In this document: piece after piece, positions 1 to 64,000 of the stretch
Numbering within the stretch: the stretch's first letter is position 1
Layout: every line of letters starts with the position of its first letter
Source of the DNA: Hyphomicrobiales bacterium
GTDB taxonomy: Bacteria; Pseudomonadota; Alphaproteobacteria; Rhizobiales; Rhizobiaceae
Length of the DNA: 64,000 bases
Assembly: GCA_900471925.1 (NCBI GenBank)
Contig: UCGV01000017.1
Coordinates: forward strand, 1-64,000
Direction of reading: 5' to 3'
Notes under the pieces: model-generated
What the model was told of the DNA's origin: nothing
Seen by the model: only the letters and a program-made list of their open reading frames with translations
The model's database searches: none
Translations under genes and position numbers: made by a program

Positions 1-330
1 AAGCGGGTCGTAATCGGCGCGGTGACGCTCCTCCTGCAGGATGACAAACGTATCGGCAAACGAGACGATACTGCCCGGGAAGCCGCGGCTTGCCGCCGCT
101 TTGCAGGAATTTTTCGCGACACCGTGCTCGAGGGTCCGATAGACTTGCGCCCATGCTGGTTCACTGCGCGTTTCGCCTGTTCCAACGAGCAGATCGGCGC
201 AATCGCGAGCAAGCGCATGAAACAGCGCATAGTAAGCCGTACTGACGCCGCGTTTCAGGTCGGATTGGCGTGGACGCTTCGGGCTGGCCTTCGCGAGCCG
301 CCGAGCGGTGGCGATCAAATCATGCGACAC
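1..330 (-). CDS. HEPN/UPF0332-like protein, partial (runs off the left end)
   Basis: This leftward reading frame is open from a GTG at 330 to the window edge, so only about 110 N-terminal residues are visible. They include STAYYALFHALA near residue 34 and RHRADYDP at the very end; both are typical of the small alpha-helical UPF0332/HEPN proteins that often act as toxins or RNases in toxin-antitoxin or abortive-infection pairs. It begins only a few bases after the stop of the 97-residue gene at 334-627, so the two are translationally coupled. The family assignment comes from motif recall. No R-x4-6-H RNase motif is visible in the part I can see, so activity is unproven. Confidence 0.55.
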   Translation of the reverse strand, partial: MSHDLIATARRLAKASPKRPRQSDLKRGVSTAYYALFHALARDCADLLVGTGETRSEPAWAQVYRTLEHGVAKNSCKAAASRGFPGSIVSFADTFVILQEERHRADYDPL

Positions 331-333
331 GGC

Positions 334-627
334 TTAGCTTGCGATCTTCTGCTGTTCGTCAAAATGATGCCGAATATGCGGAAACCGCGTCTCTCCAAGG
401 GCGCTCAAAGCCTTTCGCACCTCAGTCGACAGACCGTAAGTGAGTTTCGAACTGATCGGCTTGTCCGAATATGCATAATTCACGTCAACGAGCAGGATGG
501 GATCGCCATCACTGTCTCGATCGGCCCGAATGTCGGCGCCGGAAAACCCTGCCTGGCCGAGGCGGTCACGGAGGACCTTCTCAACGGCTGATTTGGTGGA
601 TTTCGATATGGTCTGTTCGTCGCTCAT
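334..627 (-). CDS. small hypothetical protein upstream of the HEPN-like gene
   Basis: A protein of 97 residues starting at MSDEQTISK; an upstream in-frame start exists at 687, but the extra 20 residues are hydrophobic and look non-coding. It has a charged helical N-terminus and a short beta-rich centre (DGDPILLVDVNYAYSD), with no motif I recognise. It ends just before the GTG start of the HEPN-like gene, so the two form a transcription unit and may be antitoxin (this gene) and toxin (HEPN gene). That pairing is inferred from size and order only. Confidence 0.5.
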   Translation of the reverse strand: MSDEQTISKSTKSAVEKVLRDRLGQAGFSGADIRADRDSDGDPILLVDVNYAYSDKPISSKLTYGLSTEVRKALSALGETRFPHIRHHFDEQQKIAS

Positions 628-858
628 GTTTGCAATATAGAGGATTCTACCAAGGACCGCCACTCCCGCGGAGACGAGGCCGAGCATTTACATAGCTCAT
701 GCGCAGTCGTGTGACTGTTCTGTCCAAATAGAATGATGAAGCGCAGTTCGGCCTTGAGATCGGCCTCCACAATATGCATTTTTTCTGCAACATGGACAGC
801 CTAAGCTGGACGATGTGGATCCCCGCCGCGCAGGGAAAGAAAAGACGGGTTGGAACGT

Positions 859-1359
859 ATGACAAAACCTTGGACAGTCAGCCGCGGCCCGATCGTAGCT
901 TCGCAGATCGACATCCAGAAAGCAGACGCAATAAACGCTTTGCTTGTACGCCCTGTTGGGATCCTGCCGGCAAGGCCCGGCGACACAATCCGACCCTTTG
1001 CTATCGGGCTCTTTGAGGAAATTCGCCCGCTTTTGAAACCTGGTGTTGGCATGACGACGTTGCGCCGCGCGGTTGCTGCCTATGTCCACGCCAAGCGATA
1101 TTATTTCGCGAGCGCCCAGCCCGATTCCGTTCGCCATGACCTGGACGGTAGGCCGCTGGAAGCCCTGAGCGAGGACGATCGCATGACGGCGCAGAACCGT
1201 TTTCTAGGTTTGAAGCAAAAGGCAACCGGCGGTGAGCGAAACTCAGAGCCGTCTCCACTCTCCCCTTCCTCGACGTCAAGCGCGACAAAATCAGAGCAGA
1301 TCCGTGCGAGCCTTCTCGGCCGCGGAAAAATGCAGCACACCTCGCCCATCTCGTCTTGA
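859..1359 (+). CDS. ProQ/FinO-domain RNA-binding protein
   Basis: About 166 residues. From roughly residue 30 to 115 the sequence follows the ProQ/FinO fold pattern: RPVGILPARPG, then AIGLFEEIRPLLKPGVGMTTLRRAVAAYVHAKRYY, then RHDLDGRPLEALSEDDRMTAQ. Proteins of this family bind structured RNAs such as sRNA and mRNA terminators; plasmid FinO regulates conjugation through an antisense RNA. The tail after residue 120 is Ser/Thr-rich and probably disordered. The ATG at 859 is preferred over a TTG at 850. Lying close to a repABC replicon that itself uses an antisense RNA, it could act on plasmid RNAs, but that link is speculative. Confidence 0.75.
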   Translation: MTKPWTVSRGPIVASQIDIQKADAINALLVRPVGILPARPGDTIRPFAIGLFEEIRPLLKPGVGMTTLRRAVAAYVHAKRYYFASAQPDSVRHDLDGRPLEALSEDDRMTAQNRFLGLKQKATGGERNSEPSPLSPSSTSSATKSEQIRASLLGRGKMQHTSPISS

Positions 1360-1448
1360 GCCGAAGTCCACCGCCACCCCAATCGCTTCTCAAACGATAG
1401 ACCCTCGACAGCCAACGAGGATCTTCACCCCTAAAAATCCGGACTTAG

Positions 1449-2849
1449 ATGCAACACGCAAAAATCACACGTACCCAGCACCCGGTCGGCCATGGCGGCT
1501 TTCACTCCGGGTTGATCTCGACGGTCGAGGGGTCGCCCGACGGCGTTCGCTCTGCCAACGAGCGCCCCGTCACAAGCTTTTCCTATGTCTATGACTGCGG
1601 CTCGGAACGAAGCGACGCTTTCAACAGTGAAATGTCGCTCTACCGAACAGCATCCGACGGAAAGACGGACGTGCTTTTTGTTTCACATCTTCACGCTGAT
1701 CACATCAACGGCATCGATCGTCTGCAGGCAATGGCGCCTGCGAAGACGGTCATCGTTCCCTACCTGAATGTCTTAGAGCGCCTGCTTTTCGTGCTTTCCG
1801 ATTTTGAGCGCGGTGCGGTCTCCCGATCGTCACTCGACTACTTTGAGAACCCCGTAGCCTGGTGGCTCGGAAGAGGCGCGGAGCGAGTCATATTTCTTCA
1901 GTCGGGCGGGCCTGACGATATCCTTCCTCCGCGTGGTGCCGAACCCGACGGCCCGATCGACGGCCCCTCCCCTGGACGCCGGATACGACTTGATGACGCT
2001 CCGTCCAAAGGCTCGTCGGCAAACAGACTGGCGACCTACTTGCGCGCGCCATACGGGCCGATCGCTGAAAAGCTCACTCCTGCGGATCCGACAGCGCGAG
2101 AGACGCAAAACGGCGCGTATGTCGCTGCATCCGGCTCGTATCTCCAACTGGAGTGGCAAGCCTTTACAGGTGACGCATGGCGCAGGGGCGATTGGATTCT
2201 CCTCCCATATGTCCATCCGGTCGACGATCCGGCCCGCAAGCGGTTTCTTAGGGATATCAAGAAGGCGCTTGGTTTCCGGGGAAATGAAGAGGCAAAGATC
2301 GCCAAATCGCTGCTTGAGCACCTGCGGTCCGTCGAAAGTGCCAAGCGGCTGGTCGAAATCTACACCCGGCATTTTGCCGGAGGACACAATGCGATTTCGA
2401 TGTCACTTTACTCTGGGCCGTTATCTGAACGCGCCGTCGCAAGCTCTAGCCGCACAGAACCATCCCGGCAATGGCGCTCCTCGCTCGAGGAACCACCATA
2501 CGGTCGCTTCTTCTGGTCACACGATGGCATCGGCTGGCTGGGCACGGGCGACGCCGCGCTTCGTCAAGATAAATGGCGCCAGCCATGGCGGACGTTTTTC
2601 GAAGGCTTTGATGACCGAATTGCAGTCATGACATTGCCACATCATGGTTCCGCCAATAATTTCCATCCGGAAATCCTTGGGTTCCGAGCATTGCGGTTCG
2701 CGCTTGCCACGACTGTCGAGGCTCGAAACCGCGTGTCTCGCCTGAGAGAGACGCTCGGCGCGGTGGAACAGGCGGGTATTCATACACGAGTTATCGACGA
2801 TGGACGCTTGAGCCGTTTCACTGTCACTTGCGAACGTATCATGGCCTAG
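1449..2849 (+). CDS. ComEC-like metallo-beta-lactamase-fold hydrolase
   Basis: A 466-residue protein with the metal-binding motif HLHADH at residues 80-85, followed much later by GTGDA and by LPHHGS near residue 397, the layout seen in the MBL domain of ComEC/Rec2-type proteins and related stand-alone hydrolases. No membrane segments or signal peptide are visible, so it is a soluble cytoplasmic enzyme rather than a DNA-uptake channel. The long insertion between the two motif groups (about residues 150-330) is unusual. Substrate unknown; a phosphodiesterase or nuclease is the commonest role of this subgroup. It is transcribed rightward, 90 bases after the ProQ-like gene, perhaps with it. Confidence 0.7.
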   Translation: MQHAKITRTQHPVGHGGFHSGLISTVEGSPDGVRSANERPVTSFSYVYDCGSERSDAFNSEMSLYRTASDGKTDVLFVSHLHADHINGIDRLQAMAPAKTVIVPYLNVLERLLFVLSDFERGAVSRSSLDYFENPVAWWLGRGAERVIFLQSGGPDDILPPRGAEPDGPIDGPSPGRRIRLDDAPSKGSSANRLATYLRAPYGPIAEKLTPADPTARETQNGAYVAASGSYLQLEWQAFTGDAWRRGDWILLPYVHPVDDPARKRFLRDIKKALGFRGNEEAKIAKSLLEHLRSVESAKRLVEIYTRHFAGGHNAISMSLYSGPLSERAVASSSRTEPSRQWRSSLEEPPYGRFFWSHDGIGWLGTGDAALRQDKWRQPWRTFFEGFDDRIAVMTLPHHGSANNFHPEILGFRALRFALATTVEARNRVSRLRETLGAVEQAGIHTRVIDDGRLSRFTVTCERIMA

Positions 2850-3290
2850 TCGGCCGTCGGGCGACACCTATGCGCGAAAGTGCCGTTTTGCATTTATTGC
2901 AAGATCCCGCTCCACCGAAATCATAACTCGTACGATGCCGAGGCGCGGTTCGCCTCCCGCGCATCCGTATGCGGGGGCAGACGGACGGCGGGCAGCCACG
3001 GCAAACACCGTCTGCCGTGGCTTTGAAGCTTGTATGTTCGGCACCCACCCAGCACTCGCCGCCCTTCTTGCTTTCCCTCGCTCGGACCAGCAGCTCTGAT
3101 CATGTGTCTATCAAGCCAGTGAGGAACGAGCCTACTGGCGGCGCGTAGGCTTGGTCAGCACCCGGGGGCGCCACACTCCTCGAAAGCCCGCGCGCTCCTT
3201 GCCGGCGCCGCTGAGCCCGAAGAACCTGGCGGCGACGAAGACCGTTGGCCAACAACTGTGAAACCGGTATGATTTCACTCGCTTGCGGCG

Positions 3291-3306
3291 GTTAGTCCCG
3301 ACTAAC
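3291..3306. repeat. parS: parS-like palindrome, imperfect centre
   Basis: GTTAGTCCCGACTAAC has 7-base arms (GTTAGTC and GACTAAC) around CC. It follows the repABC parS pattern GTT-N4-GC-N4-AAC except that the central GC is CC. It lies 340 bases from the better match at 3629-3644 and shares the GTTAGT half-site, so it may be a second, weaker RepB-binding site. Confidence 0.5.
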
Positions 3307-3624
3307 GGCCAACAAGCTGCCGTCAGCGACGCCTGTTGAGCAATTCCAGCGGATGAACGCAAGCACCTGTCGTCCGCACGATTGCCTGAGAACTGAAAGC
3401 CAGACCGGTTCGAGTGTTTCAGACCATGGTAATGGCATAGAAATTACCCGAGGCTCACACAAGCAACTCTACAGCCGCACGAAACTTTCCCTCCTCCGGG
3501 CATCCAATATCGCGATGCCTGTATTGGCAGCAGAACGAACTCAGCTGCCAAACCGCGAAATTCGCCGGGTTAGACGAGGGAAGCCCCAACCAGTCCAGAA
3601 ATGCTTGTTAATTCAGTCATTTAG

Positions 3625-3648
3625 CGCAGTTAGTCGCAACTAACTGCG
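3625..3648. repeat. parS: parS centromere palindrome next to repC
   Basis: A perfect inverted repeat with 10-base arms (CGCAGTTAGT and ACTAACTGCG) around CGCA. The inner 16 bases, 3629-3644 (GTTAGTCGCAACTAAC), match the repABC parS consensus GTT-N4-GC-N4-AAC exactly. It ends three bases before the repC stop codon. RepB, the ParB homologue at 5021-6064, is the expected binding partner. Confidence 0.8.
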
Positions 3649-3650
3649 AT

Positions 3651-4865
3651 CTAGACTGCTTGACGCAGCATGCCACCACTGTTGCGGAGCAGCGCCATGA
3701 TTACCGGGCCGAGAGAAAACTCACCCCGATCGGCGCGCCGCGTCAGATCACGCAGATATCCACCTGGCGAATTGATCAGATTTGCGCGCTCAAGGATGCA
3801 ACCGACCGCCACTGCGGCATTTTCCGGTCCCATGACCTCGCACGCATCTTGGTAAGCGGTTGGGCTGATCCCCAGCATCGATCTCACCACCACCGCGGCC
3901 GACATGAGGTCGCGCCAGCTTCCGACCGCCCCGCCCGGTCCATAGTCAACCATCTGCTGACAGGCCTTAAGCACCACACCAAGAGGGAAAGACTTCATCG
4001 GCTCCACCCTTGGCTTGTCGGGTTTGCTCGACTTCGCGCCCTGCTCTTTTTCAGAGCTAGGTTCAACTTCATATGTGGATTCGGGATTTGAATTCTGTAT
4101 GTGCTGCCCAAATCGAGCATCATTGGTGCTATTGAATTGCGAATTCTGTTGATTGTCCAACTGATTAATGATTTCGTCCCGAAGAAGCTCCATTTCATCC
4201 AGAACCCCCGCTACGTCGTTCATGGCTGGAGAACGAGGGATGCGGGCAACGAGTTCGACATAGATCGCTTCAATGGCTGCCCAGTCGCCCTCGGCTCCCT
4301 CCTCCATTGCTGCCGAAATTAGCTTGCGAACGTCACGGCGGCAGATCGTCAGGTTCTCCTTGGCTTTCCGGAAAGCGGAACGCGCGGCAACGACCTTCTG
4401 AGCGATGAGCGCCAGTTCTTCGGATCGGGCGAGCATTGGCGAGAGATCAAAGCCGAAGGCATTCTCGATTTCACCGGCATTATTCTTACGCGCGAAGCGT
4501 TTGCCGTTCGCGCTGTCTTTCCGAACGATCAGCCCGGATTCCACCAGTAATGCAAGGTGACGGCGAAGTGTTGCTCCAGCCATGCCATGGGCACGCAGGA
4601 TCAATTGTGCGTTCGACGGAAACACTACCAACTGTGCTTCCTGGCGCAATTCGTTCTCCGGGTAGAAACTCAGCAGCGCGTCGAGCACAGCAAGACTGCT
4701 CGACTGCAGGCCGAGCGCTTCCCTGGCCTCAGAAGCGTCCCGAAAGACCTTCCACTTGTCGACCGATTTGCCGGCCTTGATTTCGGCCGCAGCGACCTGT
4801 CGCCTCACGAGAGCAAGCGTCATCGGCCGCCGCCCAAAGGGCGTCGTCACACTTCCAGTCTGCAT
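3651..4865 (-). CDS. repC: plasmid replication initiator RepC
   Basis: A protein of 404 residues, close to the usual 400-440 for RepC. The N-terminus (MQTGSVTTPFGRRPMTLALV) is characteristic, followed by a winged-helix-like domain (GMAGATLRRHLALLVESGLIVRKDSANGK split over residues 95-125) and the conserved C-terminal block GISPTAYQDACEVMG and GGYLRDLTRRADRGEF. RepC is the initiator of repABC plasmids, and the origin normally lies inside the repC coding sequence, so the origin is probably here. It is the last gene of the leftward repA-repB-repC operon and is separated from repB by the antisense RNA region. Confidence 0.95.
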   Translation of the reverse strand: MQTGSVTTPFGRRPMTLALVRRQVAAAEIKAGKSVDKWKVFRDASEAREALGLQSSSLAVLDALLSFYPENELRQEAQLVVFPSNAQLILRAHGMAGATLRRHLALLVESGLIVRKDSANGKRFARKNNAGEIENAFGFDLSPMLARSEELALIAQKVVAARSAFRKAKENLTICRRDVRKLISAAMEEGAEGDWAAIEAIYVELVARIPRSPAMNDVAGVLDEMELLRDEIINQLDNQQNSQFNSTNDARFGQHIQNSNPESTYEVEPSSEKEQGAKSSKPDKPRVEPMKSFPLGVVLKACQQMVDYGPGGAVGSWRDLMSAAVVVRSMLGISPTAYQDACEVMGPENAAVAVGCILERANLINSPGGYLRDLTRRADRGEFSLGPVIMALLRNSGGMLRQAV

Positions 4866-4924
4866 TGTCTTTCACCTTTCAAAAGGCAAAAGAAATCAGC
4901 TCACCAAATCGGTGCCAAAGACTC

Positions 4925-5016
4925 TTGACGAATATTCGTGGAAGTGCGATTCTCAGGTTGCTTAGATCTGAAAGAGGTTTCCACGACGGCGACGTTTTGG
5001 GGGCCTTTTTCTTTTT
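4925..5016 (+). ncRNA. antisense countertranscribed RNA (incA-type) between repB and repC, with its promoter
   Basis: The 155-base repB-repC gap carries a rightward promoter, opposite to repC: TTGACG at 4925-4930, a 17-base spacer, and GATTCT at 4948-4953. A transcript from about 4960 would end in the T-rich run at 5006-5016 after a hairpin pairing GAAAGAGG (4970-4977) with CCTTTTTC (5004-5011, one G-U pair). That gives an RNA of about 55 nt, the usual size of the repABC ctRNA that represses repC and sets copy number and incompatibility. Exact ends are inferred. Confidence 0.65.
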
Positions 5017-5020
5017 CCGC

Positions 5021-6064
5021 TTAATCTCCGTTATCAGTTTGCTCTAGAGCGCCGCCCTTGGAGCGATGCTCCTCGAAAAGCGCTGGCAATCGTTCGAGAA
5101 CGAAAGCCGCGAAATCAGGCATCTCGCGTAGATCGATCGAGAGGTCCAACTTGGTTTTGCTCTTCGTCACCTGGGCTAGACGCACGCCCGTGGGCGTCGT
5201 CAAAAGCTCTGGAAGTCCACGCTTTACCGGCTCAGGCTTGAGGCGCGCGACAAGCACCTTAAACCGCTCGGGGGAGGGCAGGGCTTTCGCCTCCGCCGAT
5301 CGCAAGAAGACAGATGCTTGTTCAAGGTCGCTGTCACGCCTCAGTAGATCGGCGAGACCTACCCAGCTCTTCAAGCCGACCCCGGGGGCCGAGCCGATCG
5401 CGTCGATAACTTCCGCGGGGATGCGCGTCACGACCGAGAGCATGTTCGACAGGTCGCTTTTGTAAATGGACAAAGCGGCCATCACCACATCTCTCGCAAA
5501 CTGCTCGTTCAGCCGAGAGGCGAAGCGCGCCTTTTCGATAAACGTGAGGTCTTGGCGTTCATTGTTTTCCTGGCCCTGGGCAATGACGAGCTGCTCGTCA
5601 GTTAAGTCCCTGACGACCGCCTTGACGGGACGGTTCAGTTCCGTGACCGCACGAAGTCGACGGTGCCCGAATGCCACCTGGTACCGCCCCGGCGCTTCGG
5701 GGTGAGGGCGCACGAGGATTGGGATCTGCTGACCTTGCTCACGGATTGCTTCAACGAGACCCTCGATATCACCGGGCATACGGTCCTGAACGAACGAGGG
5801 ATCGATCGTATCGGTGTTGAGCTCGATGATGGTTTGGCCTTCAGCCAGGCGCCTTTCAATTTCTTCGGCACGCTCAAAACGCGCCTTTCCTTCTGCGAAA
5901 GCGCCGCCAACCTGGCTCGTGAGACGCGACGATGCCGGCATTGGCCCTTCCGCTGGGGCTGTACCGAGGAGTGGGAGAATGCTCCGGCTCTTAACCGGTC
6001 TTTCAACCGGCGCACCGACGGCACCAGTTGGTGTCTGGGCGCGGAGGATATCTTTCCTGCTCAT
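5021..6064 (-). CDS. repB: plasmid partition protein RepB (ParB family)
   Basis: About 347 residues. The ParB core is visible: QGQQIPILVRPHPEAPGRYQVAFGHRRLRA around residues 110-140 (the ParB/Srx nucleotide-binding box with GHRRLRA), then the helix-turn-helix that binds parS. I place the start at the ATG at 6064 because its first bases overlap the repA stop as ATGA, the usual coupling in repABC operons; an ATG at 6079 would overlap repA by 19 bases. RepB binds the parS palindromes near repC and works with the RepA ATPase in segregation. Confidence 0.95.
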   Translation of the reverse strand: MSRKDILRAQTPTGAVGAPVERPVKSRSILPLLGTAPAEGPMPASSRLTSQVGGAFAEGKARFERAEEIERRLAEGQTIIELNTDTIDPSFVQDRMPGDIEGLVEAIREQGQQIPILVRPHPEAPGRYQVAFGHRRLRAVTELNRPVKAVVRDLTDEQLVIAQGQENNERQDLTFIEKARFASRLNEQFARDVVMAALSIYKSDLSNMLSVVTRIPAEVIDAIGSAPGVGLKSWVGLADLLRRDSDLEQASVFLRSAEAKALPSPERFKVLVARLKPEPVKRGLPELLTTPTGVRLAQVTKSKTKLDLSIDLREMPDFAAFVLERLPALFEEHRSKGGALEQTDNGD

Positions 6065-7272
6065 GGTTTTCTTCCCCATGCTTTCTTAATCAGCGACTCG
6101 ATCTCATCGTTGACGTTGTTCATCGCCTCCAACGCGCGATCGTAGGTAGCGCGGGTGAACTGGCCTCTTTCAACTTCGAAAAGTGTCTGGTTCGTCAGGC
6201 CTGCATCCGAGACGGCTGTCGTCTTTAGCATAGGGAAGTTCAGGACATTTTCCCCGAAAATAGCCCGCAGATAGCCGACCATCTGGTTCTGCGGCCCGTC
6301 ACTTGGCTCGAAACGAGTCACGAGATAGCGCATCCAGTTATAATCGAAGCGCGCGCCGTGGGAAGAGATCTCCCGAAGCAGGTCCGACGTCATCGACAGG
6401 AACTGGTTCATCGACATTACGTCGAGCATCTGCGGATGCACGGTGATCAAAACAGACGTTGCTGCGGTCAGCGCAGACAGGGTCAGGTAGCCGAGCTGTG
6501 GTGGGCAGTCGATCACCACGACGTCGTAATTGGGTGCCACCTGGTCAAGCACCTCGCTGATCCGATGGAAGAACATCGTATCGCCGATCTTCCGCTTCAT
6601 CAGTGCCCGCGGGGTGTCGTGTTCGAACTCCATCAGTTCCAGATTGCCTGGGATCAGATGAAGGTCGGGAATGTAGGTCGCCCGAACGATTTCGCCCATT
6701 GGACGGGCGTCGTCGTAGCGTATCGCACCGTAAAGCGTCTCATTTGCACCAACATCCGTCTCGGGTTGGTTACCAAAGAGCGTCGACAGGCTAGCCTGGG
6801 GGTCAAGATCGATGGCGAGCACGCGGTAGCCCCGAAGGGCAAGATACTGGGCGAGGTGGGCAGCCGTGGTCGTCTTGCCGGACCCACCCTTGAAATTCAT
6901 GACAGAGATGATCTGCAGGGCCTCGTCGTCACGGCGGTGGGGAAGATAGCGGCGATTTCCGCGTCCAACCTGGTCGAGATGCTTGCGGATCTTGTGCATG
7001 TCCTCGACGGAATACGACCGGCGTCCGGTGGGACTGGTGCTGACCTGAAGGTCCTCAACCTCATTTGCGAGCTGACGAAGGTACACTTCCTTGACGCCAA
7101 CCAGCTTTGCTGCTTCCGCCGGCTGAAACGTCCGGATCCCCTTTTCCGCCGTGGGGGGAAAAGTTGCCAGTTGATGCTCTTGCAGTTGCGCCGACAACGA
7201 ACGAGAATGGCGCTCAATCAAGCCCATCAGGTCTTCGTCTTTTGGCGGTAATTTTGCAGCGATTTTGGGCAT
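6061..7272 (-). CDS. repA: plasmid partition ATPase RepA (ParA family)
   Basis: A 403-residue ParA/MinD-type ATPase with the deviant Walker A KGGSGKTT at residues 128-135, preceded by an N-terminal MerR-like helix-turn-helix (KLVGVKEVYLRQLANEVEDLQ) used for autoregulation. Other ParA motifs follow: IDLDPQASLSTLFG and VVIDCPPQLGYLTLSAL. It drives segregation together with RepB and normally represses its own promoter. It is the first gene of the leftward operon, and the promoter must lie in the roughly 350 bases to its right. Confidence 0.96.
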   Translation of the reverse strand: MPKIAAKLPPKDEDLMGLIERHSRSLSAQLQEHQLATFPPTAEKGIRTFQPAEAAKLVGVKEVYLRQLANEVEDLQVSTSPTGRRSYSVEDMHKIRKHLDQVGRGNRRYLPHRRDDEALQIISVMNFKGGSGKTTTAAHLAQYLALRGYRVLAIDLDPQASLSTLFGNQPETDVGANETLYGAIRYDDARPMGEIVRATYIPDLHLIPGNLELMEFEHDTPRALMKRKIGDTMFFHRISEVLDQVAPNYDVVVIDCPPQLGYLTLSALTAATSVLITVHPQMLDVMSMNQFLSMTSDLLREISSHGARFDYNWMRYLVTRFEPSDGPQNQMVGYLRAIFGENVLNFPMLKTTAVSDAGLTNQTLFEVERGQFTRATYDRALEAMNNVNDEIESLIKKAWGRKP

Positions 7273-7640
7273 CCCCGGACCTGATTTCTTAAAATAGCGC
7301 TTGCTAGCGGAAATTGCTAATCACTCCGCTGCTGACAATAAGCATCGATTCTAACAGGCTGGCAAGCTATTTAGGGTTAACAAAACCTTAACGCGGTAAC
7401 CTGGGAATGATGTCGCACCTCGGGTATGTTCTTTACAAACAGAGCGTTAAAGCCGTTTCTCAAGCGATAGCAGCTCTAATCCATCAACTGGAATCTTCGC
7501 TCACCGAGCCGGTGCAAATGAAAGGTCAGCCGTGGGATCGCTAAAGGCGGCGCATTGGGGTGCCAGTGTTTGCGACTCAGTCAACAGCGACGCGCAATGG
7601 GAAGCACGCGGTATGGTGAGTGCATTTTCCCACCTATGGG
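7273..7640. promoter_or_regulatory. repA upstream region
   Basis: About 370 bases upstream of repA with no gene. It must contain the repABC operon promoter and RepA operator. I see A/T-rich stretches and partial symmetry around GGGTTAACAAAACCTTAACG (7373-7392), but no clear match to a sigma-70 promoter that I would defend, so no boxes are assigned. Confidence 0.4.
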
Positions 7641-7976
7641 CGCCTTCACCTATTCCGGCGTGTGACCATTCCGCGACATCGATTTTGGCGTGAGATGATG
7701 GCGGCGGCGATTACGCTCCGGTCGAAGTTGGGCGTCAGCCCGTCGGCTTACGAGGACGCTTGCGAGGTGATGGGCCAAACGGGAGCGGCATTTGCGATCG
7801 CCTGCATCTACGACGGGGCAGGGCATATCACTACGGCGGGAGGTTATCTTCGAGATCTTACGGCGAAGGCGCGGCGCGGGGAGTTTTTGCTTAGGCCGAT
7901 GCTGTTTGCGTTAGCTGAGAGAAAATCCCGGTCTGGTCAGCGCGTCTGCGTAAGTGGGGATATTTTTAACCTCTAG
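7640..7976 (+). pseudogene. remnant of a second repC (C-terminal part only)
   Basis: An open frame here translates to a stretch closely similar to the C-terminus of the intact RepC in this window: FWREMMAAAITLRSKLGVSP, AYEDACEVMGQTGAAFAIAC and GGYLRDLTAKARRGEF correspond to SWRDLMSAAVVVRSMLGISP, AYQDACEVMGPENAAVAVGC and GGYLRDLTRRADRGEF. The N-terminal three quarters of RepC, including the initiation domain, is absent and the frame upstream is not RepC-like. It lies on the opposite strand and beyond the far end of the repABC operon, so it is likely a scar of plasmid co-integration or recombination between repABC replicons. Confidence 0.8.
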
Positions 7977-8080
7977 GCGCTAACCGTCTGAAGGAACGTA
8001 ATAATTCTGACTAGCTTCCGGCTGGCAACTCCCGCACCGTACCTCCAAACTTAAAAATCTCAAGGAGCGTTGAGTCTCAA

Positions 8081-9013
8081 ATGTTCATCACCAAGCCCCT
8101 AACGCCTGTTGAGGTACTAGCGGAGCTCCTTCAGAAGCGACCTGTAGCAATTGGCGAGACAAAGGCGTTCAAGTCTCTGCGGCATAATAAGCATCTTTGC
8201 CGTGCTTTTCGCGATAAAGTACGTTCAGTGCTCGAAGTCTACCGGGCATATCGCGCGGATTGTCAAGATATACAAGGAATGAGCGATCAAGGGATCGACG
8301 TGCTGTTACGTTATCAAATTGATATTGACGGCCTTGAAAAACGACAACTTGTTGGCCTGCAGCTCAAGAGCTACGCGGAGTTCGCTAACTACAAGTCCGG
8401 TAAAGATCCAGATTTCATCGGAAGGCTAAAAAATCAATATGCAGCCGCGACTCAAAGCGTGCGCGTCGATCATTTTTACCTAGTTCTCTGTACCGATGCC
8501 AGCGTACACGAAAGCGAGATACGGACAATCACTTCGGAACTCAAGGGATGGGATGGGCTCTCTATCATCACGCCAGAACAGGCGCTTTCTTTTTATGAAA
8601 TGTCGGAGGTAGACATTGAGACTAGTGTCATCCGTTCGATTTGCGGAAACGATCCCGTCCTCGTCGAAGCAAAGCGTTTTTTCAGGGATATGTCTGATTT
8701 CGAGTCCTACGCTCTGATCCAATTGCTCTGCAACGTCCACGCCGGCGAAAAGCTCATTACACCCGGCGAGTTCAGTGAGCTCCATGACAAATGGAATGAG
8801 ATCGACGGTTTTGGATCTGACGATCTCGGCACTGTGATCGAGGACTTTGAGACAAGTGGCTATCTAGAATACACTGGCCAGAACTACGAGATCGTGGCAG
8901 AGAAGATGCCGACGGTGCTAAGTGCGATCTACTTTGATATCCGTACCCGGCGCGATATTACTAGCGATATGGCTGCTGACTATCTCTGGCAACTGTTGGG
9001 ACTTGATGAATAA
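8081..9013 (+). CDS. restriction-endonuclease-like protein of unknown function
   Basis: A 310-residue protein not recognised by name. Around residues 65-100 it reads GIDVLLRYQIDI and then VGLQLKSYAEF, a D...QxK pattern that fits the catalytic core of the PD-(D/E)XK nuclease fold (with Q in place of D/E), as in Mrr-like enzymes. The rest is acidic and helical, with a winged-helix-like C-terminal part (residues 200-290). It has lower GC and more A/T-ending codons than the rep genes, suggesting recent acquisition. It stands alone between the repC remnant and the lysozyme-caspase cluster. Defence function is an inference. Confidence 0.5.
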   Translation: MFITKPLTPVEVLAELLQKRPVAIGETKAFKSLRHNKHLCRAFRDKVRSVLEVYRAYRADCQDIQGMSDQGIDVLLRYQIDIDGLEKRQLVGLQLKSYAEFANYKSGKDPDFIGRLKNQYAAATQSVRVDHFYLVLCTDASVHESEIRTITSELKGWDGLSIITPEQALSFYEMSEVDIETSVIRSICGNDPVLVEAKRFFRDMSDFESYALIQLLCNVHAGEKLITPGEFSELHDKWNEIDGFGSDDLGTVIEDFETSGYLEYTGQNYEIVAEKMPTVLSAIYFDIRTRRDITSDMAADYLWQLLGLDE

Positions 9014-9202
9014 CCGGCATCGCGGCGAACCTTAACCATCACACCCGCCTGATTGTATCGCGTCTTACAGGTCAGTTGCGATAGAGGGGAGGAACGCAAG
9101 ATATCGGGGCGGTGAGAGGACCACTGTCGCTTTTGGATTCAACGATTTCTAAAGTCCTGAGCGCGCCATCGAGCCCAGAAGCGGGAGGAGTCTTATGGTT
9201 AA

Positions 9203-10282
9203 TCAGTTCTTAAGATTGAAAAGACGCTCGTAATCGGTGCGAGCCAAAGGCAACCAGTTCATGTCGACGTCCTTTGAGATCTTCTTACCCGAACAGACAA
9301 AAACCGCCTCTGGCAGCGATCCATTCTCTGAGAATTGCCAGTAGTGACCGATACTGTACTCATCCCCATAAGCCGCACCGTAAGGTAGCGGTGGCATCGA
9401 CCATTTGGGGCTGCCACCTTGTACTGTCCAATTCTTGTCGTAAACAGGACCGCTATTATTGTATCTCGAGTTCCAAATTGCTTGCTCCTGGGCCAATTTC
9501 TTTCCATCAACTCCGAGGACTTGGTCCCACCATGCCCTTGAATTCGTGTAGATCACAACAGGCTTGCCGGTCTCAGCAGATACCTTGGCGATCCAACGCT
9601 TGGCGAGGTCGATAATCTGGTCGGAAGACATGGTGTACCACATGTCACAGAAATATCGACCGGAGCTGTCCTTGGTGAGCCGCGTTTTCGGACAAGCCTT
9701 GAACTCTTTCGTCCCGGGAGCGACCCTTTTGTTAGACCACTCGATGTCCACAATGGGCGATAGCTGTTGGCTTGTCTTGCCCCCGAAATCATCTAGGGCC
9801 GCCAAGAATGTATCGGCCTGCTTTTCCGCGCTGATTCCGGGCCGTAAGAAGTGATAGGCGCCGCGGTAAAGTTTACCGGTCTCATGCAATGGCTTTAGTT
9901 CCGTCCAGATCTTTCCGAAAGAAAGGTCCCGGCCGGCACCGTCGGAAGCCTTTGTCATGACGTAAACCAGCGGAAACGTCGTCATTGTATTCCAATCGAC
10001 CGAGCAGGAGCACTTTGGCGTGTCATATCCCGACTGTGTTCTGCAGGCGGGATCACGGTCCAGATCAACTGAATAGTGAGATAGATCAACTCCGAACGAG
10101 CCCCCAAATTTTTTCTGTTCACTTGGTGCAAATATGTAAGACGATCGGAGTTGAAAGGGCGTGCCAAGCCAAAATGGCCTGATCAGACGCGGATCGACCT
10201 CGTCTTGTGACTCCTGCGCTACCGCCCAGGTTCCGAGGCTTAGAATTGCTATGAGGCAGACCGAAAATAACGACACCCGCAT
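9203..10282 (-). CDS. secreted GH25 family lysozyme-like muramidase
   Basis: About 359 residues with a clear Sec signal peptide (MRVSLFSVCLIAILSL, cleavage near AVA-QES). The GH25 signature is present: FGVDLSHYS with the catalytic-type Asp near residue 66, and PIVDIEWSN with the Asp/Glu pair near 179-181, plus YRGAYHFLRPG and the YTNSRAWW strand. GH25 enzymes cleave the MurNAc-GlcNAc bond of peptidoglycan. An insert with cysteines (residues 81-94) between strands one and two is unusual. The ATG at 10282 has GGGGGGA just upstream and is preferred over a TTG at 10294. It is divergent from the collagen-like/caspase/trypsin/CHAP genes and probably belongs to the same exported system. Confidence 0.85.
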   Translation of the reverse strand: MRVSLFSVCLIAILSLGTWAVAQESQDEVDPRLIRPFWLGTPFQLRSSYIFAPSEQKKFGGSFGVDLSHYSVDLDRDPACRTQSGYDTPKCSCSVDWNTMTTFPLVYVMTKASDGAGRDLSFGKIWTELKPLHETGKLYRGAYHFLRPGISAEKQADTFLAALDDFGGKTSQQLSPIVDIEWSNKRVAPGTKEFKACPKTRLTKDSSGRYFCDMWYTMSSDQIIDLAKRWIAKVSAETGKPVVIYTNSRAWWDQVLGVDGKKLAQEQAIWNSRYNNSGPVYDKNWTVQGGSPKWSMPPLPYGAAYGDEYSIGHYWQFSENGSLPEAVFVCSGKKISKDVDMNWLPLARTDYERLFNLKN

Positions 10283-10529
10283 TTTTCCCCCCAATGCGAT
10301 ATAAGGTAGAGATGGAAGCTGTTATTGAGCCACGCGTCTGAAATATTTGGTAGTGGAACAGTACCACTCAAATCTATGTCACGTTCTGAAGCAAGCCTCT
10401 CGGTTGAACTTTTGTTCTCTCAAACTCTTGACGTAACTGAAAAACCGCACAAAACTCCTCGTCACTATACAAATTGACCCCGTTGGCTTGGCGCGCGAGT
10501 TTTTTTCGGATTGGTATAGGAAAACCTAC
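10283..10529. promoter_or_regulatory. divergent promoter region between the GH25 and collagen-like genes
   Basis: About 250 A/T-rich bases between two divergently transcribed exported-protein genes. It should carry both promoters. A TTGACG at 10430-10435 is a possible rightward -35 box, but I see no convincing -10 partner, so no site is fixed. Confidence 0.4.
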
Positions 10530-11531
10530 GTGAAAATTACTGCATCAGTTTTGATTTCTTTAATACTATTGGTTTCCGGAAAGGCATCCGGAGAAAATCT
10601 TAGCCCCAATTCAGTCACGGCCGCAGATGTATACGGGCAGCTGCAGAAAGCAGTAGATCTAACAAAGCTCCGACTGCGTGAATACCGGGTTCAGGGAACT
10701 ACTCCTCTTCGGTCAAGCTCGCTGGCCACTCGAAAACTTATCTTCGAACCAGGTTCAACGCTGTTCATCCCCGATGATCTTCTAGACAGTCCAATCTATC
10801 TGCTCGCCGACGAGATCGAATTGCAAGGCGACGCGAATATCGCCTGGGGCAAACGCGACGAGACGATGCCCCCTCCTTCGCGCCTAAAGGCACCCGACGG
10901 TGTCTGGGGAAGGGGTGAAGGAGCCAATGGCACGGATGGCGCACCGGGGCAGGCTGGAAATGTGGGATTTCCGGGCCGCTCTGGGCCAAGCTTGATTATC
11001 TTTGCAAAGAAAATCGGTCCGACCCCTGGGCACCTTAAGATTGATCTTTCGGGCGAAGCCGGCGGACCTGGCGGGCGGGGTCAAGATGGCGGACGCGGCG
11101 GCGATGGCGCTAGAGGTGTATCCGCATCGCAAAGCTTGTTCGACTGCAAACGAGGCCCAGGCGCCGGCGGAAATGGTGGAAATGGCGGAGACGGTGGGCC
11201 GGCGGGGCCGGGAGGCAGCGGTGGAGCCGGCGGTGATCTTCTCTTGGTTGGCCTCGAACCTGACGATGTCACGAAACTCCAAGTGACGTCCGAGGGTGGC
11301 AAGGGCGGCCCGCGAGGAGAGGTCGGAGCGCCGGGCCAACCTGGCGCTGGTGGCAGCGAGGGAGAGTTAGCACTGCCGTATTGCGGGTCCGCGCACAGGC
11401 TCGGGCAGCCTGGACGCCCCGGCAGCCCTAGCAGGGAGCAGAGTGCCGACGGTGTCGCCGGTCCCGACGGGCGATTGCAAGTCGTAGCGCCCGACGATCC
11501 GGTAATAGATGCTATTTTTGGGCCGAATTAA
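10530..11531 (+). CDS. exported collagen-like glycine-rich protein
   Basis: About 334 residues from the GTG at 10530, which gives a clean signal peptide (ITASVLISLILLVSGKASG); a TTG at 10488 would add 14 residues. After a beta-rich segment (residues 30-110: RKLIFEPGSTLFIPDDLL, IYLLADEIELQG) come long runs of Gly-X-Y-like repeats, such as GTDGAPGQAGNVGFPGRSGP, and poly-Gly-rich loops (GAGGNGGNGGDGGPAGPGGSGG). Such triple-helix or Gly-loop segments usually form extracellular rods or protease-resistant spacers. It abuts the caspase gene (stop at 11531, next start at 11532), so the two are co-translated. Function unknown; possibly a scaffold or substrate of the neighbouring proteases. Confidence 0.7.
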   Translation: MKITASVLISLILLVSGKASGENLSPNSVTAADVYGQLQKAVDLTKLRLREYRVQGTTPLRSSSLATRKLIFEPGSTLFIPDDLLDSPIYLLADEIELQGDANIAWGKRDETMPPPSRLKAPDGVWGRGEGANGTDGAPGQAGNVGFPGRSGPSLIIFAKKIGPTPGHLKIDLSGEAGGPGGRGQDGGRGGDGARGVSASQSLFDCKRGPGAGGNGGNGGDGGPAGPGGSGGAGGDLLLVGLEPDDVTKLQVTSEGGKGGPRGEVGAPGQPGAGGSEGELALPYCGSAHRLGQPGRPGSPSREQSADGVAGPDGRLQVVAPDDPVIDAIFGPN

Positions 11532-12560
11532 ATGGAAGCCCTCCGCTCAGCGAGATCTGCAATTGGCGTCGTTGCGATTTTCCTGAGTTTGACGATGTAT
11601 TTGCCTGCAACGGCCACCTCGCCAACAAACGAGGACCTCTCAAAAGCCGAGGAATTTCCTGTCCGGAAGCTCGCCCTCGTGATCGGCAATAGGGACTATA
11701 AGTACCTTCCGCGACTTGAAACAGGTGTCAGCGACGCTGAATTGATCAGCAAACGTCTTGCATCATTGCAGTTTGACGTAGTGGTTCGAACAAACATAGA
11801 ATACGACGACATAATTCGTGAATTCAAAGATCTTCGGAATCGAGCAATCCAGGCAGAAAGCCACGGTGTTCGTCCACTGGCGGTATTTTATTTCTCAGGC
11901 CACGGCTTCGTTACCTCCAGCAGGCAATTCATTACTGCCATTGACACACCTTCATCCGGGGCAGATGCGATACTGACGCGCAGCGCCGCAATTGCGACGC
12001 TCACCGATGATGTCGCGTCAAGGGCATTTCTGGTTTCGCTTATCGATGCCTGTCGATCGGATCTGGGACTGGGACGTTCTTCTGGCGCAGGCAGAGTATC
12101 CGATACCATCGATTACCCGACAGCGGCTTCCGCAAATGCCGGGCTCGGCTCCCAGCGGAACGACCAGCCGGACAATAACGATCAGAGGTATCTTCTCGGC
12201 TTTGCTAACAAACTTGGCGAGCCGGTTGTAGGATCAGTCTCTTGGAACGACAAGAATAGTCCCTATACCACGTTCCTCGACCAGCATATCGGGAGCGGCT
12301 TCGATGTGGAGCACGATCTCGACTCAACCGGAGATAGTCTACATGATCTCCTTCCAACCTATAGTCCTGAATTCGTCTCGTCTCTCCGAGGCAACGTCTT
12401 TCTGGATTTTCCACCGGCGACGCTGACTGCAATGCACTCGGAATGGACGAAAGCGATACAAAATCCGACCGAACGGACAATGGCAGAGTTCCGGCGGAGC
12501 TATTTGAACGGCCCGTTGGCCTATAAGGCGGACGAATGGATCAAGGCCCTCCAAAACTGA
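11532..12560 (+). CDS. exported caspase-fold (C14) peptidase
   Basis: A 342-residue protein with an N-terminal hydrophobic signal (residues 8-30) and then a caspase p20 domain: RKLALVIGNRDYKYLPRL, the catalytic His in YFSGHGF (His124) and the catalytic Cys in LIDACRSD (Cys174). Prokaryotic relatives (metacaspase or orthocaspase type) usually cut after Arg or Lys. The region after residue 190 looks like the p10 part and a helical tail. Bacterial caspases in defence systems are normally cytosolic, so a signal sequence on this one is unusual. It starts one base after the collagen-like gene and overlaps the trypsin gene by 25 bases, a tight operon. Confidence 0.85.
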   Translation: MEALRSARSAIGVVAIFLSLTMYLPATATSPTNEDLSKAEEFPVRKLALVIGNRDYKYLPRLETGVSDAELISKRLASLQFDVVVRTNIEYDDIIREFKDLRNRAIQAESHGVRPLAVFYFSGHGFVTSSRQFITAIDTPSSGADAILTRSAAIATLTDDVASRAFLVSLIDACRSDLGLGRSSGAGRVSDTIDYPTAASANAGLGSQRNDQPDNNDQRYLLGFANKLGEPVVGSVSWNDKNSPYTTFLDQHIGSGFDVEHDLDSTGDSLHDLLPTYSPEFVSSLRGNVFLDFPPATLTAMHSEWTKAIQNPTERTMAEFRRSYLNGPLAYKADEWIKALQN

Positions 12561-13399
12561 TCGTTTTGATGTTGATGATACTGTTCTCGGCGGCGGGTGC
12601 GGCGTTTCCTCAATCGCCCAAACCCCTCGAGTTCGAGGCAGCGCAGAAACATTGGCTTGCGCGAGATCAAGACAATAGGAAGGTCGTCGGCGGTGTAGCT
12701 GCCTCTGAAGCCGATCACAAATGGCAAGTCGGATTGCTAAGATCGAGTATTCCCGACGACTACTATGCTCTTTATTGTTCTGGATCGCTTGTAGGCCCCA
12801 ACATCGTGCTGAGCGCTGCTCACTGTCTGTTAAATCTTGAACCGAGTGAAATCAGCGTTCTAGTGGGGGCGAGCAAGTTGGATGGTAGTGGCGTTCGTGT
12901 CGGCGTTGAAAAAATTGAGTTGAACCCGGCGTATGACATAAACAAGCTGGATGCGGATATAGCACGGGTAACGTTGAAAGAGGACGTTACTGCTCCCGCA
13001 ATTCGCGTCGCTAGCGAAGCCGACGAAACCCGTGAATTTAAGGCAAACAATAGCTTATCCGTTTCCGGCTGGGGCGTATTCGACACACAACTGGATCAAA
13101 AGAGCTCGCAATTACTCGAGACTAGCGTTCCTTTTCAGCCAAGAAAGCTCTGCAATAGTGCGGAATCCTACGACAACATGATCACGCCGAACATGTTTTG
13201 CGCAGGTTATTTGGCAGGGGGCTCGGATGCCTGCACATTCGACAGCGGCGGACCGATCACCGTGGGAACTGGGAAGAAGCGTAAACTTATCGGAATTGTG
13301 AGTTTCGGTGAAGACTGCGGAAAGCCGAAAAAATTCGGGGTTTATACGCGTGTTGTCCCTTTCAGAAATTGGGCTCTCGCGCAAACGGCAGCGAAATAG
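12536..13399 (+). CDS. exported trypsin-like serine protease, zymogen form
   Basis: A 287-residue S1-family protease. Signal peptide: residues 8-23 (LIVLMLMILFSAAGAA). A short pro-region ends in DNRK-VVGGV (Lys49/Val50), the classic trypsinogen activation site. Catalytic triad: His96 (SAAHC), Asp141 (DADIA), Ser237 (DSGGP). The S1-pocket Asp is present (Asp231), predicting Arg/Lys specificity. In the sequence DACTFDSGGP, the oxyanion-hole Gly (chymotrypsin 193) is replaced by Phe, which could lower activity or require activation. It overlaps the caspase stop. A caspase that cuts after Lys/Arg could activate it; this is inferred. Confidence 0.9.
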   Translation: MDQGPPKLIVLMLMILFSAAGAAFPQSPKPLEFEAAQKHWLARDQDNRKVVGGVAASEADHKWQVGLLRSSIPDDYYALYCSGSLVGPNIVLSAAHCLLNLEPSEISVLVGASKLDGSGVRVGVEKIELNPAYDINKLDADIARVTLKEDVTAPAIRVASEADETREFKANNSLSVSGWGVFDTQLDQKSSQLLETSVPFQPRKLCNSAESYDNMITPNMFCAGYLAGGSDACTFDSGGPITVGTGKKRKLIGIVSFGEDCGKPKKFGVYTRVVPFRNWALAQTAAK

Positions 13400-13429
13400 G
13401 TGCCGGTCGTTCGGCAGTAGGAGGAGAAA

Positions 13430-14143
13430 TTGATCACACGTCGGGCTGCAATAATCGGTGCACTTTTGTTTCCGAGCACATTGGCGCTCGCTGATGGCGG
13501 CGACAACGAATACCGTGAATATGCTTTCGAGGATTATTTTTCTCGTTTTTTGCGAGGGAGGGATCCAAGCGTGGCGCAAGACATCAAACAGGCGGAATCC
13601 ATAGCCGCTTCAATGCCCAAGGATAGTCCTTATCACATCATGCAGGAACTTTCGAAAATCTCCGAAAGGGGATCGACGGGTGAAGCATTCAACACGCGTT
13701 GGAAACGGATCGCCAACCCGCTGATCGTGTTGTTTTTCCACGATATCGGCTACAAGAAGACACCATATCCAGGTGATTGCACGCCGTGGTGCGCGGCCAC
13801 CGTATCCTGGTGTTTGCAGCGCGCCGGAAAGAAAATTGCAAAAGATCCGGCGTCGTCCCAGAGTTATTTGAAGTACGGGCTCCCAGTTGCGAAACCCCAG
13901 ATTGGCGATCTTTGCGTTTTCACGGATGTCGGAAATCCGAGCAATGGCCACGTGGGTTTCTTCGTCAGTGCTACAGAAGAAAACGTCACCATAATTGGCG
14001 GCAATCAGTCCGGACAATCGACCACGAACTGTGGCCCTGGTTACCGGCAGAGCATCGTCAACGTCACAGAGTTGCCAATCAATAAAAAGCGCGATCGATC
14101 GGTGGGTGTGCATTATTTGGCCACTATAAGGCGGCCGGCCTAG
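13430..14143 (+). CDS. exported CHAP-type peptidoglycan amidase/endopeptidase
   Basis: A 237-residue protein starting at a TTG with a strong GGAGGAG ribosome site. The N-terminus (MITRRAAIIGALLFPSTLALA) is a signal peptide, with twin Arg suggesting possible Tat export. The C-terminal half is a CHAP/NlpC-P60-like domain: TPWCAATVSWCLQ with catalytic Cys121, and NGHVGFFV with catalytic His174, then IIGGNQSGQS. Such enzymes cleave peptide stems or amide bonds in peptidoglycan. It is the last gene of the collagen-caspase-trypsin unit. With the divergent GH25 enzyme the cluster has both a glycan-cutting and a peptide-cutting activity. Confidence 0.85.
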   Translation: MITRRAAIIGALLFPSTLALADGGDNEYREYAFEDYFSRFLRGRDPSVAQDIKQAESIAASMPKDSPYHIMQELSKISERGSTGEAFNTRWKRIANPLIVLFFHDIGYKKTPYPGDCTPWCAATVSWCLQRAGKKIAKDPASSQSYLKYGLPVAKPQIGDLCVFTDVGNPSNGHVGFFVSATEENVTIIGGNQSGQSTTNCGPGYRQSIVNVTELPINKKRDRSVGVHYLATIRRPA

Positions 14144-14201
14144 CGTATGCTTCTTTGAACGCAGTCTTAAAACGACCTACGGAAGCTTGGCAACTCGATC
14201 G

Positions 14202-15350
14202 CTACAGCATGCGCGCTGCGCGTCCGCTGCGCCGCGTCGCATCATTATAGTAACTCGAGGCCTGCTGTACAGACCGATGGCGCGACTGTTCCATCGCTTC
14301 GGGTAGCGGAATACCGCGGTTGGCGGCCTCTGTCAGATAGCCTGACCGTAAGCCGTGTGCCGAATACTCCCCAACATCCAACCCAGCCAGTTCCACCCGC
14401 TGCTTGATGATCGCGTTGACCGACTGCGGATCGATTGCCCGTTTCGAAACCGTCCCCCATCGCCCGATCGCCCGAAACACACTGCCATTGTCGATCTTAG
14501 CAGCCTGCAACCAGGCGATGAGCGCCTCTACCGGCCGACCGGTCAGATAGACGATATCGTCCTGCTCGCCGGTGGTGGTTTTGGTACGGCCGAGATGGAT
14601 GGCGAGAGAGGGGAGGGGAGGGCCGTCCGGCACCTCGATCGGCGGCTCTACGGTCAGCTGTTCGCGGCGCAGCCCGGCAATCTCGCTGCGCCGGCGGCCA
14701 CCGGAGGCAAAGGCGACCATCAGGATCGCCCGGTCACGCAGATCGCGCAGACTGTCGGTCGCGCATGTCGCCAGCAGTTTTGCCAGCACGTCACCGGTGA
14801 CCGCCTTGGCGCTCTTGCGAAGACGTTGTCTTGGCGCGGCTCGGATCGCCAGCCGAATGGCTGATTTAAGGGCAGGCGAGGCGAAGGCGCCGTCGAAACC
14901 GCGCCATTTGCTCAGGGTCGACCAGTTCGCCAACCGCCGGCGTACCGTCGCCGGTGCGTGCGGGCCGACGGATCTGAGGATTCCTTGGCTACGCAAGTTT
15001 TCGTCGACGTCGACCGGCATGCCGTGATCGGGATCGGTCTCCCGCCGCCGCGGGTCCCAAAGGTGATGGGCGACGAATTTCAGCAGCAGCGCCTCGGGTG
15101 CCGGCCAAGGGAGAGAGTGCCGGGTTACGGCCAAGCTCCAGGCTTCGAGATAGGCGAGATCCGAGGTCAGCGCGCGCAGTGTATTGTCGCCCATGCCCTG
15201 GTTGACGAGATGGCGCAGCGTTTCGACATCTTGGTCTGTCAGAAGCTCGGCCAATTCGTCGCGGCGCTCCAACGGCAGCACGGCGGCAATGGTGTCGAGT
15301 TCTTCGGCGCGTCGCTCGACGGCGGTGAGTGGTGTCTTGGGTTTGGCCAC
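14202..15350 (-). CDS. tyrosine recombinase (phage-type integrase)
   Basis: A 382-residue site-specific recombinase. The N-terminal SAM-like core-binding domain spans about residues 50-170; the catalytic domain contains the first Arg in ASGGRRRSEIAGLR, then HGLR in EYSAHGLRSGYLTEAA, and SRHRSVQQASSYY with the nucleophile Tyr near residue 368. Length and layout match plasmid and genomic-island integrases of rhizobia. It faces away from the defence island that follows and might have inserted the neighbouring DNA. The inverted repeat at 15433-15465 lies just upstream and could be an operator or core site. Confidence 0.92.
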   Translation of the reverse strand: MAKPKTPLTAVERRAEELDTIAAVLPLERRDELAELLTDQDVETLRHLVNQGMGDNTLRALTSDLAYLEAWSLAVTRHSLPWPAPEALLLKFVAHHLWDPRRRETDPDHGMPVDVDENLRSQGILRSVGPHAPATVRRRLANWSTLSKWRGFDGAFASPALKSAIRLAIRAAPRQRLRKSAKAVTGDVLAKLLATCATDSLRDLRDRAILMVAFASGGRRRSEIAGLRREQLTVEPPIEVPDGPPLPSLAIHLGRTKTTTGEQDDIVYLTGRPVEALIAWLQAAKIDNGSVFRAIGRWGTVSKRAIDPQSVNAIIKQRVELAGLDVGEYSAHGLRSGYLTEAANRGIPLPEAMEQSRHRSVQQASSYYNDATRRSGRAARML

Positions 15351-15432
15351 TGACGCTCCAAAAACGCGGTTTTCAGCGGCCTCTGAGACCGTGATTTGCC
15401 CCGATTCTTTCTGATTTGCGACTCCGGATCAA

Positions 15433-15465
15433 CTACCATCGATAAACGTTGGTTATCGATAGTAG
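15433..15465. repeat. inverted repeat upstream of the integrase gene
   Basis: Two 15-base arms, CTACCATCGATAAAC and GGTTATCGATAGTAG, separated by GTT; 13 of 15 positions pair. The arms share ATCGATAA, a half-site reminiscent of recombinase or repressor sites. It sits between the divergent integrase and DUF1612 genes, so it is either an operator for both or a recombination site. The sequence does not decide between these. Confidence 0.6.
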
Positions 15466-15539
15466 ATAGCCACACCAGCATTCATACGCACTGGCGAACC
15501 ATAAAATTTAGATAGAGTTCGTTTAGCAAATCATTTACC

Positions 15540-16688
15540 ATGATTTCAATGGCTTATGATCTCTCGAAAATCAGCATGACGGCCCTGATACGGCCCGCTT
15601 TCGACGCCGGTCTCGCGCTAACGCGACTGGACGAGCGGATAGCGCGTTCGCCGGTCGGCGCGGGTTGGATCGAACGGTCCCAATTCACCGACGCCTGTGC
15701 CTCGCTGTGGATCGACGGCGAGCTCGTCCATCTCGAAGACCTCGTCCTCCACGACCACACCCGCGATATTCGCACACCGACCCATGAGCTGACAATCGCC
15801 CGCGACGTGCTGCGCACCCGCCGGCGGATCGCGGCGCAGTCGCCGGATTGGGCGTTGTCGACAGAGGGTATCCGAACTTTGCGACAGGCGTCGGACAGCA
15901 ATCCGGTCGACGCTGAGGTGATGGAGCCGGCGGGCGTCATTCGGCCGGCGGTCGCGATCGATCCGGAAGGGGAGGGGGACGACTTCGACGACATCGAAAA
16001 TCTACGTGGCGTTGACTATGCCGCCATCGATGCGGTGCTCGCCCGATTAGAAGCCGCGATCGAGAGTGCAACACGGCTTGGCGGCGCCGGAGGCAACAGG
16101 GCTGCCGAAAAAGATCCGATAATCTACGATCTCGACTGGGACGAGGATGCCCGGCTCGACGAATGGCGTGCGGTGTTGCGCCAAGCCGAACATCTACCGG
16201 TGGCGCTGCAGGCGATCGTTGCTCTCGATGCATGGAACGAGTTGTCCGTCCTTCAGCACGCGCCCTGGCTCGGCCGGCTGTTTTGCGCCTCGATCCTGCG
16301 CCAGGCCGGTATCACCACCGGTGCCCATCTCGGCGCCATCAATTTGGGCCTGAAAACCATTCCGGTCGATCGCCGCCGTCATCGCGACCGGGACACCCGG
16401 CTGCTCGCCATCGCCCATGGACTTTTGGCGGCCGCCGAGATCGGAATGAAAGAGCATGACCGGCTGACGCTGGCTCGGCAGATGATGGATCGGAAGTTGT
16501 CGGGACGACGAACGTCTTCGAAATTGCCGGAGCTGGTCGAGTTGGTGATGGCAAAGCCGCTGGTGTCGGCCGGGATGGTGGCGAAGACGCTCGATGTCAC
16601 GCCGCAGGCGGCGCGGCGGATCGTTGCTGAGCTCGGCCTGCGGGAGATGACGGGGAGGGGGAGGTTTCGGGCGTGGGGAATCTTTTGA
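15540..16688 (+). CDS. RHE_PE00001-family protein (DUF1612 with helix-turn-helix)
   Basis: 382 residues. The N-terminus ([65 protein letters not shown]) and the C-terminal HTH ([41 protein letters not shown]) are the two recognisable parts of the DUF1612/HTH_DUF1612 family, found repeatedly on rhizobial plasmids near Rep and integrase genes. The central linker (residues 130-190) is acidic. The family has no established function; the HTH suggests a plasmid-borne DNA-binding regulator. An ATG at 15549 is an equally good start. Confidence 0.85.
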
Positions 16689-16853
16689 ATTGGCAACACG
16701 ATCGAGTTGCAAATGACGACGTGTGCCGCTTTCTGAGGTGCCCGGACGATAGCCCTTGGCGACCGAATTCGGTCAGGGTAGCTTGGGCGAACGTCGTCGG
16801 ACGAAGTGTTAATCCAGGAGCTCACGCGGGAGAGCACTTTTTGTCGAGGAAGC

Positions 16854-17759
16854 ATGGCTGATGAAACCAAGCCAACACGGGAAAGCGTCCTCCGTGTTGC
16901 AGCGGAATACGACAGAATCGGCGCAAAGAAGTTCCTCGACAAGTATGAAAAGGGCGCGCCGCCCGAACGATGGCTTGTCCGGATAAACGGCAAGCTCTAC
17001 CCGATGAAAGCCATATCGGTGGCAGCGCATACGCCTCCTGTTAATCCGAGCGGTATGGACTATCGCCAGGGCATTCGACGACTGCGTGAGGTCGGCTTCA
17101 TCGATATCGTTGCGGTCGGAGAAGAGGATCGACCTCCGATCCGTCGGCCCACCAGAGCGACGATCCTGCGGGCAATGCGTGAATTTCGCGAGATTGGGAC
17201 AGCGAGGTTTCTAACTCAATACACCGAGGGCAATCCGCCTAAAAGCAGATACGTTAACGAGGGCGGTGTCTACTATCCGCTGAAGGCCCTATATGCGGCC
17301 GCGCACACTCCCTACGCGCGTCATAGGCACTTTAGCTACAGGGCTGCAGAGAAAGAGATCACCTTTCTTGGGTTCACTGTGGTGGGATTACGCGTGGCGC
17401 CAGTCCCCGTGCCACCGGAAATATCGCCGGAGCTCACGGTTCAGGAAGGCAAGCGCGTTATTAAAGAAGTGAAAACGCTTCTTCGTCACCGCGGAATCGT
17501 CGAGCTGGCGAAAGCTGCAGCTAAACCTCTGATTTGCGAGGCGTGCGGCTTCGATTTCGAAAAGGTGTATGGCTCCCACGGGAGAGGGTTTATTGAGGCT
17601 CACCACATCAATCCGCTCAACGAGCGCGACGGCGACAATCAACCTACGGGCATTCAGGATTTCGCGATGCTCTGCGCAAACTGCCATCGAATGGCGCACT
17701 ATGGTCCGAAATGCCTGACCGTCGCCGAGCTGAAGGCACTAATTGAAACTCGTTCATAG
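16854..17759 (+). CDS. HNH endonuclease with two ScoMcrA-head-like repeats
   Basis: 301 residues; the ATG at 16854 follows GAGGAAGC and is preferred to a GTG at 16806. Two tandem copies of an approximately 80-residue unit occupy residues 8-87 and 100-175: compare IGAKKFLDKYEKGAPPERWL with IGTARFLTQYTEGNPPKSRY, and KLYPMKAISVAAH with VYYPLKALYAAAH. The pattern resembles the N-terminal head domain of the type IV restriction enzyme ScoMcrA. A C-terminal HNH domain follows: Cys228/Cys231, EAHHINPL (His250/His251), and CANCHRMAH with Cys274/Cys277. Recognition of modified DNA is likely but which modification is unknown. It would be risky to cut phosphorothioate DNA in a host that makes it. Confidence 0.8.
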   Translation: MADETKPTRESVLRVAAEYDRIGAKKFLDKYEKGAPPERWLVRINGKLYPMKAISVAAHTPPVNPSGMDYRQGIRRLREVGFIDIVAVGEEDRPPIRRPTRATILRAMREFREIGTARFLTQYTEGNPPKSRYVNEGGVYYPLKALYAAAHTPYARHRHFSYRAAEKEITFLGFTVVGLRVAPVPVPPEISPELTVQEGKRVIKEVKTLLRHRGIVELAKAAAKPLICEACGFDFEKVYGSHGRGFIEAHHINPLNERDGDNQPTGIQDFAMLCANCHRMAHYGPKCLTVAELKALIETRS

Positions 17760-17842
17760 AGTCCACATTGCATTGGTCGGCCGGGGAGATTGAACAGAGG
17801 GGATCGCCATATCGTCGATGATATTGACTGCAGCCTTGTAGA

Positions 17843-19213
17843 CTATTTAGCGCCATCCCAATGGACGCCAGACCGCATGGGCTCTTCGCCGGGAGTTATC
17901 AAAAAGAGGTTGTTTAGCGGCAGGGTGTCGGTGCTCGCCTTGTGGTAGGACGTGGTCTCGTCAATTGCCCACGCCTCTTCGATCGAAGCTTCCGGAGAGA
18001 AGTAGTGGCAGAAGACGTAACGAAGTGGCTTTCCGTCGGTATCGAAGTTGGCGACGCTCGTCCGAATTTTGTCGAACCTGCGCTGTTCCACGGCATCACC
18101 ACCGAGGGCGTCCAGGCCGATGTGAACAATGCCGATGGTGTCTTTCGGCAGCTGCTTGTTCGCTTCAACCAATTTGCTCATGACATCGCGTGCCTTCTTT
18201 CCGATCGCCACATCAGACCCGCTCACCCAGCGAAGTGCCACAGCCTGATCGACCTCGTCAATGAAGTGCGGATTCTCGGCGAACCTGATCTTGTGCGCGA
18301 GCAGAAGGGACTCATAGCGCCGGTAAGAGCCAAGCAGAAAGTTGTTATACTTAGGCCCGGGATGCATCCAGCTCGATTCCGATAGGGCCGCCTTCAACGG
18401 AGACAGATCGAGGCGCCTTATCGTCCCGTAGGCCAAGTCGCTGTGGATGATCTGGTTGTCGATTTTCTTAGCAATAAAATCACTCGCCAGATCGAAGAGA
18501 AATCGTTTTGGGATGGCGTCGATTTCGACTTTGAAGGTCAAGTCGAAACAAAAAGACTCGCTCGTTCGAACTAGAAAATCAGAGGCGGGCTTCCACAGGC
18601 TCCGCATCCATTTTCGCTCGTTCTCGTGATACTGGCCGCTTTCCATTCGCTTGCACTCTATAGCAAAACGGCGTCCGCTACGGTTCACGTCCAGGTCATG
18701 TGTCCGGCCGACACCGGGTTCCTCTGGGTGAAACGAAACTTGGTAACCTTCGCGCACGTAAGCAGCGGCAACCAGAAACTCGAACAGTCCGCCATTGGGT
18801 TGACCCCGCTCTTTAAAGATGAGTCTGTTCAGTCGCTCCTGATATCCAACGACTTTCTGCAAGTTCTCAATGTTGCGGCCGAGTGCCGAGAAGACGGGCA
18901 TCACTCGGCAACCAAAGACGACTTCGTAGTTTTGGGGATGATCGTTGAACGCTTCGCCCAGGAACAGGTACCACGCGAATAGGTCCTTGCCATCGTAAAA
19001 CTTGCCAGCGCCCGTAGGATCCGGCTGCTCGCCAATCAGAGATTGGTAGAAGCGCTTAGCGGTTATATCCCGCCGCTTAATCCATTCGTCATGACCCATT
19101 GCTGCTTTGAAATGCTCAACGCATCGTTTGATGTCAGGGTCGTGTCCGAACAGAGCAACCTCGTCAGGAGCAAGTTCGTACATGTTGGGAGGAAAATCGA
19201 GGAGCCGGCTCAC
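17843..19213 (-). CDS. PD-(D/E)XK nuclease-like protein in a dnd-associated operon
   Basis: 456 residues, not recognised by name. The centre carries a canonical PD-(D/E)XK core: GLFEFLVAAAYVREGYQVSF (helix with Glu), HDLDVNRSGRRFAIECKR (Asp then ExK). An N-terminal part of about 130 residues and a long C-terminal part complete the protein. It overlaps the upstream DGQHR gene by 4 bases (ATGA), showing translational coupling. In this setting a nuclease sensing or cutting foreign DNA is plausible. Family knowledge gives the fold only, not the target. Confidence 0.65.
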   Translation of the reverse strand: MSRLLDFPPNMYELAPDEVALFGHDPDIKRCVEHFKAAMGHDEWIKRRDITAKRFYQSLIGEQPDPTGAGKFYDGKDLFAWYLFLGEAFNDHPQNYEVVFGCRVMPVFSALGRNIENLQKVVGYQERLNRLIFKERGQPNGGLFEFLVAAAYVREGYQVSFHPEEPGVGRTHDLDVNRSGRRFAIECKRMESGQYHENERKWMRSLWKPASDFLVRTSESFCFDLTFKVEIDAIPKRFLFDLASDFIAKKIDNQIIHSDLAYGTIRRLDLSPLKAALSESSWMHPGPKYNNFLLGSYRRYESLLLAHKIRFAENPHFIDEVDQAVALRWVSGSDVAIGKKARDVMSKLVEANKQLPKDTIGIVHIGLDALGGDAVEQRRFDKIRTSVANFDTDGKPLRYVFCHYFSPEASIEEAWAIDETTSYHKASTDTLPLNNLFLITPGEEPMRSGVHWDGAK

Positions 19214-20463
19214 GTGATTGGACCAATGGCCTCTTCGAGTGCTAGTCGAATGTACGACCGTCCCGACCCCGATGCGTTCTTGAAGGACTCTGCGGCAAAA
19301 TCAATGTGCGCTGCGCGTGACAGATGCTCTGCGAAAAACTCCTTCTTCAGGTTTCGCTTTTCCAGCACCGCTGGAGCAAAAACACGCCTTAGAACATCAA
19401 ACAATGCCTGAACACCGACGGTCCGCATGATGAACGACTTATTGCTCGCCTTAGACCAGAACACGTCCTCACAGGCCGCAAGGTAGTTGAAAACGAGCGT
19501 GTAGATCAAGTTGTCGTTGGTCTCGATGTATGGAGCGCGCAGCGGTGATCTGTCCCGCGGGCCGTCCAGCAGCACCCGGCGCGTGTTCCGGCTCGGAGTA
19601 AGCATAAGCTGCGTGTCGCGTTTGGGATTGGACGAGAACAGCTTCATGATCCCTTCCACCACGACCGCGGTTGAAACCCGCCAGTCCGTGGCGGCACCCA
19701 GTTGTTCAAGTGCCTTATCTTTCTTTGGGGCGATCAGGATACGGCCACGAAGCGCGGAGGCGGGATCGGTTCCAAGCTTGCGCGACAGGAAAACGGAAAG
19801 TTTGTCTGGCGACCAGTATTCGGGTTGCTCTTCTTCGATATTGTAGCCGAAGAGCTCGTAAGTCAGGCTCTTGTCGACGGGCTTTTGCGTAGAGTTGATT
19901 GTCGCAAAGAGCTGCGCTTGGTAGGGTTTTGGCAGGTCGATAAAAACCGAGCACAAAAGGTTCATCTGCAAGCGTTCCGCCCGATCAGCCTCCGCAAAGG
20001 CAAACAGTCTGTGCTGACCGTCGATAATCGCGGCGAGCTTTGCCTCCGACGGAATCACGAGATCAAAGCCCCCGCACGTATCTTCGGTCAGCACCCACCG
20101 GCGCGATGGTAGTGGAGGAACAACCGGAACATCATCTGGATTCTGCTCTTCCGTGTCTGTAAGCGATGGTTCGTCGTCCTCGATCAGCCCGTCGGAACGG
20201 AAGTTTGCAGCGAGAATGATCGCATTTGGAAAAGCCGCGTCCTCACGGTCAATGTACTTGGCAATTTGCTCGAGGCGTTTCGACTGAATGATCCGCTGCG
20301 TTGCCTCGACCGTGTAACCGATCCCGTCGTCCTTGATCTTTGCTTGCATGGCGTCGCTGAAGGCGACAGTCAGGAGAACTTCGGCCGGAATGACGGCGGC
20401 ATAAAAGGTGTAGAGCGGTTGCTCGACCAGGATAGCCTTGGTCTTATAAGGGAAGATGACCAT
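19210..20463 (-). CDS. DGQHR-domain protein, DndB paralogue
   Basis: 417 residues from the ATG at 20463, placed between the stop of the upstream membrane-protein gene (20465) and the coding region; a longer frame to 20565 would run into that gene. The DGQHR motif is at residues 148-152 (IDGQHRLFAFAE), followed by INSTQKPVDKSL. Proteins with this motif (DndB, DpdB) accompany DNA phosphorothioation and 7-deazaguanine systems; DndB is a regulator or accessory factor. This copy is distinct from the dndB at 21427 (longer insert with acidic EDDEPSLTDTEEQNPDD). It forms a unit with the membrane protein before it and the PD-(D/E)XK protein after it. Confidence 0.8.
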   Translation of the reverse strand: MVIFPYKTKAILVEQPLYTFYAAVIPAEVLLTVAFSDAMQAKIKDDGIGYTVEATQRIIQSKRLEQIAKYIDREDAAFPNAIILAANFRSDGLIEDDEPSLTDTEEQNPDDVPVVPPLPSRRWVLTEDTCGGFDLVIPSEAKLAAIIDGQHRLFAFAEADRAERLQMNLLCSVFIDLPKPYQAQLFATINSTQKPVDKSLTYELFGYNIEEEQPEYWSPDKLSVFLSRKLGTDPASALRGRILIAPKKDKALEQLGAATDWRVSTAVVVEGIMKLFSSNPKRDTQLMLTPSRNTRRVLLDGPRDRSPLRAPYIETNDNLIYTLVFNYLAACEDVFWSKASNKSFIMRTVGVQALFDVLRRVFAPAVLEKRNLKKEFFAEHLSRAAHIDFAAESFKNASGSGRSYIRLALEEAIGPIT

Positions 20464-20464
20464 T

Positions 20465-20983
20465 TTACACCTCAAACCCGTTGAGATCGCCCTTGGGAGT
20501 GACGCTTGTGTCAGGACCAAGCGTCGTGCGATCGTCGAGGGCGTCGTTGAAAGCCGGATCTTCACCGCTTGTCAGCCACCACATCAAAACCGCCAGAAGA
20601 CATCCAAGAGTCGCGACCGCGTAAGCCAACCACTCGGCATTTGGTCTTGCAAAACCCAGCCAGACTGCAAGCGCAATGAGGATCGCGCTGTAGATCACAG
20701 AGAACGCTTTCAGCGGCTTTTCGCCGTCAGCGAAGAGGAGCTGAAGAACCGATGATCCCGCCAGGGCCGGGAAGAAGGTAAGCATGGCTGTAAAGACACC
20801 TGCACTCGAGCTTCCAGGGCGCGACAGCATAAGCGGTAAAGCTTCGTACCAGAAGCCGAACCCGGCAAAGCCGACGATACCAACGATGAGATAGACCCAA
20901 AACGTGAAATGTCCCATCGGGCCAAAAAACCTTCGTCCCAATTCACGTTGCAGATAGGCAACGCCCCCCGACCCCTTGATCAT
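20465..20983 (-). CDS. four-helix membrane protein at the head of the DGQHR operon
   Basis: 172 residues with four predicted transmembrane segments: about 27-48 (FTFWVYLIVGIVGFAGFGFW), 62-83, 92-111 and 118-138 (AYAVATLGCLLAVLMWWL). The C-terminal 35 residues are acidic and soluble. No enzymatic motif is seen. Its stop is one base from the start of the DGQHR gene. Membrane proteins of this size in defence operons are often effectors or anchors, but nothing in this sequence proves that. Confidence 0.7.
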   Translation of the reverse strand: MIKGSGGVAYLQRELGRRFFGPMGHFTFWVYLIVGIVGFAGFGFWYEALPLMLSRPGSSSAGVFTAMLTFFPALAGSSVLQLLFADGEKPLKAFSVIYSAILIALAVWLGFARPNAEWLAYAVATLGCLLAVLMWWLTSGEDPAFNDALDDRTTLGPDTSVTPKGDLNGFEV

Positions 20984-21426
20984 TCCCCTCGGCCCTTCCT
21001 TCCGTCAATCTTTAGCAGGCACCACAGCACTCTTTTGTAGTCGATCCTTAACAGGCTTCCCTCAGCAAATCGATCAGATCGTTTTTGTCTTCTCGATATA
21101 TAAATAGCTGAAGGAACTGAGCGCCAAGCCTTTATGATTTGGGGATCCGATAGCTCGCTAATGGTCGACAGTAGTGACGGTCATGGTGATTACCATGCGC
21201 TGGACGGGAGCAAACACTGTAACCCTCGACGGCAGGTCCTTTGCGCCGGGTCCATAAAGCCACAATCGAAATATGAGGAAAAACGGTTGCAAACAAAACT
21301 GGAAGGCGACAAGAGGCTGCACTCCTGAGATAATTGTCAAAAGGAAGCAAGATAACTTACTTCCTTGTCACTTCCTATTGACTTCCATAGTGGATGCGTC
21401 GAAAGTCGGCTCAAGGAGAGTCGACT
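20984..21426. promoter_or_regulatory. divergent regulatory region between the DGQHR operon and dndB
   Basis: About 440 bases without a gene, containing the promoters of the two divergent operons. A small inverted repeat (CATGGT-GATT-ACCATG, 21182-21197) and the phased repeats described separately lie within it. The dndB ribosome site is AAGGAGAG at 21413-21420. Confidence 0.6.
21359..21391 (+). promoter_or_regulatory. three ACTTCC repeats at 11-base spacing upstream of dndB, candidate operator
   Basis: ACTTCC occurs at 21359, 21370 and 21381, one helical turn apart, so a protein would see the same face three times. The full units read ACTTCCTTGTC, ACTTCCTATTG and ACTTCCATAGT. TTGTCA (21365-21370) and TTGACT (21378-21383) inside the array are possible -35 elements. 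Such phased repeats next to a start codon suggest binding by the dnd regulator. DndB represses dnd in some bacteria, but what binds here is not known. Confidence 0.55.
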
Positions 21427-22539
21427 ATGGATGGCAATTTTCTGAACTTTGCAGCGATACGGGGCGTTCAGGCCGGTTGTGCCTATTACGTTGTGATGGT
21501 GCCGCTTAAAACGCTTTCGGTGCTTTTCAAATTCGATGATGACGCCGTGCCGGCCGACTTGCGAGCGCAGAGGTTGCTGAACAAGGCGCGCGTGCCTCAA
21601 ATCGCCGATTACATCATTTCTAACCCCGAGGAATATATCCTCTCGTCTCTTTGCGGATCCGTAGACGGAGACATTTCCTTCGAGCCTGCTGTATCCGAGG
21701 GGCCGCTCAGAAACGTTGGGCAGCTGCGTGTTTCGCTCGATGCAACACTGCTCATCAACGACGGCCAGCATCGTCGCGCGGCACTCGTCCAGGCGCTTCG
21801 GGAGCGTCCGGCATTGGCATCCGAAACGATTTCGGTCGTCCTGTTTGTCGACAAGGGTTTGCGCCGTGCGCAACAAATGTTCGCCGATCTCAACATTCAC
21901 GCAGTCCGACCGAACAGCTCCATCAAACTTCTTTACGATCACCGCGACGATCTTGCCGGGCTTACCCGCGAGGTCGTGAAGCAAATTCCCCTGTTTCGGG
22001 ATTTCACCTGCTTCGACAGCGCCAGCATCTCGAACCGCTCCATCAAGTTTTTCACTTTCAGCTCGCTTCACCAGGCGACGGCTGCTTTTCTGGGTAAGGG
22101 GCGTAGTGACACGGTCAGTGACGGTGACCTGCCGTTGGTGCGGCGCTTCTGGGAGCGGGTTATCGAGGAAATGCCAGATTGGCAGCGCGTCGGAACTCGC
22201 CATGTATCGGCCGCGGAGCTGCGCCAGGACTATATCCATTCCCATGGCGTTGGCGTTCAGGCGATCGCGATCGCCGGTGCACAGCTTGTCGCCTCTCATC
22301 CCACAGACTGGGAGCCCAAACTTGCCGGACTTCGAAACGTGGACTGGTCTCGTGCCAACCGAGCGCTTTGGGACGGCAGGGCGATCGTGACCGGGAAGGT
22401 CAACAGATCCAAAAATAGCATCATCCTGGTCAGCAACGTGGTTATCCGCGGACTGGGGCTGCGTCTGGGAGAGCAGGCGCAGAAGATTGAAGACTTATAT
22501 GCACCGCAGAACGTGCACAGAATAAAGGCTGCAGGCTGA
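21427..22539 (+). CDS. dndB: DNA phosphorothioation regulator/accessory protein DndB
   Basis: 370 residues, starting at the ATG with AAGGAGAG upstream. The DGQHR motif is at residues 112-116 (LLINDGQHRRAALVQAL), and FADLNIHAVRPNSSIKLLYDHRD follows, the usual DndB signature. DndB is not needed for sulfur insertion but affects modification level and repression of the operon in studied strains. First gene of the dndB-dndC-dndD-dndE-dndA operon, overlapping dndC by one base. A second DGQHR protein lies divergently at 19210-20463, so the locus has two. Confidence 0.9.
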   Translation: MDGNFLNFAAIRGVQAGCAYYVVMVPLKTLSVLFKFDDDAVPADLRAQRLLNKARVPQIADYIISNPEEYILSSLCGSVDGDISFEPAVSEGPLRNVGQLRVSLDATLLINDGQHRRAALVQALRERPALASETISVVLFVDKGLRRAQQMFADLNIHAVRPNSSIKLLYDHRDDLAGLTREVVKQIPLFRDFTCFDSASISNRSIKFFTFSSLHQATAAFLGKGRSDTVSDGDLPLVRRFWERVIEEMPDWQRVGTRHVSAAELRQDYIHSHGVGVQAIAIAGAQLVASHPTDWEPKLAGLRNVDWSRANRALWDGRAIVTGKVNRSKNSIILVSNVVIRGLGLRLGEQAQKIEDLYAPQNVHRIKAAG

Positions 22540-24020
22540 TGGACGAAAGTATTTTTGTCGGCGGGGGTTTGTCGTCCCGTATCGAAGAAATTCAGCGCGT
22601 CTACCTTTCCGACAACAGACCGTGGGTTGTTGGCTATTCGGGAGGCAAGGATTCCACGTGCACGCTCCAGCTCGTCTGGCAGGCACTCTCCGGGCTGCCG
22701 AAAGAACAGAGGCGCAAACCTGTTTTCGTGATCAGTTCTGATACGCTGGTCGAGACCCCTGTCATCGTGCGCTATATCGACGTAACGCTGGAACGGATCG
22801 ATGCGGCGGCGCGCACACAGGGGCTGCCGATTCAGACGCAGAAAGTTATGCCCAGGGTCGATCGAAGCTTTTGGGTCAATCTGATCGGCCGTGGATATCC
22901 AGCGCCTTCGCGGAGATTCCGCTGGTGCACGGAGCGCCTGAAGATTGAACCTGCCGACGAGTTCATTCGCGGGCGGGTCGCCGAATATGGCGAGGTGGTG
23001 ATGGTACTCGGCGTGCGCACTTCGGAAAGCGCGACGCGCGCGCAGTCAATGTCGTTTCACAAGATCAAAGGCTCGCTGCTTTCACGCCATTCCTCACTTC
23101 TAAACGCCTTCGTCTACGCTCCGATCGAGGCTTTCTCGACCGATGACGTTTGGACCTACCTGCTTCAGAACGACTCCCCGTGGGGCAACGACAATCGTGA
23201 CCTTGTCGCGATGTACAGAAACGCGGCGTCGGGCGAGTGCCCGCTTGTGGTAGATACGACGACGCCAAGCTGCGGCAACTCGCGTTTCGGATGCTGGGTA
23301 TGCACCGTCGTGACCAAGGATAAGTCGATGGAGGCGATGATCGATTCCGGCGAAGACTGGCTCGAACCGTTGCTGGATTACCGCGATATGCTCGCGGAGA
23401 CGCAGGACCCCGCAAAGAAACGTCTCTACAGGGATTTTCGGCGTAGAAGCGGGCAGGTCTCCTTCATCGGTGACAGCGCTACCCCGGTTCCAGGGCCATA
23501 CACCCTCGATTTCTGCCGAGAGCTTCTCACCAAGCTGCTGCAGACGCAGGTCGAGGTCCATCGCAATGCCCCTCCGGGCGAGAACGCGCCCCTCATCCAT
23601 GAGGCGGAACTCCACGAGATCAGAAAGATCTGGCGAGCCGAGCGCGGCGACTGGGCTGACAGCGTCCCCTCTATAGTCCGCGACGTCCTCGGCCGCGATC
23701 TGGACTGGGTCATAGAGGATAATATCAGCTTCACCCGCGAGGACGCTGGTCTGCTGGACGAACTCTGCGCCTCAAACGGCGTGCCCACTGAGCTCATCGC
23801 CCGATTGCTTGACGTGGAGCGTGCGGCGCACGGTCTGAAACGCAGGCATGCGGTTCACACCAGGATTGAAGACATTTTTAAGCAGGAGTGGCGAGGCGTG
23901 GACGAGATCGTCGCTGAACGTCGTCGGCAGCTTGTGGCAGAAGGCCTGATAACGGATGCCGATAATTCGGATGAGGACGAGCACCCGGAACTTGCATTCG
24001 ACGTCGAGACAAACACATGA
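22539..24020 (+). CDS. dndC: DNA phosphorothioation PP-loop enzyme DndC
   Basis: 493 residues. PP-loop ATP pyrophosphatase motif SGGKDST at residues 34-40 activates the DNA backbone phosphate; a cluster of four cysteines (234, 245, 252 and 255, in GNSRFGCWVC) binds a 4Fe-4S cluster and is conserved in DndC. The protein resembles PAPS reductase. It takes sulfur delivered by the cysteine desulfurase DndA (26351-27514). Its ATG overlaps the dndB stop (TGATGG), indicating translational coupling. The acidic tail (DEDEHPELAFDVETNT) is longer than needed and may contact DndD. Confidence 0.95.
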   Translation: MDESIFVGGGLSSRIEEIQRVYLSDNRPWVVGYSGGKDSTCTLQLVWQALSGLPKEQRRKPVFVISSDTLVETPVIVRYIDVTLERIDAAARTQGLPIQTQKVMPRVDRSFWVNLIGRGYPAPSRRFRWCTERLKIEPADEFIRGRVAEYGEVVMVLGVRTSESATRAQSMSFHKIKGSLLSRHSSLLNAFVYAPIEAFSTDDVWTYLLQNDSPWGNDNRDLVAMYRNAASGECPLVVDTTTPSCGNSRFGCWVCTVVTKDKSMEAMIDSGEDWLEPLLDYRDMLAETQDPAKKRLYRDFRRRSGQVSFIGDSATPVPGPYTLDFCRELLTKLLQTQVEVHRNAPPGENAPLIHEAELHEIRKIWRAERGDWADSVPSIVRDVLGRDLDWVIEDNISFTREDAGLLDELCASNGVPTELIARLLDVERAAHGLKRRHAVHTRIEDIFKQEWRGVDEIVAERRRQLVAEGLITDADNSDEDEHPELAFDVETNT

Positions 24021-25999
24021 TCCTGCATTCTTTAAAACTCGAAAACTTCGGCCTCTACCAAGGGCTCACGCAGTTCGACCTCGCGCCGCGCAAGCGGTCT
24101 GGCGGAGATACCCCGATCGTCCTCGTCGGCGGGAAGAACGGCGCTGGAAAGACGACGTTCCTCGAAGCGTTGCGTCTCGCGCTCTATGGAAAACGGGCGC
24201 TTGGAACGCGGGTAGGGCAGTCGGAATACGAGCAGTACCTGCGTTCGCGTCTCAATCGAGGCGGCGGAAGCATGACTACGGCCGTCTCTCTTGAGTTCGA
24301 CTACGCCGAAGCGGGCGAAGTCCACCGTTACGCGGTCCGACGCGAGTGGTCGGCAAGAAGCGGGTCGGTGGTCGAGGCCATTGAACTCGAAAAAGACGGC
24401 AAGACGATCACTTCTGTTCCGAAGGAAGAGTGGCACAGCTTTCTGCAGGAGCTCATCCCTCCGGGTCTATCGCAACTCTTCTTTTTCGATGGGGAAAAAA
24501 TACAAGAGATCGCCGACGGCAGTGGCGAGGAAGAGCACCTCGCTGACGCCGTACGCGGGCTTCTCGGTATCGAGCTGATCAGCAGGCTGCGTACCGACCT
24601 TGCCCTTTATCTTGCACGCCACAGATCCCAGGAAGGCTCAGACAGCCTGACCGCGCGATTGGAGGCCAACATCCGTGACATCCAGGCGGCTCAGCGACAT
24701 GCGGATGAATTGTTCGAAGATGCCGCCGAATTGACCTCGGTGCGGGAAGCCAACTCCAGGGTCGCGGAGCAGGTTCGACGCAGGTTCACGGCCGAAGGTG
24801 GCGACATCGCTCTCGGCCGCGTCAAGCTCGAAGCCGAAATCCAGGAAAACAAAGCAGACCTTCAATCTGCGGAGGCGTCGTTCCGCGATGCTGCAAACAA
24901 GCTGATGCCGTTCGCGTACGCACCGCGCCTGCTGAGCAGATTCAAGTCCGCTCTCGCTTCTTCGTTGGAAGCCAACGTCGATCTGGCCAGCATGCGAGGC
25001 GTTGTCGAAAAATTCGAGAAATGGGACGGTATTTCGACGACGTGGACGGCGGCGCATCGCCGGGATTTCCGTGCGTTTATTGAGAGCGCCGCAACGGCGG
25101 ATACAGGCTCGTTCAAGGATCTATCGGATCGACGGAGCGCACTTTTTGTGCTCAATCTCGTCGGCACGGACGTCCGGCCACAATCGGAAACGCTGATGCG
25201 GAGTCTCCAATCATTAGTGGCGAAACGGGATGTTCTCGAAGCTAGTCTTGCAAGAGCAGATCACGCCAAGGCAAGCGCGATGCTTGACGAATTGAGAGAT
25301 GCCGACCGCAGTCTCGGTGGCACCGAAGCCGCTCTGGCCGCGAAACAGGAAGAATTGAGGATCGCCAGAAACGCGGTCGCGACCTTGGAGCGGGAGCGGT
25401 CGAAGCTTCTCTCAGAACAAGCCAACGACGAGATGGGGTCCAGACGAAACGATCTGGGATACCGAGCCGCAAAGACCTTGCTCGAGTATGAGGCAAAGCT
25501 TCTTGCACTGAAGCTCAAGCAGCTTCAGTCGGAATTCGTCAGATGTTTCGCACATCTCGCCCGTAAGCCGGATCTGGTTGCGGAGGCTCGTATCGACCAG
25601 TTGACCTTCACGGTCTCGTTGTTCGATGCGAAAGGAAACTTGGTCCCCAAAAGCGAGCTCTCCGCCGGCGAGAAGCAGATTTATGCGACGGCCATGCTTT
25701 GGGCCCTTGCCAGAACGAGTGGGCGCCATCTGCCGATGATCATCGATACCCCGCTGGCGCGGCTCGACACCGAACATCGATCCAGGCTCATCGAGCGATA
25801 TTTCCCGGCGGCGTCACATCAGGTGATCCTCCTATCGACTGATACCGAAATTAGCAACGAAGCGATGCGGACGCTGGAGCCTTTCGTCTCACACAGCTAT
25901 CAGCTGGTCTACGATCATGCAGAGCGACGTTCCACGGTTTCTGCCGGATATTTCGATGTCGACAACGAGGAGACAGGCCGTGCATTACAGCAAGCTTAG
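24017..25999 (+). CDS. dndD: DNA phosphorothioation SMC-like ATPase DndD
   Basis: 660 residues. Walker A GGKNGAGKTT near residues 38-47, ABC signature LSAGEKQ near 548, and Walker B MIIDTPLARLD near 574-584. The middle (residues 190-500) is rich in charged heptad-like coiled coil. DndD is the SbcC/Rad50-like ATPase thought to nick or open DNA for modification together with DndC and DndE. It overlaps dndC by 4 bases (ATGA) and dndE by 20 bases, as expected for a stoichiometric complex. Confidence 0.95.
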   Translation: MILHSLKLENFGLYQGLTQFDLAPRKRSGGDTPIVLVGGKNGAGKTTFLEALRLALYGKRALGTRVGQSEYEQYLRSRLNRGGGSMTTAVSLEFDYAEAGEVHRYAVRREWSARSGSVVEAIELEKDGKTITSVPKEEWHSFLQELIPPGLSQLFFFDGEKIQEIADGSGEEEHLADAVRGLLGIELISRLRTDLALYLARHRSQEGSDSLTARLEANIRDIQAAQRHADELFEDAAELTSVREANSRVAEQVRRRFTAEGGDIALGRVKLEAEIQENKADLQSAEASFRDAANKLMPFAYAPRLLSRFKSALASSLEANVDLASMRGVVEKFEKWDGISTTWTAAHRRDFRAFIESAATADTGSFKDLSDRRSALFVLNLVGTDVRPQSETLMRSLQSLVAKRDVLEASLARADHAKASAMLDELRDADRSLGGTEAALAAKQEELRIARNAVATLERERSKLLSEQANDEMGSRRNDLGYRAAKTLLEYEAKLLALKLKQLQSEFVRCFAHLARKPDLVAEARIDQLTFTVSLFDAKGNLVPKSELSAGEKQIYATAMLWALARTSGRHLPMIIDTPLARLDTEHRSRLIERYFPAASHQVILLSTDTEISNEAMRTLEPFVSHSYQLVYDHAERRSTVSAGYFDVDNEETGRALQQA

Positions 26000-26354
26000 G
26001 ATTTCGGCCGACGCGACCAGCAAGCTCAGGTTCCTGCGCCAGAGGACCGGACTGACGCCAAACCTCTTGTGCCGGATCGCGCTGATGACCTCGCTCGAAG
26101 AAGGCGTGATTGGTAACGTACCGCCTCCGGACGAGGAAGGATCGGAGTTCAACTCCTACACTCTTACCGGAGAACATTCCGCCCTTTACATAACGCTCCT
26201 GCGGTTTGTGGAGGAACAAGGTGGCGACAGTGAGCTTTCGGACGAAGCAATGCTGGTGCGTATGAGGGCACATATCCATCGCGGCGTCGGCACGCTTTCT
26301 GTACGTGCCAAGTCGGCGGCGGAACTTCTCGCGATTATTCCGGAGGCAGCATGA
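25980..26354 (+). CDS. dndE: DNA phosphorothioation protein DndE
   Basis: 124 residues from the GTG at 25980, which gives VHYSKLRISADATSKLRFLRQRTGLTPNLLCRIALMTSL, the typical DndE N-terminal DNA-binding helix bundle. DndE binds nicked DNA and completes the core DndCDE complex. The start falls inside the end of dndD, and the last bases overlap dndA by four (ATGA). The acidic and helical C-terminus (EEQGGDSELSDEAMLVRMRAHIHRG) is normal for the family. Confidence 0.9.
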   Translation: MHYSKLRISADATSKLRFLRQRTGLTPNLLCRIALMTSLEEGVIGNVPPPDEEGSEFNSYTLTGEHSALYITLLRFVEEQGGDSELSDEAMLVRMRAHIHRGVGTLSVRAKSAAELLAIIPEAA

Positions 26355-27514
26355 GCCAACCGCTCTACTTCGACCACAATGCGACGACACCAATCGACCC
26401 TCTCGTGGTCGATGCGATGGAACCTTACCTGCGGGAAATCTTCGGCAACCCGTCGAGCGTAGAGCATCAACACGGATATGACGCCGGCCGCGCGATCGAT
26501 ACGGCGCGAGCCCTTGCGGCGAGCGCAATTGGCGCCCGCGAAACGGAAATCGTCTTTACCGCCGGCGCGACGGAAGCGAACAATATCGCCATTTTCGGCG
26601 CAGCAAGAGCCAACCCAGAGAAACGTCATCTCGTCACCACCGCGATCGAGCACCCGGCGGTTTTGGAGCCGATGCGAGCGCTGGAACGGGAAGGCTATCG
26701 TGTCACTTATCTTCGCGTCGACGAAACAGGCCGCGTCAGCCTTGAGGACTTGGCCGGCGCAATCACGCCGGAGACGGCGCTGGTAAGCGTGATGGCAGCA
26801 AATAACGAGGTGGGTGTCCTCCAGCCCATCCGGGAAATCGGTGCAATATGTGCTGCGCGTGGGGCACTGTTCCACACCGATCTCGCACAAGTGCTGGCCT
26901 ACCATCCGGTGGATGTCGAAAAGGACAACATACATATCGCAAGCCTGTCCGCCCACAAAGCATACGGCCCGAAAGGAATAGGCGCGCTTTACATCCGCGC
27001 CCGCAAACCAAGGGTTAAGCTGGCGCCGTTGCTTTTCGGCGGAGGGCAGGAAAAGGGCTTGCGTCCCGGCACGCTCAACACGGCCGCAATTGTTGGTCTC
27101 GGCCGGGCTTTTGCGATATGCAAGGAGCGATCGACAAGGGACGCCGGTCACGTGTCCGGTCTAGGTTCTATCTTCTGGTCCATCTTCAGAGAACTTGTAC
27201 CGGAAGCCGTTATCAACGGACCCACATCCGAGCGGCTGGCCAACAATCTCTCTATCTCCGTCGAAGGCGTTGAACCGCTGGCATTGATGAGGCGTCTCAG
27301 AGGGCGGATCAGCTTTTCGGCGTCAAGTGCCTGCGCGACCGACAAGATGGAAACCTCGCATGTGCTAATGGCCATGTTTGGCAATACACAAAGGGCACGA
27401 CAGGCCTTCCGTATCGCACCTGGCCGCTTCACGACTACAGACGATGTCGTCGAAGCCGCAAACCTCCTTGGAAAAGAAACGCGCGCGTTGAGGGACAGCA
27501 CGCGCGCCGCTTAA
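26351..27514 (+). CDS. dndA: cysteine desulfurase DndA
   Basis: 387 residues, class V PLP aminotransferase fold: YFDHNATTPIDP at the N-terminus, EIVFTAGATEANNIAI, the PLP-binding Lys203 in SLSAHKAYGPKG, and the sulfur-accepting Cys328 in SASSACATDKMETSHVL. It removes sulfur from L-cysteine and passes it to DndC. In Streptomyces dndA is divergent from dndBCDE, and many genomes lack a dedicated dndA and use IscS; here it is the fifth gene of the operon. Convergent with the 160-aa gene at 27566, with 51 bases between them. Confidence 0.92.
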   Translation: MSQPLYFDHNATTPIDPLVVDAMEPYLREIFGNPSSVEHQHGYDAGRAIDTARALAASAIGARETEIVFTAGATEANNIAIFGAARANPEKRHLVTTAIEHPAVLEPMRALEREGYRVTYLRVDETGRVSLEDLAGAITPETALVSVMAANNEVGVLQPIREIGAICAARGALFHTDLAQVLAYHPVDVEKDNIHIASLSAHKAYGPKGIGALYIRARKPRVKLAPLLFGGGQEKGLRPGTLNTAAIVGLGRAFAICKERSTRDAGHVSGLGSIFWSIFRELVPEAVINGPTSERLANNLSISVEGVEPLALMRRLRGRISFSASSACATDKMETSHVLMAMFGNTQRARQAFRIAPGRFTTTDDVVEAANLLGKETRALRDSTRAA

Positions 27515-27565
27515 AGCACACGTCCAGGAAACTTCGCGTTAAGGACCGTTCGCGGGAGTTGCGCT

Positions 27566-28048
27566 TTAGGCCGGCGGCAGCTTCTCGACAGCGTTTTCGA
27601 TAAGCGCCGTGTAGCCTTGTATAAACTCTTCGGCCGTATAAGGCTTCATGTCCCGTTGTTCCGCTAGATATTCATACCCGCCGCTTGCGTATGCATTGAG
27701 CCGCCGCATCCCCTGGTCAGTCAAACTGTTCGGACTTTCTGAATCGACAAGCCGCTTAAAGAGTCCACGCACCTGCGCCTTTTCGCTGACGTCGATACCA
27801 CTCTTGCGAAGCTCTGCGGTGACGAGCAATCCGATGATCAAACGGCTGGCAGAGCGATAATCTTCGACGAATTTCTCTACCAGATCGGTGGCAGGATGGG
27901 CTGTGCCGGTCAGTTCAGTCGCACGTCCACTCGCAAGGCCAGCGATCAAGCATAGGTAGTAGATGTCAAACTTCGTTCTGAATGGCGGTAAGTCCGCGAT
28001 TTCGGAAAACCAGCTTTGTGCGTCGGTGCGAAGACGAAAATAGGCCAT
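27566..28048 (-). CDS. 160-aa protein at the end of the dnd-associated restriction module
   Basis: 160 residues, mostly helical and acidic: FKIxYYLC-type segment FRTKFDIYYLCLIAGL near residues 23-38, then LVEKFVEDYRSASRLIIGLLV and YASGGYEYLAEQRDMKPYTAEEF. It has no catalytic motif. It reads like one of the small dnd-associated proteins described only as family members in annotation pipelines. The gap to the ATPase gene upstream is two bases, so it belongs to the same operon and probably binds the ATPase. Function unknown. Confidence 0.65.
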   Translation of the reverse strand: MAYFRLRTDAQSWFSEIADLPPFRTKFDIYYLCLIAGLASGRATELTGTAHPATDLVEKFVEDYRSASRLIIGLLVTAELRKSGIDVSEKAQVRGLFKRLVDSESPNSLTDQGMRRLNAYASGGYEYLAEQRDMKPYTAEEFIQGYTALIENAVEKLPPA

Positions 28049-28050
28049 GC

Positions 28051-30030
28051 TCAGTCGTCCTCCTCGTCAGTGACGTCGAAGCTCATGAAGTAATCTTTGC
28101 CCTCAACCACGACCGAATAATCGTTCTGCGAGACGCCTGTCGTTGGAAGCCCCGGAAGCAGGCGAGCGGTTCCCGTTGTCCTTCTAAACATCGTCAGATA
28201 CCGGATCTCGTCGGTTGACTCCGCCAGTGCCGGCACAAAGCCGGACAGCTCAGTGTTGATCGTGAATGCCACAAACTGACTGCAGAGTTCCGGGATCAGG
28301 CTGCCGATACGTCGCCGGCGGCCCATATCCATCGGGTTGGCGGGGCTATCGACGACGAGCGGAAAGTCGTTATTGCCACGGCGAAGCGCGCTCATCAGGA
28401 AGACGTAACCTGCAGCCAGCACTTGCGCAGTACTGCCGGTGCCTTGTCCCTCAAGGCGGATCGAGCGATCGATCCGGCCAATGGTCAACGGGTCATTGGC
28501 GAGTACCTTCTCGAGGCGGGCGTTACATAGGTCAATCAGCTCTGCCTTGATCTTTGATCTGGCCAGCTCCGTCGTCCGGGCCATAATGGCTTTGATAACG
28601 TCAGTCTGCTTGCGAAGCGTAACGGTCTCTGTAATTTCCGAGATCTTGCCGCCAAACTCCTTTATTTTCTTGTCTATAAGCTTGAGCGAACAGGGCTCCG
28701 CTGAGCCATCTTTTTCATCGTCAGCGTCGATCTCCTGAAGTAGCCGAGTGCAGTCGTCATGGAGTTTAGTTTGCTTGTCCAGCTGCTGCTGCCACGCGAA
28801 CAACTCCTCATCACCTTCGTCTATCAGCTTTTGCTTGAGCGCGTTGACTGTCTGGCGAGCCAATTTCTGATCGCGCCTGGCGGCGCCCAGCCCGGCCATG
28901 GCTTCAGATAGCCTTTCTTCGGGTGATTCTGTCTCGGACGCGACGGTGAAATCGCCAATGTCCTGTTTGATGGCATTGATAACGCCCGATTCTGATGCAT
29001 CGAGATAACGTAGCGACCTGATCCCAATCTCGTGCTTGGCGCCGAGTGTCATTTCCCGGCCACAGATGCATTCGTCCTCCTCAAGAAGCTCATTGAAGAA
29101 CTGAGCAGAGGTGTTTTCTGGCAGACGCAGGTTGTCAAGATTGTCTTTAAGCGCAATCAGCGATGTGGCGAAGGATGGGTGTATTGCCAACGGCTGACGA
29201 AGCGCCTGCATCGCATTGCCTGCTGCAATGGATAGCGCGCCTACAGTCCGCGTCATTTCGATTTTGGCTTCATTGAACTGCTCGCGCGTTGATCGACCAG
29301 TTCCGAGCCGCTCCTCGATCTTGGCAGCCAGATCTGTAATCTCCGCACCGATTTCACGGACTTGGGTCTCAGCTTTGACCCTCGCCTTTGCGATAGTCGT
29401 CCGCCGCGCCGTCATGTTACTAAGCTGGGTTCGCAAGCGGGTGAGTGCATTGTCGCTCTTCGCACCGGCTTGCTTGGTACGCCGCGACCATTCCTGCTCG
29501 ACGAACTCTCCAATTTCGTTGAGAAGATAGAGTTGGCAAAGCGCGTCGATCGCGTCATCCGCCGCGGTCTGACGTTCATCAAGAAGGCGTGCCGCAAACT
29601 CGCCGTTAAAGATGAAGAGACCAAGAAATTCCTTGGCGAGGAAGCGACGCACAGCTGGCAGTGGTTGCCAAGACTGGACGACGCCGCCGCTGCCCGGATT
29701 GGTCGTTCGATAACGCGCCACACCCATTTCAAAGTCGAGAACCAGTTCAATGGATAATTGTCGACCATCGACCAGCAGCGATACGACGAATGCGCCGAGT
29801 TCGCGCTCATCGCCCTTTCGGCGGTAGCTGCGCACGGTCTTTTCGTCCCACGACGTCGCAACACCGCTGAGTGTCGCAATCAACATCTCGAGGGTTGTCG
29901 TCTTTCCGGTCCCGTTAGGCATCTGGAGAAGTGTGACCTTGGGAACCGTGGACCCGGGTCCGATCAAATCGATCGTAACGTCAGGACAACGCAGCCCGGA
30001 GGTCGACCATCCGGCAATATCAATGCGCAC
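28051..30030 (-). CDS. SMC/Rad50-like ATPase of the dnd-associated restriction module
   Basis: 659 residues starting at GTG. Walker A PNGTGKTT at residues 38-45, a CxC (ECICGREM, near residue 321) that looks like half of a zinc hook, coiled-coil around residues 190-240 and 340-500, and a Walker B FPLVVDSPANPMD near residues 555-567. It is similar in overall design to DndD but clearly diverged. It overlaps the 65-aa gene by 11 bases. In a defence setting such ATPases couple DNA sensing to a nuclease. Together with the PLD helicase it may replace the DndFGH restriction proteins, none of which I see in this window. Confidence 0.7.
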   Translation of the reverse strand: MRIDIAGWSTSGLRCPDVTIDLIGPGSTVPKVTLLQMPNGTGKTTTLEMLIATLSGVATSWDEKTVRSYRRKGDERELGAFVVSLLVDGRQLSIELVLDFEMGVARYRTTNPGSGGVVQSWQPLPAVRRFLAKEFLGLFIFNGEFAARLLDERQTAADDAIDALCQLYLLNEIGEFVEQEWSRRTKQAGAKSDNALTRLRTQLSNMTARRTTIAKARVKAETQVREIGAEITDLAAKIEERLGTGRSTREQFNEAKIEMTRTVGALSIAAGNAMQALRQPLAIHPSFATSLIALKDNLDNLRLPENTSAQFFNELLEEDECICGREMTLGAKHEIGIRSLRYLDASESGVINAIKQDIGDFTVASETESPEERLSEAMAGLGAARRDQKLARQTVNALKQKLIDEGDEELFAWQQQLDKQTKLHDDCTRLLQEIDADDEKDGSAEPCSLKLIDKKIKEFGGKISEITETVTLRKQTDVIKAIMARTTELARSKIKAELIDLCNARLEKVLANDPLTIGRIDRSIRLEGQGTGSTAQVLAAGYVFLMSALRRGNNDFPLVVDSPANPMDMGRRRRIGSLIPELCSQFVAFTINTELSGFVPALAESTDEIRYLTMFRRTTGTARLLPGLPTTGVSQNDYSVVVEGKDYFMSFDVTDEEDD

Positions 30031-30217
30031 TCGTTTGTTCCTTCAATTGCACCGCTTCGCGGACGTCCTCGTATCGTTGCGCCTGGGCTTCTAGCGCGTC
30101 GTCGCCCTCGGTCATGGCCAAAAGCCATGCTTCGAGCCGCAGTGACAGCGCCCTCGGCTGACCGCTCTCCTCAACAGCTTCACGCAAAGCTTCCGCCAAT
30201 GCGGTATCAAGTGCCAT
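30020..30217 (-). CDS. 65-aa protein between the helicase and ATPase genes
   Basis: A short gene missed by longer-frame annotation: MALDTALAEALREAVEESGQ, then ALSLRLEAWLLAMTEGDDALEAQAQRYEDVREAVQ. AAAGGAG stands seven bases before the ATG at 30217. It overlaps both neighbours (11 bases at each end), so it is translated as part of the operon. It is acidic and wholly helical. It may be an adaptor between helicase and ATPase or an inhibitor. No family recognised. Confidence 0.7.
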   Translation of the reverse strand: MALDTALAEALREAVEESGQPRALSLRLEAWLLAMTEGDDALEAQAQRYEDVREAVQLKEQTSAH

Positions 30218-32177
30218 AGTCATCTCCTTTACGTACCTTTGCCAGCTCCGAGAGCCAGGCACAGCGCTCCTGGTCTGCGTTCGGGACAGTATCAGTTTCA
30301 GCTTCCGGTCGAACAAAATCCACCACAAGCGCGCGCTTGTCAGGCTTTGCGGGATCAATCCGAAGGCAGCGCCCTATCCTCTGAATGGTTTCAAGCTTCG
30401 CGCGTGCAGAGGCAAAAAGAATTACCGTGTTCAACGAGCGAATGTCGATTCCCTGCGAAATACGGTGGCAGGTAATGAGGCAGTCGATATCGCCGCGCGC
30501 AAACGCGATGAGATGGTCGCGATCATCATCTGCGTAATACGTCCGGTAGCGGTGGGTACGGCGATGGATCGACGCGAGAATCCGCTCGCCATATTCGATC
30601 GTCTCCACGAAAACGATGCTGCGGTTCAAAATCTCCGGGAAGCCTTTCAGGTGTTCCTCGAAAACCTCGGGCTTCGCTTCGGCAGTTTTGTAGACCTTCG
30701 CGATCTCGGTCCAGAGTTCCTCATTCCCCATCGGCCGGCCTTCGCGCTGGCGTGCTGCCTTCTTCGCGTAGACGAGGCGAAGTCGCTCCCGGTCAGCGTC
30801 TGTCAGATCATAAGGGAGCGGCCGATAGTCAAATTCACTCAACACCCCACGAGATATCGCCCTTTCAAGGGGAAAGCGGTACAGCGTCGGCCCGATCTCG
30901 TCGGTGATGAAGTTGTTTCCTTCAGCGTCGTAAGCACGCTCAGGCGTCGCGCTCAGGCCGACTCGCCAGCCGAAGGCTTGGTGCTGGCCCTTCACGCTAC
31001 CGACCAAACTCGGCATGCCGAGGCCGTGCACTTCGTCGTGGACGATCAGGGCCTTGGCCTTGATATGATCAGGCAAGCGGATGAGTAATCGCGGGAGTTG
31101 CCCACGAGAGACAACTATGAGTGATTTTTTTGGGTCAACGATAAAGTCTCCCATCTCGTGATGGGGGCCGAAATGCCGATAGATTAGCCACTTTGGCCCG
31201 CCATCCAAATTCCACGCATCCAGCTCGGCCGCCCATTGTTCAAGGAGGTCGGTGCCCTCCATCGTCACGATGGCGCACTCGATCGCGCCATTGGAGACGA
31301 GGTGTGCGAATATTTTCAGCGCGGTTCTGGTTTTGCCCGTGCCTGTCGCCATTTCGAGAATGCCAGCGGGCTTTTCAAGGAAGGCCGAAACCGCCTCTTC
31401 TTGGTGACGCCAGCGCGGATTGATTTCTGCCAGGTCCTCTGGCTGTTTCTCGACAGCGGGCTCGACGAATGGCCAGTCCGCATTCTGCCGGAACTTTTCC
31501 AAGATCTTCGCCGACGGTGCGATCACCGCCAAGCCCGCTGCCTCGCCTGCCCAGGTTTCATCGAACTGCTCAGACTTGGTGGCTACTCGCTCCTCTTCGC
31601 CAGCGATCCAGTCGCAATAAACATCGATACTTTCGTAGTTGCGGCTGTGGCCGCCAGTCGTTTCGTTCGCCGAACCGGTGAAGGCAATCGTCCCGCCGGC
31701 CGAGAGATCGAAGATGCCGAACTTCTCGTGGAATATGCCAGGTTCGTCCAAATGCTCCGGAAAGGCGAACTTGAGTTCGAGCCTGTCGTTGGCAATGAGC
31801 CACGCGAAGACGCGAGCACGGATAGCAGTGTCGTTGGGTGATAGCGCCAGCTCGGCAATCTCTTCCAGGATACGGTCGACGACGATCGACCGATAGGCTG
31901 CTCGCGCTTGCTCGTCGTCAAGGGTTGTCAGGGTGCGCCTGTCAGATTCCGAGATCATCGGCGACGAAATCAGACGGATCGTCAGCATCTTCAGCGCGGC
32001 CCGAGGAAGTCCATCGATCCAGGAAAGCAGAGCAGTGCTTGAGAAGTATCCAGCCGCTCGGCGGTAAAGGGCGGCCTCCCGAATACAAGGCGCAAAAAAG
32101 TCATCGGCAAGGCTATCTCGGCCGCTCCGATAGTGACTTTTAGGACGAAAGCCCGCATGTCCAGTTGCTCTATTCAT
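30207..32177 (-). CDS. PLD-nuclease/DEAD-helicase fusion, dnd-associated restriction enzyme candidate
   Basis: 656 residues. N-terminal phospholipase-D-type nuclease domain with one HKD motif: FHEKFGIFD followed by FTGSANETTGG (about residues 148-170). Then an SF2 helicase: ATGTGKTRTAL (Walker A, near 280), DEVHGLGM (DExH, near 380), SATPERAYD, QGIDIRSLNTVI and QRIGRCLR. This architecture resembles the DEAD/DEAH proteins annotated as the DNA phosphorothioation system restriction enzyme, alternative to DndFGH. The PLD domain would cut DNA while the helicase moves on it. It is leftward, convergent to dndBCDEA, and tightly packed between the sigma-like gene and the 65-aa gene. Confidence 0.8.
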   Translation of the reverse strand: MNRATGHAGFRPKSHYRSGRDSLADDFFAPCIREAALYRRAAGYFSSTALLSWIDGLPRAALKMLTIRLISSPMISESDRRTLTTLDDEQARAAYRSIVVDRILEEIAELALSPNDTAIRARVFAWLIANDRLELKFAFPEHLDEPGIFHEKFGIFDLSAGGTIAFTGSANETTGGHSRNYESIDVYCDWIAGEEERVATKSEQFDETWAGEAAGLAVIAPSAKILEKFRQNADWPFVEPAVEKQPEDLAEINPRWRHQEEAVSAFLEKPAGILEMATGTGKTRTALKIFAHLVSNGAIECAIVTMEGTDLLEQWAAELDAWNLDGGPKWLIYRHFGPHHEMGDFIVDPKKSLIVVSRGQLPRLLIRLPDHIKAKALIVHDEVHGLGMPSLVGSVKGQHQAFGWRVGLSATPERAYDAEGNNFITDEIGPTLYRFPLERAISRGVLSEFDYRPLPYDLTDADRERLRLVYAKKAARQREGRPMGNEELWTEIAKVYKTAEAKPEVFEEHLKGFPEILNRSIVFVETIEYGERILASIHRRTHRYRTYYADDDRDHLIAFARGDIDCLITCHRISQGIDIRSLNTVILFASARAKLETIQRIGRCLRIDPAKPDKRALVVDFVRPEAETDTVPNADQERCAWLSELAKVRKGDDYGT

Positions 32178-32195
32178 TCAAAGTCCAATGCCGTG

Positions 32196-34487
32196 TCATT
32201 CCTCGAGCAACCACCGTAGCAAGTCCTCGCGATTTTGCCTCTCGGCGGACTGACGGCTTTCCGCCATGATAACGTCGAGCGAATCCATCTCCATAGGATC
32301 AGGCGCGGCCAATACCTCGTCGCTGTCAAAAATCGCATTAAGCCGATCTGGTTCAGGCCATCCCCTTAAAGACGTACTCGCGGCGCGAATGTCGTCTCGC
32401 ATCATTGATCCAATGCCACGGTCCCAGGAGAGGATGCCAGTCGAAGAAATTTCGCTTGTCATCTGGGCGACCAGATCTCTGGCACGATCCGTGGCACGAT
32501 GCGTACGCTGCCAACCGGAAAAATCGGTTTCCTCGGCGTTCAAGACCCCAAGGGCAATCAAGATTGCCAAAACCGACACGGCCGCATGGCTGTCGATCCG
32601 ACGCCCTGCCATGCGGTTGACAGCCATCCAGTTCAGCGTGCCCGCGTTGCTTGCTTCGATGCAGGCGGCAAGAATACGATGCAGTTCTGGTAGGACGTAG
32701 GCGTCCTGACGCGGTGTGTCAGCGAGTTCAAATCGGCCTTCGCGCCGCGCGAATTCCTGCCAATGCGCACGCTCCGATTCAGAGATTGGCCAGGCCGCGA
32801 TGTCCGCGACGGCAAGTAGCGAGCGATAATTCTCCTGCGTACCATTGTGACGACCCCACCTTGCGAGCGCGAACTCCCCTTCAGGCGACCAGAGTGGGAA
32901 CACATCCCGTCTCTCACCGGCCCGGCGCCCGAGGGCAAACAGGCGCAACTGGTTGTTTTCTAGAAGGTAGGGAGGAGGATCGGCGAGCAGATGTTCTGGT
33001 GATGGCAACTGATGAGGAAGGCCGTAGACGCCTGGCAAGAACCGCAAAAATATTTGAGGGTTCAGAAGCAAGGTTGGCCCGACGCTGTTGGGTGAGCGGC
33101 CTGGCGGAAGAATCTCATGCGCATTCTGATAAAGTGTCAAAAGACGCTCGGGTCCACGTCGTTCGAGTGCGGCGGTAAGCGCCGCGACACACGTGGCACC
33201 CTCGTCATCACCAATTACGCCCTCATATTTGGGCGGCGCTTCGCGAAAAAAGTCTTCGCGATCATGTGGTACAGGGAGCTCGCCGCCAGCGCCGATGCCA
33301 AACCAGATTTGATCGAACGTTTCGATGAAAAGGTGCGGTGCCGCCTGCATGACGATATCGGCATCGCGCGCAGAGCAGGGATCGAACGGACAAAGCTGGT
33401 GGTAGAGTTGAATCAAATTCTCTGCGGAAATGGGCGCCCCCGCCGCGACCAACAGTCGGTGCAGACCAAGGGCACGACGCATCCTTGGCCCCGGTTTCGA
33501 CTGGAGGACGTAGCCTTGGTCAAGCTCGAGACCCAACTCGACCCGGAGCGCAGCTTCCACATGAGGTATGCCGTCCCCTCCGTAGTCGGAGATGGAGCGC
33601 GGCAGAGGCAGATGAGCGAGTGCTCTGTATCGATCGGCAGCCGTCATCGCGAGCTTGGCACTAGCCGGTGCGCCGATCCAACCGTGGGTGGCTCTTGTCG
33701 CTATGCTGGAGAGCCACATCCGAGGTTGCGTTCCAATCAGCTCGAGCGAAAGCTGAATAGCGCCATCCAGATCGCGCAGCGCCGAGTCCACCGTTTTATC
33801 TGTAACCCATCCACGCCCCTCGCTGAGCTTCAACCACGCGGATGGAGATGCGGAGGCGACAAAATCGGCTAGCGGGACAAGGCGCATGCGAACCCGCATG
33901 CGTGTCAAAGCGCGTTTTTCAATCTGCCTGATCCGCTCGCGTGTCACGCCATAGTCAGACCCTATCTCCTCCAACGTTTCGCGCGCGGTCGATCCGAGAC
34001 CGAACCTGCGCTCGACAACCAACCGGTCTCGGCCATTGCAGTGCCCAAGTAGCCAATCAAGGCTTGCCTCCAGCGTTGCGAACGTTGGGATCTTGTCAGC
34101 CGAAACGTGCTCGTCCTGCTGCTTGTCGCCAAACAACGTTTCGCAGGCCTGCGCAATGTGCTCTTGCGCCACGCCACGCTCTGCCAGCAGCCTTGGCGTC
34201 AAAAGCTTTACGAGAGCAGCCATTTCACCGACTGACGTTCTGCCGATGTTTGGCCGCGTCCGCAGACTATCGAGGAAGGTGTCGAGGTTCAGAACAACGT
34301 CAGCAAAGCAAATGGTCTGAAGGTCGGGATCGGTCAGAACCCGCTGGAGACGAACGGACAGAAGCTCACCTTCGATGGCCTGGGCCAGTGATAGGTCGCC
34401 AATATCATCGACCATCTGCATCCGGTTGCGACCGTATTGCATAGGGGCAGGCGATTCCGGGTGAATAGTCGTAACGTTGCCTACCAT
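32196..34487 (-). CDS. large protein with RNA polymerase alphaCTD-like and sigma region 4-like domains
   Basis: 763 residues. Residues about 42-97 read like an RNA polymerase alpha C-terminal domain (LSVRLQRVLTD, then LRTRPNIGRTSVGEMAALVKLL, the helix-hairpin-helix with NIGR). Residues 152-197 are a near-perfect sigma-70 region 4 helix-turn-helix: RDRLVVERRFGLGSTARETL then VTRERIRQIEKRALTRMR. The remaining 560 residues are unfamiliar and predicted mixed helix/strand. Thus the two DNA-contact modules of the transcription machinery are fused to an unknown body. It is the first gene of the leftward module and could be a DNA-binding sensor or recruit RNA polymerase. Confidence 0.75.
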   Translation of the reverse strand: MVGNVTTIHPESPAPMQYGRNRMQMVDDIGDLSLAQAIEGELLSVRLQRVLTDPDLQTICFADVVLNLDTFLDSLRTRPNIGRTSVGEMAALVKLLTPRLLAERGVAQEHIAQACETLFGDKQQDEHVSADKIPTFATLEASLDWLLGHCNGRDRLVVERRFGLGSTARETLEEIGSDYGVTRERIRQIEKRALTRMRVRMRLVPLADFVASASPSAWLKLSEGRGWVTDKTVDSALRDLDGAIQLSLELIGTQPRMWLSSIATRATHGWIGAPASAKLAMTAADRYRALAHLPLPRSISDYGGDGIPHVEAALRVELGLELDQGYVLQSKPGPRMRRALGLHRLLVAAGAPISAENLIQLYHQLCPFDPCSARDADIVMQAAPHLFIETFDQIWFGIGAGGELPVPHDREDFFREAPPKYEGVIGDDEGATCVAALTAALERRGPERLLTLYQNAHEILPPGRSPNSVGPTLLLNPQIFLRFLPGVYGLPHQLPSPEHLLADPPPYLLENNQLRLFALGRRAGERRDVFPLWSPEGEFALARWGRHNGTQENYRSLLAVADIAAWPISESERAHWQEFARREGRFELADTPRQDAYVLPELHRILAACIEASNAGTLNWMAVNRMAGRRIDSHAAVSVLAILIALGVLNAEETDFSGWQRTHRATDRARDLVAQMTSEISSTGILSWDRGIGSMMRDDIRAASTSLRGWPEPDRLNAIFDSDEVLAAPDPMEMDSLDVIMAESRQSAERQNREDLLRWLLEE

Positions 34488-34635
34488 TTCACAATCTGAT
34501 TAGGTTGGTAGCGACACGGAATGACTGCGGTCTCCGGGCACGACCCTTGAGGACTATTGGCACGTCTGAGCGGCGGGGTTACTCCGGCGAACCACCAGCG
34601 CGGCAATGATCCCATCACAGACTGATGCCAAATTT

Positions 34636-35721
34636 TCATGCCGCGTCGCGCTCACCAGTCTTCTGGGCATCGAGAAAGCGATTGTAGAGGCGAGCGATCT
34701 CGAAAATCCTTGCAGGTCTGCCCTTGATACGATCGGTCGAATTGCTCTCCACAATACTCCCAGCAAAACTATGCAGCAGGGCCACTGTAACGGCGTCGGC
34801 AGACACCGGGTTGAGAGCGTATTCGCCGCTCTCGACAGACGTGAGATACTTATTAAAAGCCTCTATCCGGCTGGTTGAAACTGTCGGCGTCAGGGCTTCC
34901 TCCCCAAGCGCCTCTTTGAGCTTCGCAACAGAATTGAGGCCCAGTTGTACGGCAGTGTCGAAAGCTTGGCCGGCATTGACTGACAAGTCCGAGCTGGGGA
35001 AGTGCGGGCGCAGTTGTGCGACGAAATCATGAATATCGACGAAATCGCCAACGTTCTGTTGCATACGGGCAGCGTTTGCAGCCAGCAACCGTGTGATCGC
35101 AGCATCGCCGGAACGGGTCAGGTGCCCCAGCGCTTCAAGCAGACCTTTTTCCGCTTCGCCGGGTCCGCCACCCTCTGGCTTGTAACCGATGTCGTGCTCG
35201 ATTTCGTTCCAAACGTGCGCCATCATCGAGCATACTTGGATCTCGCAACTCGTACCGCGCAAATTCTCGTAGTTACCTATCAAATCCTCGTTGCGAAGAA
35301 AAACCTGGCAGTGGGTCGCACGATAGAATTGATAACTGTTAACAGCGAGCTTGTCCTTCTTATCGACAAAGACGTTTCCGCCAGATTCTCCTTCGAACAA
35401 CTTGCAAATTTCTTCCGTTACCCTTTGCTCATCCTCGGGCCTATAAGTGGCGATGCGGACCCCGGCAAAGTCACCGACGCCAGCAAACACATCATCAACG
35501 GTCGCGTAATTCTTATCTTGTCGCCGAGAGAAGCGTTTAAGTTTTCCCTCGAAACTTCGGACGGTCTTAGTCCTGAACGTCACCTGCGCGCGGATCGCAT
35601 TGTCTTCAACAATGCTGGTTCGACAAATGTCTGATACTCGTGCCGCAAGCTTCAGATAACGATCGCGTTCCCGATCGTACCGAGCAACTGCAGCGCTTAT
35701 AACCTTCTCTGAAATCGGCAT
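34636..35721 (-). CDS. RelA/SpoT synthetase-domain protein
   Basis: 361 residues. The N-terminal half has the (p)ppGpp synthetase landmarks: FAGVGDFAGVRIATYRPED (residues 80-98), YQFYRATHCQV, and CEIQVCSMMAHVWNEIEHDIGYKPEG. No HD hydrolase, TGS or ACT domain is present, so it is a stand-alone synthetase. Such proteins occur as toxins (toxSAS) or phage-defence effectors (CapRel-like) as well as housekeeping small alarmone synthetases. Residues 200-361 are helical and unfamiliar, perhaps a sensor or antitoxin-like regulator. It lies upstream of, and in the same direction as, the sigma-like gene, 148 bases away. Confidence 0.8.
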   Translation of the reverse strand: MPISEKVISAAVARYDRERDRYLKLAARVSDICRTSIVEDNAIRAQVTFRTKTVRSFEGKLKRFSRRQDKNYATVDDVFAGVGDFAGVRIATYRPEDEQRVTEEICKLFEGESGGNVFVDKKDKLAVNSYQFYRATHCQVFLRNEDLIGNYENLRGTSCEIQVCSMMAHVWNEIEHDIGYKPEGGGPGEAEKGLLEALGHLTRSGDAAITRLLAANAARMQQNVGDFVDIHDFVAQLRPHFPSSDLSVNAGQAFDTAVQLGLNSVAKLKEALGEEALTPTVSTSRIEAFNKYLTSVESGEYALNPVSADAVTVALLHSFAGSIVESNSTDRIKGRPARIFEIARLYNRFLDAQKTGERDAA

Positions 35722-35869
35722 GTAATATCTCCCCGACTCAAATTATCTTGCGTATTCCTATTAGTCGAGAGCGGGAACCTGCGATCAGCAACAATCTGTG
35801 GATGCCGATTGTTGATAGCCGAGGCGTCACCTTTGACGACGACGCGCTGACCCAGATTCGGTTATTTCA

Positions 35870-36331
35870 GTGACGGAAGCAGCTTGGACCAAACGAATAT
35901 CAGAATCCTCCATATGGTCGATCCATTGGCCGAGATTTTATGTTGCGGTGGGATGCACGCCACAATTAAAAGACCAGGAAATGCCTTTAACGAATTCGCA
36001 GAGAGGCCAAAGCAACGGCTCGGCGGTTCGTATCCGTTTAAGATCGGGGCATCATCACCCCCTACGAGGCTCTATACGTCGTACGTTCTTCGAGAGACAT
36101 GAACTGTCGTTCGATCTCGGCTCTGTTATCGCCGCGCAAGACATCGAGGTCGCCAGGTTGGTGATCGCACTTCACGACGGCGACTTGACGCAACGTGGCC
36201 TCGAACCTGACGCCAGCACGGTTCGTCGTTGGAAGCCCGATCCTGCCGCGCCTGATCGCCTGATGTCGATATTGCCCCCTCCCGGTCCAACGGCATTCCG
36301 TCTGAATGTAAACCCTCCAAAGATCGATTGA
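35870..36331 (+). CDS. short hypothetical protein, doubtful
   Basis: An open frame of up to 153 residues; a later ATG at 35981 would give about 116. The C-terminal 80 residues (ELSFDLGSVIAAQDIEVARLVIALHDGDL) look protein-like, but there is no strong ribosome site and no recognised domain. It lies in a gap between two leftward genes. Real coding status is uncertain. Confidence 0.3.
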   Translation: MTEAAWTKRISESSIWSIHWPRFYVAVGCTPQLKDQEMPLTNSQRGQSNGSAVRIRLRSGHHHPLRGSIRRTFFERHELSFDLGSVIAAQDIEVARLVIALHDGDLTQRGLEPDASTVRRWKPDPAAPDRLMSILPPPGPTAFRLNVNPPKID

Positions 36332-36343
36332 GAAACGTGTCGA

Positions 36344-37267
36344 TCAGATGAGCTTAATTCCTTCGCTCTTCAGGACTGGTTTCGGTCCAGGCCCTTTGAC
36401 CGACACGACGATCTTGGCAATCGATCGATTGGCAGGCTTGCCGGCGACGTCCGTGAGGCTCCAGACGGTCTTTATTGCGGCATCCTCGAACCGCGACAGG
36501 CGATCGAGCAGATCGAATTCGGCACTGTCGTTGTCTGGCGCGAAACGACGCGTCCCTTCGGCGATGCCGGCGCGATAGTGCATTGCTATGAACTGGGCAA
36601 TCGGGTTGGACCCCTTCGTGGCCGCCATCAGAACATCGCGGACTGTTACAGCCGTTCCGTCATTAATCCAGATCCCGGCCTTTTCCATCGCCGCATAGTC
36701 CTGCGGATCTGAGCAACAATCGCTCAGCTTTGCAAGGAGCGTGGCATCCGTGCTCTGGCCGAGCACGGCAGGCCGGCAATACGCGGCATATTTCACCCCC
36801 TCATCGCCGATCCATTCGCGAAGCGTGGCAATGTTTTTGCCCTGCTCGGCTGCGTAGGGAATTTTTGCCGAAAGCGAGAGCGATCTCGGCTTTTTTGCCT
36901 GGATATAGTAGAGCGCGCGCCAGTCCTGGTCAGTGCACGAGGTGTTGCTGTAATTCAGATCGATCAGAAAATCGGCCTGAGTGATCAGTCCCTCGGTTAG
37001 CTTTGTGAAACGTTCGTGTTCCAGTCTGATATCGAAGTTTTCCTCATAGCCTTGATCTTCGCAGATCTCGCCGACTCTCTGGGTAAACTTGGCTGCGGGG
37101 TAGGAGAGACCCGGCGGCATTCTTCCGGAGGCGTCAAGACAGGACAGTAACAGGTCGGTCAGACCGTCCTCGTCGAGCGGGCTCGTCAATTCTCGAAAAG
37201 ATGAGACGTATTCGTCGATACCCTGCAAAAAGGTGTAAAGTTCGTCAAAGATTTCGCGTGGCAACAT
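36344..37267 (-). CDS. PD-(D/E)XK-like protein of unknown function
   Basis: 307 residues. Around residues 95-135: QADFLIDLNYSNTSC and then ALYYIQAKKPRSLSL, the D...QxK pattern of PD-(D/E)XK-type nucleases, with a preceding acidic helix (VGEICEDQGYEENFDIRLEHERF). Residues 240-290 show a C-terminal helical bundle (FDLLDRLSRFEDAAIKTVWSLTD). No name is recalled. It is another possible nuclease among the defence genes and has no obvious partner gene. Confidence 0.55.
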   Translation of the reverse strand: MLPREIFDELYTFLQGIDEYVSSFRELTSPLDEDGLTDLLLSCLDASGRMPPGLSYPAAKFTQRVGEICEDQGYEENFDIRLEHERFTKLTEGLITQADFLIDLNYSNTSCTDQDWRALYYIQAKKPRSLSLSAKIPYAAEQGKNIATLREWIGDEGVKYAAYCRPAVLGQSTDATLLAKLSDCCSDPQDYAAMEKAGIWINDGTAVTVRDVLMAATKGSNPIAQFIAMHYRAGIAEGTRRFAPDNDSAEFDLLDRLSRFEDAAIKTVWSLTDVAGKPANRSIAKIVVSVKGPGPKPVLKSEGIKLI

Positions 37268-37602
37268 TCGGGCTATGGATCCGTTACATCAAGACGCGTT
37301 TAACCCGCCGGGGTGTTCATTGCATTAACAACGGAGGCAGTTGGACGATTTCCCTGAACCAATCCCCTTTTCGGATGAGCCGAATGATGGGGTCTGCCTG
37401 GCGCCGACGCTGGCGCGTGGCGAGGTTGCCGGAAGTTCGGGCTACGGCCAATCTGATTGGACCGAGGTGTCGCTCTCACTTTCTGGTGCTGAACCAGCCA
37501 GCTCCTGGGATGTTTCGCTCATCCGCGCGATTCACTGTGGTGCGGCAGGCTGTTATGATCCCCTGGTGATTCTCACTTGAACGGGTTGATGCCCGATGAA
37601 AG
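37268..37602. other. intergenic region, no gene seen
   Basis: About 335 bases between two divergent genes. No convincing coding frame or strong promoter was found; the promoters of both neighbours must lie here. Confidence 0.5.
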
Positions 37603-38052
37603 ATGGATCTGATGCGAGGGGAACTATCCAGTTCGGAAGAGCAATTATCCCTACCAATACAGTTGCCTGAGGGACCGCGGGGCAAACGCAGCTGCCCAAC
37701 GGTGGTTGGTTTTTTCGCCGCATCACGTCGAACGTCGTACGAGCAGTTTCGCTTTGAATTTATGAATGAAGTGGTGACACTCATTCCCCGAAGTCATCAC
37801 GGCTATCTCGACATCGCCATACTTGACTTCTTTCGAAGTGACAGGGCCCTGTTCAATCTCGCGCGGCGCGTGTCGTACAGTCGCGGACTGTCATATATCG
37901 GCGAGCTGGTTCAGCTATCCCGCGAGCAGCTGGCACCATTCGCGCTTTATGACCAACGATACCTGGACCGTCTTGAGGGCGAACTCTCGAACGTGAATAT
38001 CGGTTTGAATGCAAGAGCCGCCGGTTGGCGGTCGCCGAAGCAAGTGGCTTAA
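37603..38052 (+). CDS. stand-alone RNA polymerase alphaCTD-like protein
   Basis: 149 residues. The C-terminal 65 residues align by eye with the RNA polymerase alpha C-terminal domain: RSDRALFNLA, GLSYIGELVQLSREQLAPF and LDRLEGELSNVNIGL, ending in GWRSP, against the E. coli alphaCTD blocks IHYIGDLVQRTEVELLKT and LGMRLENWPP. The N-terminal 80 residues have a long beta-rich patch (FEFMNEVVTLIPRSHHGYL). It could be a small transcription factor that mimics alphaCTD or a fragment of a larger RNA-polymerase-binding factor. It ends 4 bases inside the opposite-strand gene. Confidence 0.7.
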   Translation: MDLMRGELSSSEEQLSLPIQLPEGPRGKRSCPTVVGFFAASRRTSYEQFRFEFMNEVVTLIPRSHHGYLDIAILDFFRSDRALFNLARRVSYSRGLSYIGELVQLSREQLAPFALYDQRYLDRLEGELSNVNIGLNARAAGWRSPKQVA

Positions 38053-38828
38053 GAGGCAGCGTTCGGTTGCGCAAGCCAATCGATAAGTGAGGCGTTTCCG
38101 TAATCCAGATCAATAAACTCTTTCATCGCCGGGCGGAACTTGATCTTCTTTGTCTGACGATAGTCGACATCGCCTATATCGAAATGCCGGAAGTGGTCGG
38201 CGATAAACCGCCGGACGCGGCAAGCAAGCTGGTGGGTGACGGTATTGCCATCCGCCATGTCATAAAAAACATCGAACGACTTTTGTTGGGTACCTATTTT
38301 GAGCTTTTCCAAGGCGCGATCATCGGCGCGGCGAATCCGGTCAATGATGGAACGGTCGAAGCCATGAACGTAACTATGCGCTGGCTGAACCGACATATGT
38401 TCGTAAAGATCTTCCACCGATTTTGCCGCGGATTCAGGTGATTTCGCGATTTCGCGAACGTAAAGCTCGCATAAAAGAATGGTCATCGCCGCCTTGGTGA
38501 AAGACAGACAAGAATCGTCACCGTTCTTTTGGGTGGCTCCCCAAGCCTTTTTCCAACCCAGCTTTTCGTCCCAGGGCAAATCGACGGCTCTCCAGCCTGA
38601 CATATCGCCGAGCTGCGGGTAATCGAGGACGCTTTGTTCTGGTTTTGAGTGAACCTTCTGAAAGAAGGTCAGATTTGCCTTTGTATGCTCCCAAAACCAA
38701 GAAAATCCGCGAACATAAAATACGCGCTTATTGGCCATCTCGAAAAGCCAAGCAGGATATATGACCTCATCCGGCGTCAAAAGGGCAAGGGGATTGTCTC
38801 TGACTTGATGGAATTTGCTCATACCCAA
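38049..38828 (-). CDS. hypothetical 259-aa protein
   Basis: 259 residues, soluble, rich in aromatic residues (WFWEHTKANLTFFQKV, FSWFW). It starts MGMSKFHQV and ends NASLIDWLAQPNAAS. No known motif is seen: it has no nuclease or ATPase signature. It is convergent with the alphaCTD-like gene, overlapping it by four bases at the 3' ends. Its codon usage matches the defence genes, so it is likely part of the island, but its role is unknown. Confidence 0.55.
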   Translation of the reverse strand: MGMSKFHQVRDNPLALLTPDEVIYPAWLFEMANKRVFYVRGFSWFWEHTKANLTFFQKVHSKPEQSVLDYPQLGDMSGWRAVDLPWDEKLGWKKAWGATQKNGDDSCLSFTKAAMTILLCELYVREIAKSPESAAKSVEDLYEHMSVQPAHSYVHGFDRSIIDRIRRADDRALEKLKIGTQQKSFDVFYDMADGNTVTHQLACRVRRFIADHFRHFDIGDVDYRQTKKIKFRPAMKEFIDLDYGNASLIDWLAQPNAAS

Positions 38829-39203
38829 TCCGAAAACTCAAGCGTGTAATATTTGTGTCACGTAGACTGCACTTTAAGAATTGGGAGTAACGGGTCAAGC
38901 TTCCGCTTCAAAATAAATCTTGCGGTTTCCCGATGTTTCATTGGACTTCTCGATTTTTCACAGCTTTTCCATGGCCGAACACGAGAAACACCACGAAGGA
39001 CCGCGAAAGAACCAACTTGCCGGTGCGAATTCTCAAAGATCCAAGGATTGGTGATGTAGACGGCTCTAGGTGCGGATGAAGCTCGCCGCTTCACGCATCG
39101 TTCCGAAGTGCAGTCAATTTATCATTTAAAAACAGTTACTTATTGAGATTTTTCGGTCGCTATACTAGATTTATTATCAGGCTGGGATAGGCCAGCGGTA
39201 GCC
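38829..39203. other. intergenic region, no gene seen
   Basis: About 375 bases of lower-GC sequence at the right edge of the defence island. I found no supported gene or clear terminator in it. Confidence 0.45.
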
Positions 39204-39368
39204 ATGGAAAGGCGCAATACGATGAGCTTGGCCGATTCAATCTTCCTGCTGACGGCAACGGTTAGCCTGTCCGCGGTTCTTATCATTATCCTTCGCCGAA
39301 AGGGGCTGGTCGAGTTTGAATGGAGAGACGGATCGATCAAGTTCCGCATCCAGACCGACGACGAATAG
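39204..39368 (+). CDS. small single-pass membrane protein
   Basis: 54 residues (MERRNTMSLADSIFLLTATV, then SLSAVLIIILRRKGLVEFEW and RDGSIKFRIQTDDE). One predicted transmembrane helix spans about residues 11-34, with a positively charged patch (RRKG) after it and an acidic tail. A second ATG at 39222 has an AAGG-like sequence upstream and may be the real start. Function unknown; small membrane proteins of this kind occur in toxin and defence loci. Confidence 0.5.
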   Translation: MERRNTMSLADSIFLLTATVSLSAVLIIILRRKGLVEFEWRDGSIKFRIQTDDE

Positions 39369-39886
39369 CACGTCACGCAGCCAGGTCACTGTCCTGGCAT
39401 GGCTGTGTCGATTGCCATTGCAAGACTTCATACTGCGATCGTGTTCTGGCACCTATGAACAGCAAAAAGGATCGTTTAGCACCATTCTAAAATGCTATAT
39501 TTCTTAGCAAGTTGGCTGGTGCCGCCCGGGTGGCATGAAGACCTGAGTATCGTTATGAATGGCGGGGTATCAGGTTCGATTCCTATCAAGGCGTCGGTGG
39601 TCGGACCGCCGTTAAGTTCCAATTCGCTGCTTAACATGTTTTCGTGTCGGCATCAAAGCTGCCTCATAGCACAAGGACAAGGCCTTTAACTTCAGGAGGA
39701 TGCTGATTGGGCGCTCGCCGTTGCGGCGATGGGTGCCAATCGATTATCCAGCGGTCGGCCAAACAGTGGCTGCAGATTCCTGCAGTGTCTCCCCATCGTC
39801 TTCGATGGGACCCTGGAAATAGTGTGAGAGGTGTGTCGGAATGCGTCCGGCTTGAACGTCCTCACTAAATTAGCGAGGAGGAATCG
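39369..39886. other. sparse region, no gene seen
   Basis: About 520 bases without a supported gene. A T-loop-like GGTTCGATTCC at 39573-39583 recalls a tRNA, but I could not fold a full cloverleaf around it. Confidence 0.45.
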
Positions 39887-40381
39887 ATGCTGACAGTGCC
39901 AAAATTTGTCGAACTACCTACCCGGAATTACGTCGGCGTGCGGCTGCCCGTCACAATTCCGTTTGGAACGGATGTGCCTCCAGCCTTCAACGAACTCTTC
40001 GAAGCCTTTAATAAGGCTGGTGTCAAAGCCGACGGGATGGAATTCTTCCGCTACAATTTGATCGATATGCCGCGGCTGGAGATCGATATTGCCATCACGA
40101 CAGATGCCACGATCCCGCTGTCGGGGAGGCTTGTACGATCGGAAATCCCGGGTGGGGAATATGTCAGCGTAACGTATACAGGTCCATATGACGGTCTCAT
40201 CGACGCGACGGGAAGCCTGATCGATTGGGCGAAAGCGAATAATGTTCGCTGGGATGTTCAGGTAACGCCTGAAGGTGAGCGCTTTGCATCGCGGTTGGAA
40301 CTCTACGAAAACAATCCTTCCATAGAACCAGACCCACAAAAGCTGGTCACAACAATCCTCATCAAAGTGGCCGACGATTGA
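39887..40381 (+). CDS. GyrI-like effector-binding-domain protein
   Basis: 164 residues with a strong GCGAGGAGG ribosome site. The sequence has the alternating beta-strand pattern of the GyrI/AraC effector-binding fold: VELPTRNYVGVRLPVTIPF, RYNLIDMPRLEIDIAI, PGGEYVSVTYTGPYDGL and WDVQVTPEGERFASRLELYE, with a pocket aromatic/Glu ending like YENNP. There is no DNA-binding domain, so it is a stand-alone ligand-binding protein such as a small-molecule sensor or SbmC-like gyrase modulator. Confidence 0.8.
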   Translation: MLTVPKFVELPTRNYVGVRLPVTIPFGTDVPPAFNELFEAFNKAGVKADGMEFFRYNLIDMPRLEIDIAITTDATIPLSGRLVRSEIPGGEYVSVTYTGPYDGLIDATGSLIDWAKANNVRWDVQVTPEGERFASRLELYENNPSIEPDPQKLVTTILIKVADD

Positions 40382-40675
40382 CGAGGCTTGCGCGCAAGCA
40401 CCCGATGCCGCCCCGGTAAATGTCGGACGGGAGGGGAGGAAGGAATAGCGAAAGCTCGGCAGCAGTCCACGGTGCGCTGGCGCACCCCAATGGTCGTTTG
40501 CAGATCGGCTGGCGTCTGGAAGGAGACGGCTGGTTTTTGCCTTGGGACGAACGCGGCGTCGCTCCGTGCACGAGAGCGGCACGGACGCGGGTTCGGGCCG
40601 GTCCCTCTAGGAGCTGTCCTAGAAAAGCAACTGAAGGCACGGTTTTCGTCGTTAGGCACAGCAAGTCATTTCAGA
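40382..40675. other. gap with no supported gene
   Basis: About 290 bases containing several long open frames on both strands, none with a plausible protein or ribosome site. Confidence 0.4.
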
Positions 40676-41086
40676 TCAAGACAGCTGTCGCCACGCAAAC
40701 CAGCTCAAAATCGCGGCGCATACTCCCCAGATAACAACCACAGCCAACAGGCCAGTCTTGCTGGGTGGCAGCTTCTCGCGGTTTTCAGCCATTATCCTGA
40801 ACTCGGATATCAGTGGTGCAGGGATCAGTCCGATTGCCAGAAGGATACCTAGGGGTACGATAAGCAAATCGTCAAGATATCCGAGAATTGGGATGAAATC
40901 CGGGATCAGGTCGATTGGCGATAACGCATAGGCGGCCACCGCTCCAGCAACGACCTTGGCGGCAAACGGTGTGCGCGGATCGCGCGCCGCGATCCAAAGA
41001 GCAACGACATCCCTCTTCACGGATCGCGCCCATCGTTTTGCAGAGGAGAGCCAGTTGCCCATGTGGTTTGGCATATCGGAAATCAT
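40676..41086 (-). CDS. YkvA/DUF1232 family membrane protein
   Basis: About 136 residues. The DUF1232 core ARDPRTPFAAKVVAGAVAAYALSPIDLIPDF (split here as two parts) followed by YLDDLLIVPLGILLAIGLIP is plain. Two transmembrane segments are likely, at about residues 40-60 and 75-95, plus a C-terminal one. Found in many bacteria; function unknown. The start is uncertain (ATG at 41086 or TTG at 41101). Confidence 0.85.
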   Translation of the reverse strand: MISDMPNHMGNWLSSAKRWARSVKRDVVALWIAARDPRTPFAAKVVAGAVAAYALSPIDLIPDFIPILGYLDDLLIVPLGILLAIGLIPAPLISEFRIMAENREKLPPSKTGLLAVVVIWGVCAAILSWFAWRQLS

Positions 41087-41227
41087 CGATGAAACAATCA
41101 CTCGTGGATAGTTATTTTGGCTCTAGGCTAGACGCAACGTCAAACGGGAATGCAAGGACGCCGATATATACGCGGCCGCGAGAAATGTCCGAAGTCTGCG
41201 GCGTGCCGAATATACCAACGTCCGAGG

Positions 41228-41440
41228 TCACGTTGGCCGGATCCCTTCCGCCCAAGACATACCGAACCAGACTGCAGAATTTGGCGCCTTGCTCCATTCG
41301 ATCAACGCGTCGAGGGCTGCGCTGATAGCATCTGGCGCAAGACCAGTCGCCGCGATGTCGTCGATCGCCTCGTCAACGATGCTTGCGATATTGCGAACCA
41401 CCTCCTCGAAATCAGGATCGCCCGAGCAGACGCCGACCAC
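41228..41440 (-). CDS. short hypothetical protein
   Basis: 70 residues with a protein-like composition: FEEVVRNIASIVDEAIDDIAATGL and ISAALDALIEWSKAPNSAVW. It has no ribosome site that stands out. It could be a degraded fragment of a larger gene. Low confidence. Confidence 0.3.
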   Translation of the reverse strand: MVGVCSGDPDFEEVVRNIASIVDEAIDDIAATGLAPDAISAALDALIEWSKAPNSAVWFGMSWAEGIRPT

Positions 41441-41679
41441 TTACTGAACGGGCCGAATCCTCGGCACCTCTCTATATCCCTCGATTTCCCGGGCCTCCAC
41501 AGGAGATTTGATCATTCATTCAAGGTCGCCGAACTCCTACGTCCTGAAATACAAATAGCAGGTCAGTAATTCTCGCGTTTCCGGCTGAACCTTGGCGACA
41601 TGCCCCGGGTTTAAAAACGGACCGCTTATTATTGGTGCGGAGTCCTGAACACTGGCGGCCTGCGCTCTGAAAGTCCCGC

Positions 41680-41725
41680 TTTACAAGCCCATAAAAAGTG
41701 GATACAAACATCCACGTATCCACTT
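41680..41725 (+). promoter_or_regulatory. RidA-operon promoter with GntR operator
   Basis: TTTACA (41680-41685), a 17-base spacer, then TACAAA (41703-41708) form a likely promoter. The -10 box is covered by an inverted repeat with 10-base arms, AAGTGGATAC (41696-41705) and GTATCCACTT (41716-41725), around AAACATCCAC, so three GTGGAT/ATCCAC half-sites lie within 30 bases. Binding would block RNA polymerase. The same half-site (GGATAC) recurs at the D-serine dehydratase promoter. Confidence 0.7.
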
Positions 41726-41747
41726 TTAAAACATTGGTAGGGCTTTC

Positions 41748-42242
41748 ATGATCGAAGAGCGGCTTCGTGACCTTGGCATTTCACTCCCTGCGCCCTCGTT
41801 GGGGGACCTCGACTTCTACGGAAAGAAATACGGCAAGATGAAACCGTTCTTCAAAACGGGGTCGTTGCTATATTTGTCCGGCCATATCGCCGGCTTCAAG
41901 GACGGGGAAATCCTGTTTCCCGGTGTGATCGGCAAGGACCTGACCGTTGAGCAAGGCTACGAAGCCGCTCGGCTGGCCGGCATCAATTGCCTGGCTGGCA
42001 TCAGGGACGCTATCGGGTCTCTCGACGGTGTTGCCGGCCTGGCCAGGTCGATAAACTACATTGTTTGCGTGCCGGGTTTTACTGAACCCAATCGCATCTC
42101 GAACGGGATGACCGATCTCTTCGCCGAAGTGTTCGGGGAAGACGTAGGGGTGGGACCTCGCGCTTCGATCGGCGTCACCTCACTTGCAGACAATGCTTGC
42201 TACGAAACGGTAGTCACCATTGGTCTCAAGGACGGATATTAA
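41748..42242 (+). CDS. RidA/YjgF-like enamine/imine deaminase
   Basis: 164 residues with the RidA/chorismate-mutase-like fold: LLYLSGHIAG, then AARLAGINCLAGIRDAIGSLDGVAGL, then VCVPGFTEPNRISNGMTDLFAEVFGEDVG and GPRASIGVTSLADNACYETVVTIG. RidA hydrolyses reactive enamine/imine intermediates such as 2-aminoacrylate, which PLP dehydratases release. A Glu in EVFGE and an Arg in GPRASIG are in the expected places. Its promoter overlaps a GntR operator that also marks the D-serine dehydratase gene, which fits a protective role during D-serine breakdown. Confidence 0.85.
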   Translation: MIEERLRDLGISLPAPSLGDLDFYGKKYGKMKPFFKTGSLLYLSGHIAGFKDGEILFPGVIGKDLTVEQGYEAARLAGINCLAGIRDAIGSLDGVAGLARSINYIVCVPGFTEPNRISNGMTDLFAEVFGEDVGVGPRASIGVTSLADNACYETVVTIGLKDGY

Positions 42243-42445
42243 GCGGAACGCCACTCCGCGACGATGGCATAATCAATGAAACACGCCGCACGAAATCAAT
42301 GTACGGCTATCTTGGGAGTTAATGACCAAGCAATCCATTTGCCGCGTTCGACCGGGAAGTCGGGCGTGGATTGGGGACGCGCGACTGAAATGAACACTTC
42401 TCGACTTAACAAGCACTAAGTGCACAAAACAAGGGGAACGTGCGT

Positions 42446-43558
42446 ATGAAATCTCATCTCAGACACCTGCTTGCAGCCTTCTCTGCAGCCGTATTTTTCG
42501 TCAATGCTGCGGAGGCGGCAGAGTATAAGGTCGGTTTGACCGCGACCTTCTCCGGCGACTTTGCCGCGTTCGGGCAGAGCCTCCGCGAAGGCGCCGACCT
42601 TGCAGTCAAGCAAAAGGGTTCTGGCGACGTCGTCATCAAGTTCGACACCGTCGATGATCATGGATCAGCACAGGACGGCGTCTTGATCGCTCAGCGTTTC
42701 TGCTCGGACGATGACGTCAAGGCGGTGCTCGGTTACACCTTCAGTTCCGTCGCGCTGGCCGCTGTACCGATCTTCGACCAGTGCCAGCTTCCCGTGCTCG
42801 CTTCGGCCGTGACCGGACCGGACCTGTCGAATTCAAGCTCGTATTTCCGCCGCGATGTCATGACCGACGCCATCCAGGGCGCTGCTCTCGGCAAATATGC
42901 GGCCACCAAGCTGGGCCTGAAAAACGTCTATGTCATTCACTCCCAGGACGACTACGGGATTGGTGTTGCGAACGCGTTCAGCGAGTCCGTCAAATCCGCC
43001 GGCGGGGCCGTCGTAAATTCGCAGGCCTACAACCTCGGCACCACCGACTTCCGCACGATCTTGGCGCAGGTCAAGGCTGCAAATCCGGACGCGGTTTTCA
43101 TTGGCGGCTTCTATTCCGAGGCTTCGAAGATCACCCAGCAAGCAAAGCAAATGGGGCTAACCACCCAGTTTCTTGGCACCGATGGATCGCTCAACACACA
43201 ATTGCTCAGCCTAGCTAAAGGCAGCGCCGAGGGTATGATCGTGTACGGCATGTTTGACGCGAGCATCGTCAACGATGACTCCGCCGCCTTCATCAAGGGC
43301 TACCGCGAAGCCTATGGCAAGGATCCCGACGTATGGGCTGCGCTCGGTTACGACGCCGTTGGCGTGCTGGTGTCGCAGCTCCAAGAGCTTCAGAAGCATG
43401 GTGAGGTCACGCGCGCAAAGGTCAACGAGGCCCTGACAACCGTCAGCGGGTATCCAGGCGTGACAGGTCAGGTGAGCTTCACGCCGTCGGGAGATCGCGA
43501 TGGAAAGCTGTTCTTCCTGCAGATCAAGGATAACAAGTTCGTTCTTCTTCCCAACTGA
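42446..43558 (+). CDS. branched-chain-amino-acid-type ABC transporter substrate-binding protein
   Basis: 370 residues with signal peptide (MKSHLRHLLAAFSAAVFFVN, cleavage after AEA) and AAGGGGA upstream; the GTG at 42440 is rejected. The mature protein has the LivK/periplasmic type I fold: YKVGLTATFSGDFAAFGQSLREGADLAV, VYVIHSQDDYGIGVANAFS, AAYKADAVFI-type second lobe. It captures a ligand for the fused permease downstream; the ligand may be an amino acid or derivative. It is the first transport gene after RidA, about 200 bases downstream. Confidence 0.9.
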   Translation: MKSHLRHLLAAFSAAVFFVNAAEAAEYKVGLTATFSGDFAAFGQSLREGADLAVKQKGSGDVVIKFDTVDDHGSAQDGVLIAQRFCSDDDVKAVLGYTFSSVALAAVPIFDQCQLPVLASAVTGPDLSNSSSYFRRDVMTDAIQGAALGKYAATKLGLKNVYVIHSQDDYGIGVANAFSESVKSAGGAVVNSQAYNLGTTDFRTILAQVKAANPDAVFIGGFYSEASKITQQAKQMGLTTQFLGTDGSLNTQLLSLAKGSAEGMIVYGMFDASIVNDDSAAFIKGYREAYGKDPDVWAALGYDAVGVLVSQLQELQKHGEVTRAKVNEALTTVSGYPGVTGQVSFTPSGDRDGKLFFLQIKDNKFVLLPN

Positions 43559-43584
43559 CCGTCGGCAGCCGTTGAGTGACAAAC

Positions 43585-45597
43585 ATGGAATATCTTGGGC
43601 AGCTTATCACTAATGGTCTTTTGCTTGGTTCCCTCTATGCCCTCACGGCTGTCGCCTACACCGTGGTCTATGGCGTCGTCAGGCTCGTCAATTTCGCCTT
43701 CGGCGAGCTATTTATGCTCGGAGCGATGCTCACCGCCACGCTCATGTTAAACTCGGGTCAGCTATTTGGTTATCAGTTGGCTTTGCCCGGGCTGCCAATA
43801 TGGGTCGCGGCGCCAGTATCGATCGCAGCGACCGCGTTGTTGGGCGTCATAATCGAACGTTTTGCCTATCGCCCGCTACGTTCGGCTCCACGGCTTGCGC
43901 CACTGATCAGCTCGATCGCCGTCTCGACGATCCTGCAGAACCTGGCTCAGATGGTCTGGGGCGCACAGCAAATCAGCGTACCCGCCACATCCTTGTCGTC
44001 GGCCGAGCCGATCGTGTTGTTCAAATCCATCTTCATCAGCAGGATCGATCTGGCCGTGGTGGCATTCATGGTCGTTTCACTGATCGGTTTTCAGATCTTC
44101 GTCGCCAAGAGCCGGTCTGGCCGCGCAATGCGCGCCACCGCCGAAAGCCGCGTCGCGTCCCTTGTGCTGGGGATTCCCGCGGACAAAGTCATCTCAGTCG
44201 CGTTTGCCATCGGCTCGGCGTTCGCAGCACTGGCGGGGATACTCTACGCCCAATCCTACGGTTCGGTATATCCAACTATGGGCTTCACACCCGGGCTAAA
44301 GGCGCTGACCGCCGCGGTCCTCGGTGGCATCGGCAGCATCCCGGGCGCTGCGATGGGTGGCATTATCCTGGGTTTGGTCGAGGCCGTTGGGGCCGGATAC
44401 ATCCCAGAGGGGTCTGCTTACAAGGATGCCATCAGCTTTGCGCTTTTGATACTGCTGCTCGCATTTCGCCCCCAAGGCATCATGGGTAAGCCCGAACTGA
44501 ATACAGCGCAAAGAGGCAGCCTCCTTGGCAATCTCGATGCGTTGAATGGTGCCCGGGCAGCGAAGGCTGCACTCGGGCGGATGGCCGGGTTGCAAAACTG
44601 GGCAGGGAGCGAAAGCTCGAAAAGAATCTTCACACTCCTGGCCGTCGCCGTGGCAATTGCGGTTGGAATGACGATCTCGTCCAACTACTGGCTTCAGATC
44701 CTCGTCTCGGCGTTGACCTACGGGATGCTTGCCAGCGGGCTCAACGTGGTGGTTGGTTTTGCCGGGTTGCTCGATCTTGGCTTCGTTGCTTTCTGGGCGG
44801 TCGGTTCATACCTGACATCTATCATTTTTGTTCTGTTGCTGCGCGACGGCTACGGCGTCCCACTGGCCGATGTGTGGTGGCTGATGTACCCGATGCTGAT
44901 CATGGGCGGCCTCGCTGCGGCTTTGTTCGGGATCATCATTGGCTATCCGACGTTGAGATTGCGTGGGGACTACCTGTCGATCATGACGCTCGGCTTCGGT
45001 GAAATCATCCGGATCGTTGCGACAAACTGGATCTCGCTGACCCGTGGGCCCATGGGCATCCGCAACATCCCGCTTCCAAGCGCTTTCGGGATTTCGCTCG
45101 GCACGCCACGGGCACTCTACTTCTTCGCCTTGACACTCTCATGTGTGACTGTGTTCCTGATCAGCCGCATCGTCCGCTCAAGGGTCGGGCGAGCCTGGGT
45201 CGCGATCCGCGAGGATGAGGACGCCGCAGAGGCCGCCGGGATCGATACAGCGCGCTACAAGCTGCTCGCCTATGCGCTTAGCGCGTCCGTCGGTGGGGTC
45301 GTCGGCGTCTTCTACGCCCACTCCCAGCGATATATTGGCCCCTTCAACTTCTCCATCGCGGAGAATGTCACTCTGCTTCTGCTGATTGTGTTGGGAGGAC
45401 TGGGGACGTTCATCGGTCCATTCCTCGGCGCCTTCATCTGGGTAATATTTTTGCAGATATCGCTCAGCATACCGCTGGTTCAGAGCCACCCGGAAGTCCG
45501 CTTCGTTCTTCTCGGTGTCGCGCTGGTCCTTCTGACGCTCTATCGCCCACAAGGCATTGCAGCCCGCTTCAGGGCCAGATTGACGATGTCAAAATGA
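43585..45597 (+). CDS. fused ABC permease (LivH-LivM fusion)
   Basis: 670 residues in one chain where LivH and LivM are normally separate proteins of about 300 residues. The first half (residues 1-290) is LivH-like: QLITNGLLLGSLYALTAVAYTVVYGVVRLVNFAFGE, and GGIGSIPGAAMGGIILG. The second half (residues 340-670) is LivM-like: SGLNVVVGFAGLLDLGFVAFWAVG, SIMTLGFGEIIRIV and EDAAEAAGIDT. A variable segment around residue 300-350 joins them. The GTG at 43576 is a possible earlier start. Sits between the binding protein and the two ATPases, so it forms a complete importer. Confidence 0.9.
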   Translation: MEYLGQLITNGLLLGSLYALTAVAYTVVYGVVRLVNFAFGELFMLGAMLTATLMLNSGQLFGYQLALPGLPIWVAAPVSIAATALLGVIIERFAYRPLRSAPRLAPLISSIAVSTILQNLAQMVWGAQQISVPATSLSSAEPIVLFKSIFISRIDLAVVAFMVVSLIGFQIFVAKSRSGRAMRATAESRVASLVLGIPADKVISVAFAIGSAFAALAGILYAQSYGSVYPTMGFTPGLKALTAAVLGGIGSIPGAAMGGIILGLVEAVGAGYIPEGSAYKDAISFALLILLLAFRPQGIMGKPELNTAQRGSLLGNLDALNGARAAKAALGRMAGLQNWAGSESSKRIFTLLAVAVAIAVGMTISSNYWLQILVSALTYGMLASGLNVVVGFAGLLDLGFVAFWAVGSYLTSIIFVLLLRDGYGVPLADVWWLMYPMLIMGGLAAALFGIIIGYPTLRLRGDYLSIMTLGFGEIIRIVATNWISLTRGPMGIRNIPLPSAFGISLGTPRALYFFALTLSCVTVFLISRIVRSRVGRAWVAIREDEDAAEAAGIDTARYKLLAYALSASVGGVVGVFYAHSQRYIGPFNFSIAENVTLLLLIVLGGLGTFIGPFLGAFIWVIFLQISLSIPLVQSHPEVRFVLLGVALVLLTLYRPQGIAARFRARLTMSK

Positions 45598-46370
45598 TTG
45601 AAACACGCCCAATTCTCGAAGTTGAAAAGCTGGTGATCGCATTTGGTGGTTTGACGGCGGTGAAATCGTTGTCGCTGCACGTGCGCCGAGGATCCGTGAG
45701 CGCTCTGATCGGACCGAACGGCGCTGGCAAGAGCACCGTCGTCAATGCGCTTTCCGGGTTTGTGCGTCCCAAGGGCGGGACTATACGCGTCGAGGGACAT
45801 CAGCTCGTCGGCAAACGCGTCCATCAGATTGCACGCGCCGGCATCGCGAGGACTTTCCAGAACATACGGCTCTTCGGTGGTATGACCGTCAGGGAAACCT
45901 TGATGACTGGCGCCCACTGCACCCTGCAGGCGGGCTTCTGGGAGCTTTTGTTGAGGAGCGCAAGCGCTCGCCGCGAGGAGGCAGAAGCTCTGGAGCGCGC
46001 GGAGTACCTGCTCAACTTCGTCGGGCTACCGAAGGCAATCCTGGACCGCGGAACCGGCACGCTTTCCTATGGTCAGCAGCGCCGTGTAGAAATCGGCCGC
46101 GCGCTGATGAGCGATCCCAAGCTGCTCCTGCTCGACGAGCCGATCGCCGGCATGACCGTCTCTGAAAAACGGGAGATCGGCGATCTGATCCTGAAGCTCA
46201 GAGAAGATGGCATGACGATACTGCTGATCGAACACGACATGCAGGTCGTACGCCGCCTGGCCGAACATGTGACTGTGCTCCACCACGGCGAAAGGCTCGC
46301 TGATGGTTCGCCACTTGATGTCCTCGCCGACGAACGCGTGAGATTGGCCTACCTTGGGAGGACGGCATGA
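45594..46370 (+). CDS. branched-chain-type ABC transporter ATPase (LivG-like)
   Basis: 258 residues. Walker A GPNGAGKSTVVNAL (about residues 37-50), signature LSYGQQRRVEIGRALMS, Walker B LLLLDEPIAGM, and the terminal LADGSPLDVLADERVRLAYLG. The LivG-type motif HQIARAGIARTFQNIRLF is present. It overlaps the permease stop by four bases (ATGA) and overlaps the LivF gene likewise, so the whole importer is translationally coupled. Confidence 0.93.
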   Translation: MIETRPILEVEKLVIAFGGLTAVKSLSLHVRRGSVSALIGPNGAGKSTVVNALSGFVRPKGGTIRVEGHQLVGKRVHQIARAGIARTFQNIRLFGGMTVRETLMTGAHCTLQAGFWELLLRSASARREEAEALERAEYLLNFVGLPKAILDRGTGTLSYGQQRRVEIGRALMSDPKLLLLDEPIAGMTVSEKREIGDLILKLREDGMTILLIEHDMQVVRRLAEHVTVLHHGERLADGSPLDVLADERVRLAYLGRTA

Positions 46371-47083
46371 CCGCAATGTTGTCGATTCAAGGGCTAACCG
46401 TTCGGTACGGGGCATCGGTTGCCGTTGAGAATGCCTCGTTCACCGTTGAAAAGGGCTCCCTCACCAGTCTGATCGGCAGCAACGGTGCCGGGAAGACCAC
46501 AATGCTCAAGGCGATTTCAGGTCTGGTGCCGTCCAGTGCCGGTTCCATCGACTTTCTGGGCAAGCCCGTTTTGCCGATGGCGGCGGAGCAACGGGCGGTC
46601 GTCGGGATCGCGCATGTCCTCGAGGGACGGCATGTCTTTCCCAATATGACCGTCCTGGAGAATTTGCAGCTCGGCGCTTTTATTCGGAGTTCTGCCAAGG
46701 AGATCAACGCCGACATCGCGTATGTCGAGGACATGTTCCCGCGCCTTCGCGACCGGCGCCGGCAACTTGCCGGAACTTTGTCCGGGGGAGAGCAGCAGAT
46801 GCTTGCCATCGGCCGCGCTCTGATGAGCCGTCCGCAGTTGCTGATGATGGATGAACCCACGATGGGGCTCTCGCCGCAAATGATAGAATTCATCATCGAG
46901 ATCATCGCGCGGCTGCACACCGAGGGCCTGACCCTTCTTCTCGTCGAGCAGAACGCGGTCGAAGCAATTCAGATGGCCGACCGGGTCTTCGCAATCAGAC
47001 ATGGCGAAATCATACACGACGGCCCAGGCAGCGAATTCGATATGGAGTTTCTGAAGGCGTTTTACCTGGCGAATGAAGCGTGA
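46367..47083 (+). CDS. branched-chain-type ABC transporter ATPase (LivF-like)
   Basis: 238 residues. Walker A GSNGAGKTTMLKAI, signature LSGGEQQMLAIGRALMSRP, Walker B LLMMDEPTMGLSP. VGIAHVLEGRHVFPNMTVLENLQLGA is the LivF hallmark. It completes the importer made of the binding protein, fused permease and two ATPases. Confidence 0.93.
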   Translation: MTAMLSIQGLTVRYGASVAVENASFTVEKGSLTSLIGSNGAGKTTMLKAISGLVPSSAGSIDFLGKPVLPMAAEQRAVVGIAHVLEGRHVFPNMTVLENLQLGAFIRSSAKEINADIAYVEDMFPRLRDRRRQLAGTLSGGEQQMLAIGRALMSRPQLLMMDEPTMGLSPQMIEFIIEIIARLHTEGLTLLLVEQNAVEAIQMADRVFAIRHGEIIHDGPGSEFDMEFLKAFYLANEA

Positions 47084-47281
47084 GGCCTATCATGGGAATG
47101 GTCCTCGCAACATACCGCCGACACCAAATGACCACCCGACATCCCGTTGCGCGCAGGCTTAGAGGCAGTGCAGCCGAAACGCACATCATTTTTTGACTGC
47201 GAGTTTTCCGTTCCCCGGAAATCAGTCGAACCATCTGCCTCACGCAGGCACCCGACGATCAACTCTTTAGGAGATGCTCTC

Positions 47282-48781
47282 ATGAATGCACGAAAATTGA
47301 CTGCCGACTATCACGCTATCGCCACTGGTTTGGTGCTGCCATCTCATGCCTTCATCGACGGCAAGTCGCGGCCAGCGATTTCGGGGCGGGTGTTCGAGAA
47401 CGTCAATCCAGCAACGGGGGACGTGATTGGGACAGTTGCGCATTGCGATGCTGCCGATGTCGATCTGGCGGTCGCCGCCGCGCGGCGCTCATTCGAAGAG
47501 GGCGTATGGTCGCGTGTCGCCCCTGAAGAACGCAAGGCAACGCTGTTACGCTTGGCGGAGCTCGTTCGCGCTCATGCAGAGGAATTGGCGGTGCTCGAGA
47601 GCATCGACAGCGGCAAGACGATCAAGGATTGCCTCAATGAAATCGGCGAAGAGGTGCCGGCATTCTTTCAATGGTATGCTGAACTCACCGACAAGAGCTT
47701 CGGCAAGGTCGCTCCGACGGGCGAGAAGACCGTCGCAATGGTAGTGAAGGAACCCATCGGCGTCGCGGGCCTGATCTTGCCTTGGAATTTCCCGTTGTTG
47801 ATGGCGGCGTGGAAGCTGGCACCGGCATTGGCAGCGGGTTGCTCCGCCGTCTTGAAGCCGGCCGAGCAGACGCCGCTTACTGCGTTGCGCCTGGCCGATC
47901 TGGCCATGGAGGCCGGTATCCCGGCTGGCGTAATCAATGTCGTTCCCGGTTACGGCGAGACGGCCGGCCAGGCAATCGGCCGGCATAACGACATCAATGT
48001 CATCTCGTTTACAGGATCGACCGAAGTCGGTGCATATTTTCTGAAATACTCCAGTGAGAGCAATCTGAAGCCGGTCGGCCTGGAAATGGGCGGCAAGAGC
48101 CCATTCATTATCCTCGATGACGCCGACATCGATGATGCACTGGTCTCGAACGCGGTCAATTCAGCGTTCTGGAACGGCGGTCAGAATTGCTCTGCCAACA
48201 TGCGCCAGATCGTCGACGCGCGTGTGAAAGACACCTTCCTCGATAAGGTGATCGAAAAGACCAGAACGATCAAGGTTGGAGACCCCCTCGATCCCGCGAC
48301 CGACATGGGATCGATGGTGACTGCAGAGCATCGTGATCGCATCCTCTCCTATATCGAAACCGGAAAATCCGAGGGCGCAAAGCTCATCGCCGGCGGCGGT
48401 AAGACCAAGGGCCTCGATGGAAGTTTCATCGATCCAACGGTTTTCGACGCCGTGCAGCCAGGCATGCAAATCGCACGCGAGGAAATCTTCGGGCCGGTCC
48501 TTGGCGTCATCGGCGTCGACGGCATCGAAGGCGCCTTGGCGACCGCCAAGGACACCGACTACGGGCTGCACGCGACAGTCTTCACGCGCGACATCGACAA
48601 AGCCATGTATCTGTCCAAGCGGCTGCCCTGCGGGACGGTTGCAATCAACGGCTTCACGGAGGGCAACGTTACCGTGCCGTTCGGCGGTTACAAGCGCTCG
48701 GGTTCGCTTGCACGCGACAAGGGCACGGAGGCACTCGACCAGTACCTTCAAACAAAGACCATCTGGATTACCCTGAAGTAG
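47282..48781 (+). CDS. NAD(P)-dependent aldehyde dehydrogenase
   Basis: 499 residues from the ATG at 47282, which follows TAGGAGAT; longer frames to 47147 are not supported. Aldehyde dehydrogenase signatures: GLEMGGKSPFIILDDADIDDAL (Glu general base) and WNGGQNCSANMRQIV with catalytic Cys, plus PWNFPLLMAAWKLAPALAAGCS and EEIFGPVLGV. It resembles gamma-aminobutyraldehyde/polyamine-type or betaine-type enzymes. Substrate not determined. It follows the ABC importer and precedes a gamma-glutamyltransferase, which suggests catabolism of a gamma-glutamyl or amino compound. Confidence 0.9.
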   Translation: MNARKLTADYHAIATGLVLPSHAFIDGKSRPAISGRVFENVNPATGDVIGTVAHCDAADVDLAVAAARRSFEEGVWSRVAPEERKATLLRLAELVRAHAEELAVLESIDSGKTIKDCLNEIGEEVPAFFQWYAELTDKSFGKVAPTGEKTVAMVVKEPIGVAGLILPWNFPLLMAAWKLAPALAAGCSAVLKPAEQTPLTALRLADLAMEAGIPAGVINVVPGYGETAGQAIGRHNDINVISFTGSTEVGAYFLKYSSESNLKPVGLEMGGKSPFIILDDADIDDALVSNAVNSAFWNGGQNCSANMRQIVDARVKDTFLDKVIEKTRTIKVGDPLDPATDMGSMVTAEHRDRILSYIETGKSEGAKLIAGGGKTKGLDGSFIDPTVFDAVQPGMQIAREEIFGPVLGVIGVDGIEGALATAKDTDYGLHATVFTRDIDKAMYLSKRLPCGTVAINGFTEGNVTVPFGGYKRSGSLARDKGTEALDQYLQTKTIWITLK

Positions 48782-48898
48782 GCATCACGAGCGGAATCGT
48801 CATCAGGATCCGTAGCCGGTCATTGAATCTACACAGTCAGGGCGGTTCGACGGTCATTTCGAAAGTCGGCACCCTGTTGAGACGCGATTGAGGAAAAA

Positions 48899-50491
48899 AT
48901 GAGAAAGTTCGAGAATCCGGGCCGTTCGGTAATGATGGCGCGCAACGGCATGGCAGCGACTTCACATCCGTTGTCGACTTTGGCGGCGGTCAACGAATTG
49001 CAGCGTGGAGGAAATGCCCTCGACGCGGCTATAGCGGCAAGCGCTGTCCAGTGCGTTGTCGAGCCAGCTTCGACAGGCATTGGCGGCGACTGCTTTGTGC
49101 TGCTGTCCTTGCCCGACAGCGACAGGGTTATCGCCTACAACGGATCGGGCAGGGCGCCCGAGGCAGCGACGTTGGATTGGTATAGGTCAGAAGGTTTAAC
49201 GTCCATTCCGCGGCAATCGCCTCATTCGGTGACCGTCCCCGGCGCCATCGACGCATGGTGCACGCTATTGCGAGACTATGGGACAAAATCCCTGGGAGAA
49301 CTGTTCAAGCCGGCAATTGACTACGCCGAGCAGGGTTACGCGATAAGTCCGCGTGTCGCCCACGACTGGGCGGATCAGGAAACTCTGCTGCGCAACGATC
49401 CGGACACTGCGCACATTTTCCTCCCGGACGGCAAGCTCCCGCAAAACGGCTCCATCCACAGTCAACCTTTGCTGGCCCGGACACTTGCTCTCATCGGCGA
49501 AAACGGTCCTGACGAATTCTACAAGGGGACGATCGCGCAAGACATGGTCGAGCACCTGCAAAAGCTGGGCGGGCTGCATACAGCGAGAGATTTCGCCGAA
49601 GCTCGTGGAAGTTACGAAACCCCCGTTAAGACGCATTTCCGTGGACATGTTGTCCATGAGTGCCCACCGGCCGGCCAGGGCGTTATCGCGCTGCTCATCC
49701 TTAACATACTCTCTGGCTTCGAGGGTAAGGGAGATCCGATGTCTGCCGACCGGCTCCACGTTGAAATCGAAGCAACGCGACTGGCCTACTCCATTCGCGA
49801 CGCTGTTCTGGCCGATCCAACACATAGCAAGGTTCCGGTGGAATGGTTGCTGTCGCAGGAGCTTGCGGCCGAACTGCGGGCCAAGATCGATCCTTCTCGC
49901 GCGATGCGCAATCTGCCGGCCTTTGTACCGCCGAAGCACCCTGACACCGTGTACCTCTGCGTCGTTGACAAAAACCGGATGGCAGTGAGCTTCATCAATT
50001 CGATCTACAGTCCTTTCGGAAGCGGCCTTGTTACTCCGAAGGCGGGGGTGCTGCTGCAAAATCGAGGGCAGGGCTTCGTCCTCGATCCGGGACATCCGAA
50101 CACGATCGCGCCCCGCAAACGCCCCGTGCACACGATCATTCCCGGAATGCTCACGAAGGGCGGCAAAACGATCATGCCGTTTGGCGTGATGGGCGGGCAC
50201 TACCAGGCAATGGGTCACGCGCATTTCCTGTCGAAAGTGCTGGACTACGGCCTGGACGTCCAAGAGGCCATCCAGCTGCCGCGAGTTTTCCCCAAACCGG
50301 GCATCGACGAGGTCGAGGTCGAGGCTACGGTGCCGGCGCAAGTCCAGGAGGAGCTGAGGCGGCGAGGACACAATCTCGTGCCAGCGAGCTGGCCCATCGG
50401 GGGAGCCCAGGCCATCAAAATCGACTGGGCAAATGGCGGCCTGGTTGGCGGATCCGATCACAGGAAAGATGGAATAGCGCTAGGTTACTGA
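48899..50491 (+). CDS. gamma-glutamyltransferase family protein
   Basis: 530 residues of the gamma-glutamyltransferase/Ntn-hydrolase family: MMARNGMAATSHPLSTLAAVNELQRGGNALDAAIAA, EPASTGIGGDCFVLL, then the small-subunit start at PDTVYLCVVDKNRMAVSFINSIYSPFGSG, where the Thr of DTVYLCVVD is the nucleophile freed by autocleavage. No signal peptide is visible (first residues MRKFENPGRSVMMARN), so unlike many family members it appears cytoplasmic. It may split gamma-glutamyl bonds imported by the ABC system upstream. Confidence 0.9.
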   Translation: MRKFENPGRSVMMARNGMAATSHPLSTLAAVNELQRGGNALDAAIAASAVQCVVEPASTGIGGDCFVLLSLPDSDRVIAYNGSGRAPEAATLDWYRSEGLTSIPRQSPHSVTVPGAIDAWCTLLRDYGTKSLGELFKPAIDYAEQGYAISPRVAHDWADQETLLRNDPDTAHIFLPDGKLPQNGSIHSQPLLARTLALIGENGPDEFYKGTIAQDMVEHLQKLGGLHTARDFAEARGSYETPVKTHFRGHVVHECPPAGQGVIALLILNILSGFEGKGDPMSADRLHVEIEATRLAYSIRDAVLADPTHSKVPVEWLLSQELAAELRAKIDPSRAMRNLPAFVPPKHPDTVYLCVVDKNRMAVSFINSIYSPFGSGLVTPKAGVLLQNRGQGFVLDPGHPNTIAPRKRPVHTIIPGMLTKGGKTIMPFGVMGGHYQAMGHAHFLSKVLDYGLDVQEAIQLPRVFPKPGIDEVEVEATVPAQVQEELRRRGHNLVPASWPIGGAQAIKIDWANGGLVGGSDHRKDGIALGY

Positions 50492-50626
50492 TGTCTGGTG
50501 CCAAGACCGGGCAAGTCATCGCATCCGGCTTGCATCGCGTTGCCGGGTGCCGACCGCAAGCGCGGGAAAGGTAATCTCTTTGATAAGCGGCCGACACTAT
50601 TCTTCAGTGTCTGTGTCGCGACGAAG

Positions 50627-51949
50627 TTACTCGCTGCTGTTCGCCAAGAGTTGTGCTCCGCGATCCTGGAAACGCAGATGCTCCTGCGCTGGTACGCGTG
50701 AGCCGCCGGTTGTCCAGATCACGTGCGTGGCATCTTTCATCCGCCGCTCCAGATCGTGCTCTCGCAGATAGGAGCGGCGGCTCTCGGTTGCCGAAAGCCA
50801 GTTGGGACCTGAAACACACGCGGCAGCCGAAGGCTCGAGCTCGAAACCTTCGAAGAGTTTGACCTGCTGCAATTGCTTGAACAATGCGTCGTCAGTCACG
50901 GTGAAAACACCGGACAGGTGTTCAGCGATCGTCGCCGCAACGAATTGCGAAGCCAGGCCGACCGCCAGTCCATCTGCCTCCGTAACGTTGTCCAGGCCAA
51001 TATCATAGACTGAGACCGGACTGTCCAGGCCGGCTGCGAGTTGAACCAGCATACACGGTGCGGCAACCGGCTCGGCGAAGAAGCAGTGGACATTTGCGCC
51101 ATACAGGGATTTCAATCCGAAGGTGATGCCGCCGGGGGCTCCGCCGACACCGCAAGGAATATATACAAAAAGCGGATGTTCCGCGTCGACCTTCCGGCCT
51201 TGTTCTGCCAGTTGAGCGGCGAGGGGCGCCGCTGCCGCGGCGTAGCCGGCGAACAGCATGACCGAATGCTCGTCGTCGACGAAATGGCAATGGGGATCTG
51301 CCAACGCATCACGGCGGCCGGCATCGACGGCGCTGGCATAGTCACCAATGTGCTCAACGACCAGAACGCCGCTATTCGTCAAGCGGTGTTTCTTCCAGTC
51401 CTTGGCATCGTTGGACATGTGTACGACCGCTTTAAAGCCGAGCGCCGCGGCGAGGGTGCCGATGCTGAGGCCCAGATTTCCAGTGCTGCCGACAGACAGT
51501 GTATAGGTCGAGAAGAGCTCGCGTACAGACTTTGAGGCGAGCAGGGCACGATCTGAATCAGCGGCAAGCAGATTGTTGTCAATCGCCACCTTTTCAGCGA
51601 AGGCGAGTACCTCGTTGAAACCTCCTCTGGCCTTGATCGACCCCGCTATTGGCAGCATGTGGTCTGTCTTCATAAACCATTCGCCGCTTGAGCCTGATGT
51701 GCAGTCGAGGGCATGCTGCAATCTCTTCGTTTTGACGAGCTCGGATTCGATGACCGTCTGTCTGCCTTCTAATTCTGGAAAGAGGATCTTGAGGAGGCCA
51801 CTGCAGCGACGCAGCCGCTGCTCTGCAGCAGCCATCTCCTCTAGAAGCGTCACGGACAGAACTCCCGAGGTAGCCAGGTTGGGATTCAGCCACATTGCGG
51901 GTCGGCGTGACTTCAAGGTTTCACGAAGATCAGACGGTAAATTGCTCAA
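50627..51949 (-). CDS. dsdA: D-serine dehydratase (D-serine ammonia-lyase)
   Basis: 440 residues, the same length as E. coli DsdA. Fold-type II PLP enzyme with the lysine in IAGSIKARGGFNEVLAFA (Lys in SIKARG), GSSGEWFMKTDHMLPI and STGNLGLSIG (phosphate loop), and CGVGGAPGGITFGL. It converts D-serine to pyruvate and ammonia through 2-aminoacrylate. The RidA-like protein at 41748 would remove that intermediate. Leftward, opposite to the importer cluster; its promoter at 52083-52111 is overlapped by a GntR-type operator. Confidence 0.92.
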   Translation of the reverse strand: MSNLPSDLRETLKSRRPAMWLNPNLATSGVLSVTLLEEMAAAEQRLRRCSGLLKILFPELEGRQTVIESELVKTKRLQHALDCTSGSSGEWFMKTDHMLPIAGSIKARGGFNEVLAFAEKVAIDNNLLAADSDRALLASKSVRELFSTYTLSVGSTGNLGLSIGTLAAALGFKAVVHMSNDAKDWKKHRLTNSGVLVVEHIGDYASAVDAGRRDALADPHCHFVDDEHSVMLFAGYAAAAAPLAAQLAEQGRKVDAEHPLFVYIPCGVGGAPGGITFGLKSLYGANVHCFFAEPVAAPCMLVQLAAGLDSPVSVYDIGLDNVTEADGLAVGLASQFVAATIAEHLSGVFTVTDDALFKQLQQVKLFEGFELEPSAAACVSGPNWLSATESRRSYLREHDLERRMKDATHVIWTTGGSRVPAQEHLRFQDRGAQLLANSSE

Positions 51950-52418
51950 ACGGCTCTCCTCTCCATACCGTACCTCGCCTGTATCTCATCGCGCGACATT
52001 CCTGCGAAACGTTGCATTGAGACTTCGACCCGGTGTCACGGTCGGAAGAGGCGAAGGCATTTTGGATACATGTATCCACTTATCTATATTGCGCCCGATC
52101 GTCGCTGTAAAGCCTTGGCGTTTGCAAATGGCGGTCGTTTTGACGATGAAAGGGGGGTCGCTGCGGAAGTTGGTTATGGCGGCCTCAGGGAGCGCGCTTC
52201 AAAAAGCCTTGGAGCGTCCAGACCGCTTTGAGACGTCAGCCTTTTGTCGACGTCATTGAGGTTTTCTATGCATTGAACAGGAGAAAACGAGCCAAGGGTC
52301 AACCTCGGCGGCAGACCACCGAATTGCTCAGCGTCACCAAGTGACGCAAGAAGGCTGCAAAAAAGTGATCGTACGAAGTTACGAAAGCTTAACGGCAGTG
52401 CAACGCTCAACGCGATGC
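51950..52418. other. region between dsdA and the GntR regulator gene
   Basis: About 470 bases with no supported gene. It holds the dsdA promoter and operator described next. Confidence 0.55.
52063..52111 (-). promoter_or_regulatory. dsdA promoter with GntR operator
   Basis: Reading leftward: -35 TTTACA (52111-52106), 17-base spacer, -10 TATAGA (52088-52083), then the perfect 16-base palindrome TGGATACATGTATCCA at 52063-52078 covering the expected start site. This is a classic GntR/FadR-type operator, and its GGATAC half-site matches that at the RidA promoter (41696-41725). The likely ligand-sensing repressor is the GntR protein at 52419-53069. Confidence 0.8.
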
Positions 52419-53069
52419 CTAGACCAGGGATCGGAGGTCCGCCACCGTGACGTTGATGTGATGGCGCATCACGGCCTCTGCACGGTCGGGATCACGGGTC
52501 AGAAGCGCGTCGATCAACTGCCGATGTGCAAGGTTACTGTTGCCCATTGTTTCCAGGTGGGATTGCGCCATGCGTAGGTACGGTTCGACGACTGCGCGCA
52601 ACCTCTTCACCTCCGCGAGCATCAGTGGTCGGTTCGCCCGCTCGCATATGAAATTGTGAAATGCTTCGTGACGCCGGATCCACAAATCAACGTTTTGTCC
52701 CGCGCGGTTCAGCATATCTAAAAGGTTCGACAGCTCTTCACCCGCCTCTTCATCGAAGTTGACGGCCGCGTGACGCGCGCAGACGCCCTCAAGGGCGGCA
52801 CGCATTTCGAAGAGTTCTGCTAGACGGTCCGGGCTCAAAACGGTTACGACAGCACCGCGGTTTGGACGGATGGTCAGAAGGCCTTCGCTATCCAATTGGC
52901 GGATCGCCTCACGCACCGGCATCCGGCTGATGCCGAGTTCGTCCGCAATATCTTCGGGTTTGATCCGCGAGCCGCCCGGCAGGCGGCCCGTCTGGATCTT
53001 GTCGCGCAAGAAAAGATAGGCCTGCTGTTGGGCCGATGTTGCCGGTTCGTCGTGCTTTGAGATGCTCAT
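52419..53069 (-). CDS. GntR-family transcription regulator with FCD domain
   Basis: 216 residues. N-terminal winged HTH: ARIKPEDIADELGISRMPVREAIRQLDSEGLLTIRPNRGAVV. C-terminal FCD ligand-binding domain with the helix EMRAALEGVCARHAAV and metal/ligand-site residues in WIRRHEAFHNFICERANRPLM. It probably binds the GGATAC-GTATCC palindromes at dsdA and at the RidA promoter and responds to an amino acid or hydroxy acid. A transcription start close to its own gene is not obvious. Confidence 0.88.
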   Translation of the reverse strand: MSISKHDEPATSAQQQAYLFLRDKIQTGRLPGGSRIKPEDIADELGISRMPVREAIRQLDSEGLLTIRPNRGAVVTVLSPDRLAELFEMRAALEGVCARHAAVNFDEEAGEELSNLLDMLNRAGQNVDLWIRRHEAFHNFICERANRPLMLAEVKRLRAVVEPYLRMAQSHLETMGNSNLAHRQLIDALLTRDPDRAEAVMRHHINVTVADLRSLV

Positions 53070-53292
53070 TATTCACTTATGGGCTATCATCCCATCGAAA
53101 TGCAAGCTTGGACAAGCATGTGAAGCAACGCCATTCAGGCTGCCCGTGGAAGAGTAGCTGGCTCGCCGGGATCTCTTACGAAACATATCCACTCACCGAG
53201 CCAGATGGAGTCGGAAAGAGGAATGCTGCGCATGTGAGTCTCCATTGTTGGAAGAATAAGCGGTTGTGGACGGAACACGCAGAAACCCGCGT

Positions 53293-54078
53293 TCAGATCT
53301 TGAGACGTTCCGCAGCTCGCAGAGCTGCCGTCTTGGCATCATCCATCACGGACTTGCGGGCCTTCAGGAACGCGTTAGTGATCTCAGGACCGGCCTTTTC
53401 GGGACTGCCGGCATCGAACGGGGGATGCGGATCGTATTCGATGATCAGCTGGATGCGCTTGGCCACATCCTCTCCGCGCAACCTCGCCACGATATCGAGC
53501 CCGAAATCCAGCCCTGCGGTCGTGCCGCCGCCGGTGATGATGTTGCCATCCTCGACCACCCTATCGTGAACAGGAATGGCGCCGAAGGTCGGCAGGATGT
53601 CCCGAACATTCCAGAGTGTGGTCGCACGTTTGCCCTGGAGGACACCGGCCGCGCCGAGCACCAGCGAGCCCGTGCAGACGGCGGTGACGTAACGAGCATT
53701 CGCAGCCATGTCCTTTACGAAGGCAAGCGTCTCCGGATCCTCCATCAACGCAGTCGAGCCCGCGAGCCCACCCGGAATGAAGAAGACATCAACCTTCCTC
53801 GGGCAATCCGCGAAAGTCGTGGTGGGCGTGATCGACACGCCGACTTCGGTCGGAACCGGTGTTTTATCTTTCCAGACCAGATGGACCTTCCCCATCGTCA
53901 TGTTGAACACGGTCATCGGGCCGACCAGATCCAGCAAGATCATCTTTGGATGAACCAGCATGGCGAAGACTAGGCCATCGGAAGACGATGGCGGTGTCTG
54001 GGCGGATGCGGTCTCGTTATTGAAGAGAATTCCGGCGCCGACGGCGGCCATCAGCTGGTTGAAATCGCGACGATTCAT
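53293..54078 (-). CDS. exported DJ-1/PfpI family protein
   Basis: 261 residues. N-terminal Tat-type signal MNRRDFNQLMAAVGAGILF. DJ-1/PfpI fold with the nucleophile elbow in VTAVCTGSLVLGAAG (Cys), PRKVDVFFIPGGLAGS and GGGTTAGLDFGLDI. It resembles isonitrile hydratase/AraC-like transcriptional regulators of the DJ-1 superfamily, which lack DNA binding here. Export through Tat is unusual for this fold. Function unknown. Confidence 0.8.
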   Translation of the reverse strand: MNRRDFNQLMAAVGAGILFNNETASAQTPPSSSDGLVFAMLVHPKMILLDLVGPMTVFNMTMGKVHLVWKDKTPVPTEVGVSITPTTTFADCPRKVDVFFIPGGLAGSTALMEDPETLAFVKDMAANARYVTAVCTGSLVLGAAGVLQGKRATTLWNVRDILPTFGAIPVHDRVVEDGNIITGGGTTAGLDFGLDIVARLRGEDVAKRIQLIIEYDPHPPFDAGSPEKAGPEITNAFLKARKSVMDDAKTAALRAAERLKI

Positions 54079-54124
54079 GATCGTTTTCCTTTTGCGTTTG
54101 ACTATGGGATTGATGGGAAGATTT

Positions 54125-54560
54125 TAGGCGCTTCAGCAGGACCTCGCGGATCTTGCGAAGCGCCTCGTTCTGATCGGCGTCGTAGGGCAACAGCCCCTTG
54201 AGCCCGCCGTCTGCGCCGACGAGAGCAGCAAGGTAGTGTGGCTGATGTGATAGTCGCCGTCTTCGCTCGGCAGTTTCGAGGCATGGATTATCCAGCCGTT
54301 CACCACTTTCTGCATCTCGTCCGGCTTGCCGGTAATGCCGGTGATCACGTAGGCATACATCACATCGGGCGTATCGCGCTCCGGATCGATCGAGAAGAAA
54401 AAGGCCTTAAGCGGCTTGCCCTCCGGACCGAGTGCGTCAAGCGCCATCGCGTTGCAGGAGCGGGCATCGACGAGGGTTTCGCCGAGAAGCCGGCTCGGGC
54501 CGCGGATGTCGAGAAGCAGCCTGCGGCCGTTCGGGAGTTCCTGATAAAGCGCCGCGCATC
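54125..54560 (-). pseudogene. decayed SCO1/SenC copper-chaperone gene
   Basis: The segment encodes AMALDALGPEGKPLKAFFFSIDPERDTPDV, VITGITGKPDEMQKV and SEDGDYHISHT, which follow the SCO1/PrrC pattern, but the frame then breaks near 54235; the continuation AALVGADGGLKGLLPYDADQNEALRKIREV is in another frame. The conserved CxxxC copper site before ALDAL reads TLVDARSC here, so the metal ligands are gone. A frame shift and loss of the ligand cysteines show that this gene is not functional. Next to a DUF2946-like gene that also belongs to copper or membrane chaperone loci. Confidence 0.7.
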
Positions 54561-54806
54561 CGTTGATGATACGCCACGTAACGGATTGGCCTACTTTAAG
54601 AAGTATCGGCATGTGGGCCGCGATGCACATTGGACGCGGCGGGCGGGCTTCTGCGGTGTGGTCGATAAAAACGACGGGCGCATCAGCACCTGCAATGGTC
54701 TGGTCGAACATGGAACATGATCCGGCAGTGCGCCGGCACATATCCGTTCAACGCGGACAGGTTCCCGGCACCAACTGAAGAAACTGTCGCACCTCGCGAC
54801 AGCGGC

Positions 54807-55208
54807 TCAGACGATCGGGACAGATGGAGGACCGCGCGGGGCGGTATTGGGAGGGAAGAGCTGACGGTAAAAGGCTTCCGTGCGGATCGGCAGGAAGCGT
54901 TCTATCTCGCGGGTGATCGGCACGCCGGCAGTATTGGCCGGAGTGGGAAGAAGGATCGATGCGGTCAGGCGGCAGGCTTCGCATCCCGAGCCGAAATCAT
55001 GGCCGTCGTGCTTTGCCTTTCCGTCTTCCGACGGCAGGCAGAGAACTGGAAGCGTGCCATCCGGAAGCGTATACTGCGCCAGTTCGCTGTTCGGGATGGA
55101 GTGGTAATCGAGCGTTGGCGGTTTGTGCGCGAAGCCGACAAACAGCAGTGCGAGCGCGCAGATTGTGCGCACCGCCCACTGTTCGGCATGGCAAAGCCGC
55201 TTGCTCAT
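54807..55208 (-). CDS. DUF2946-like secreted protein
   Basis: 133 residues with an N-terminal hydrophobic segment (TICALALLFVGFA) and then PPTLDYHSIPNSELAQYTLPDGTLPVLCLPSEDG and GCEACRLTASILLPTP, a pattern of DUF2946-like proteins that sit next to SCO and other copper chaperones. The CxxC (GCEACR) may bind metal. It probably co-occurred with the now-broken SCO gene. Confidence 0.65.
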   Translation of the reverse strand: MSKRLCHAEQWAVRTICALALLFVGFAHKPPTLDYHSIPNSELAQYTLPDGTLPVLCLPSEDGKAKHDGHDFGSGCEACRLTASILLPTPANTAGVPITREIERFLPIRTEAFYRQLFPPNTAPRGPPSVPIV

Positions 55209-55694
55209 CGAATCCCCCGTGCCGTCAATGGCACATCGCCATCATAGATTGATCGCGCCTTCGGCTCAATGCGGCAATTTACACCATCGGGGTGATGCAG
55301 AGCGGGTTGCCGAAGACGTCGAGCGGCGACGCATTGACGGAGGCTACGGAAGGGCGAGTGAACCCAACGCAGCGAACTCGGATTTCACGTCACGGTCCCG
55401 ATTTTCGTTGAGGTATTTCATCGTGAATGAATGTCATGACGGATGATTGTGGACCAGCCTACCGAAGGCCCCGCGAACGATGCCTGCGGCGTTGACCTGT
55501 GGCGACCAATGATCACGTTTGCCCAATGGGCCGGGGAAAACCGCGATGCTTTCAAAAGCAAATGACGGTCGGGCGCTTGCGGCCGTCTGCAAACGGGCAG
55601 GGCCGAGCGTCGCAGCGCCGGCTAACGGCCTTGACTTAAGCTTCGACCATAAGTCTAGGTTCGCCGGCCCCGCAACGGTGCAAGTGAGCCAAAT
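55209..55694. other. intergenic region, no gene seen
   Basis: About 485 bases with no supported gene, between the DUF2946-like gene and the 3' end of the PadR gene. A short leftward frame ending VNASPLDVFGNPLCITPMV at about 55280-55340 could be a gene remnant, but is too short to call. Confidence 0.45.
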
Positions 55695-56264
55695 TCAGTT
55701 GGGTGGATTTTCATCACGAAACTGGTATTCGCCTACTTCGAGTCGTCGAATCAGGTCTGTCGTCCAAGACGCCGTTGCCGAGAGATGCCCGCTCCAGAGT
55801 TCGAGCAGATCTTTCGTATGCGGTGGATCGCTTCGGTTGGCGACGGTGGGCGCTAAGCCGTCGAGGAGCTCCCGGTTTTTCCGTGCTCTCTTAAGACTCC
55901 CCTTAAGCAACTCTACTACTCGCTCAAGCCGGAGCTCTTCCATAAAGGCCACCCCAGCGCCGAGCTGTTCCAAATCAAAGCTAGACAGTGCTTGTTCCAA
56001 TAAGACGAAAAATTCTGCCTCTCCATTTTCCGTAAGCTCATAGATAGTCCGCCCGGGCCCTTCCGGGCTCTCTTCGGTCGCAATAGCGCGCAACTTCCCT
56101 TCTTTGGTGAGCTGTTTGAGCGCGTGGTAAATCGACCCTACCTTCACACTTGTCCATGTTTCTACCTTCCATTCGGCTAGCTGGCGGTGCACCGCATATC
56201 CGTGCGTCGTCCCCCCATGCTTACGAAATACCCCTAGAACTAGAAGTCGGATCACTGACGCCAC
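55695..56264 (-). CDS. PadR-family transcriptional regulator
   Basis: 189 residues. The PadR winged HTH is clear: RLLVLGVFRKHGGTTHGYAVHRQLAEW and VKVGSIYHALKQLTKEGKLRAI, followed by the GPGRTIYELTENGEAEF wing. A C-terminal helical domain (residues 110-150) mediates dimerisation. It typically represses a neighbouring gene in response to a small molecule, perhaps the divergent DUF6194-like gene. Confidence 0.88.
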   Translation of the reverse strand: MASVIRLLVLGVFRKHGGTTHGYAVHRQLAEWKVETWTSVKVGSIYHALKQLTKEGKLRAIATEESPEGPGRTIYELTENGEAEFFVLLEQALSSFDLEQLGAGVAFMEELRLERVVELLKGSLKRARKNRELLDGLAPTVANRSDPPHTKDLLELWSGHLSATASWTTDLIRRLEVGEYQFRDENPPN

Positions 56265-56379
56265 AGCGTGCCTCCTGAGGCGAGTTCCCTTTCAACGCTA
56301 TTCAACATTGACTACCTCGGTCATTCCGCGTAGCTAGTACTCCATATTGAATACACCTGTGCGGTTTGTCGATGGAGCA

Positions 56380-56847
56380 ATGATGGTAAACCAGTCGATC
56401 CAATCCGAAGTGTCAGAATATATTCTTTCCCTTTGCCCAGAGGCCCGGGTCGTTGAAAACGAGGGTGACACTTTCTTTTTTGGAGGAGCAGAAGAAAATT
56501 TCCCATTTGCAACTATCGTTTCGAAGGACACTGATTTCGACGACCTGTCGAATCTCGCGCGGGAATCCGTATTCCGTCTCAATATTGGGTGCGGGAAGGA
56601 GACATTTCGGTCGATGTTTCCGAACTTCAATAGTAACGACGACAAGTCATCCGCACGAACGACTGACTTCACAGTTATCGACAAGGCGCTGCCGCATCCT
56701 GTGTACGGGCGGATGCATTGGCTTTGCATATTGAACCCCTCTCACGTCACATTGGAAAACCTCTCCCCAGTGATAAGAGAAGCCCACGATCTTCAGGTCG
56801 CTCGAATGTCACGACGATCGGTGAGGGCAGCAAGCCAGAAATCCTGA
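56380..56847 (+). CDS. DUF6194-like protein
   Basis: About 155 residues from the ATG at 56380 (GGAG upstream). The C-terminal block TDFTVIDKALPHPVYGRMHWLCILNPS and LSPVIREAHDLQVARM is typical of the DUF6194 family seen next to PadR regulators. No catalytic residues are established for this family. Divergent from the PadR gene, with about 115 bases between the two starts. Confidence 0.7.
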   Translation: MMVNQSIQSEVSEYILSLCPEARVVENEGDTFFFGGAEENFPFATIVSKDTDFDDLSNLARESVFRLNIGCGKETFRSMFPNFNSNDDKSSARTTDFTVIDKALPHPVYGRMHWLCILNPSHVTLENLSPVIREAHDLQVARMSRRSVRAASQKS

Positions 56848-57045
56848 CGACGCGATGCTTGCGCAAGCGCGGTCCAATCTGTGATGTCCGCCGGAGGCGG
56901 TTGGACAACAGAGCAACTTACGCCATAACAGGCTAAAATGGCAGGCGGTGCTAGCCCGGCCGTTATAGGCCTCAAGACCTGGCCGCTATTACAATCCCAA
57001 CCGGTTGCAAGAGCAAACGTCGACCGCCGGGGCTCCAACAAAACG

Positions 57046-58254
57046 TTACCATCTGTCAACACCATTTGACGCCCCGAGTGTGAACTCTACGCTCCGGAGA
57101 ACAGAAATGAGATTCTTGGCAAATTTAGGCGCGTCTCGACGCCTCGGCCAAACCAACCAAAGTGGAAGCGCCAGGGCTTTATTCAGTTCAGCTCGGATCA
57201 ATGAGCGTCCAATCGCAGCCACTGAGGGAGCCGGTAGAATAGAGATGAACCCGTGCTCCAAAACGAGGTTCAAAAGGACGGGCAAGGAATCGGCTTCAAG
57301 GATCTGCAAATTCGAACGTTCGTCTTCGGTGAGGATTTCATGGAGGAGGCGATTAAACATTTGTCGTAAACCGCTCTTCGAACTTGGAACAGCGATCGGG
57401 TGGGAGAGGATAAGTTTGCGAAGCGACGCTTCTGTTGATTGTTTGGGCTGATCAGGAGAGCCACCGACAAGCGCAAGTGGTGTCGTCATAATAAGGTAGT
57501 GATCGACATCGGAAGGGACAACGAGAGTATCCAGGATGGTTGCATCAAACGAGCCACTCTTAAGGCCGCTAATCAGCTCTTCGGAGGTGGTGCACGATAG
57601 GGACAATGGTTGCAGGGGACGAATATGTTTCCAATGCACTAGAAGGGAGGCGAGCAGTCCGGCGACTTGGCTTTCATGGCCCAACGGAATTACCGATCCT
57701 AAGCGGACTGTCGCTTCGCGATCTCGGAAGCGCCCGGCAGCGCTCAAAGTCAGCTCTGACCACAATCGTTCAACAGCTCTAGCCGCCGCCGCAACCCTTA
57801 GGCCTGCGCTGGTCGGAACGGAACCTTCCACCGAGCGAGCCAGGAGCTTTTCGCCAAAAATTGCCTCGACCTGGGCAATCTGACGTGTCAATTGCGGCTG
57901 TCCCAATCCGAGATTCAGAGCCGTCCGCTTGATACTGCCTGTTTCCGTAATATGGAGGAAACGGGACAGTGCTTGGAATTTTATTGGCTTGTCAAAGATT
58001 CGTCCATCGCCATCAGGGAAGAGGGCGAAAATCTCTTTCTCCAACGCTTCAATGGTAAGCAGCAATCGGTCGCCCTCCAGCGTTAGAACGAGGTCAGCGC
58101 CTGCTTTTCTGACGAGAACAACAGATATCTCCGCTTGCAGGCGATTAATCGCGACGGCTACGGTCGAGACCGGTTTTCCTAAGGCCCTGGAGGCCGCTCG
58201 GATACTTCGCTCACGTAGCACAACACATGCAATGCAAAGAGCTGAAGTATCCAC
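57046..58254 (-). CDS. LysR-type regulator with two HTH domains
   Basis: 402 residues, longer than the usual 300. An N-terminal LysR-type HTH (SIRAASRALGKPVSTVAVAINRLQAEISVVLVRKA) at about residues 17-51 is followed by a second, closely similar HTH at about 100-137 (SIKRTALNLGLGQPQLTRQIAQVEAIFGEKLLARS) before the substrate-binding domain (about 155-390). Two tandem LysR HTH domains in one chain are unusual. It probably controls the dehydratase and transporter genes downstream on the same strand (58270-63137). Confidence 0.85.
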   Translation of the reverse strand: MDTSALCIACVVLRERSIRAASRALGKPVSTVAVAINRLQAEISVVLVRKAGADLVLTLEGDRLLLTIEALEKEIFALFPDGDGRIFDKPIKFQALSRFLHITETGSIKRTALNLGLGQPQLTRQIAQVEAIFGEKLLARSVEGSVPTSAGLRVAAAARAVERLWSELTLSAAGRFRDREATVRLGSVIPLGHESQVAGLLASLLVHWKHIRPLQPLSLSCTTSEELISGLKSGSFDATILDTLVVPSDVDHYLIMTTPLALVGGSPDQPKQSTEASLRKLILSHPIAVPSSKSGLRQMFNRLLHEILTEDERSNLQILEADSLPVLLNLVLEHGFISILPAPSVAAIGRSLIRAELNKALALPLWLVWPRRRDAPKFAKNLISVLRSVEFTLGASNGVDRW

Positions 58255-58269
58255 AATTCCACTCTTTTG

Positions 58270-59361
58270 TTAAAGTGATGACACCAAGAACTCTTCCATT
58301 GCTGAAGCGTTTGGATCCCAACCACCGCCATCAACCTGCAAAAGCTCAAGGAAACCATCAGGGGTCGTTGCGATCGGATGCTGATAGAAACGTGCGGAAT
58401 TTGGATCCACTGTTGAAGCGTAGTATTCAGCAAGAAGACCCCGTCTAGTGACCGCCATTAAAGGGGCGTGGATCTGTTGATCTCCGTGACTGGAGATTGA
58501 TACCCCTTGAGCCTCTGCGAGAACTGCAATCCGCAGGAACTCAGTGACACCCCCCGTCCAGCGGGCATCGGGTTGTGCAATTGCTACGCCGGTTGCGAGA
58601 AGATCACGGAATCCGGACAGCCCGTATTCCTGCTCTCCGGCCGCGATCGGTATATTGAGGCCACGACAGACTCGTTCATAGCCACCATATTCTTCAGGAC
58701 CAACCGGCTCTTCGAACCAGCCTATGTCGAATTCTTCGACCCGCTTTCCAAATGCTATTGCCTCGTGTGGTTGGTACGCACAGTTGGCGTCAAGCATGAG
58801 AGAGAAATTGTTGCCCAACACCTCGCGGGCAGCACGGACGCGGGCAACGTCCTCCTCTATCGTTGCGCCGCCTACCTTGATCTTCACGCCTTGAGCGCCG
58901 AGGAGAAGGTAGCCCTCCACCTCCCGCTGCAAATCGATAAGTGTCTTGTTTTCTCCGTAGTAGCCGCCGGCGATATAGAATGGAACTCGCTCGGTTTGGC
59001 CCCCAAGAAGCCGGTGAAGAGGCATGCGAGCCGCTTTCGCCTTCAAGTCCCACAAGGCCATATCCACGGTCGAAATTGCGTAGTGCTCGTGGCCACGTCG
59101 GCCGTAAACCTTCGGATCGCAGAGCGTCAAGAGAACCTGCCCTATAAGATCAGCATCCATTCCAATAAGAAGCTCTGAGTAGACCGCCAAAATGGCGACT
59201 TCTCCCGGCGAGGCACCCCCAATTCCGACGCCTGTGACGCCCTCTTCGGTCTCAAGACGCAAGACGCATCGCTGCACATCCGACCAAGTATTTTTGCCAT
59301 TGCGGATTGGTATAGCTCGTGGCCAACGGTAATAATCGCGCCGAACCTTTGTTATTATCAT
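58270..59361 (-). CDS. enolase-superfamily dehydratase/racemase (mandelate racemase type)
   Basis: 363 residues of the mandelate racemase/muconate lactonising group. Markers: VKIKVGG (KxK), LMLDANCAY and FEEPVG (metal ligands Asp/Glu), AAGEQEYG (Glu) and SSHGDQQIHA (His). This resembles dehydratases of acid sugars. Substrate not decided by the sequence. It forms a leftward unit with a second paralogue and a dipeptide-type ABC importer, so an imported sugar acid is a reasonable substrate. Confidence 0.9.
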   Translation of the reverse strand: MIITKVRRDYYRWPRAIPIRNGKNTWSDVQRCVLRLETEEGVTGVGIGGASPGEVAILAVYSELLIGMDADLIGQVLLTLCDPKVYGRRGHEHYAISTVDMALWDLKAKAARMPLHRLLGGQTERVPFYIAGGYYGENKTLIDLQREVEGYLLLGAQGVKIKVGGATIEEDVARVRAAREVLGNNFSLMLDANCAYQPHEAIAFGKRVEEFDIGWFEEPVGPEEYGGYERVCRGLNIPIAAGEQEYGLSGFRDLLATGVAIAQPDARWTGGVTEFLRIAVLAEAQGVSISSHGDQQIHAPLMAVTRRGLLAEYYASTVDPNSARFYQHPIATTPDGFLELLQVDGGGWDPNASAMEEFLVSSL

Positions 59362-59372
59362 TTCAACACCCT

Positions 59373-60539
59373 CTAGTGCTCAGCCAGCGAACCATCGACG
59401 CTGCTGCGCACAGCCACATGGATCGGCCGGTATGGAAAATCGGACGACGCGGATGGCGCAATTGCAGACCCCAGACCGGGTCGATCAGACGGCGATACGA
59501 AGCCCTCTATCTGCCTCAAACCGATCGTGGTTAATTCACTCCCCACGAGCGTTGTCGACGCAAAGTCGTCCGTATATCGAGCAGTGGGAAATTCGAAAAT
59601 TAGGAGATTGGGGATCGAGGCTGCGAAGTGGAGCGACGCTATCGTTGCAATAGGAGAATAGGTATTATGTGGAATGACATCGACATCATAAGCCTCGGCC
59701 AAGGCGGCAACCTTCCTCGCACCTGTAAACCCACCACAAAGCGCAATACATGGTCGTAGGTATTGTGCGGCACCCGTTTGCAGCAACTCGTTGAATTGCT
59801 CGATGGCGAAAAGACGCTCGCCGGTCGCCACCGGAACTCCAATCCGAGATTGAACTTGCGCCATAATGGACGCGGATGTGGGGCGGATTGGATCTTCGTA
59901 AAAGAGCGGATTGAGGTGATCCAGCTTTCTCCCGAAGGCAATGGCTTCTGCGGGTCGCAACCGACGATGGATTTCTATACATAGGTCTGTATCGACACCT
60001 ATCGCATCCCTGACGGCCTCGAGTGTCTCCAACGCTTCAGTAATCCGTGATACGTGAGCGCCAGCAATTGGTATGCCGACATCTTCGTCCAGGAATGGGT
60101 TCACATGGCCGACAGCTGTAAAGCCAGCTTTTTTAAGGTCTTTGCAACGCTCGACTAATTGCTCTCGCGTCGTGCCTCTAGCATGTCCGTAAACGCGAAC
60201 CTTCGATCGACAACGGCCTCCGAGAAGTGAGTGAATTGGCTCATTCGCTCGTTGCCCCTTTAGGTCCCATAGGGCTATGTCGATAGCTGATATGGCCGCC
60301 ATGACGATTGAACCGCCATAACTGCCAAACCGCTTCATCGCATGCCAATGGCGTTCAATGTCCTGAGAGTCCAGGCCAATAAGATAGTTCGAAAACTTCT
60401 CCAGAACCGTGCGCGTGGCCTCGATATGGGACCACGCGCCGGCTTCGCCGGTGCCGATAAGGCCATCGGCTGTTTCCACTTCGACAAAGAGGTATTTGTC
60501 CGCGAGAACAGGCGTCACCCGCGTGATAGATGTTTTCAT
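59373..60539 (-). CDS. enolase-superfamily dehydratase, mannonate/galactonate dehydratase-like
   Basis: 388 residues from MKTSITRVTPVLADKYLFV at 60539, chosen to avoid overlap with the binding-protein gene (a frame to 60611 exists). Metal ligands lie in CIEIHRR, FYEDPIRP and ATGERLF, with IPHNTYSP replacing the mandelate racemase His-Asp dyad, as in galactonate/mannonate dehydratases. Its product would be a 2-keto-3-deoxy sugar acid. Only 11 bases separate it from the first enolase-superfamily gene. Confidence 0.88.
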   Translation of the reverse strand: MKTSITRVTPVLADKYLFVEVETADGLIGTGEAGAWSHIEATRTVLEKFSNYLIGLDSQDIERHWHAMKRFGSYGGSIVMAAISAIDIALWDLKGQRANEPIHSLLGGRCRSKVRVYGHARGTTREQLVERCKDLKKAGFTAVGHVNPFLDEDVGIPIAGAHVSRITEALETLEAVRDAIGVDTDLCIEIHRRLRPAEAIAFGRKLDHLNPLFYEDPIRPTSASIMAQVQSRIGVPVATGERLFAIEQFNELLQTGAAQYLRPCIALCGGFTGARKVAALAEAYDVDVIPHNTYSPIATIASLHFAASIPNLLIFEFPTARYTDDFASTTLVGSELTTIGLRQIEGFVSPSDRPGLGSAIAPSASSDFPYRPIHVAVRSSVDGSLAEH

Positions 60540-60580
60540 GACGTTCACCGGTAGTCGAGGGCGCAAGTGCTCCCAGTCGT

Positions 60581-62131
60581 TCAAGCTGCCGTAAAATAAT
60601 TCAGCTGCCAATCATTGCCGTTTGGCATGACTGCGGGCTGAAGTCCTTTTGTTGTTCCGAACGCGAAAACGTCGTTTGTCAGCCACACCATGGAGGCGCT
60701 TTCTTCCATGCGCTTTTGCATTTCGATTATTTGCGCGATCCGAGCCTTTTCGTCGGTATTGACCAAGCTCGCTTCTTGAAGCTCTTCGAATTTAGCGTCG
60801 TTAAAGCGCTGCCAGTTCCAGTCGCCAATTTGTTCGCGCAGGAACCATCGCGTGTTAAAGTTGGGGTCGATATGCGCGTTGAAACGTAGGAAGAACATTT
60901 CCAACTCGGCACCAGATGCGCCTTTACCGGACGACCAGAAAGTCGCACCTTCACGCTGGTCGATATCGACGACGATTCCGACCTCTGCCAGCAGAGCTTG
61001 AGCTACCAGCGCCATATTCTGGAACGCAGGTTCATTCAGTATGGTTAGCTTCAGCTTGATTGGCAAAGTCACCCCGGAGCCTCCAAGAAGCGCGCGGGCT
61101 TTTTCGATATCTCGCTGGTAAACTGGCGCGTCTTCCCAGTGTCCTGTTGCGCCGGGGGGGATCATCGAGTTCAAGCGCCCCGCGTCTCCCTGATAACCCG
61201 CAAGAATCATCTGATCGACGTCAAGAGCCAGCTTTACCGCTTGCCTTACTGCGAGATTATCGAGAGGAGCCCGCTCCATGTTCATACCAAGCCACACAAA
61301 CCGCATGCTCGGTCTCTTGGTGACGACAGTGTCTTCAGATTTTATCTGGTTGGCGGCGCTCAGAGAGAGTTCCGTGAAGTTGATTTCCTTGGATTGCAGG
61401 GCAAGCTCCGCCGTCTTCGGGTTGGCAATATATTGCAGCCTGCAAACATCGAAAGCGGGTTGATAGGCCTTGAAGTCCTTGTTGGACACCAATACCAATC
61501 CTCGTTGTGGCTGCAAGGATTCCACGCGGTAGGGGCCCGAACCAACCGGTGACTGGCTGTGCTTCGCTCCCAACGCTTCAACCGCCTTTTTAGATGTAAT
61601 CACGCCAGATCCACCGACGAGAGCGACTTGCCACACACTTGGAGTTGGCTTTGTGAAAATTAGGCTGCCCGAGTACGTGTCATGGATTTTAACTTCCTTG
61701 AGTGTGCCCCAATCGTCGCGGTAGCTGGAAACGTTGCCGTTGGCGTCAGGCGTCAGATACCGTTCGAAGGAAAATTTGACGTCTTCTGCTGTCATTTCAC
61801 CGTAGCCGTCGGTGAAATGTTGAGCTTTCTTCAAGCGAAACGCGATTTCCGTCGGTGAAATTTGTTCAATACTTTCCGCTGCATCAAGCTCCCATTCGAA
61901 CTTGCTCGACTTGTAAGAGATCAGGCGCTGAAAGACGGCACGAATGATGTTACCATCGACCTGGCCCGTCCTAAAAGGAGGATCGAGATTTTTCACTTCC
62001 CTATCGATTCGAACGGAGACCGATCGGCCATCATCTGCGAAGACAGCTGTTCCTGGCACAAGAAAGCTGCCAACGATACCCGCGGTTGCCTGCATGAGCC
62101 TGCGTCTGCTAATTCCCAATTGGTCTGCCAT
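60581..62131 (-). CDS. dipeptide/oligopeptide-type ABC substrate-binding protein
   Basis: About 516 residues, with a Tat signal (ISRRRLMQATAGIVGSFLVPGTAVFADD). Start at 62131 has GGAGGA at the right distance; the ATG at 62137 has it abutting. SBP family 5: RVDGNIIRAVFQRLISYKSS-type opening and ERYLTPDANGNVSSYRDDWGTLKEVKI, LRFNAHIDPNFNTRWF. These proteins often bind peptides, but many in rhizobia bind sugar acids or polyols, which the linked dehydratases would suit. Confidence 0.9.
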   Translation of the reverse strand: MADQLGISRRRLMQATAGIVGSFLVPGTAVFADDGRSVSVRIDREVKNLDPPFRTGQVDGNIIRAVFQRLISYKSSKFEWELDAAESIEQISPTEIAFRLKKAQHFTDGYGEMTAEDVKFSFERYLTPDANGNVSSYRDDWGTLKEVKIHDTYSGSLIFTKPTPSVWQVALVGGSGVITSKKAVEALGAKHSQSPVGSGPYRVESLQPQRGLVLVSNKDFKAYQPAFDVCRLQYIANPKTAELALQSKEINFTELSLSAANQIKSEDTVVTKRPSMRFVWLGMNMERAPLDNLAVRQAVKLALDVDQMILAGYQGDAGRLNSMIPPGATGHWEDAPVYQRDIEKARALLGGSGVTLPIKLKLTILNEPAFQNMALVAQALLAEVGIVVDIDQREGATFWSSGKGASGAELEMFFLRFNAHIDPNFNTRWFLREQIGDWNWQRFNDAKFEELQEASLVNTDEKARIAQIIEMQKRMEESASMVWLTNDVFAFGTTKGLQPAVMPNGNDWQLNYFTAA

Positions 62132-62156
62132 GTTCATTCCTCCGTTTAGCTTTGCG

Positions 62157-63137
62157 TCATGCTTCGGCTGTCCCTTGCAGGGCCACCGCTTGACCTAATG
62201 AGAAGGGAAAGTGGCATCTGACGAGACGGTCGGAACCAGCTTCCGTTAAAGAGGGTAATACTGATGAGCATTTGGCTACAGCTACCGGGCATCGGGTATG
62301 AAACCGGCAGCCACTCGGCACCGATGCATTGCTCGGTATCTCTCCCTTGAGAATGATAGGGCGAGAATTTTCGTTGGCCGTAAGAAGCGGATTGGTCGAT
62401 ACAAGCGTCGTGGTATAGGGATGGGCTGGGTTCTCGAAGAGGCTCTCGGTCGGCGCATCCTCGATGATTTGGCCGAGGTACATCACGACGGTTCTACGGG
62501 TGACGCGTTTCACCACGTGCAAGTTATGACTGACCATCAAAAACGTCAGGCCCAACTCGCGCTGGAACTCGAGAAGCAAATTGAGCAACTCACCCTGCAC
62601 GGACACATCGAGGCCAGCGGTGGGTTCGTCTGCCACGAGAACGGATGGACGAAGCAAGAGCGCCCGAATGACTCCGATCCTGCGAGCTTGGCCGCCCGAA
62701 ATTTGATGCGGGTATCGCGAAAGGACGGAGTTTGGGAGTTTTAGCCTGGCGAGCAATTCATCGGCATGCCGCTTGGTCTTATGAGGGTTTAGTCCGTGAA
62801 TCGCCACCGCCTCCATAAGCAGGTCACCAATGGTCATGCGCGGAGACAAGGCGGCCACGGCATCTTGCATGAGCATCTGAACCTGGCGCCGAAAAGCCTT
62901 TCTATCCCTCGACAAGGAGCTGGCCACAGACGCGCCAAGCACCTCAGCAAAGCCCGAGTTAACGGTGGTTAGGCCCAGTAGTACCCGGCATAGAGTGCTT
63001 TTGCCGGAACCCGATTCACCAATGAGGCCAACCGTCTCGCCGGCTTGAAGCTCAAGAGTGACTTCATCCAATGCCCTAACCGACTTCCTATATGTTACAC
63101 TGGCCCGATCCAATTTTATGGCGATGGATTTCGTCAT
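62157..63137 (-). CDS. dipeptide-type ABC transporter ATPase (DppF-like)
   Basis: About 326 residues from the ATG at 63137, which overlaps the stop of the preceding ATPase gene (ATGA). Walker A GESGSGKSTLCRVL, signature ISGGQARRIGVIRALLLRPSVLVADEPTAGLD, C-terminal oligopeptide-type motif GCRFHTRCPVAVAKC. It pairs with the partial ATPase to its right. Confidence 0.93.
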   Translation of the reverse strand: MTKSIAIKLDRASVTYRKSVRALDEVTLELQAGETVGLIGESGSGKSTLCRVLLGLTTVNSGFAEVLGASVASSLSRDRKAFRRQVQMLMQDAVAALSPRMTIGDLLMEAVAIHGLNPHKTKRHADELLARLKLPNSVLSRYPHQISGGQARRIGVIRALLLRPSVLVADEPTAGLDVSVQGELLNLLLEFQRELGLTFLMVSHNLHVVKRVTRRTVVMYLGQIIEDAPTESLFENPAHPYTTTLVSTNPLLTANENSRPIILKGEIPSNASVPSGCRFHTRCPVAVAKCSSVLPSLTEAGSDRLVRCHFPFSLGQAVALQGTAEA

Positions 63138-64000
63138 GCGATCTCCTCCAGGCGCAAACAAGCCGCTTTTTGCTCGTTTCCGACTTCTCGAAGTTCGGGA
63201 ATAAGCTGGCGACAGGCATCGATAACGAATGGACAGCGCGACGCGAAGATACAGCCTGCGGGCTTGTCGATTGTTTCCGGGACTCTGCCCGGGATGAAGC
63301 TTAGCGGAACGTCAGGGGGCCGATCGTCGACTTCGCATTCAACGAGTGCCCGGGAGTAGGGATGGAGTGGATGCCCAAGCGTTTCGCGCACCGGGCCAAC
63401 TTCAAGCACGCGTCCTCCATACATCACCGCGACACGATCGCAGAGCTGCGCGATAGTTCCCAGGTGATGGGAGATAAAAATGATGGAGCCCGCAAAGTCG
63501 TTGCGCAGGTCGCGTAACAGTTCCACGATCTGAGCTTCAATAGTCGCGTCAAGAGCGGTGGTTGGTTCATCCGCGATCAGGATCTCGGGTTCGCACAGAA
63601 GTGCCATGGCGATCATCACGCGTTGACGCATGCCGCCGGATAACTGCAATGGATAGTTTTCCAACCGGAGATGCGCATCCGCTAATCCAACACGACCTAG
63701 CGCAGTCTCCGCTTTTTCTTTTGCGTCTCGCTTGGAGATTGTGGGAAATCGCCGACGTATGACGTCCGAAAGCTGGGTGCCTATCGTAAAAACTGGATTG
63801 AGAGCGGTCATCGGATCTTGGAAGACCATAGCCAACTGATGGCCCCTTATGGCTCGCATCTGAGCCTTCGAGAGGGAGACCAGATCGGTTCCGTTCAGAT
63901 GAATTTGGCCGTCGATCCTAAGGGAGTCACCAGTCAGGCCCATGATCGCGTTCACAAGGCTTGACTTGCCGGAGCCAGATTCGCCGACCACCCCGAGTAT
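63134..64000 (-). CDS. dipeptide-type ABC transporter ATPase (DppD-like), partial
   Basis: The frame is open to the right window edge, so the N-terminus is missing. Walker A VGESGSGKSSLVNAIMG, signature LSGGMRQRVMIAMALLCEPEILIADEPTTALD, oligopeptide-type FASRCPFVIDACRQLIPELREV at the end. The permease genes of the importer are expected just beyond the window. Confidence 0.93.
   Translation of the reverse strand: MLGVVGESGSGKSSLVNAIMGLTGDSLRIDGQIHLNGTDLVSLSKAQMRAIRGHQLAMVFQDPMTALNPVFTIGTQLSDVIRRRFPTISKRDAKEKAETALGRVGLADAHLRLENYPLQLSGGMRQRVMIAMALLCEPEILIADEPTTALDATIEAQIVELLRDLRNDFAGSIIFISHHLGTIAQLCDRVAVMYGGRVLEVGPVRETLGHPLHPYSRALVECEVDDRPPDVPLSFIPGRVPETIDKPAGCIFASRCPFVIDACRQLIPELREVGNEQKAACLRLEEIA

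What the first reader, a model, noticed from the sequence alone, without database searches (positions are those of the whole stretch)
9203..14143. Five exported proteins in one cluster: GH25 lysozyme, collagen-like protein, caspase, trypsin zymogen and CHAP amidase
The sequence shows five genes with N-terminal signal sequences, four overlapping or abutting on one strand and the GH25 gene divergent. Catalytic residues are intact: caspase His124/Cys174, trypsin triad His96/Asp141/Ser237, CHAP Cys121/His174, GH25 Asp/Glu near 66 and 179-181. Two proteases, two wall hydrolases and a Gly-rich collagen-like protein suggest a periplasmic or secreted cascade that opens the wall of the cell itself (suicide defence) or of rivals. 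Prokaryotic caspase systems are usually cytosolic, so the export is the novel point. I know of no described system with this composition. Function is inference.
Basis: partly seen in the sequence, partly recalled or inferred. Interest (0 to 1): 0.9.

Follow-up and report, generated by a model that had tools for sequence, protein, structure and literature searches.

The report
Exported protease and wall-cutter gene cluster
A soil-bacterium plasmid carries a small island of exported proteins that pairs two proteases (a caspase and a trypsin) with two enzymes that cut the cell wall, and relatives of these protease/wall-cutter pairs recur in other bacteria, some beside anti-virus genes, which suggests an undescribed self-destruct or defence device that works in the cell envelope.

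Summary
The five genes, coordinates and catalytic residues are confirmed. The exact five-gene set was not found elsewhere in the searches made, but its parts recur as pairs. The CHAP protein belongs to a family with a twin-arginine (Tat) signal (28 of 30; 2 of 68 control CHAP proteins). A neighbouring peptidase was found for 20 of 30: trypsin-like (13), caspase (4) or CHAT (3). Seed and profile searches found none among 82 neighbours of control loci. The five plasmid relatives of the GH25 gene sit beside a caspase-GH25 protein (one split into two ORFs, two near-identical). A third hydrolase, a lysozyme, has a peptidase neighbour in 6 of 8 loci, the same six that carry a twin-arginine motif. 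Loci are mobile: the cluster lies in a 6.9-kb insertion between repA and an integrase (410 bp in Rhizobium indicum), a six-gene relative lies inside a prophage, and two pairs sit in islands with Gabija or Mza/DRT6 genes. Most likely this is an envelope suicide or defence device whose exported peptidases control exported wall hydrolases. Pairing is well supported; activation (rather than inhibition), trigger and defence role are inference. It is a new variant of protease-effector conflict systems.

The parts
9203..10282 (-). GH25 muramidase with Sec-type signal (ATG start at 10282; the longest ORF begins with TTG at 10294)
   Evidence: Pfam PF01183 2.5e-15; D66, D179/E181 in the ATG numbering; PDB relatives 1jfx and 2wag by sequence
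10295..10487 (.). divergent intergenic region between the GH25 gene and the four-gene operon; the consensus scan found no sigma-70-like site in it
10488..11531 (+). exported Gly-rich protein (up to 45% Gly, longest G-X-Y run 8 triplets), N-terminal beta-rich part; TTG start at 10488 or GTG at 10530; role unknown
   Evidence: model of low confidence, mean pLDDT 48.5; relative in L044 two genes from a CHAP gene
11532..12560 (+). exported caspase-family (C14) peptidase, His124/Cys174
   Evidence: PF00656 8e-19; paracaspase MALT1 is the nearest solved sequence, 6e-5; residues
12536..13399 (+). exported trypsin-family (S1) zymogen, triad His96/Asp141/Ser237, putative activation site RK|VVGG (residues 48-53)
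   Evidence: PF00089 3.1e-47; alignment to enteropeptidase starts at VVGG
13430..14143 (+). CHAP/TIGR02594-like wall hydrolase with Tat-type signal and an N-terminal helical region (about residues 44-105), Cys121/His174
   Evidence: PF05257 9.8e-9, TIGR02594 68.5 bits against a cut-off of 70.55; RR in 10 of 10 rows of A4; model pLDDT 71.9
7273..14201 (.). 6.9-kb accessory insertion between repA and the integrase that holds the cluster (410 bp in Rhizobium indicum pPR13E04)
14202..15350 (-). tyrosine recombinase bordering the insertion (backbone; context, not part of the mechanism)
   Evidence: PF00589 4.4e-14; relatives in many genus genomes, mostly 67-86% identical in DNA

Best explanation
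The cluster is a mobile, envelope-sited lethal device made of protease/wall-hydrolase pairs. Shown by sequence: two hydrolases (GH25, CHAP) and two peptidases (caspase, trypsin) with export signals and intact catalytic residues, encoded in two divergent units on a plasmid cargo site; relatives of each hydrolase are repeatedly paired with, or fused to, a peptidase, usually one with an export signal. Inferred: the CHAP enzyme leaves folded through Tat and is held inactive by its conserved N-terminal region or by a partner; the trypsin zymogen (activation site RK|VVGG) and the caspase (orthocaspases cleave after Arg/Lys) form a cascade in the periplasm; an envelope disturbance such as phage entry, conjugation or attack starts it, the proteases release the wall hydrolases, and the cell lyses before the invader profits. 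The Gly-rich protein may be a binding or scaffold part.
For: Pairing: 20 of 30 Tat-CHAP loci have a peptidase neighbour (S1 13, C14 4, CHAT 3), while none of 82 same-strand neighbours (of 54 of the 68 control loci) hit the peptidase seeds or the S1 and C14 profiles. Among the 20 loci found by scans with A1, made before their neighbours were seen, it is 12 of 20 (genome contigs 8 of 9, genus 3 of 10, order 1 of 1). Fusion: caspase-GH25 beside GH25 in 5 of 5 plasmid loci, one split, two 90% identical. Third hydrolase: peptidase neighbour in 6 of 8 lysozyme loci, exactly the six with a twin-arginine motif; the two without lack both. Twin-arginine on CHAP 28 of 30 against 2 of 68. Partner swapping: starred branches of the CHAP tree force at least 3 changes of the S1 label and 2 of CHAT. 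Catalytic motifs of the 20 neighbouring peptidases are present (read by eye or pattern). Setting: Gabija at L074, Mza-like plus DRT6/GajB-like at L209, type IIG R-M at L065, DUF262 protein at L064; prophage at L044/L230; plasmid insertion.
Against: No trigger, sensor or inhibitor was identified in the window. 10 of 30 CHAP members have no peptidase neighbour: six form a stand-alone rhizobial clade, two have a cyclase-AAA-TPR partner, two have neither. Nothing shows that the peptidase activates rather than destroys the hydrolase; the MepS-NlpI-Prc precedent is destruction. The CHAP model does not show occlusion of the active site, because no coordinates were analysed. The defence-context count is small and its control taxonomically unmatched. 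Phe replaces the usual Gly193 near the trypsin catalytic serine (numbering recalled), which could lower activity. The exact quintet is known only from this genome.
Confidence: 0.45

Rival explanations
1. Brake, not trigger: the exported peptidases degrade or restrain the wall hydrolases (like Prc with the hydrolase MepS), so the pair is a wall-remodelling or antitoxin-like control unit rather than a suicide cascade.
For: The fold search of the CHAP model lists the MepS-NlpI-Prc complex among its weak matches (E 0.02); gene pairing fits any protease-substrate relation.
Against: Partners change among unrelated peptidase classes, and caspase-GH25 fusions are odd for an enzyme and its destroyer; several loci are mobile or near defence genes rather than housekeeping.
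Confidence: 0.17
2. Weapon against others: the proteins are a cocktail released on rivals, or kept in the periplasm to digest an invader there such as Bdellovibrio.
For: Several lytic activities with export signals together; a pesticin/T4-lysozyme-like third hydrolase family in relatives.
Against: No outer-membrane secretion or immunity gene among the five cluster proteins and the five neighbouring proteins scanned; genes farther off were not examined for this.
Confidence: 0.17
3. Prophage-derived lysis or superinfection-exclusion module that has spread to plasmids and chromosomes.
For: A six-gene relative lies in a prophage; the CHAP catalytic domain is shared with phage tail lysozymes.
Against: With the L060 family member as query, none of 265 matching phage records of 50,697 has a place covering 80% of it; the 15 rows shown cover 46%, the catalytic part. 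In the prophage the module is on the strand opposite to the tail-sheath gene and most genes on that side, as cargo often is.
Confidence: 0.1
4. Symbiosis factors: secreted enzymes acting on plant proteins or on the bacteroid wall.
For: Rhizobial plasmid (repABC); metacaspases are frequent in rhizobia (PMC3501461 passages).
Against: Relatives of the pair occur in Achromobacter, Bosea, Roseiarcus, Azospirillum, Methylobacterium, Paracoccus and a Pseudomonas putida plasmid, which do not share one nodulating life style.
Confidence: 0.06
5. Chance neighbourhood of unrelated secreted enzymes.
For: The exact quintet was found once.
Against: Pair recurrence and fusion; Fisher tests of pairing give 8e-8 to 3e-11 depending on how the control is bounded, with related loci not independent.
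Confidence: 0.03

Closest known systems
NucA-trypsin conflict systems (System 3 of Kaur et al. 2020, PMC7159879; passages and section 32 read)
   Same: Mostly alphaproteobacterial; a trypsin-like peptidase proposed to fire an effector by a proteolytic cascade; some EAD1-linked effectors there are lysozyme or papain-like peptidoglycan peptidase domains.
   Different: No NucA nuclease or NTPase in the window's five proteins; here the wall hydrolases are the core partners and carry their own export signals, and the peptidase is interchangeable (S1, C14, CHAT).
Prokaryotic metacaspases/orthocaspases (PMC3501461, passages)
   Same: C14 fold with His/Cys dyad; possible signal peptides in 46 sequences of that survey; four metacaspase-Amidase_2 fusions and one operon with an amidase reported.
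   Different: Different hydrolase families (CHAP, GH25, T4/pesticin-type lysozyme); conserved pairing with trypsin and CHAT as alternatives, Tat export and defence-gene placement do not appear in the passages seen.
MepS-NlpI-Prc wall-hydrolase proteolysis (recalled; structure 8xud listed)
   Same: A periplasmic peptidase controls an NlpC/P60-type wall hydrolase.
   Different: Housekeeping and chromosomal, peptidase degrades the hydrolase (recalled); here mobile, several peptidase classes and several hydrolases.
Caspase-like or CHAT-activated defence (CRISPR Csx29, PMC10028731, listing only; bacterial gasdermins, recalled)
   Same: A caspase-clan peptidase acts on a partner protein in a defence setting; in gasdermin systems it releases a toxic effector (recalled).
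   Different: Those act in the cytosol (recalled); here the parts carry export signals and the effector would attack peptidoglycan.

Membership tests
GH25 muramidases | GH25 fold match with catalytic Asp/Glu | tested here: met
   57.7 bits against a cut-off of 27; D66, D179/E181 in ATG numbering
S1 (trypsin) peptidases | catalytic triad and N-terminal activation sequence | tested here: met
   161.7 bits against 20.6; H96/D141/S237 and RKVVGG; alignment to enteropeptidase from VVGG
C14 caspase family (metacaspase/orthocaspase type) | p20 domain with His/Cys dyad | tested here: met
   68.7 bits against 21.4; H124/C174
C14 caspase family (metacaspase/orthocaspase type) | cleavage after Arg/Lys | not testable with these tools
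   stated for orthocaspases in the abstract start of PMC6426788 (listing); needs an assay
CHAP hydrolases | CHAP domain with Cys/His | tested here: met
   36 bits against 26; C121 and H174 invariant in the 10 rows of A4
TIGR02594 subfamily | score above the curated cut-off | tested here: not met
   68.5 bits against 70.55: a close outlier
NucA-trypsin systems (Kaur System 3) | NucA-type endonuclease with a trypsin | tested here: not met
   no nuclease domain in the five proteins or in the five neighbouring proteins scanned with Pfam
NucA-trypsin systems (Kaur System 3) | EAD1-linked effectors | tested here: inconclusive
   no EAD match in the Pfam scan of the five proteins; I did not check that this Pfam copy holds an EAD1 model
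EACC1-associated caspase systems | caspase above the NF047832 cut-off | tested here: not met
   29.2 bits against 140
Known anti-phage systems of PADLOC | any of the five proteins is a clear member of a listed system | tested here: not met
   only a weak caspase model (18.2 bits) and an 8-bit Avs1b match
Tat substrates | twin-arginine signal on the CHAP protein | tested here: met
   MITRRAAIIGALLFPSTLALA; RR followed by a hydrophobic stretch in 28 of 30 family members against 2 of 68 controls; sequence only, transport untested
Abortive-infection systems | infection-triggered death of the cell that protects the population | not testable with these tools
   needs infection experiments

The most novel reading that the evidence does not exclude
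A class of mobile, envelope-sited cell-death devices exists in Proteobacteria in which an exported wall hydrolase (Tat-CHAP, Tat lysozyme or GH25) is fired by proteolysis by an interchangeable exported peptidase (trypsin, caspase or CHAT): a periplasmic counterpart of cytosolic caspase/effector immunity. The window holds a compound version in which a caspase-trypsin cascade controls two hydrolases at once.
Probability: 0.35. Interest if true: 0.9.

Novelty: new variant of a known kind. Interest (0 to 1): 0.72.

Why it matters
The protease-effector switches of bacterial immunity that I know of work in the cytosol (recalled). An exported set that puts caspase- or trypsin-class peptidases next to wall hydrolases would move programmed bacterial death into the periplasm, might help explain why rhizobia hold so many caspase genes of unknown use, and gives a simple two-gene module (Tat-CHAP plus peptidase) on which 'does a bacterial caspase fire a wall hydrolase?' can be tested directly.

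Tried and rejected
Exact cluster elsewhere: megablast of 8000-14300 against plasmids gave none. The DNA search of 7300-15400 in 148 genus genomes listed other genomes only over the integrase part, but it scored two candidates per genome and its listing is cut, so it does not by itself exclude the cluster elsewhere; the protein searches carry that claim. Gly-rich protein: no plasmid match; four other genomes of 397 in the order, of which only L044 had a hydrolase or peptidase hit by my seeds nearby. Its structure model is too poor to use, and the VIA-align list (best a phage tailspike at Z 6.9) is of a kind the tool calls common. CHAP fold search: no PDB match at E 0.001 or below, best 1.1e-2, the leading ones NlpC/P60/CHAP wall hydrolases. 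It says nothing about occlusion by the N-terminal region, so the zymogen idea for CHAP stays untested.

Defence-context count: 120 of 155 neighbour genes of 21 loci matched 185 PADLOC families, against 46 for 120 of 520 control genes. The 25 rows shown are mostly redundant models of two helicases and two methylases, and the control loci come largely from other phyla, so I treat it as suggestive only and rely on the named hits, for which I picked ten proteins of interest by hand.

Selection and dropped rows: of 33 full-length CHAP hits I dropped L069 (copy of L061; no peptidase) and moved L079 and L125 to the control; one second hit in L129 was dropped from the control. The control is all from the genome-contig scan (L078-L148; that scan kept 80 of 152 relatives). 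Only 26 of 30 family loci and 54 of 68 control loci had a same-strand neighbour within 300 bp. Ten of the 30 are the seed loci (window, L044, L058-L065), some fetched because a hit looked interesting; 8 of these 10 have a peptidase; the other 20 give 12. Of 25 plasmid CHAP records I fetched 8. For L071 the automatic caller chose a 199-aa ORF and I put the overlapping S1 ORF in its place. L063 and L074 count as S1 by triad motifs read by eye and a home-made profile (1.8e-5 and 3.8e-4 in a small set), not by Pfam. L076's CHAT gene is one gene away. L073's CHAT match is below Pfam's cut-off. The control Pfam table shows 25 of 66 families, so up to one member each of Trypsin, Trypsin_2, C14 and CHAT could be hidden; the seed and profile searches found none. 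Lysozyme: of 9 plasmid records I fetched 5 (the four weakest not), plus three genomes (L044, L217, L318); L221 counts through a divergent S1 gene about 450 bp away (profile 6e-5 and motifs), L222 through a CHAT match in the second ORF downstream; L220 (fused to an NlpC/P60-like part, by eye) and L223 (among phage genes) have none. The GH25 rule rests on five records, one with the fusion split in two ORFs (L067), L055 and L068 90% identical, L067 and L224 from one strain. Considered and rejected: housekeeping wall turnover, chance (see rivals).
Full report
WHAT IS THERE. The window starts contig C10 (207 kb) of a 7.2-Mb genome and carries repABC (RepA 6061-7272) with its Rfam S-element and ctRNA: a rhizobial-type plasmid. 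Families are clear for four; the Gly-rich protein has none.

WHERE IT SITS. In Rhizobium indicum pPR13E04 the same backbone (88% identical where it aligns) has 410 bp between repA and the integrase; the window has 6,930 bp. So the cluster, with a RepC C-terminal fragment and an XopAX/DUF4365-like gene, lies in an insertion at a cargo site. G+C of GH25, caspase, trypsin and CHAP is 51-53% against 56.3% for the window. In 148 genus genomes the caspase has a match at 1e-10 in 13, all remote apart from the window, and GH25 at 1e-8 in 3 including the window.

THE UNIT THAT RECURS IS A PAIR. Starting from the CHAP protein I scanned the collection of 84,980 species (best 80 of 152 relatives kept), 397 genomes of the order and 148 of the genus and sorted hits with a profile. 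Thirty non-redundant proteins share a full-length architecture: twin-arginine signal (28 of 30), N-terminal region with a W...NP.I..FF motif, and CHAP domain. Sixty-eight relatives that share only the catalytic domain, or little more, are the control (twin-arginine-like in 2 of 68). Same-strand neighbours within 300 bp were called for both sets and scanned with Pfam. Of 36 neighbours in 26 family loci, 10 match Trypsin_2, 9 Trypsin, 4 Peptidase_C14 and 2 CHAT at 1e-3 (the Trypsin classes overlap, and with the window I count 11 S1 loci). Adding L063 and L074 (S1 by motif and profile) and L076 (CHAT one gene away) gives 20 of 30 loci: S1 13, C14 4, CHAT 3. Two more have a cyclase-AAA-TPR protein; eight have none of these, six of them one stand-alone rhizobial clade. 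Among 82 neighbours of 54 control loci no Pfam peptidase of these classes appears in two or more (singletons beyond the 25 rows shown cannot be excluded), and peptidase seeds and profiles hit none. In the 20 loci found by scans before I saw their neighbours the count is 12 of 20; in the 10 seed loci 8 of 10. The catalytic motifs of the 20 peptidases are present.

OTHER WALL HYDROLASES FOLLOW THE SAME RULE. The window's GH25 has five relatives on plasmids, and each is followed by a caspase-GH25 protein: Pfam C14 at residues 79-278 and GH25 at 410-591 in L055, similarity to both parts in L066, L068 and L224, and two overlapping ORFs in L067; L055 and L068 are 90% identical, the others about 35%. 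A third hydrolase, a lysozyme related to phage lysozyme and pesticin, has a peptidase neighbour in 6 of 8 loci: caspase in L217; S1 in L044, L219 (4-bp overlap), L318 and, divergently, L221; CHAT in L222; none in L220 and L223. The six with a peptidase are the six with a twin-arginine motif at the N terminus; the two without have neither. L217 has CHAP+caspase and, divergently, lysozyme+caspase, an arrangement like the window's. L044 has lysozyme, S1, Gly-rich, Ig-like (by eye), CHAP and S1 in a row.

PARTNER SWAPPING. On a maximum-likelihood tree of the 30 CHAP proteins, partner class clusters (8 changes, shuffled mean 15.4) but is not fixed: starred branches force at least 3 changes of the S1 label and 2 of CHAT, for example one CHAT with two S1 partners in a 95/94 clade. 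The window protein is a long branch and its place is unsure. Interchange of unrelated peptidases is what one expects if the shared task is to cut the hydrolase or a common target.

MOBILE AND DEFENCE SETTING. The CHAP-S1 pair of Ensifer adhaerens Lc04 (L074) is beside full-length GajA and GajB (Gabija); the CHAP-caspase pair of L209 lies between an MzaC-like gene (about 4 kb off) and a DRT6 plus GajB-like gene; L065 has a type IIG restriction enzyme and L064 a DUF262 protein about 3 kb away. The L044 cluster is in a prophage: the same genes are on an IMG/VR contig (L230), and 43 flanking genes include terminase, portal, major head, tail sheath, primase and anti-repressor. Among 50,697 phage records 265 match a family member, none over 80% of it, so the family is not a usual phage lysin. 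A crude PADLOC count of neighbours is suggestive only.

MECHANISM. Shown by sequence: export signals, intact catalytic residues, operon layout, recurrent pairing and fusion, mobility. Inferred: (i) the CHAP enzyme crosses folded through Tat; (ii) the trypsin zymogen is activated at RK|VVGG by itself or by the caspase, because orthocaspases cut after basic residues (abstract start of PMC6426788) and the trypsin has Asp at the specificity position (position recalled); (iii) the peptidases release the CHAP and GH25 hydrolases; (iv) the wall fails and the cell dies. The trigger is unknown. The opposite sign, peptidase as brake, is the main rival.

KNOWN AND NEW. Kaur et al. 2020 (PMC7159879; passages and section 32) describe alphaproteobacterial NucA-trypsin systems in which some EAD1-linked effectors are lysozyme or papain-like peptidoglycan peptidase domains; the window's five proteins show no NucA. 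Asplund-Samuelsson et al. 2012 (PMC3501461; passages; author name recalled) report metacaspases with possible signal peptides and four metacaspase-Amidase_2 fusions, and suggest a role in cell death. I saw no description of exported CHAP, GH25 or lysozyme paired with interchangeable exported peptidases in the listings of seven full-text searches, which cover open-licence PMC papers only. I class it as a new variant of protease-effector conflict systems.

Noticed in passing
window 8081-9013 (+): XopAX-like / DUF4365 protein (174 bits against a cut-off of 350 for the type III effector family) inside the same insertion; could be an unrelated cargo or defence gene.
   Followed up: no
window 7620-7976 (+): C-terminal fragment of a RepC-type replication protein (RP-C_C 6.8e-29) next to an intact repABC: remnant of another plasmid or of the insertion event.
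   Followed up: no
L061:3898-6762 and L208:4189-7092: Tat-CHAP genes of this family follow a cyclase-AAA-TPR (STAND-like) protein instead of a peptidase; seen in a Sinorhizobium plasmid, a Sinorhizobium MAG contig (L069) and a 4-Mb contig of the window's genus.
   Followed up: partly
L054 (Rhizobium leguminosarum CB782 plasmid, 2321-12102): Operon with caspase, trypsin-containing 'peptidase C14', 'serine protease inhibitor' and Ser/Thr kinase; a protease plus protease-inhibition operon in four Rhizobium strains is mentioned in PMC3501461.
   Followed up: no
L070:2994-8768: 1,925-aa CHAT protein 17 bp upstream of a Tat-CHAP gene in Achromobacter.
   Followed up: partly
L055 and window: In L055 (R. 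ruizarguesonis pRL10) a GH25/caspase-GH25 unit also lies within about 10 kb of repABC, as the cluster does in the window: possible common cargo site near plasmid replication genes.
   Followed up: partly
window 12536-13399: The trypsin has Phe where nearly all trypsins have Gly193 (CTFDSGGP; numbering recalled); mesotrypsin, with another change there, resists inhibitors (recalled).
   Followed up: no
L210, L211, L212, L214, L215, L216: A stand-alone rhizobial clade of the Tat-CHAP family without peptidase neighbours; its role may differ.
   Followed up: partly
L221:4255-5289: The S1 gene divergent from a Tat lysozyme carries a twin-arginine-like signal of its own (SRGSRRTMLKELSAIALTFGG), so here the protease may be a Tat substrate too.
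   Followed up: no
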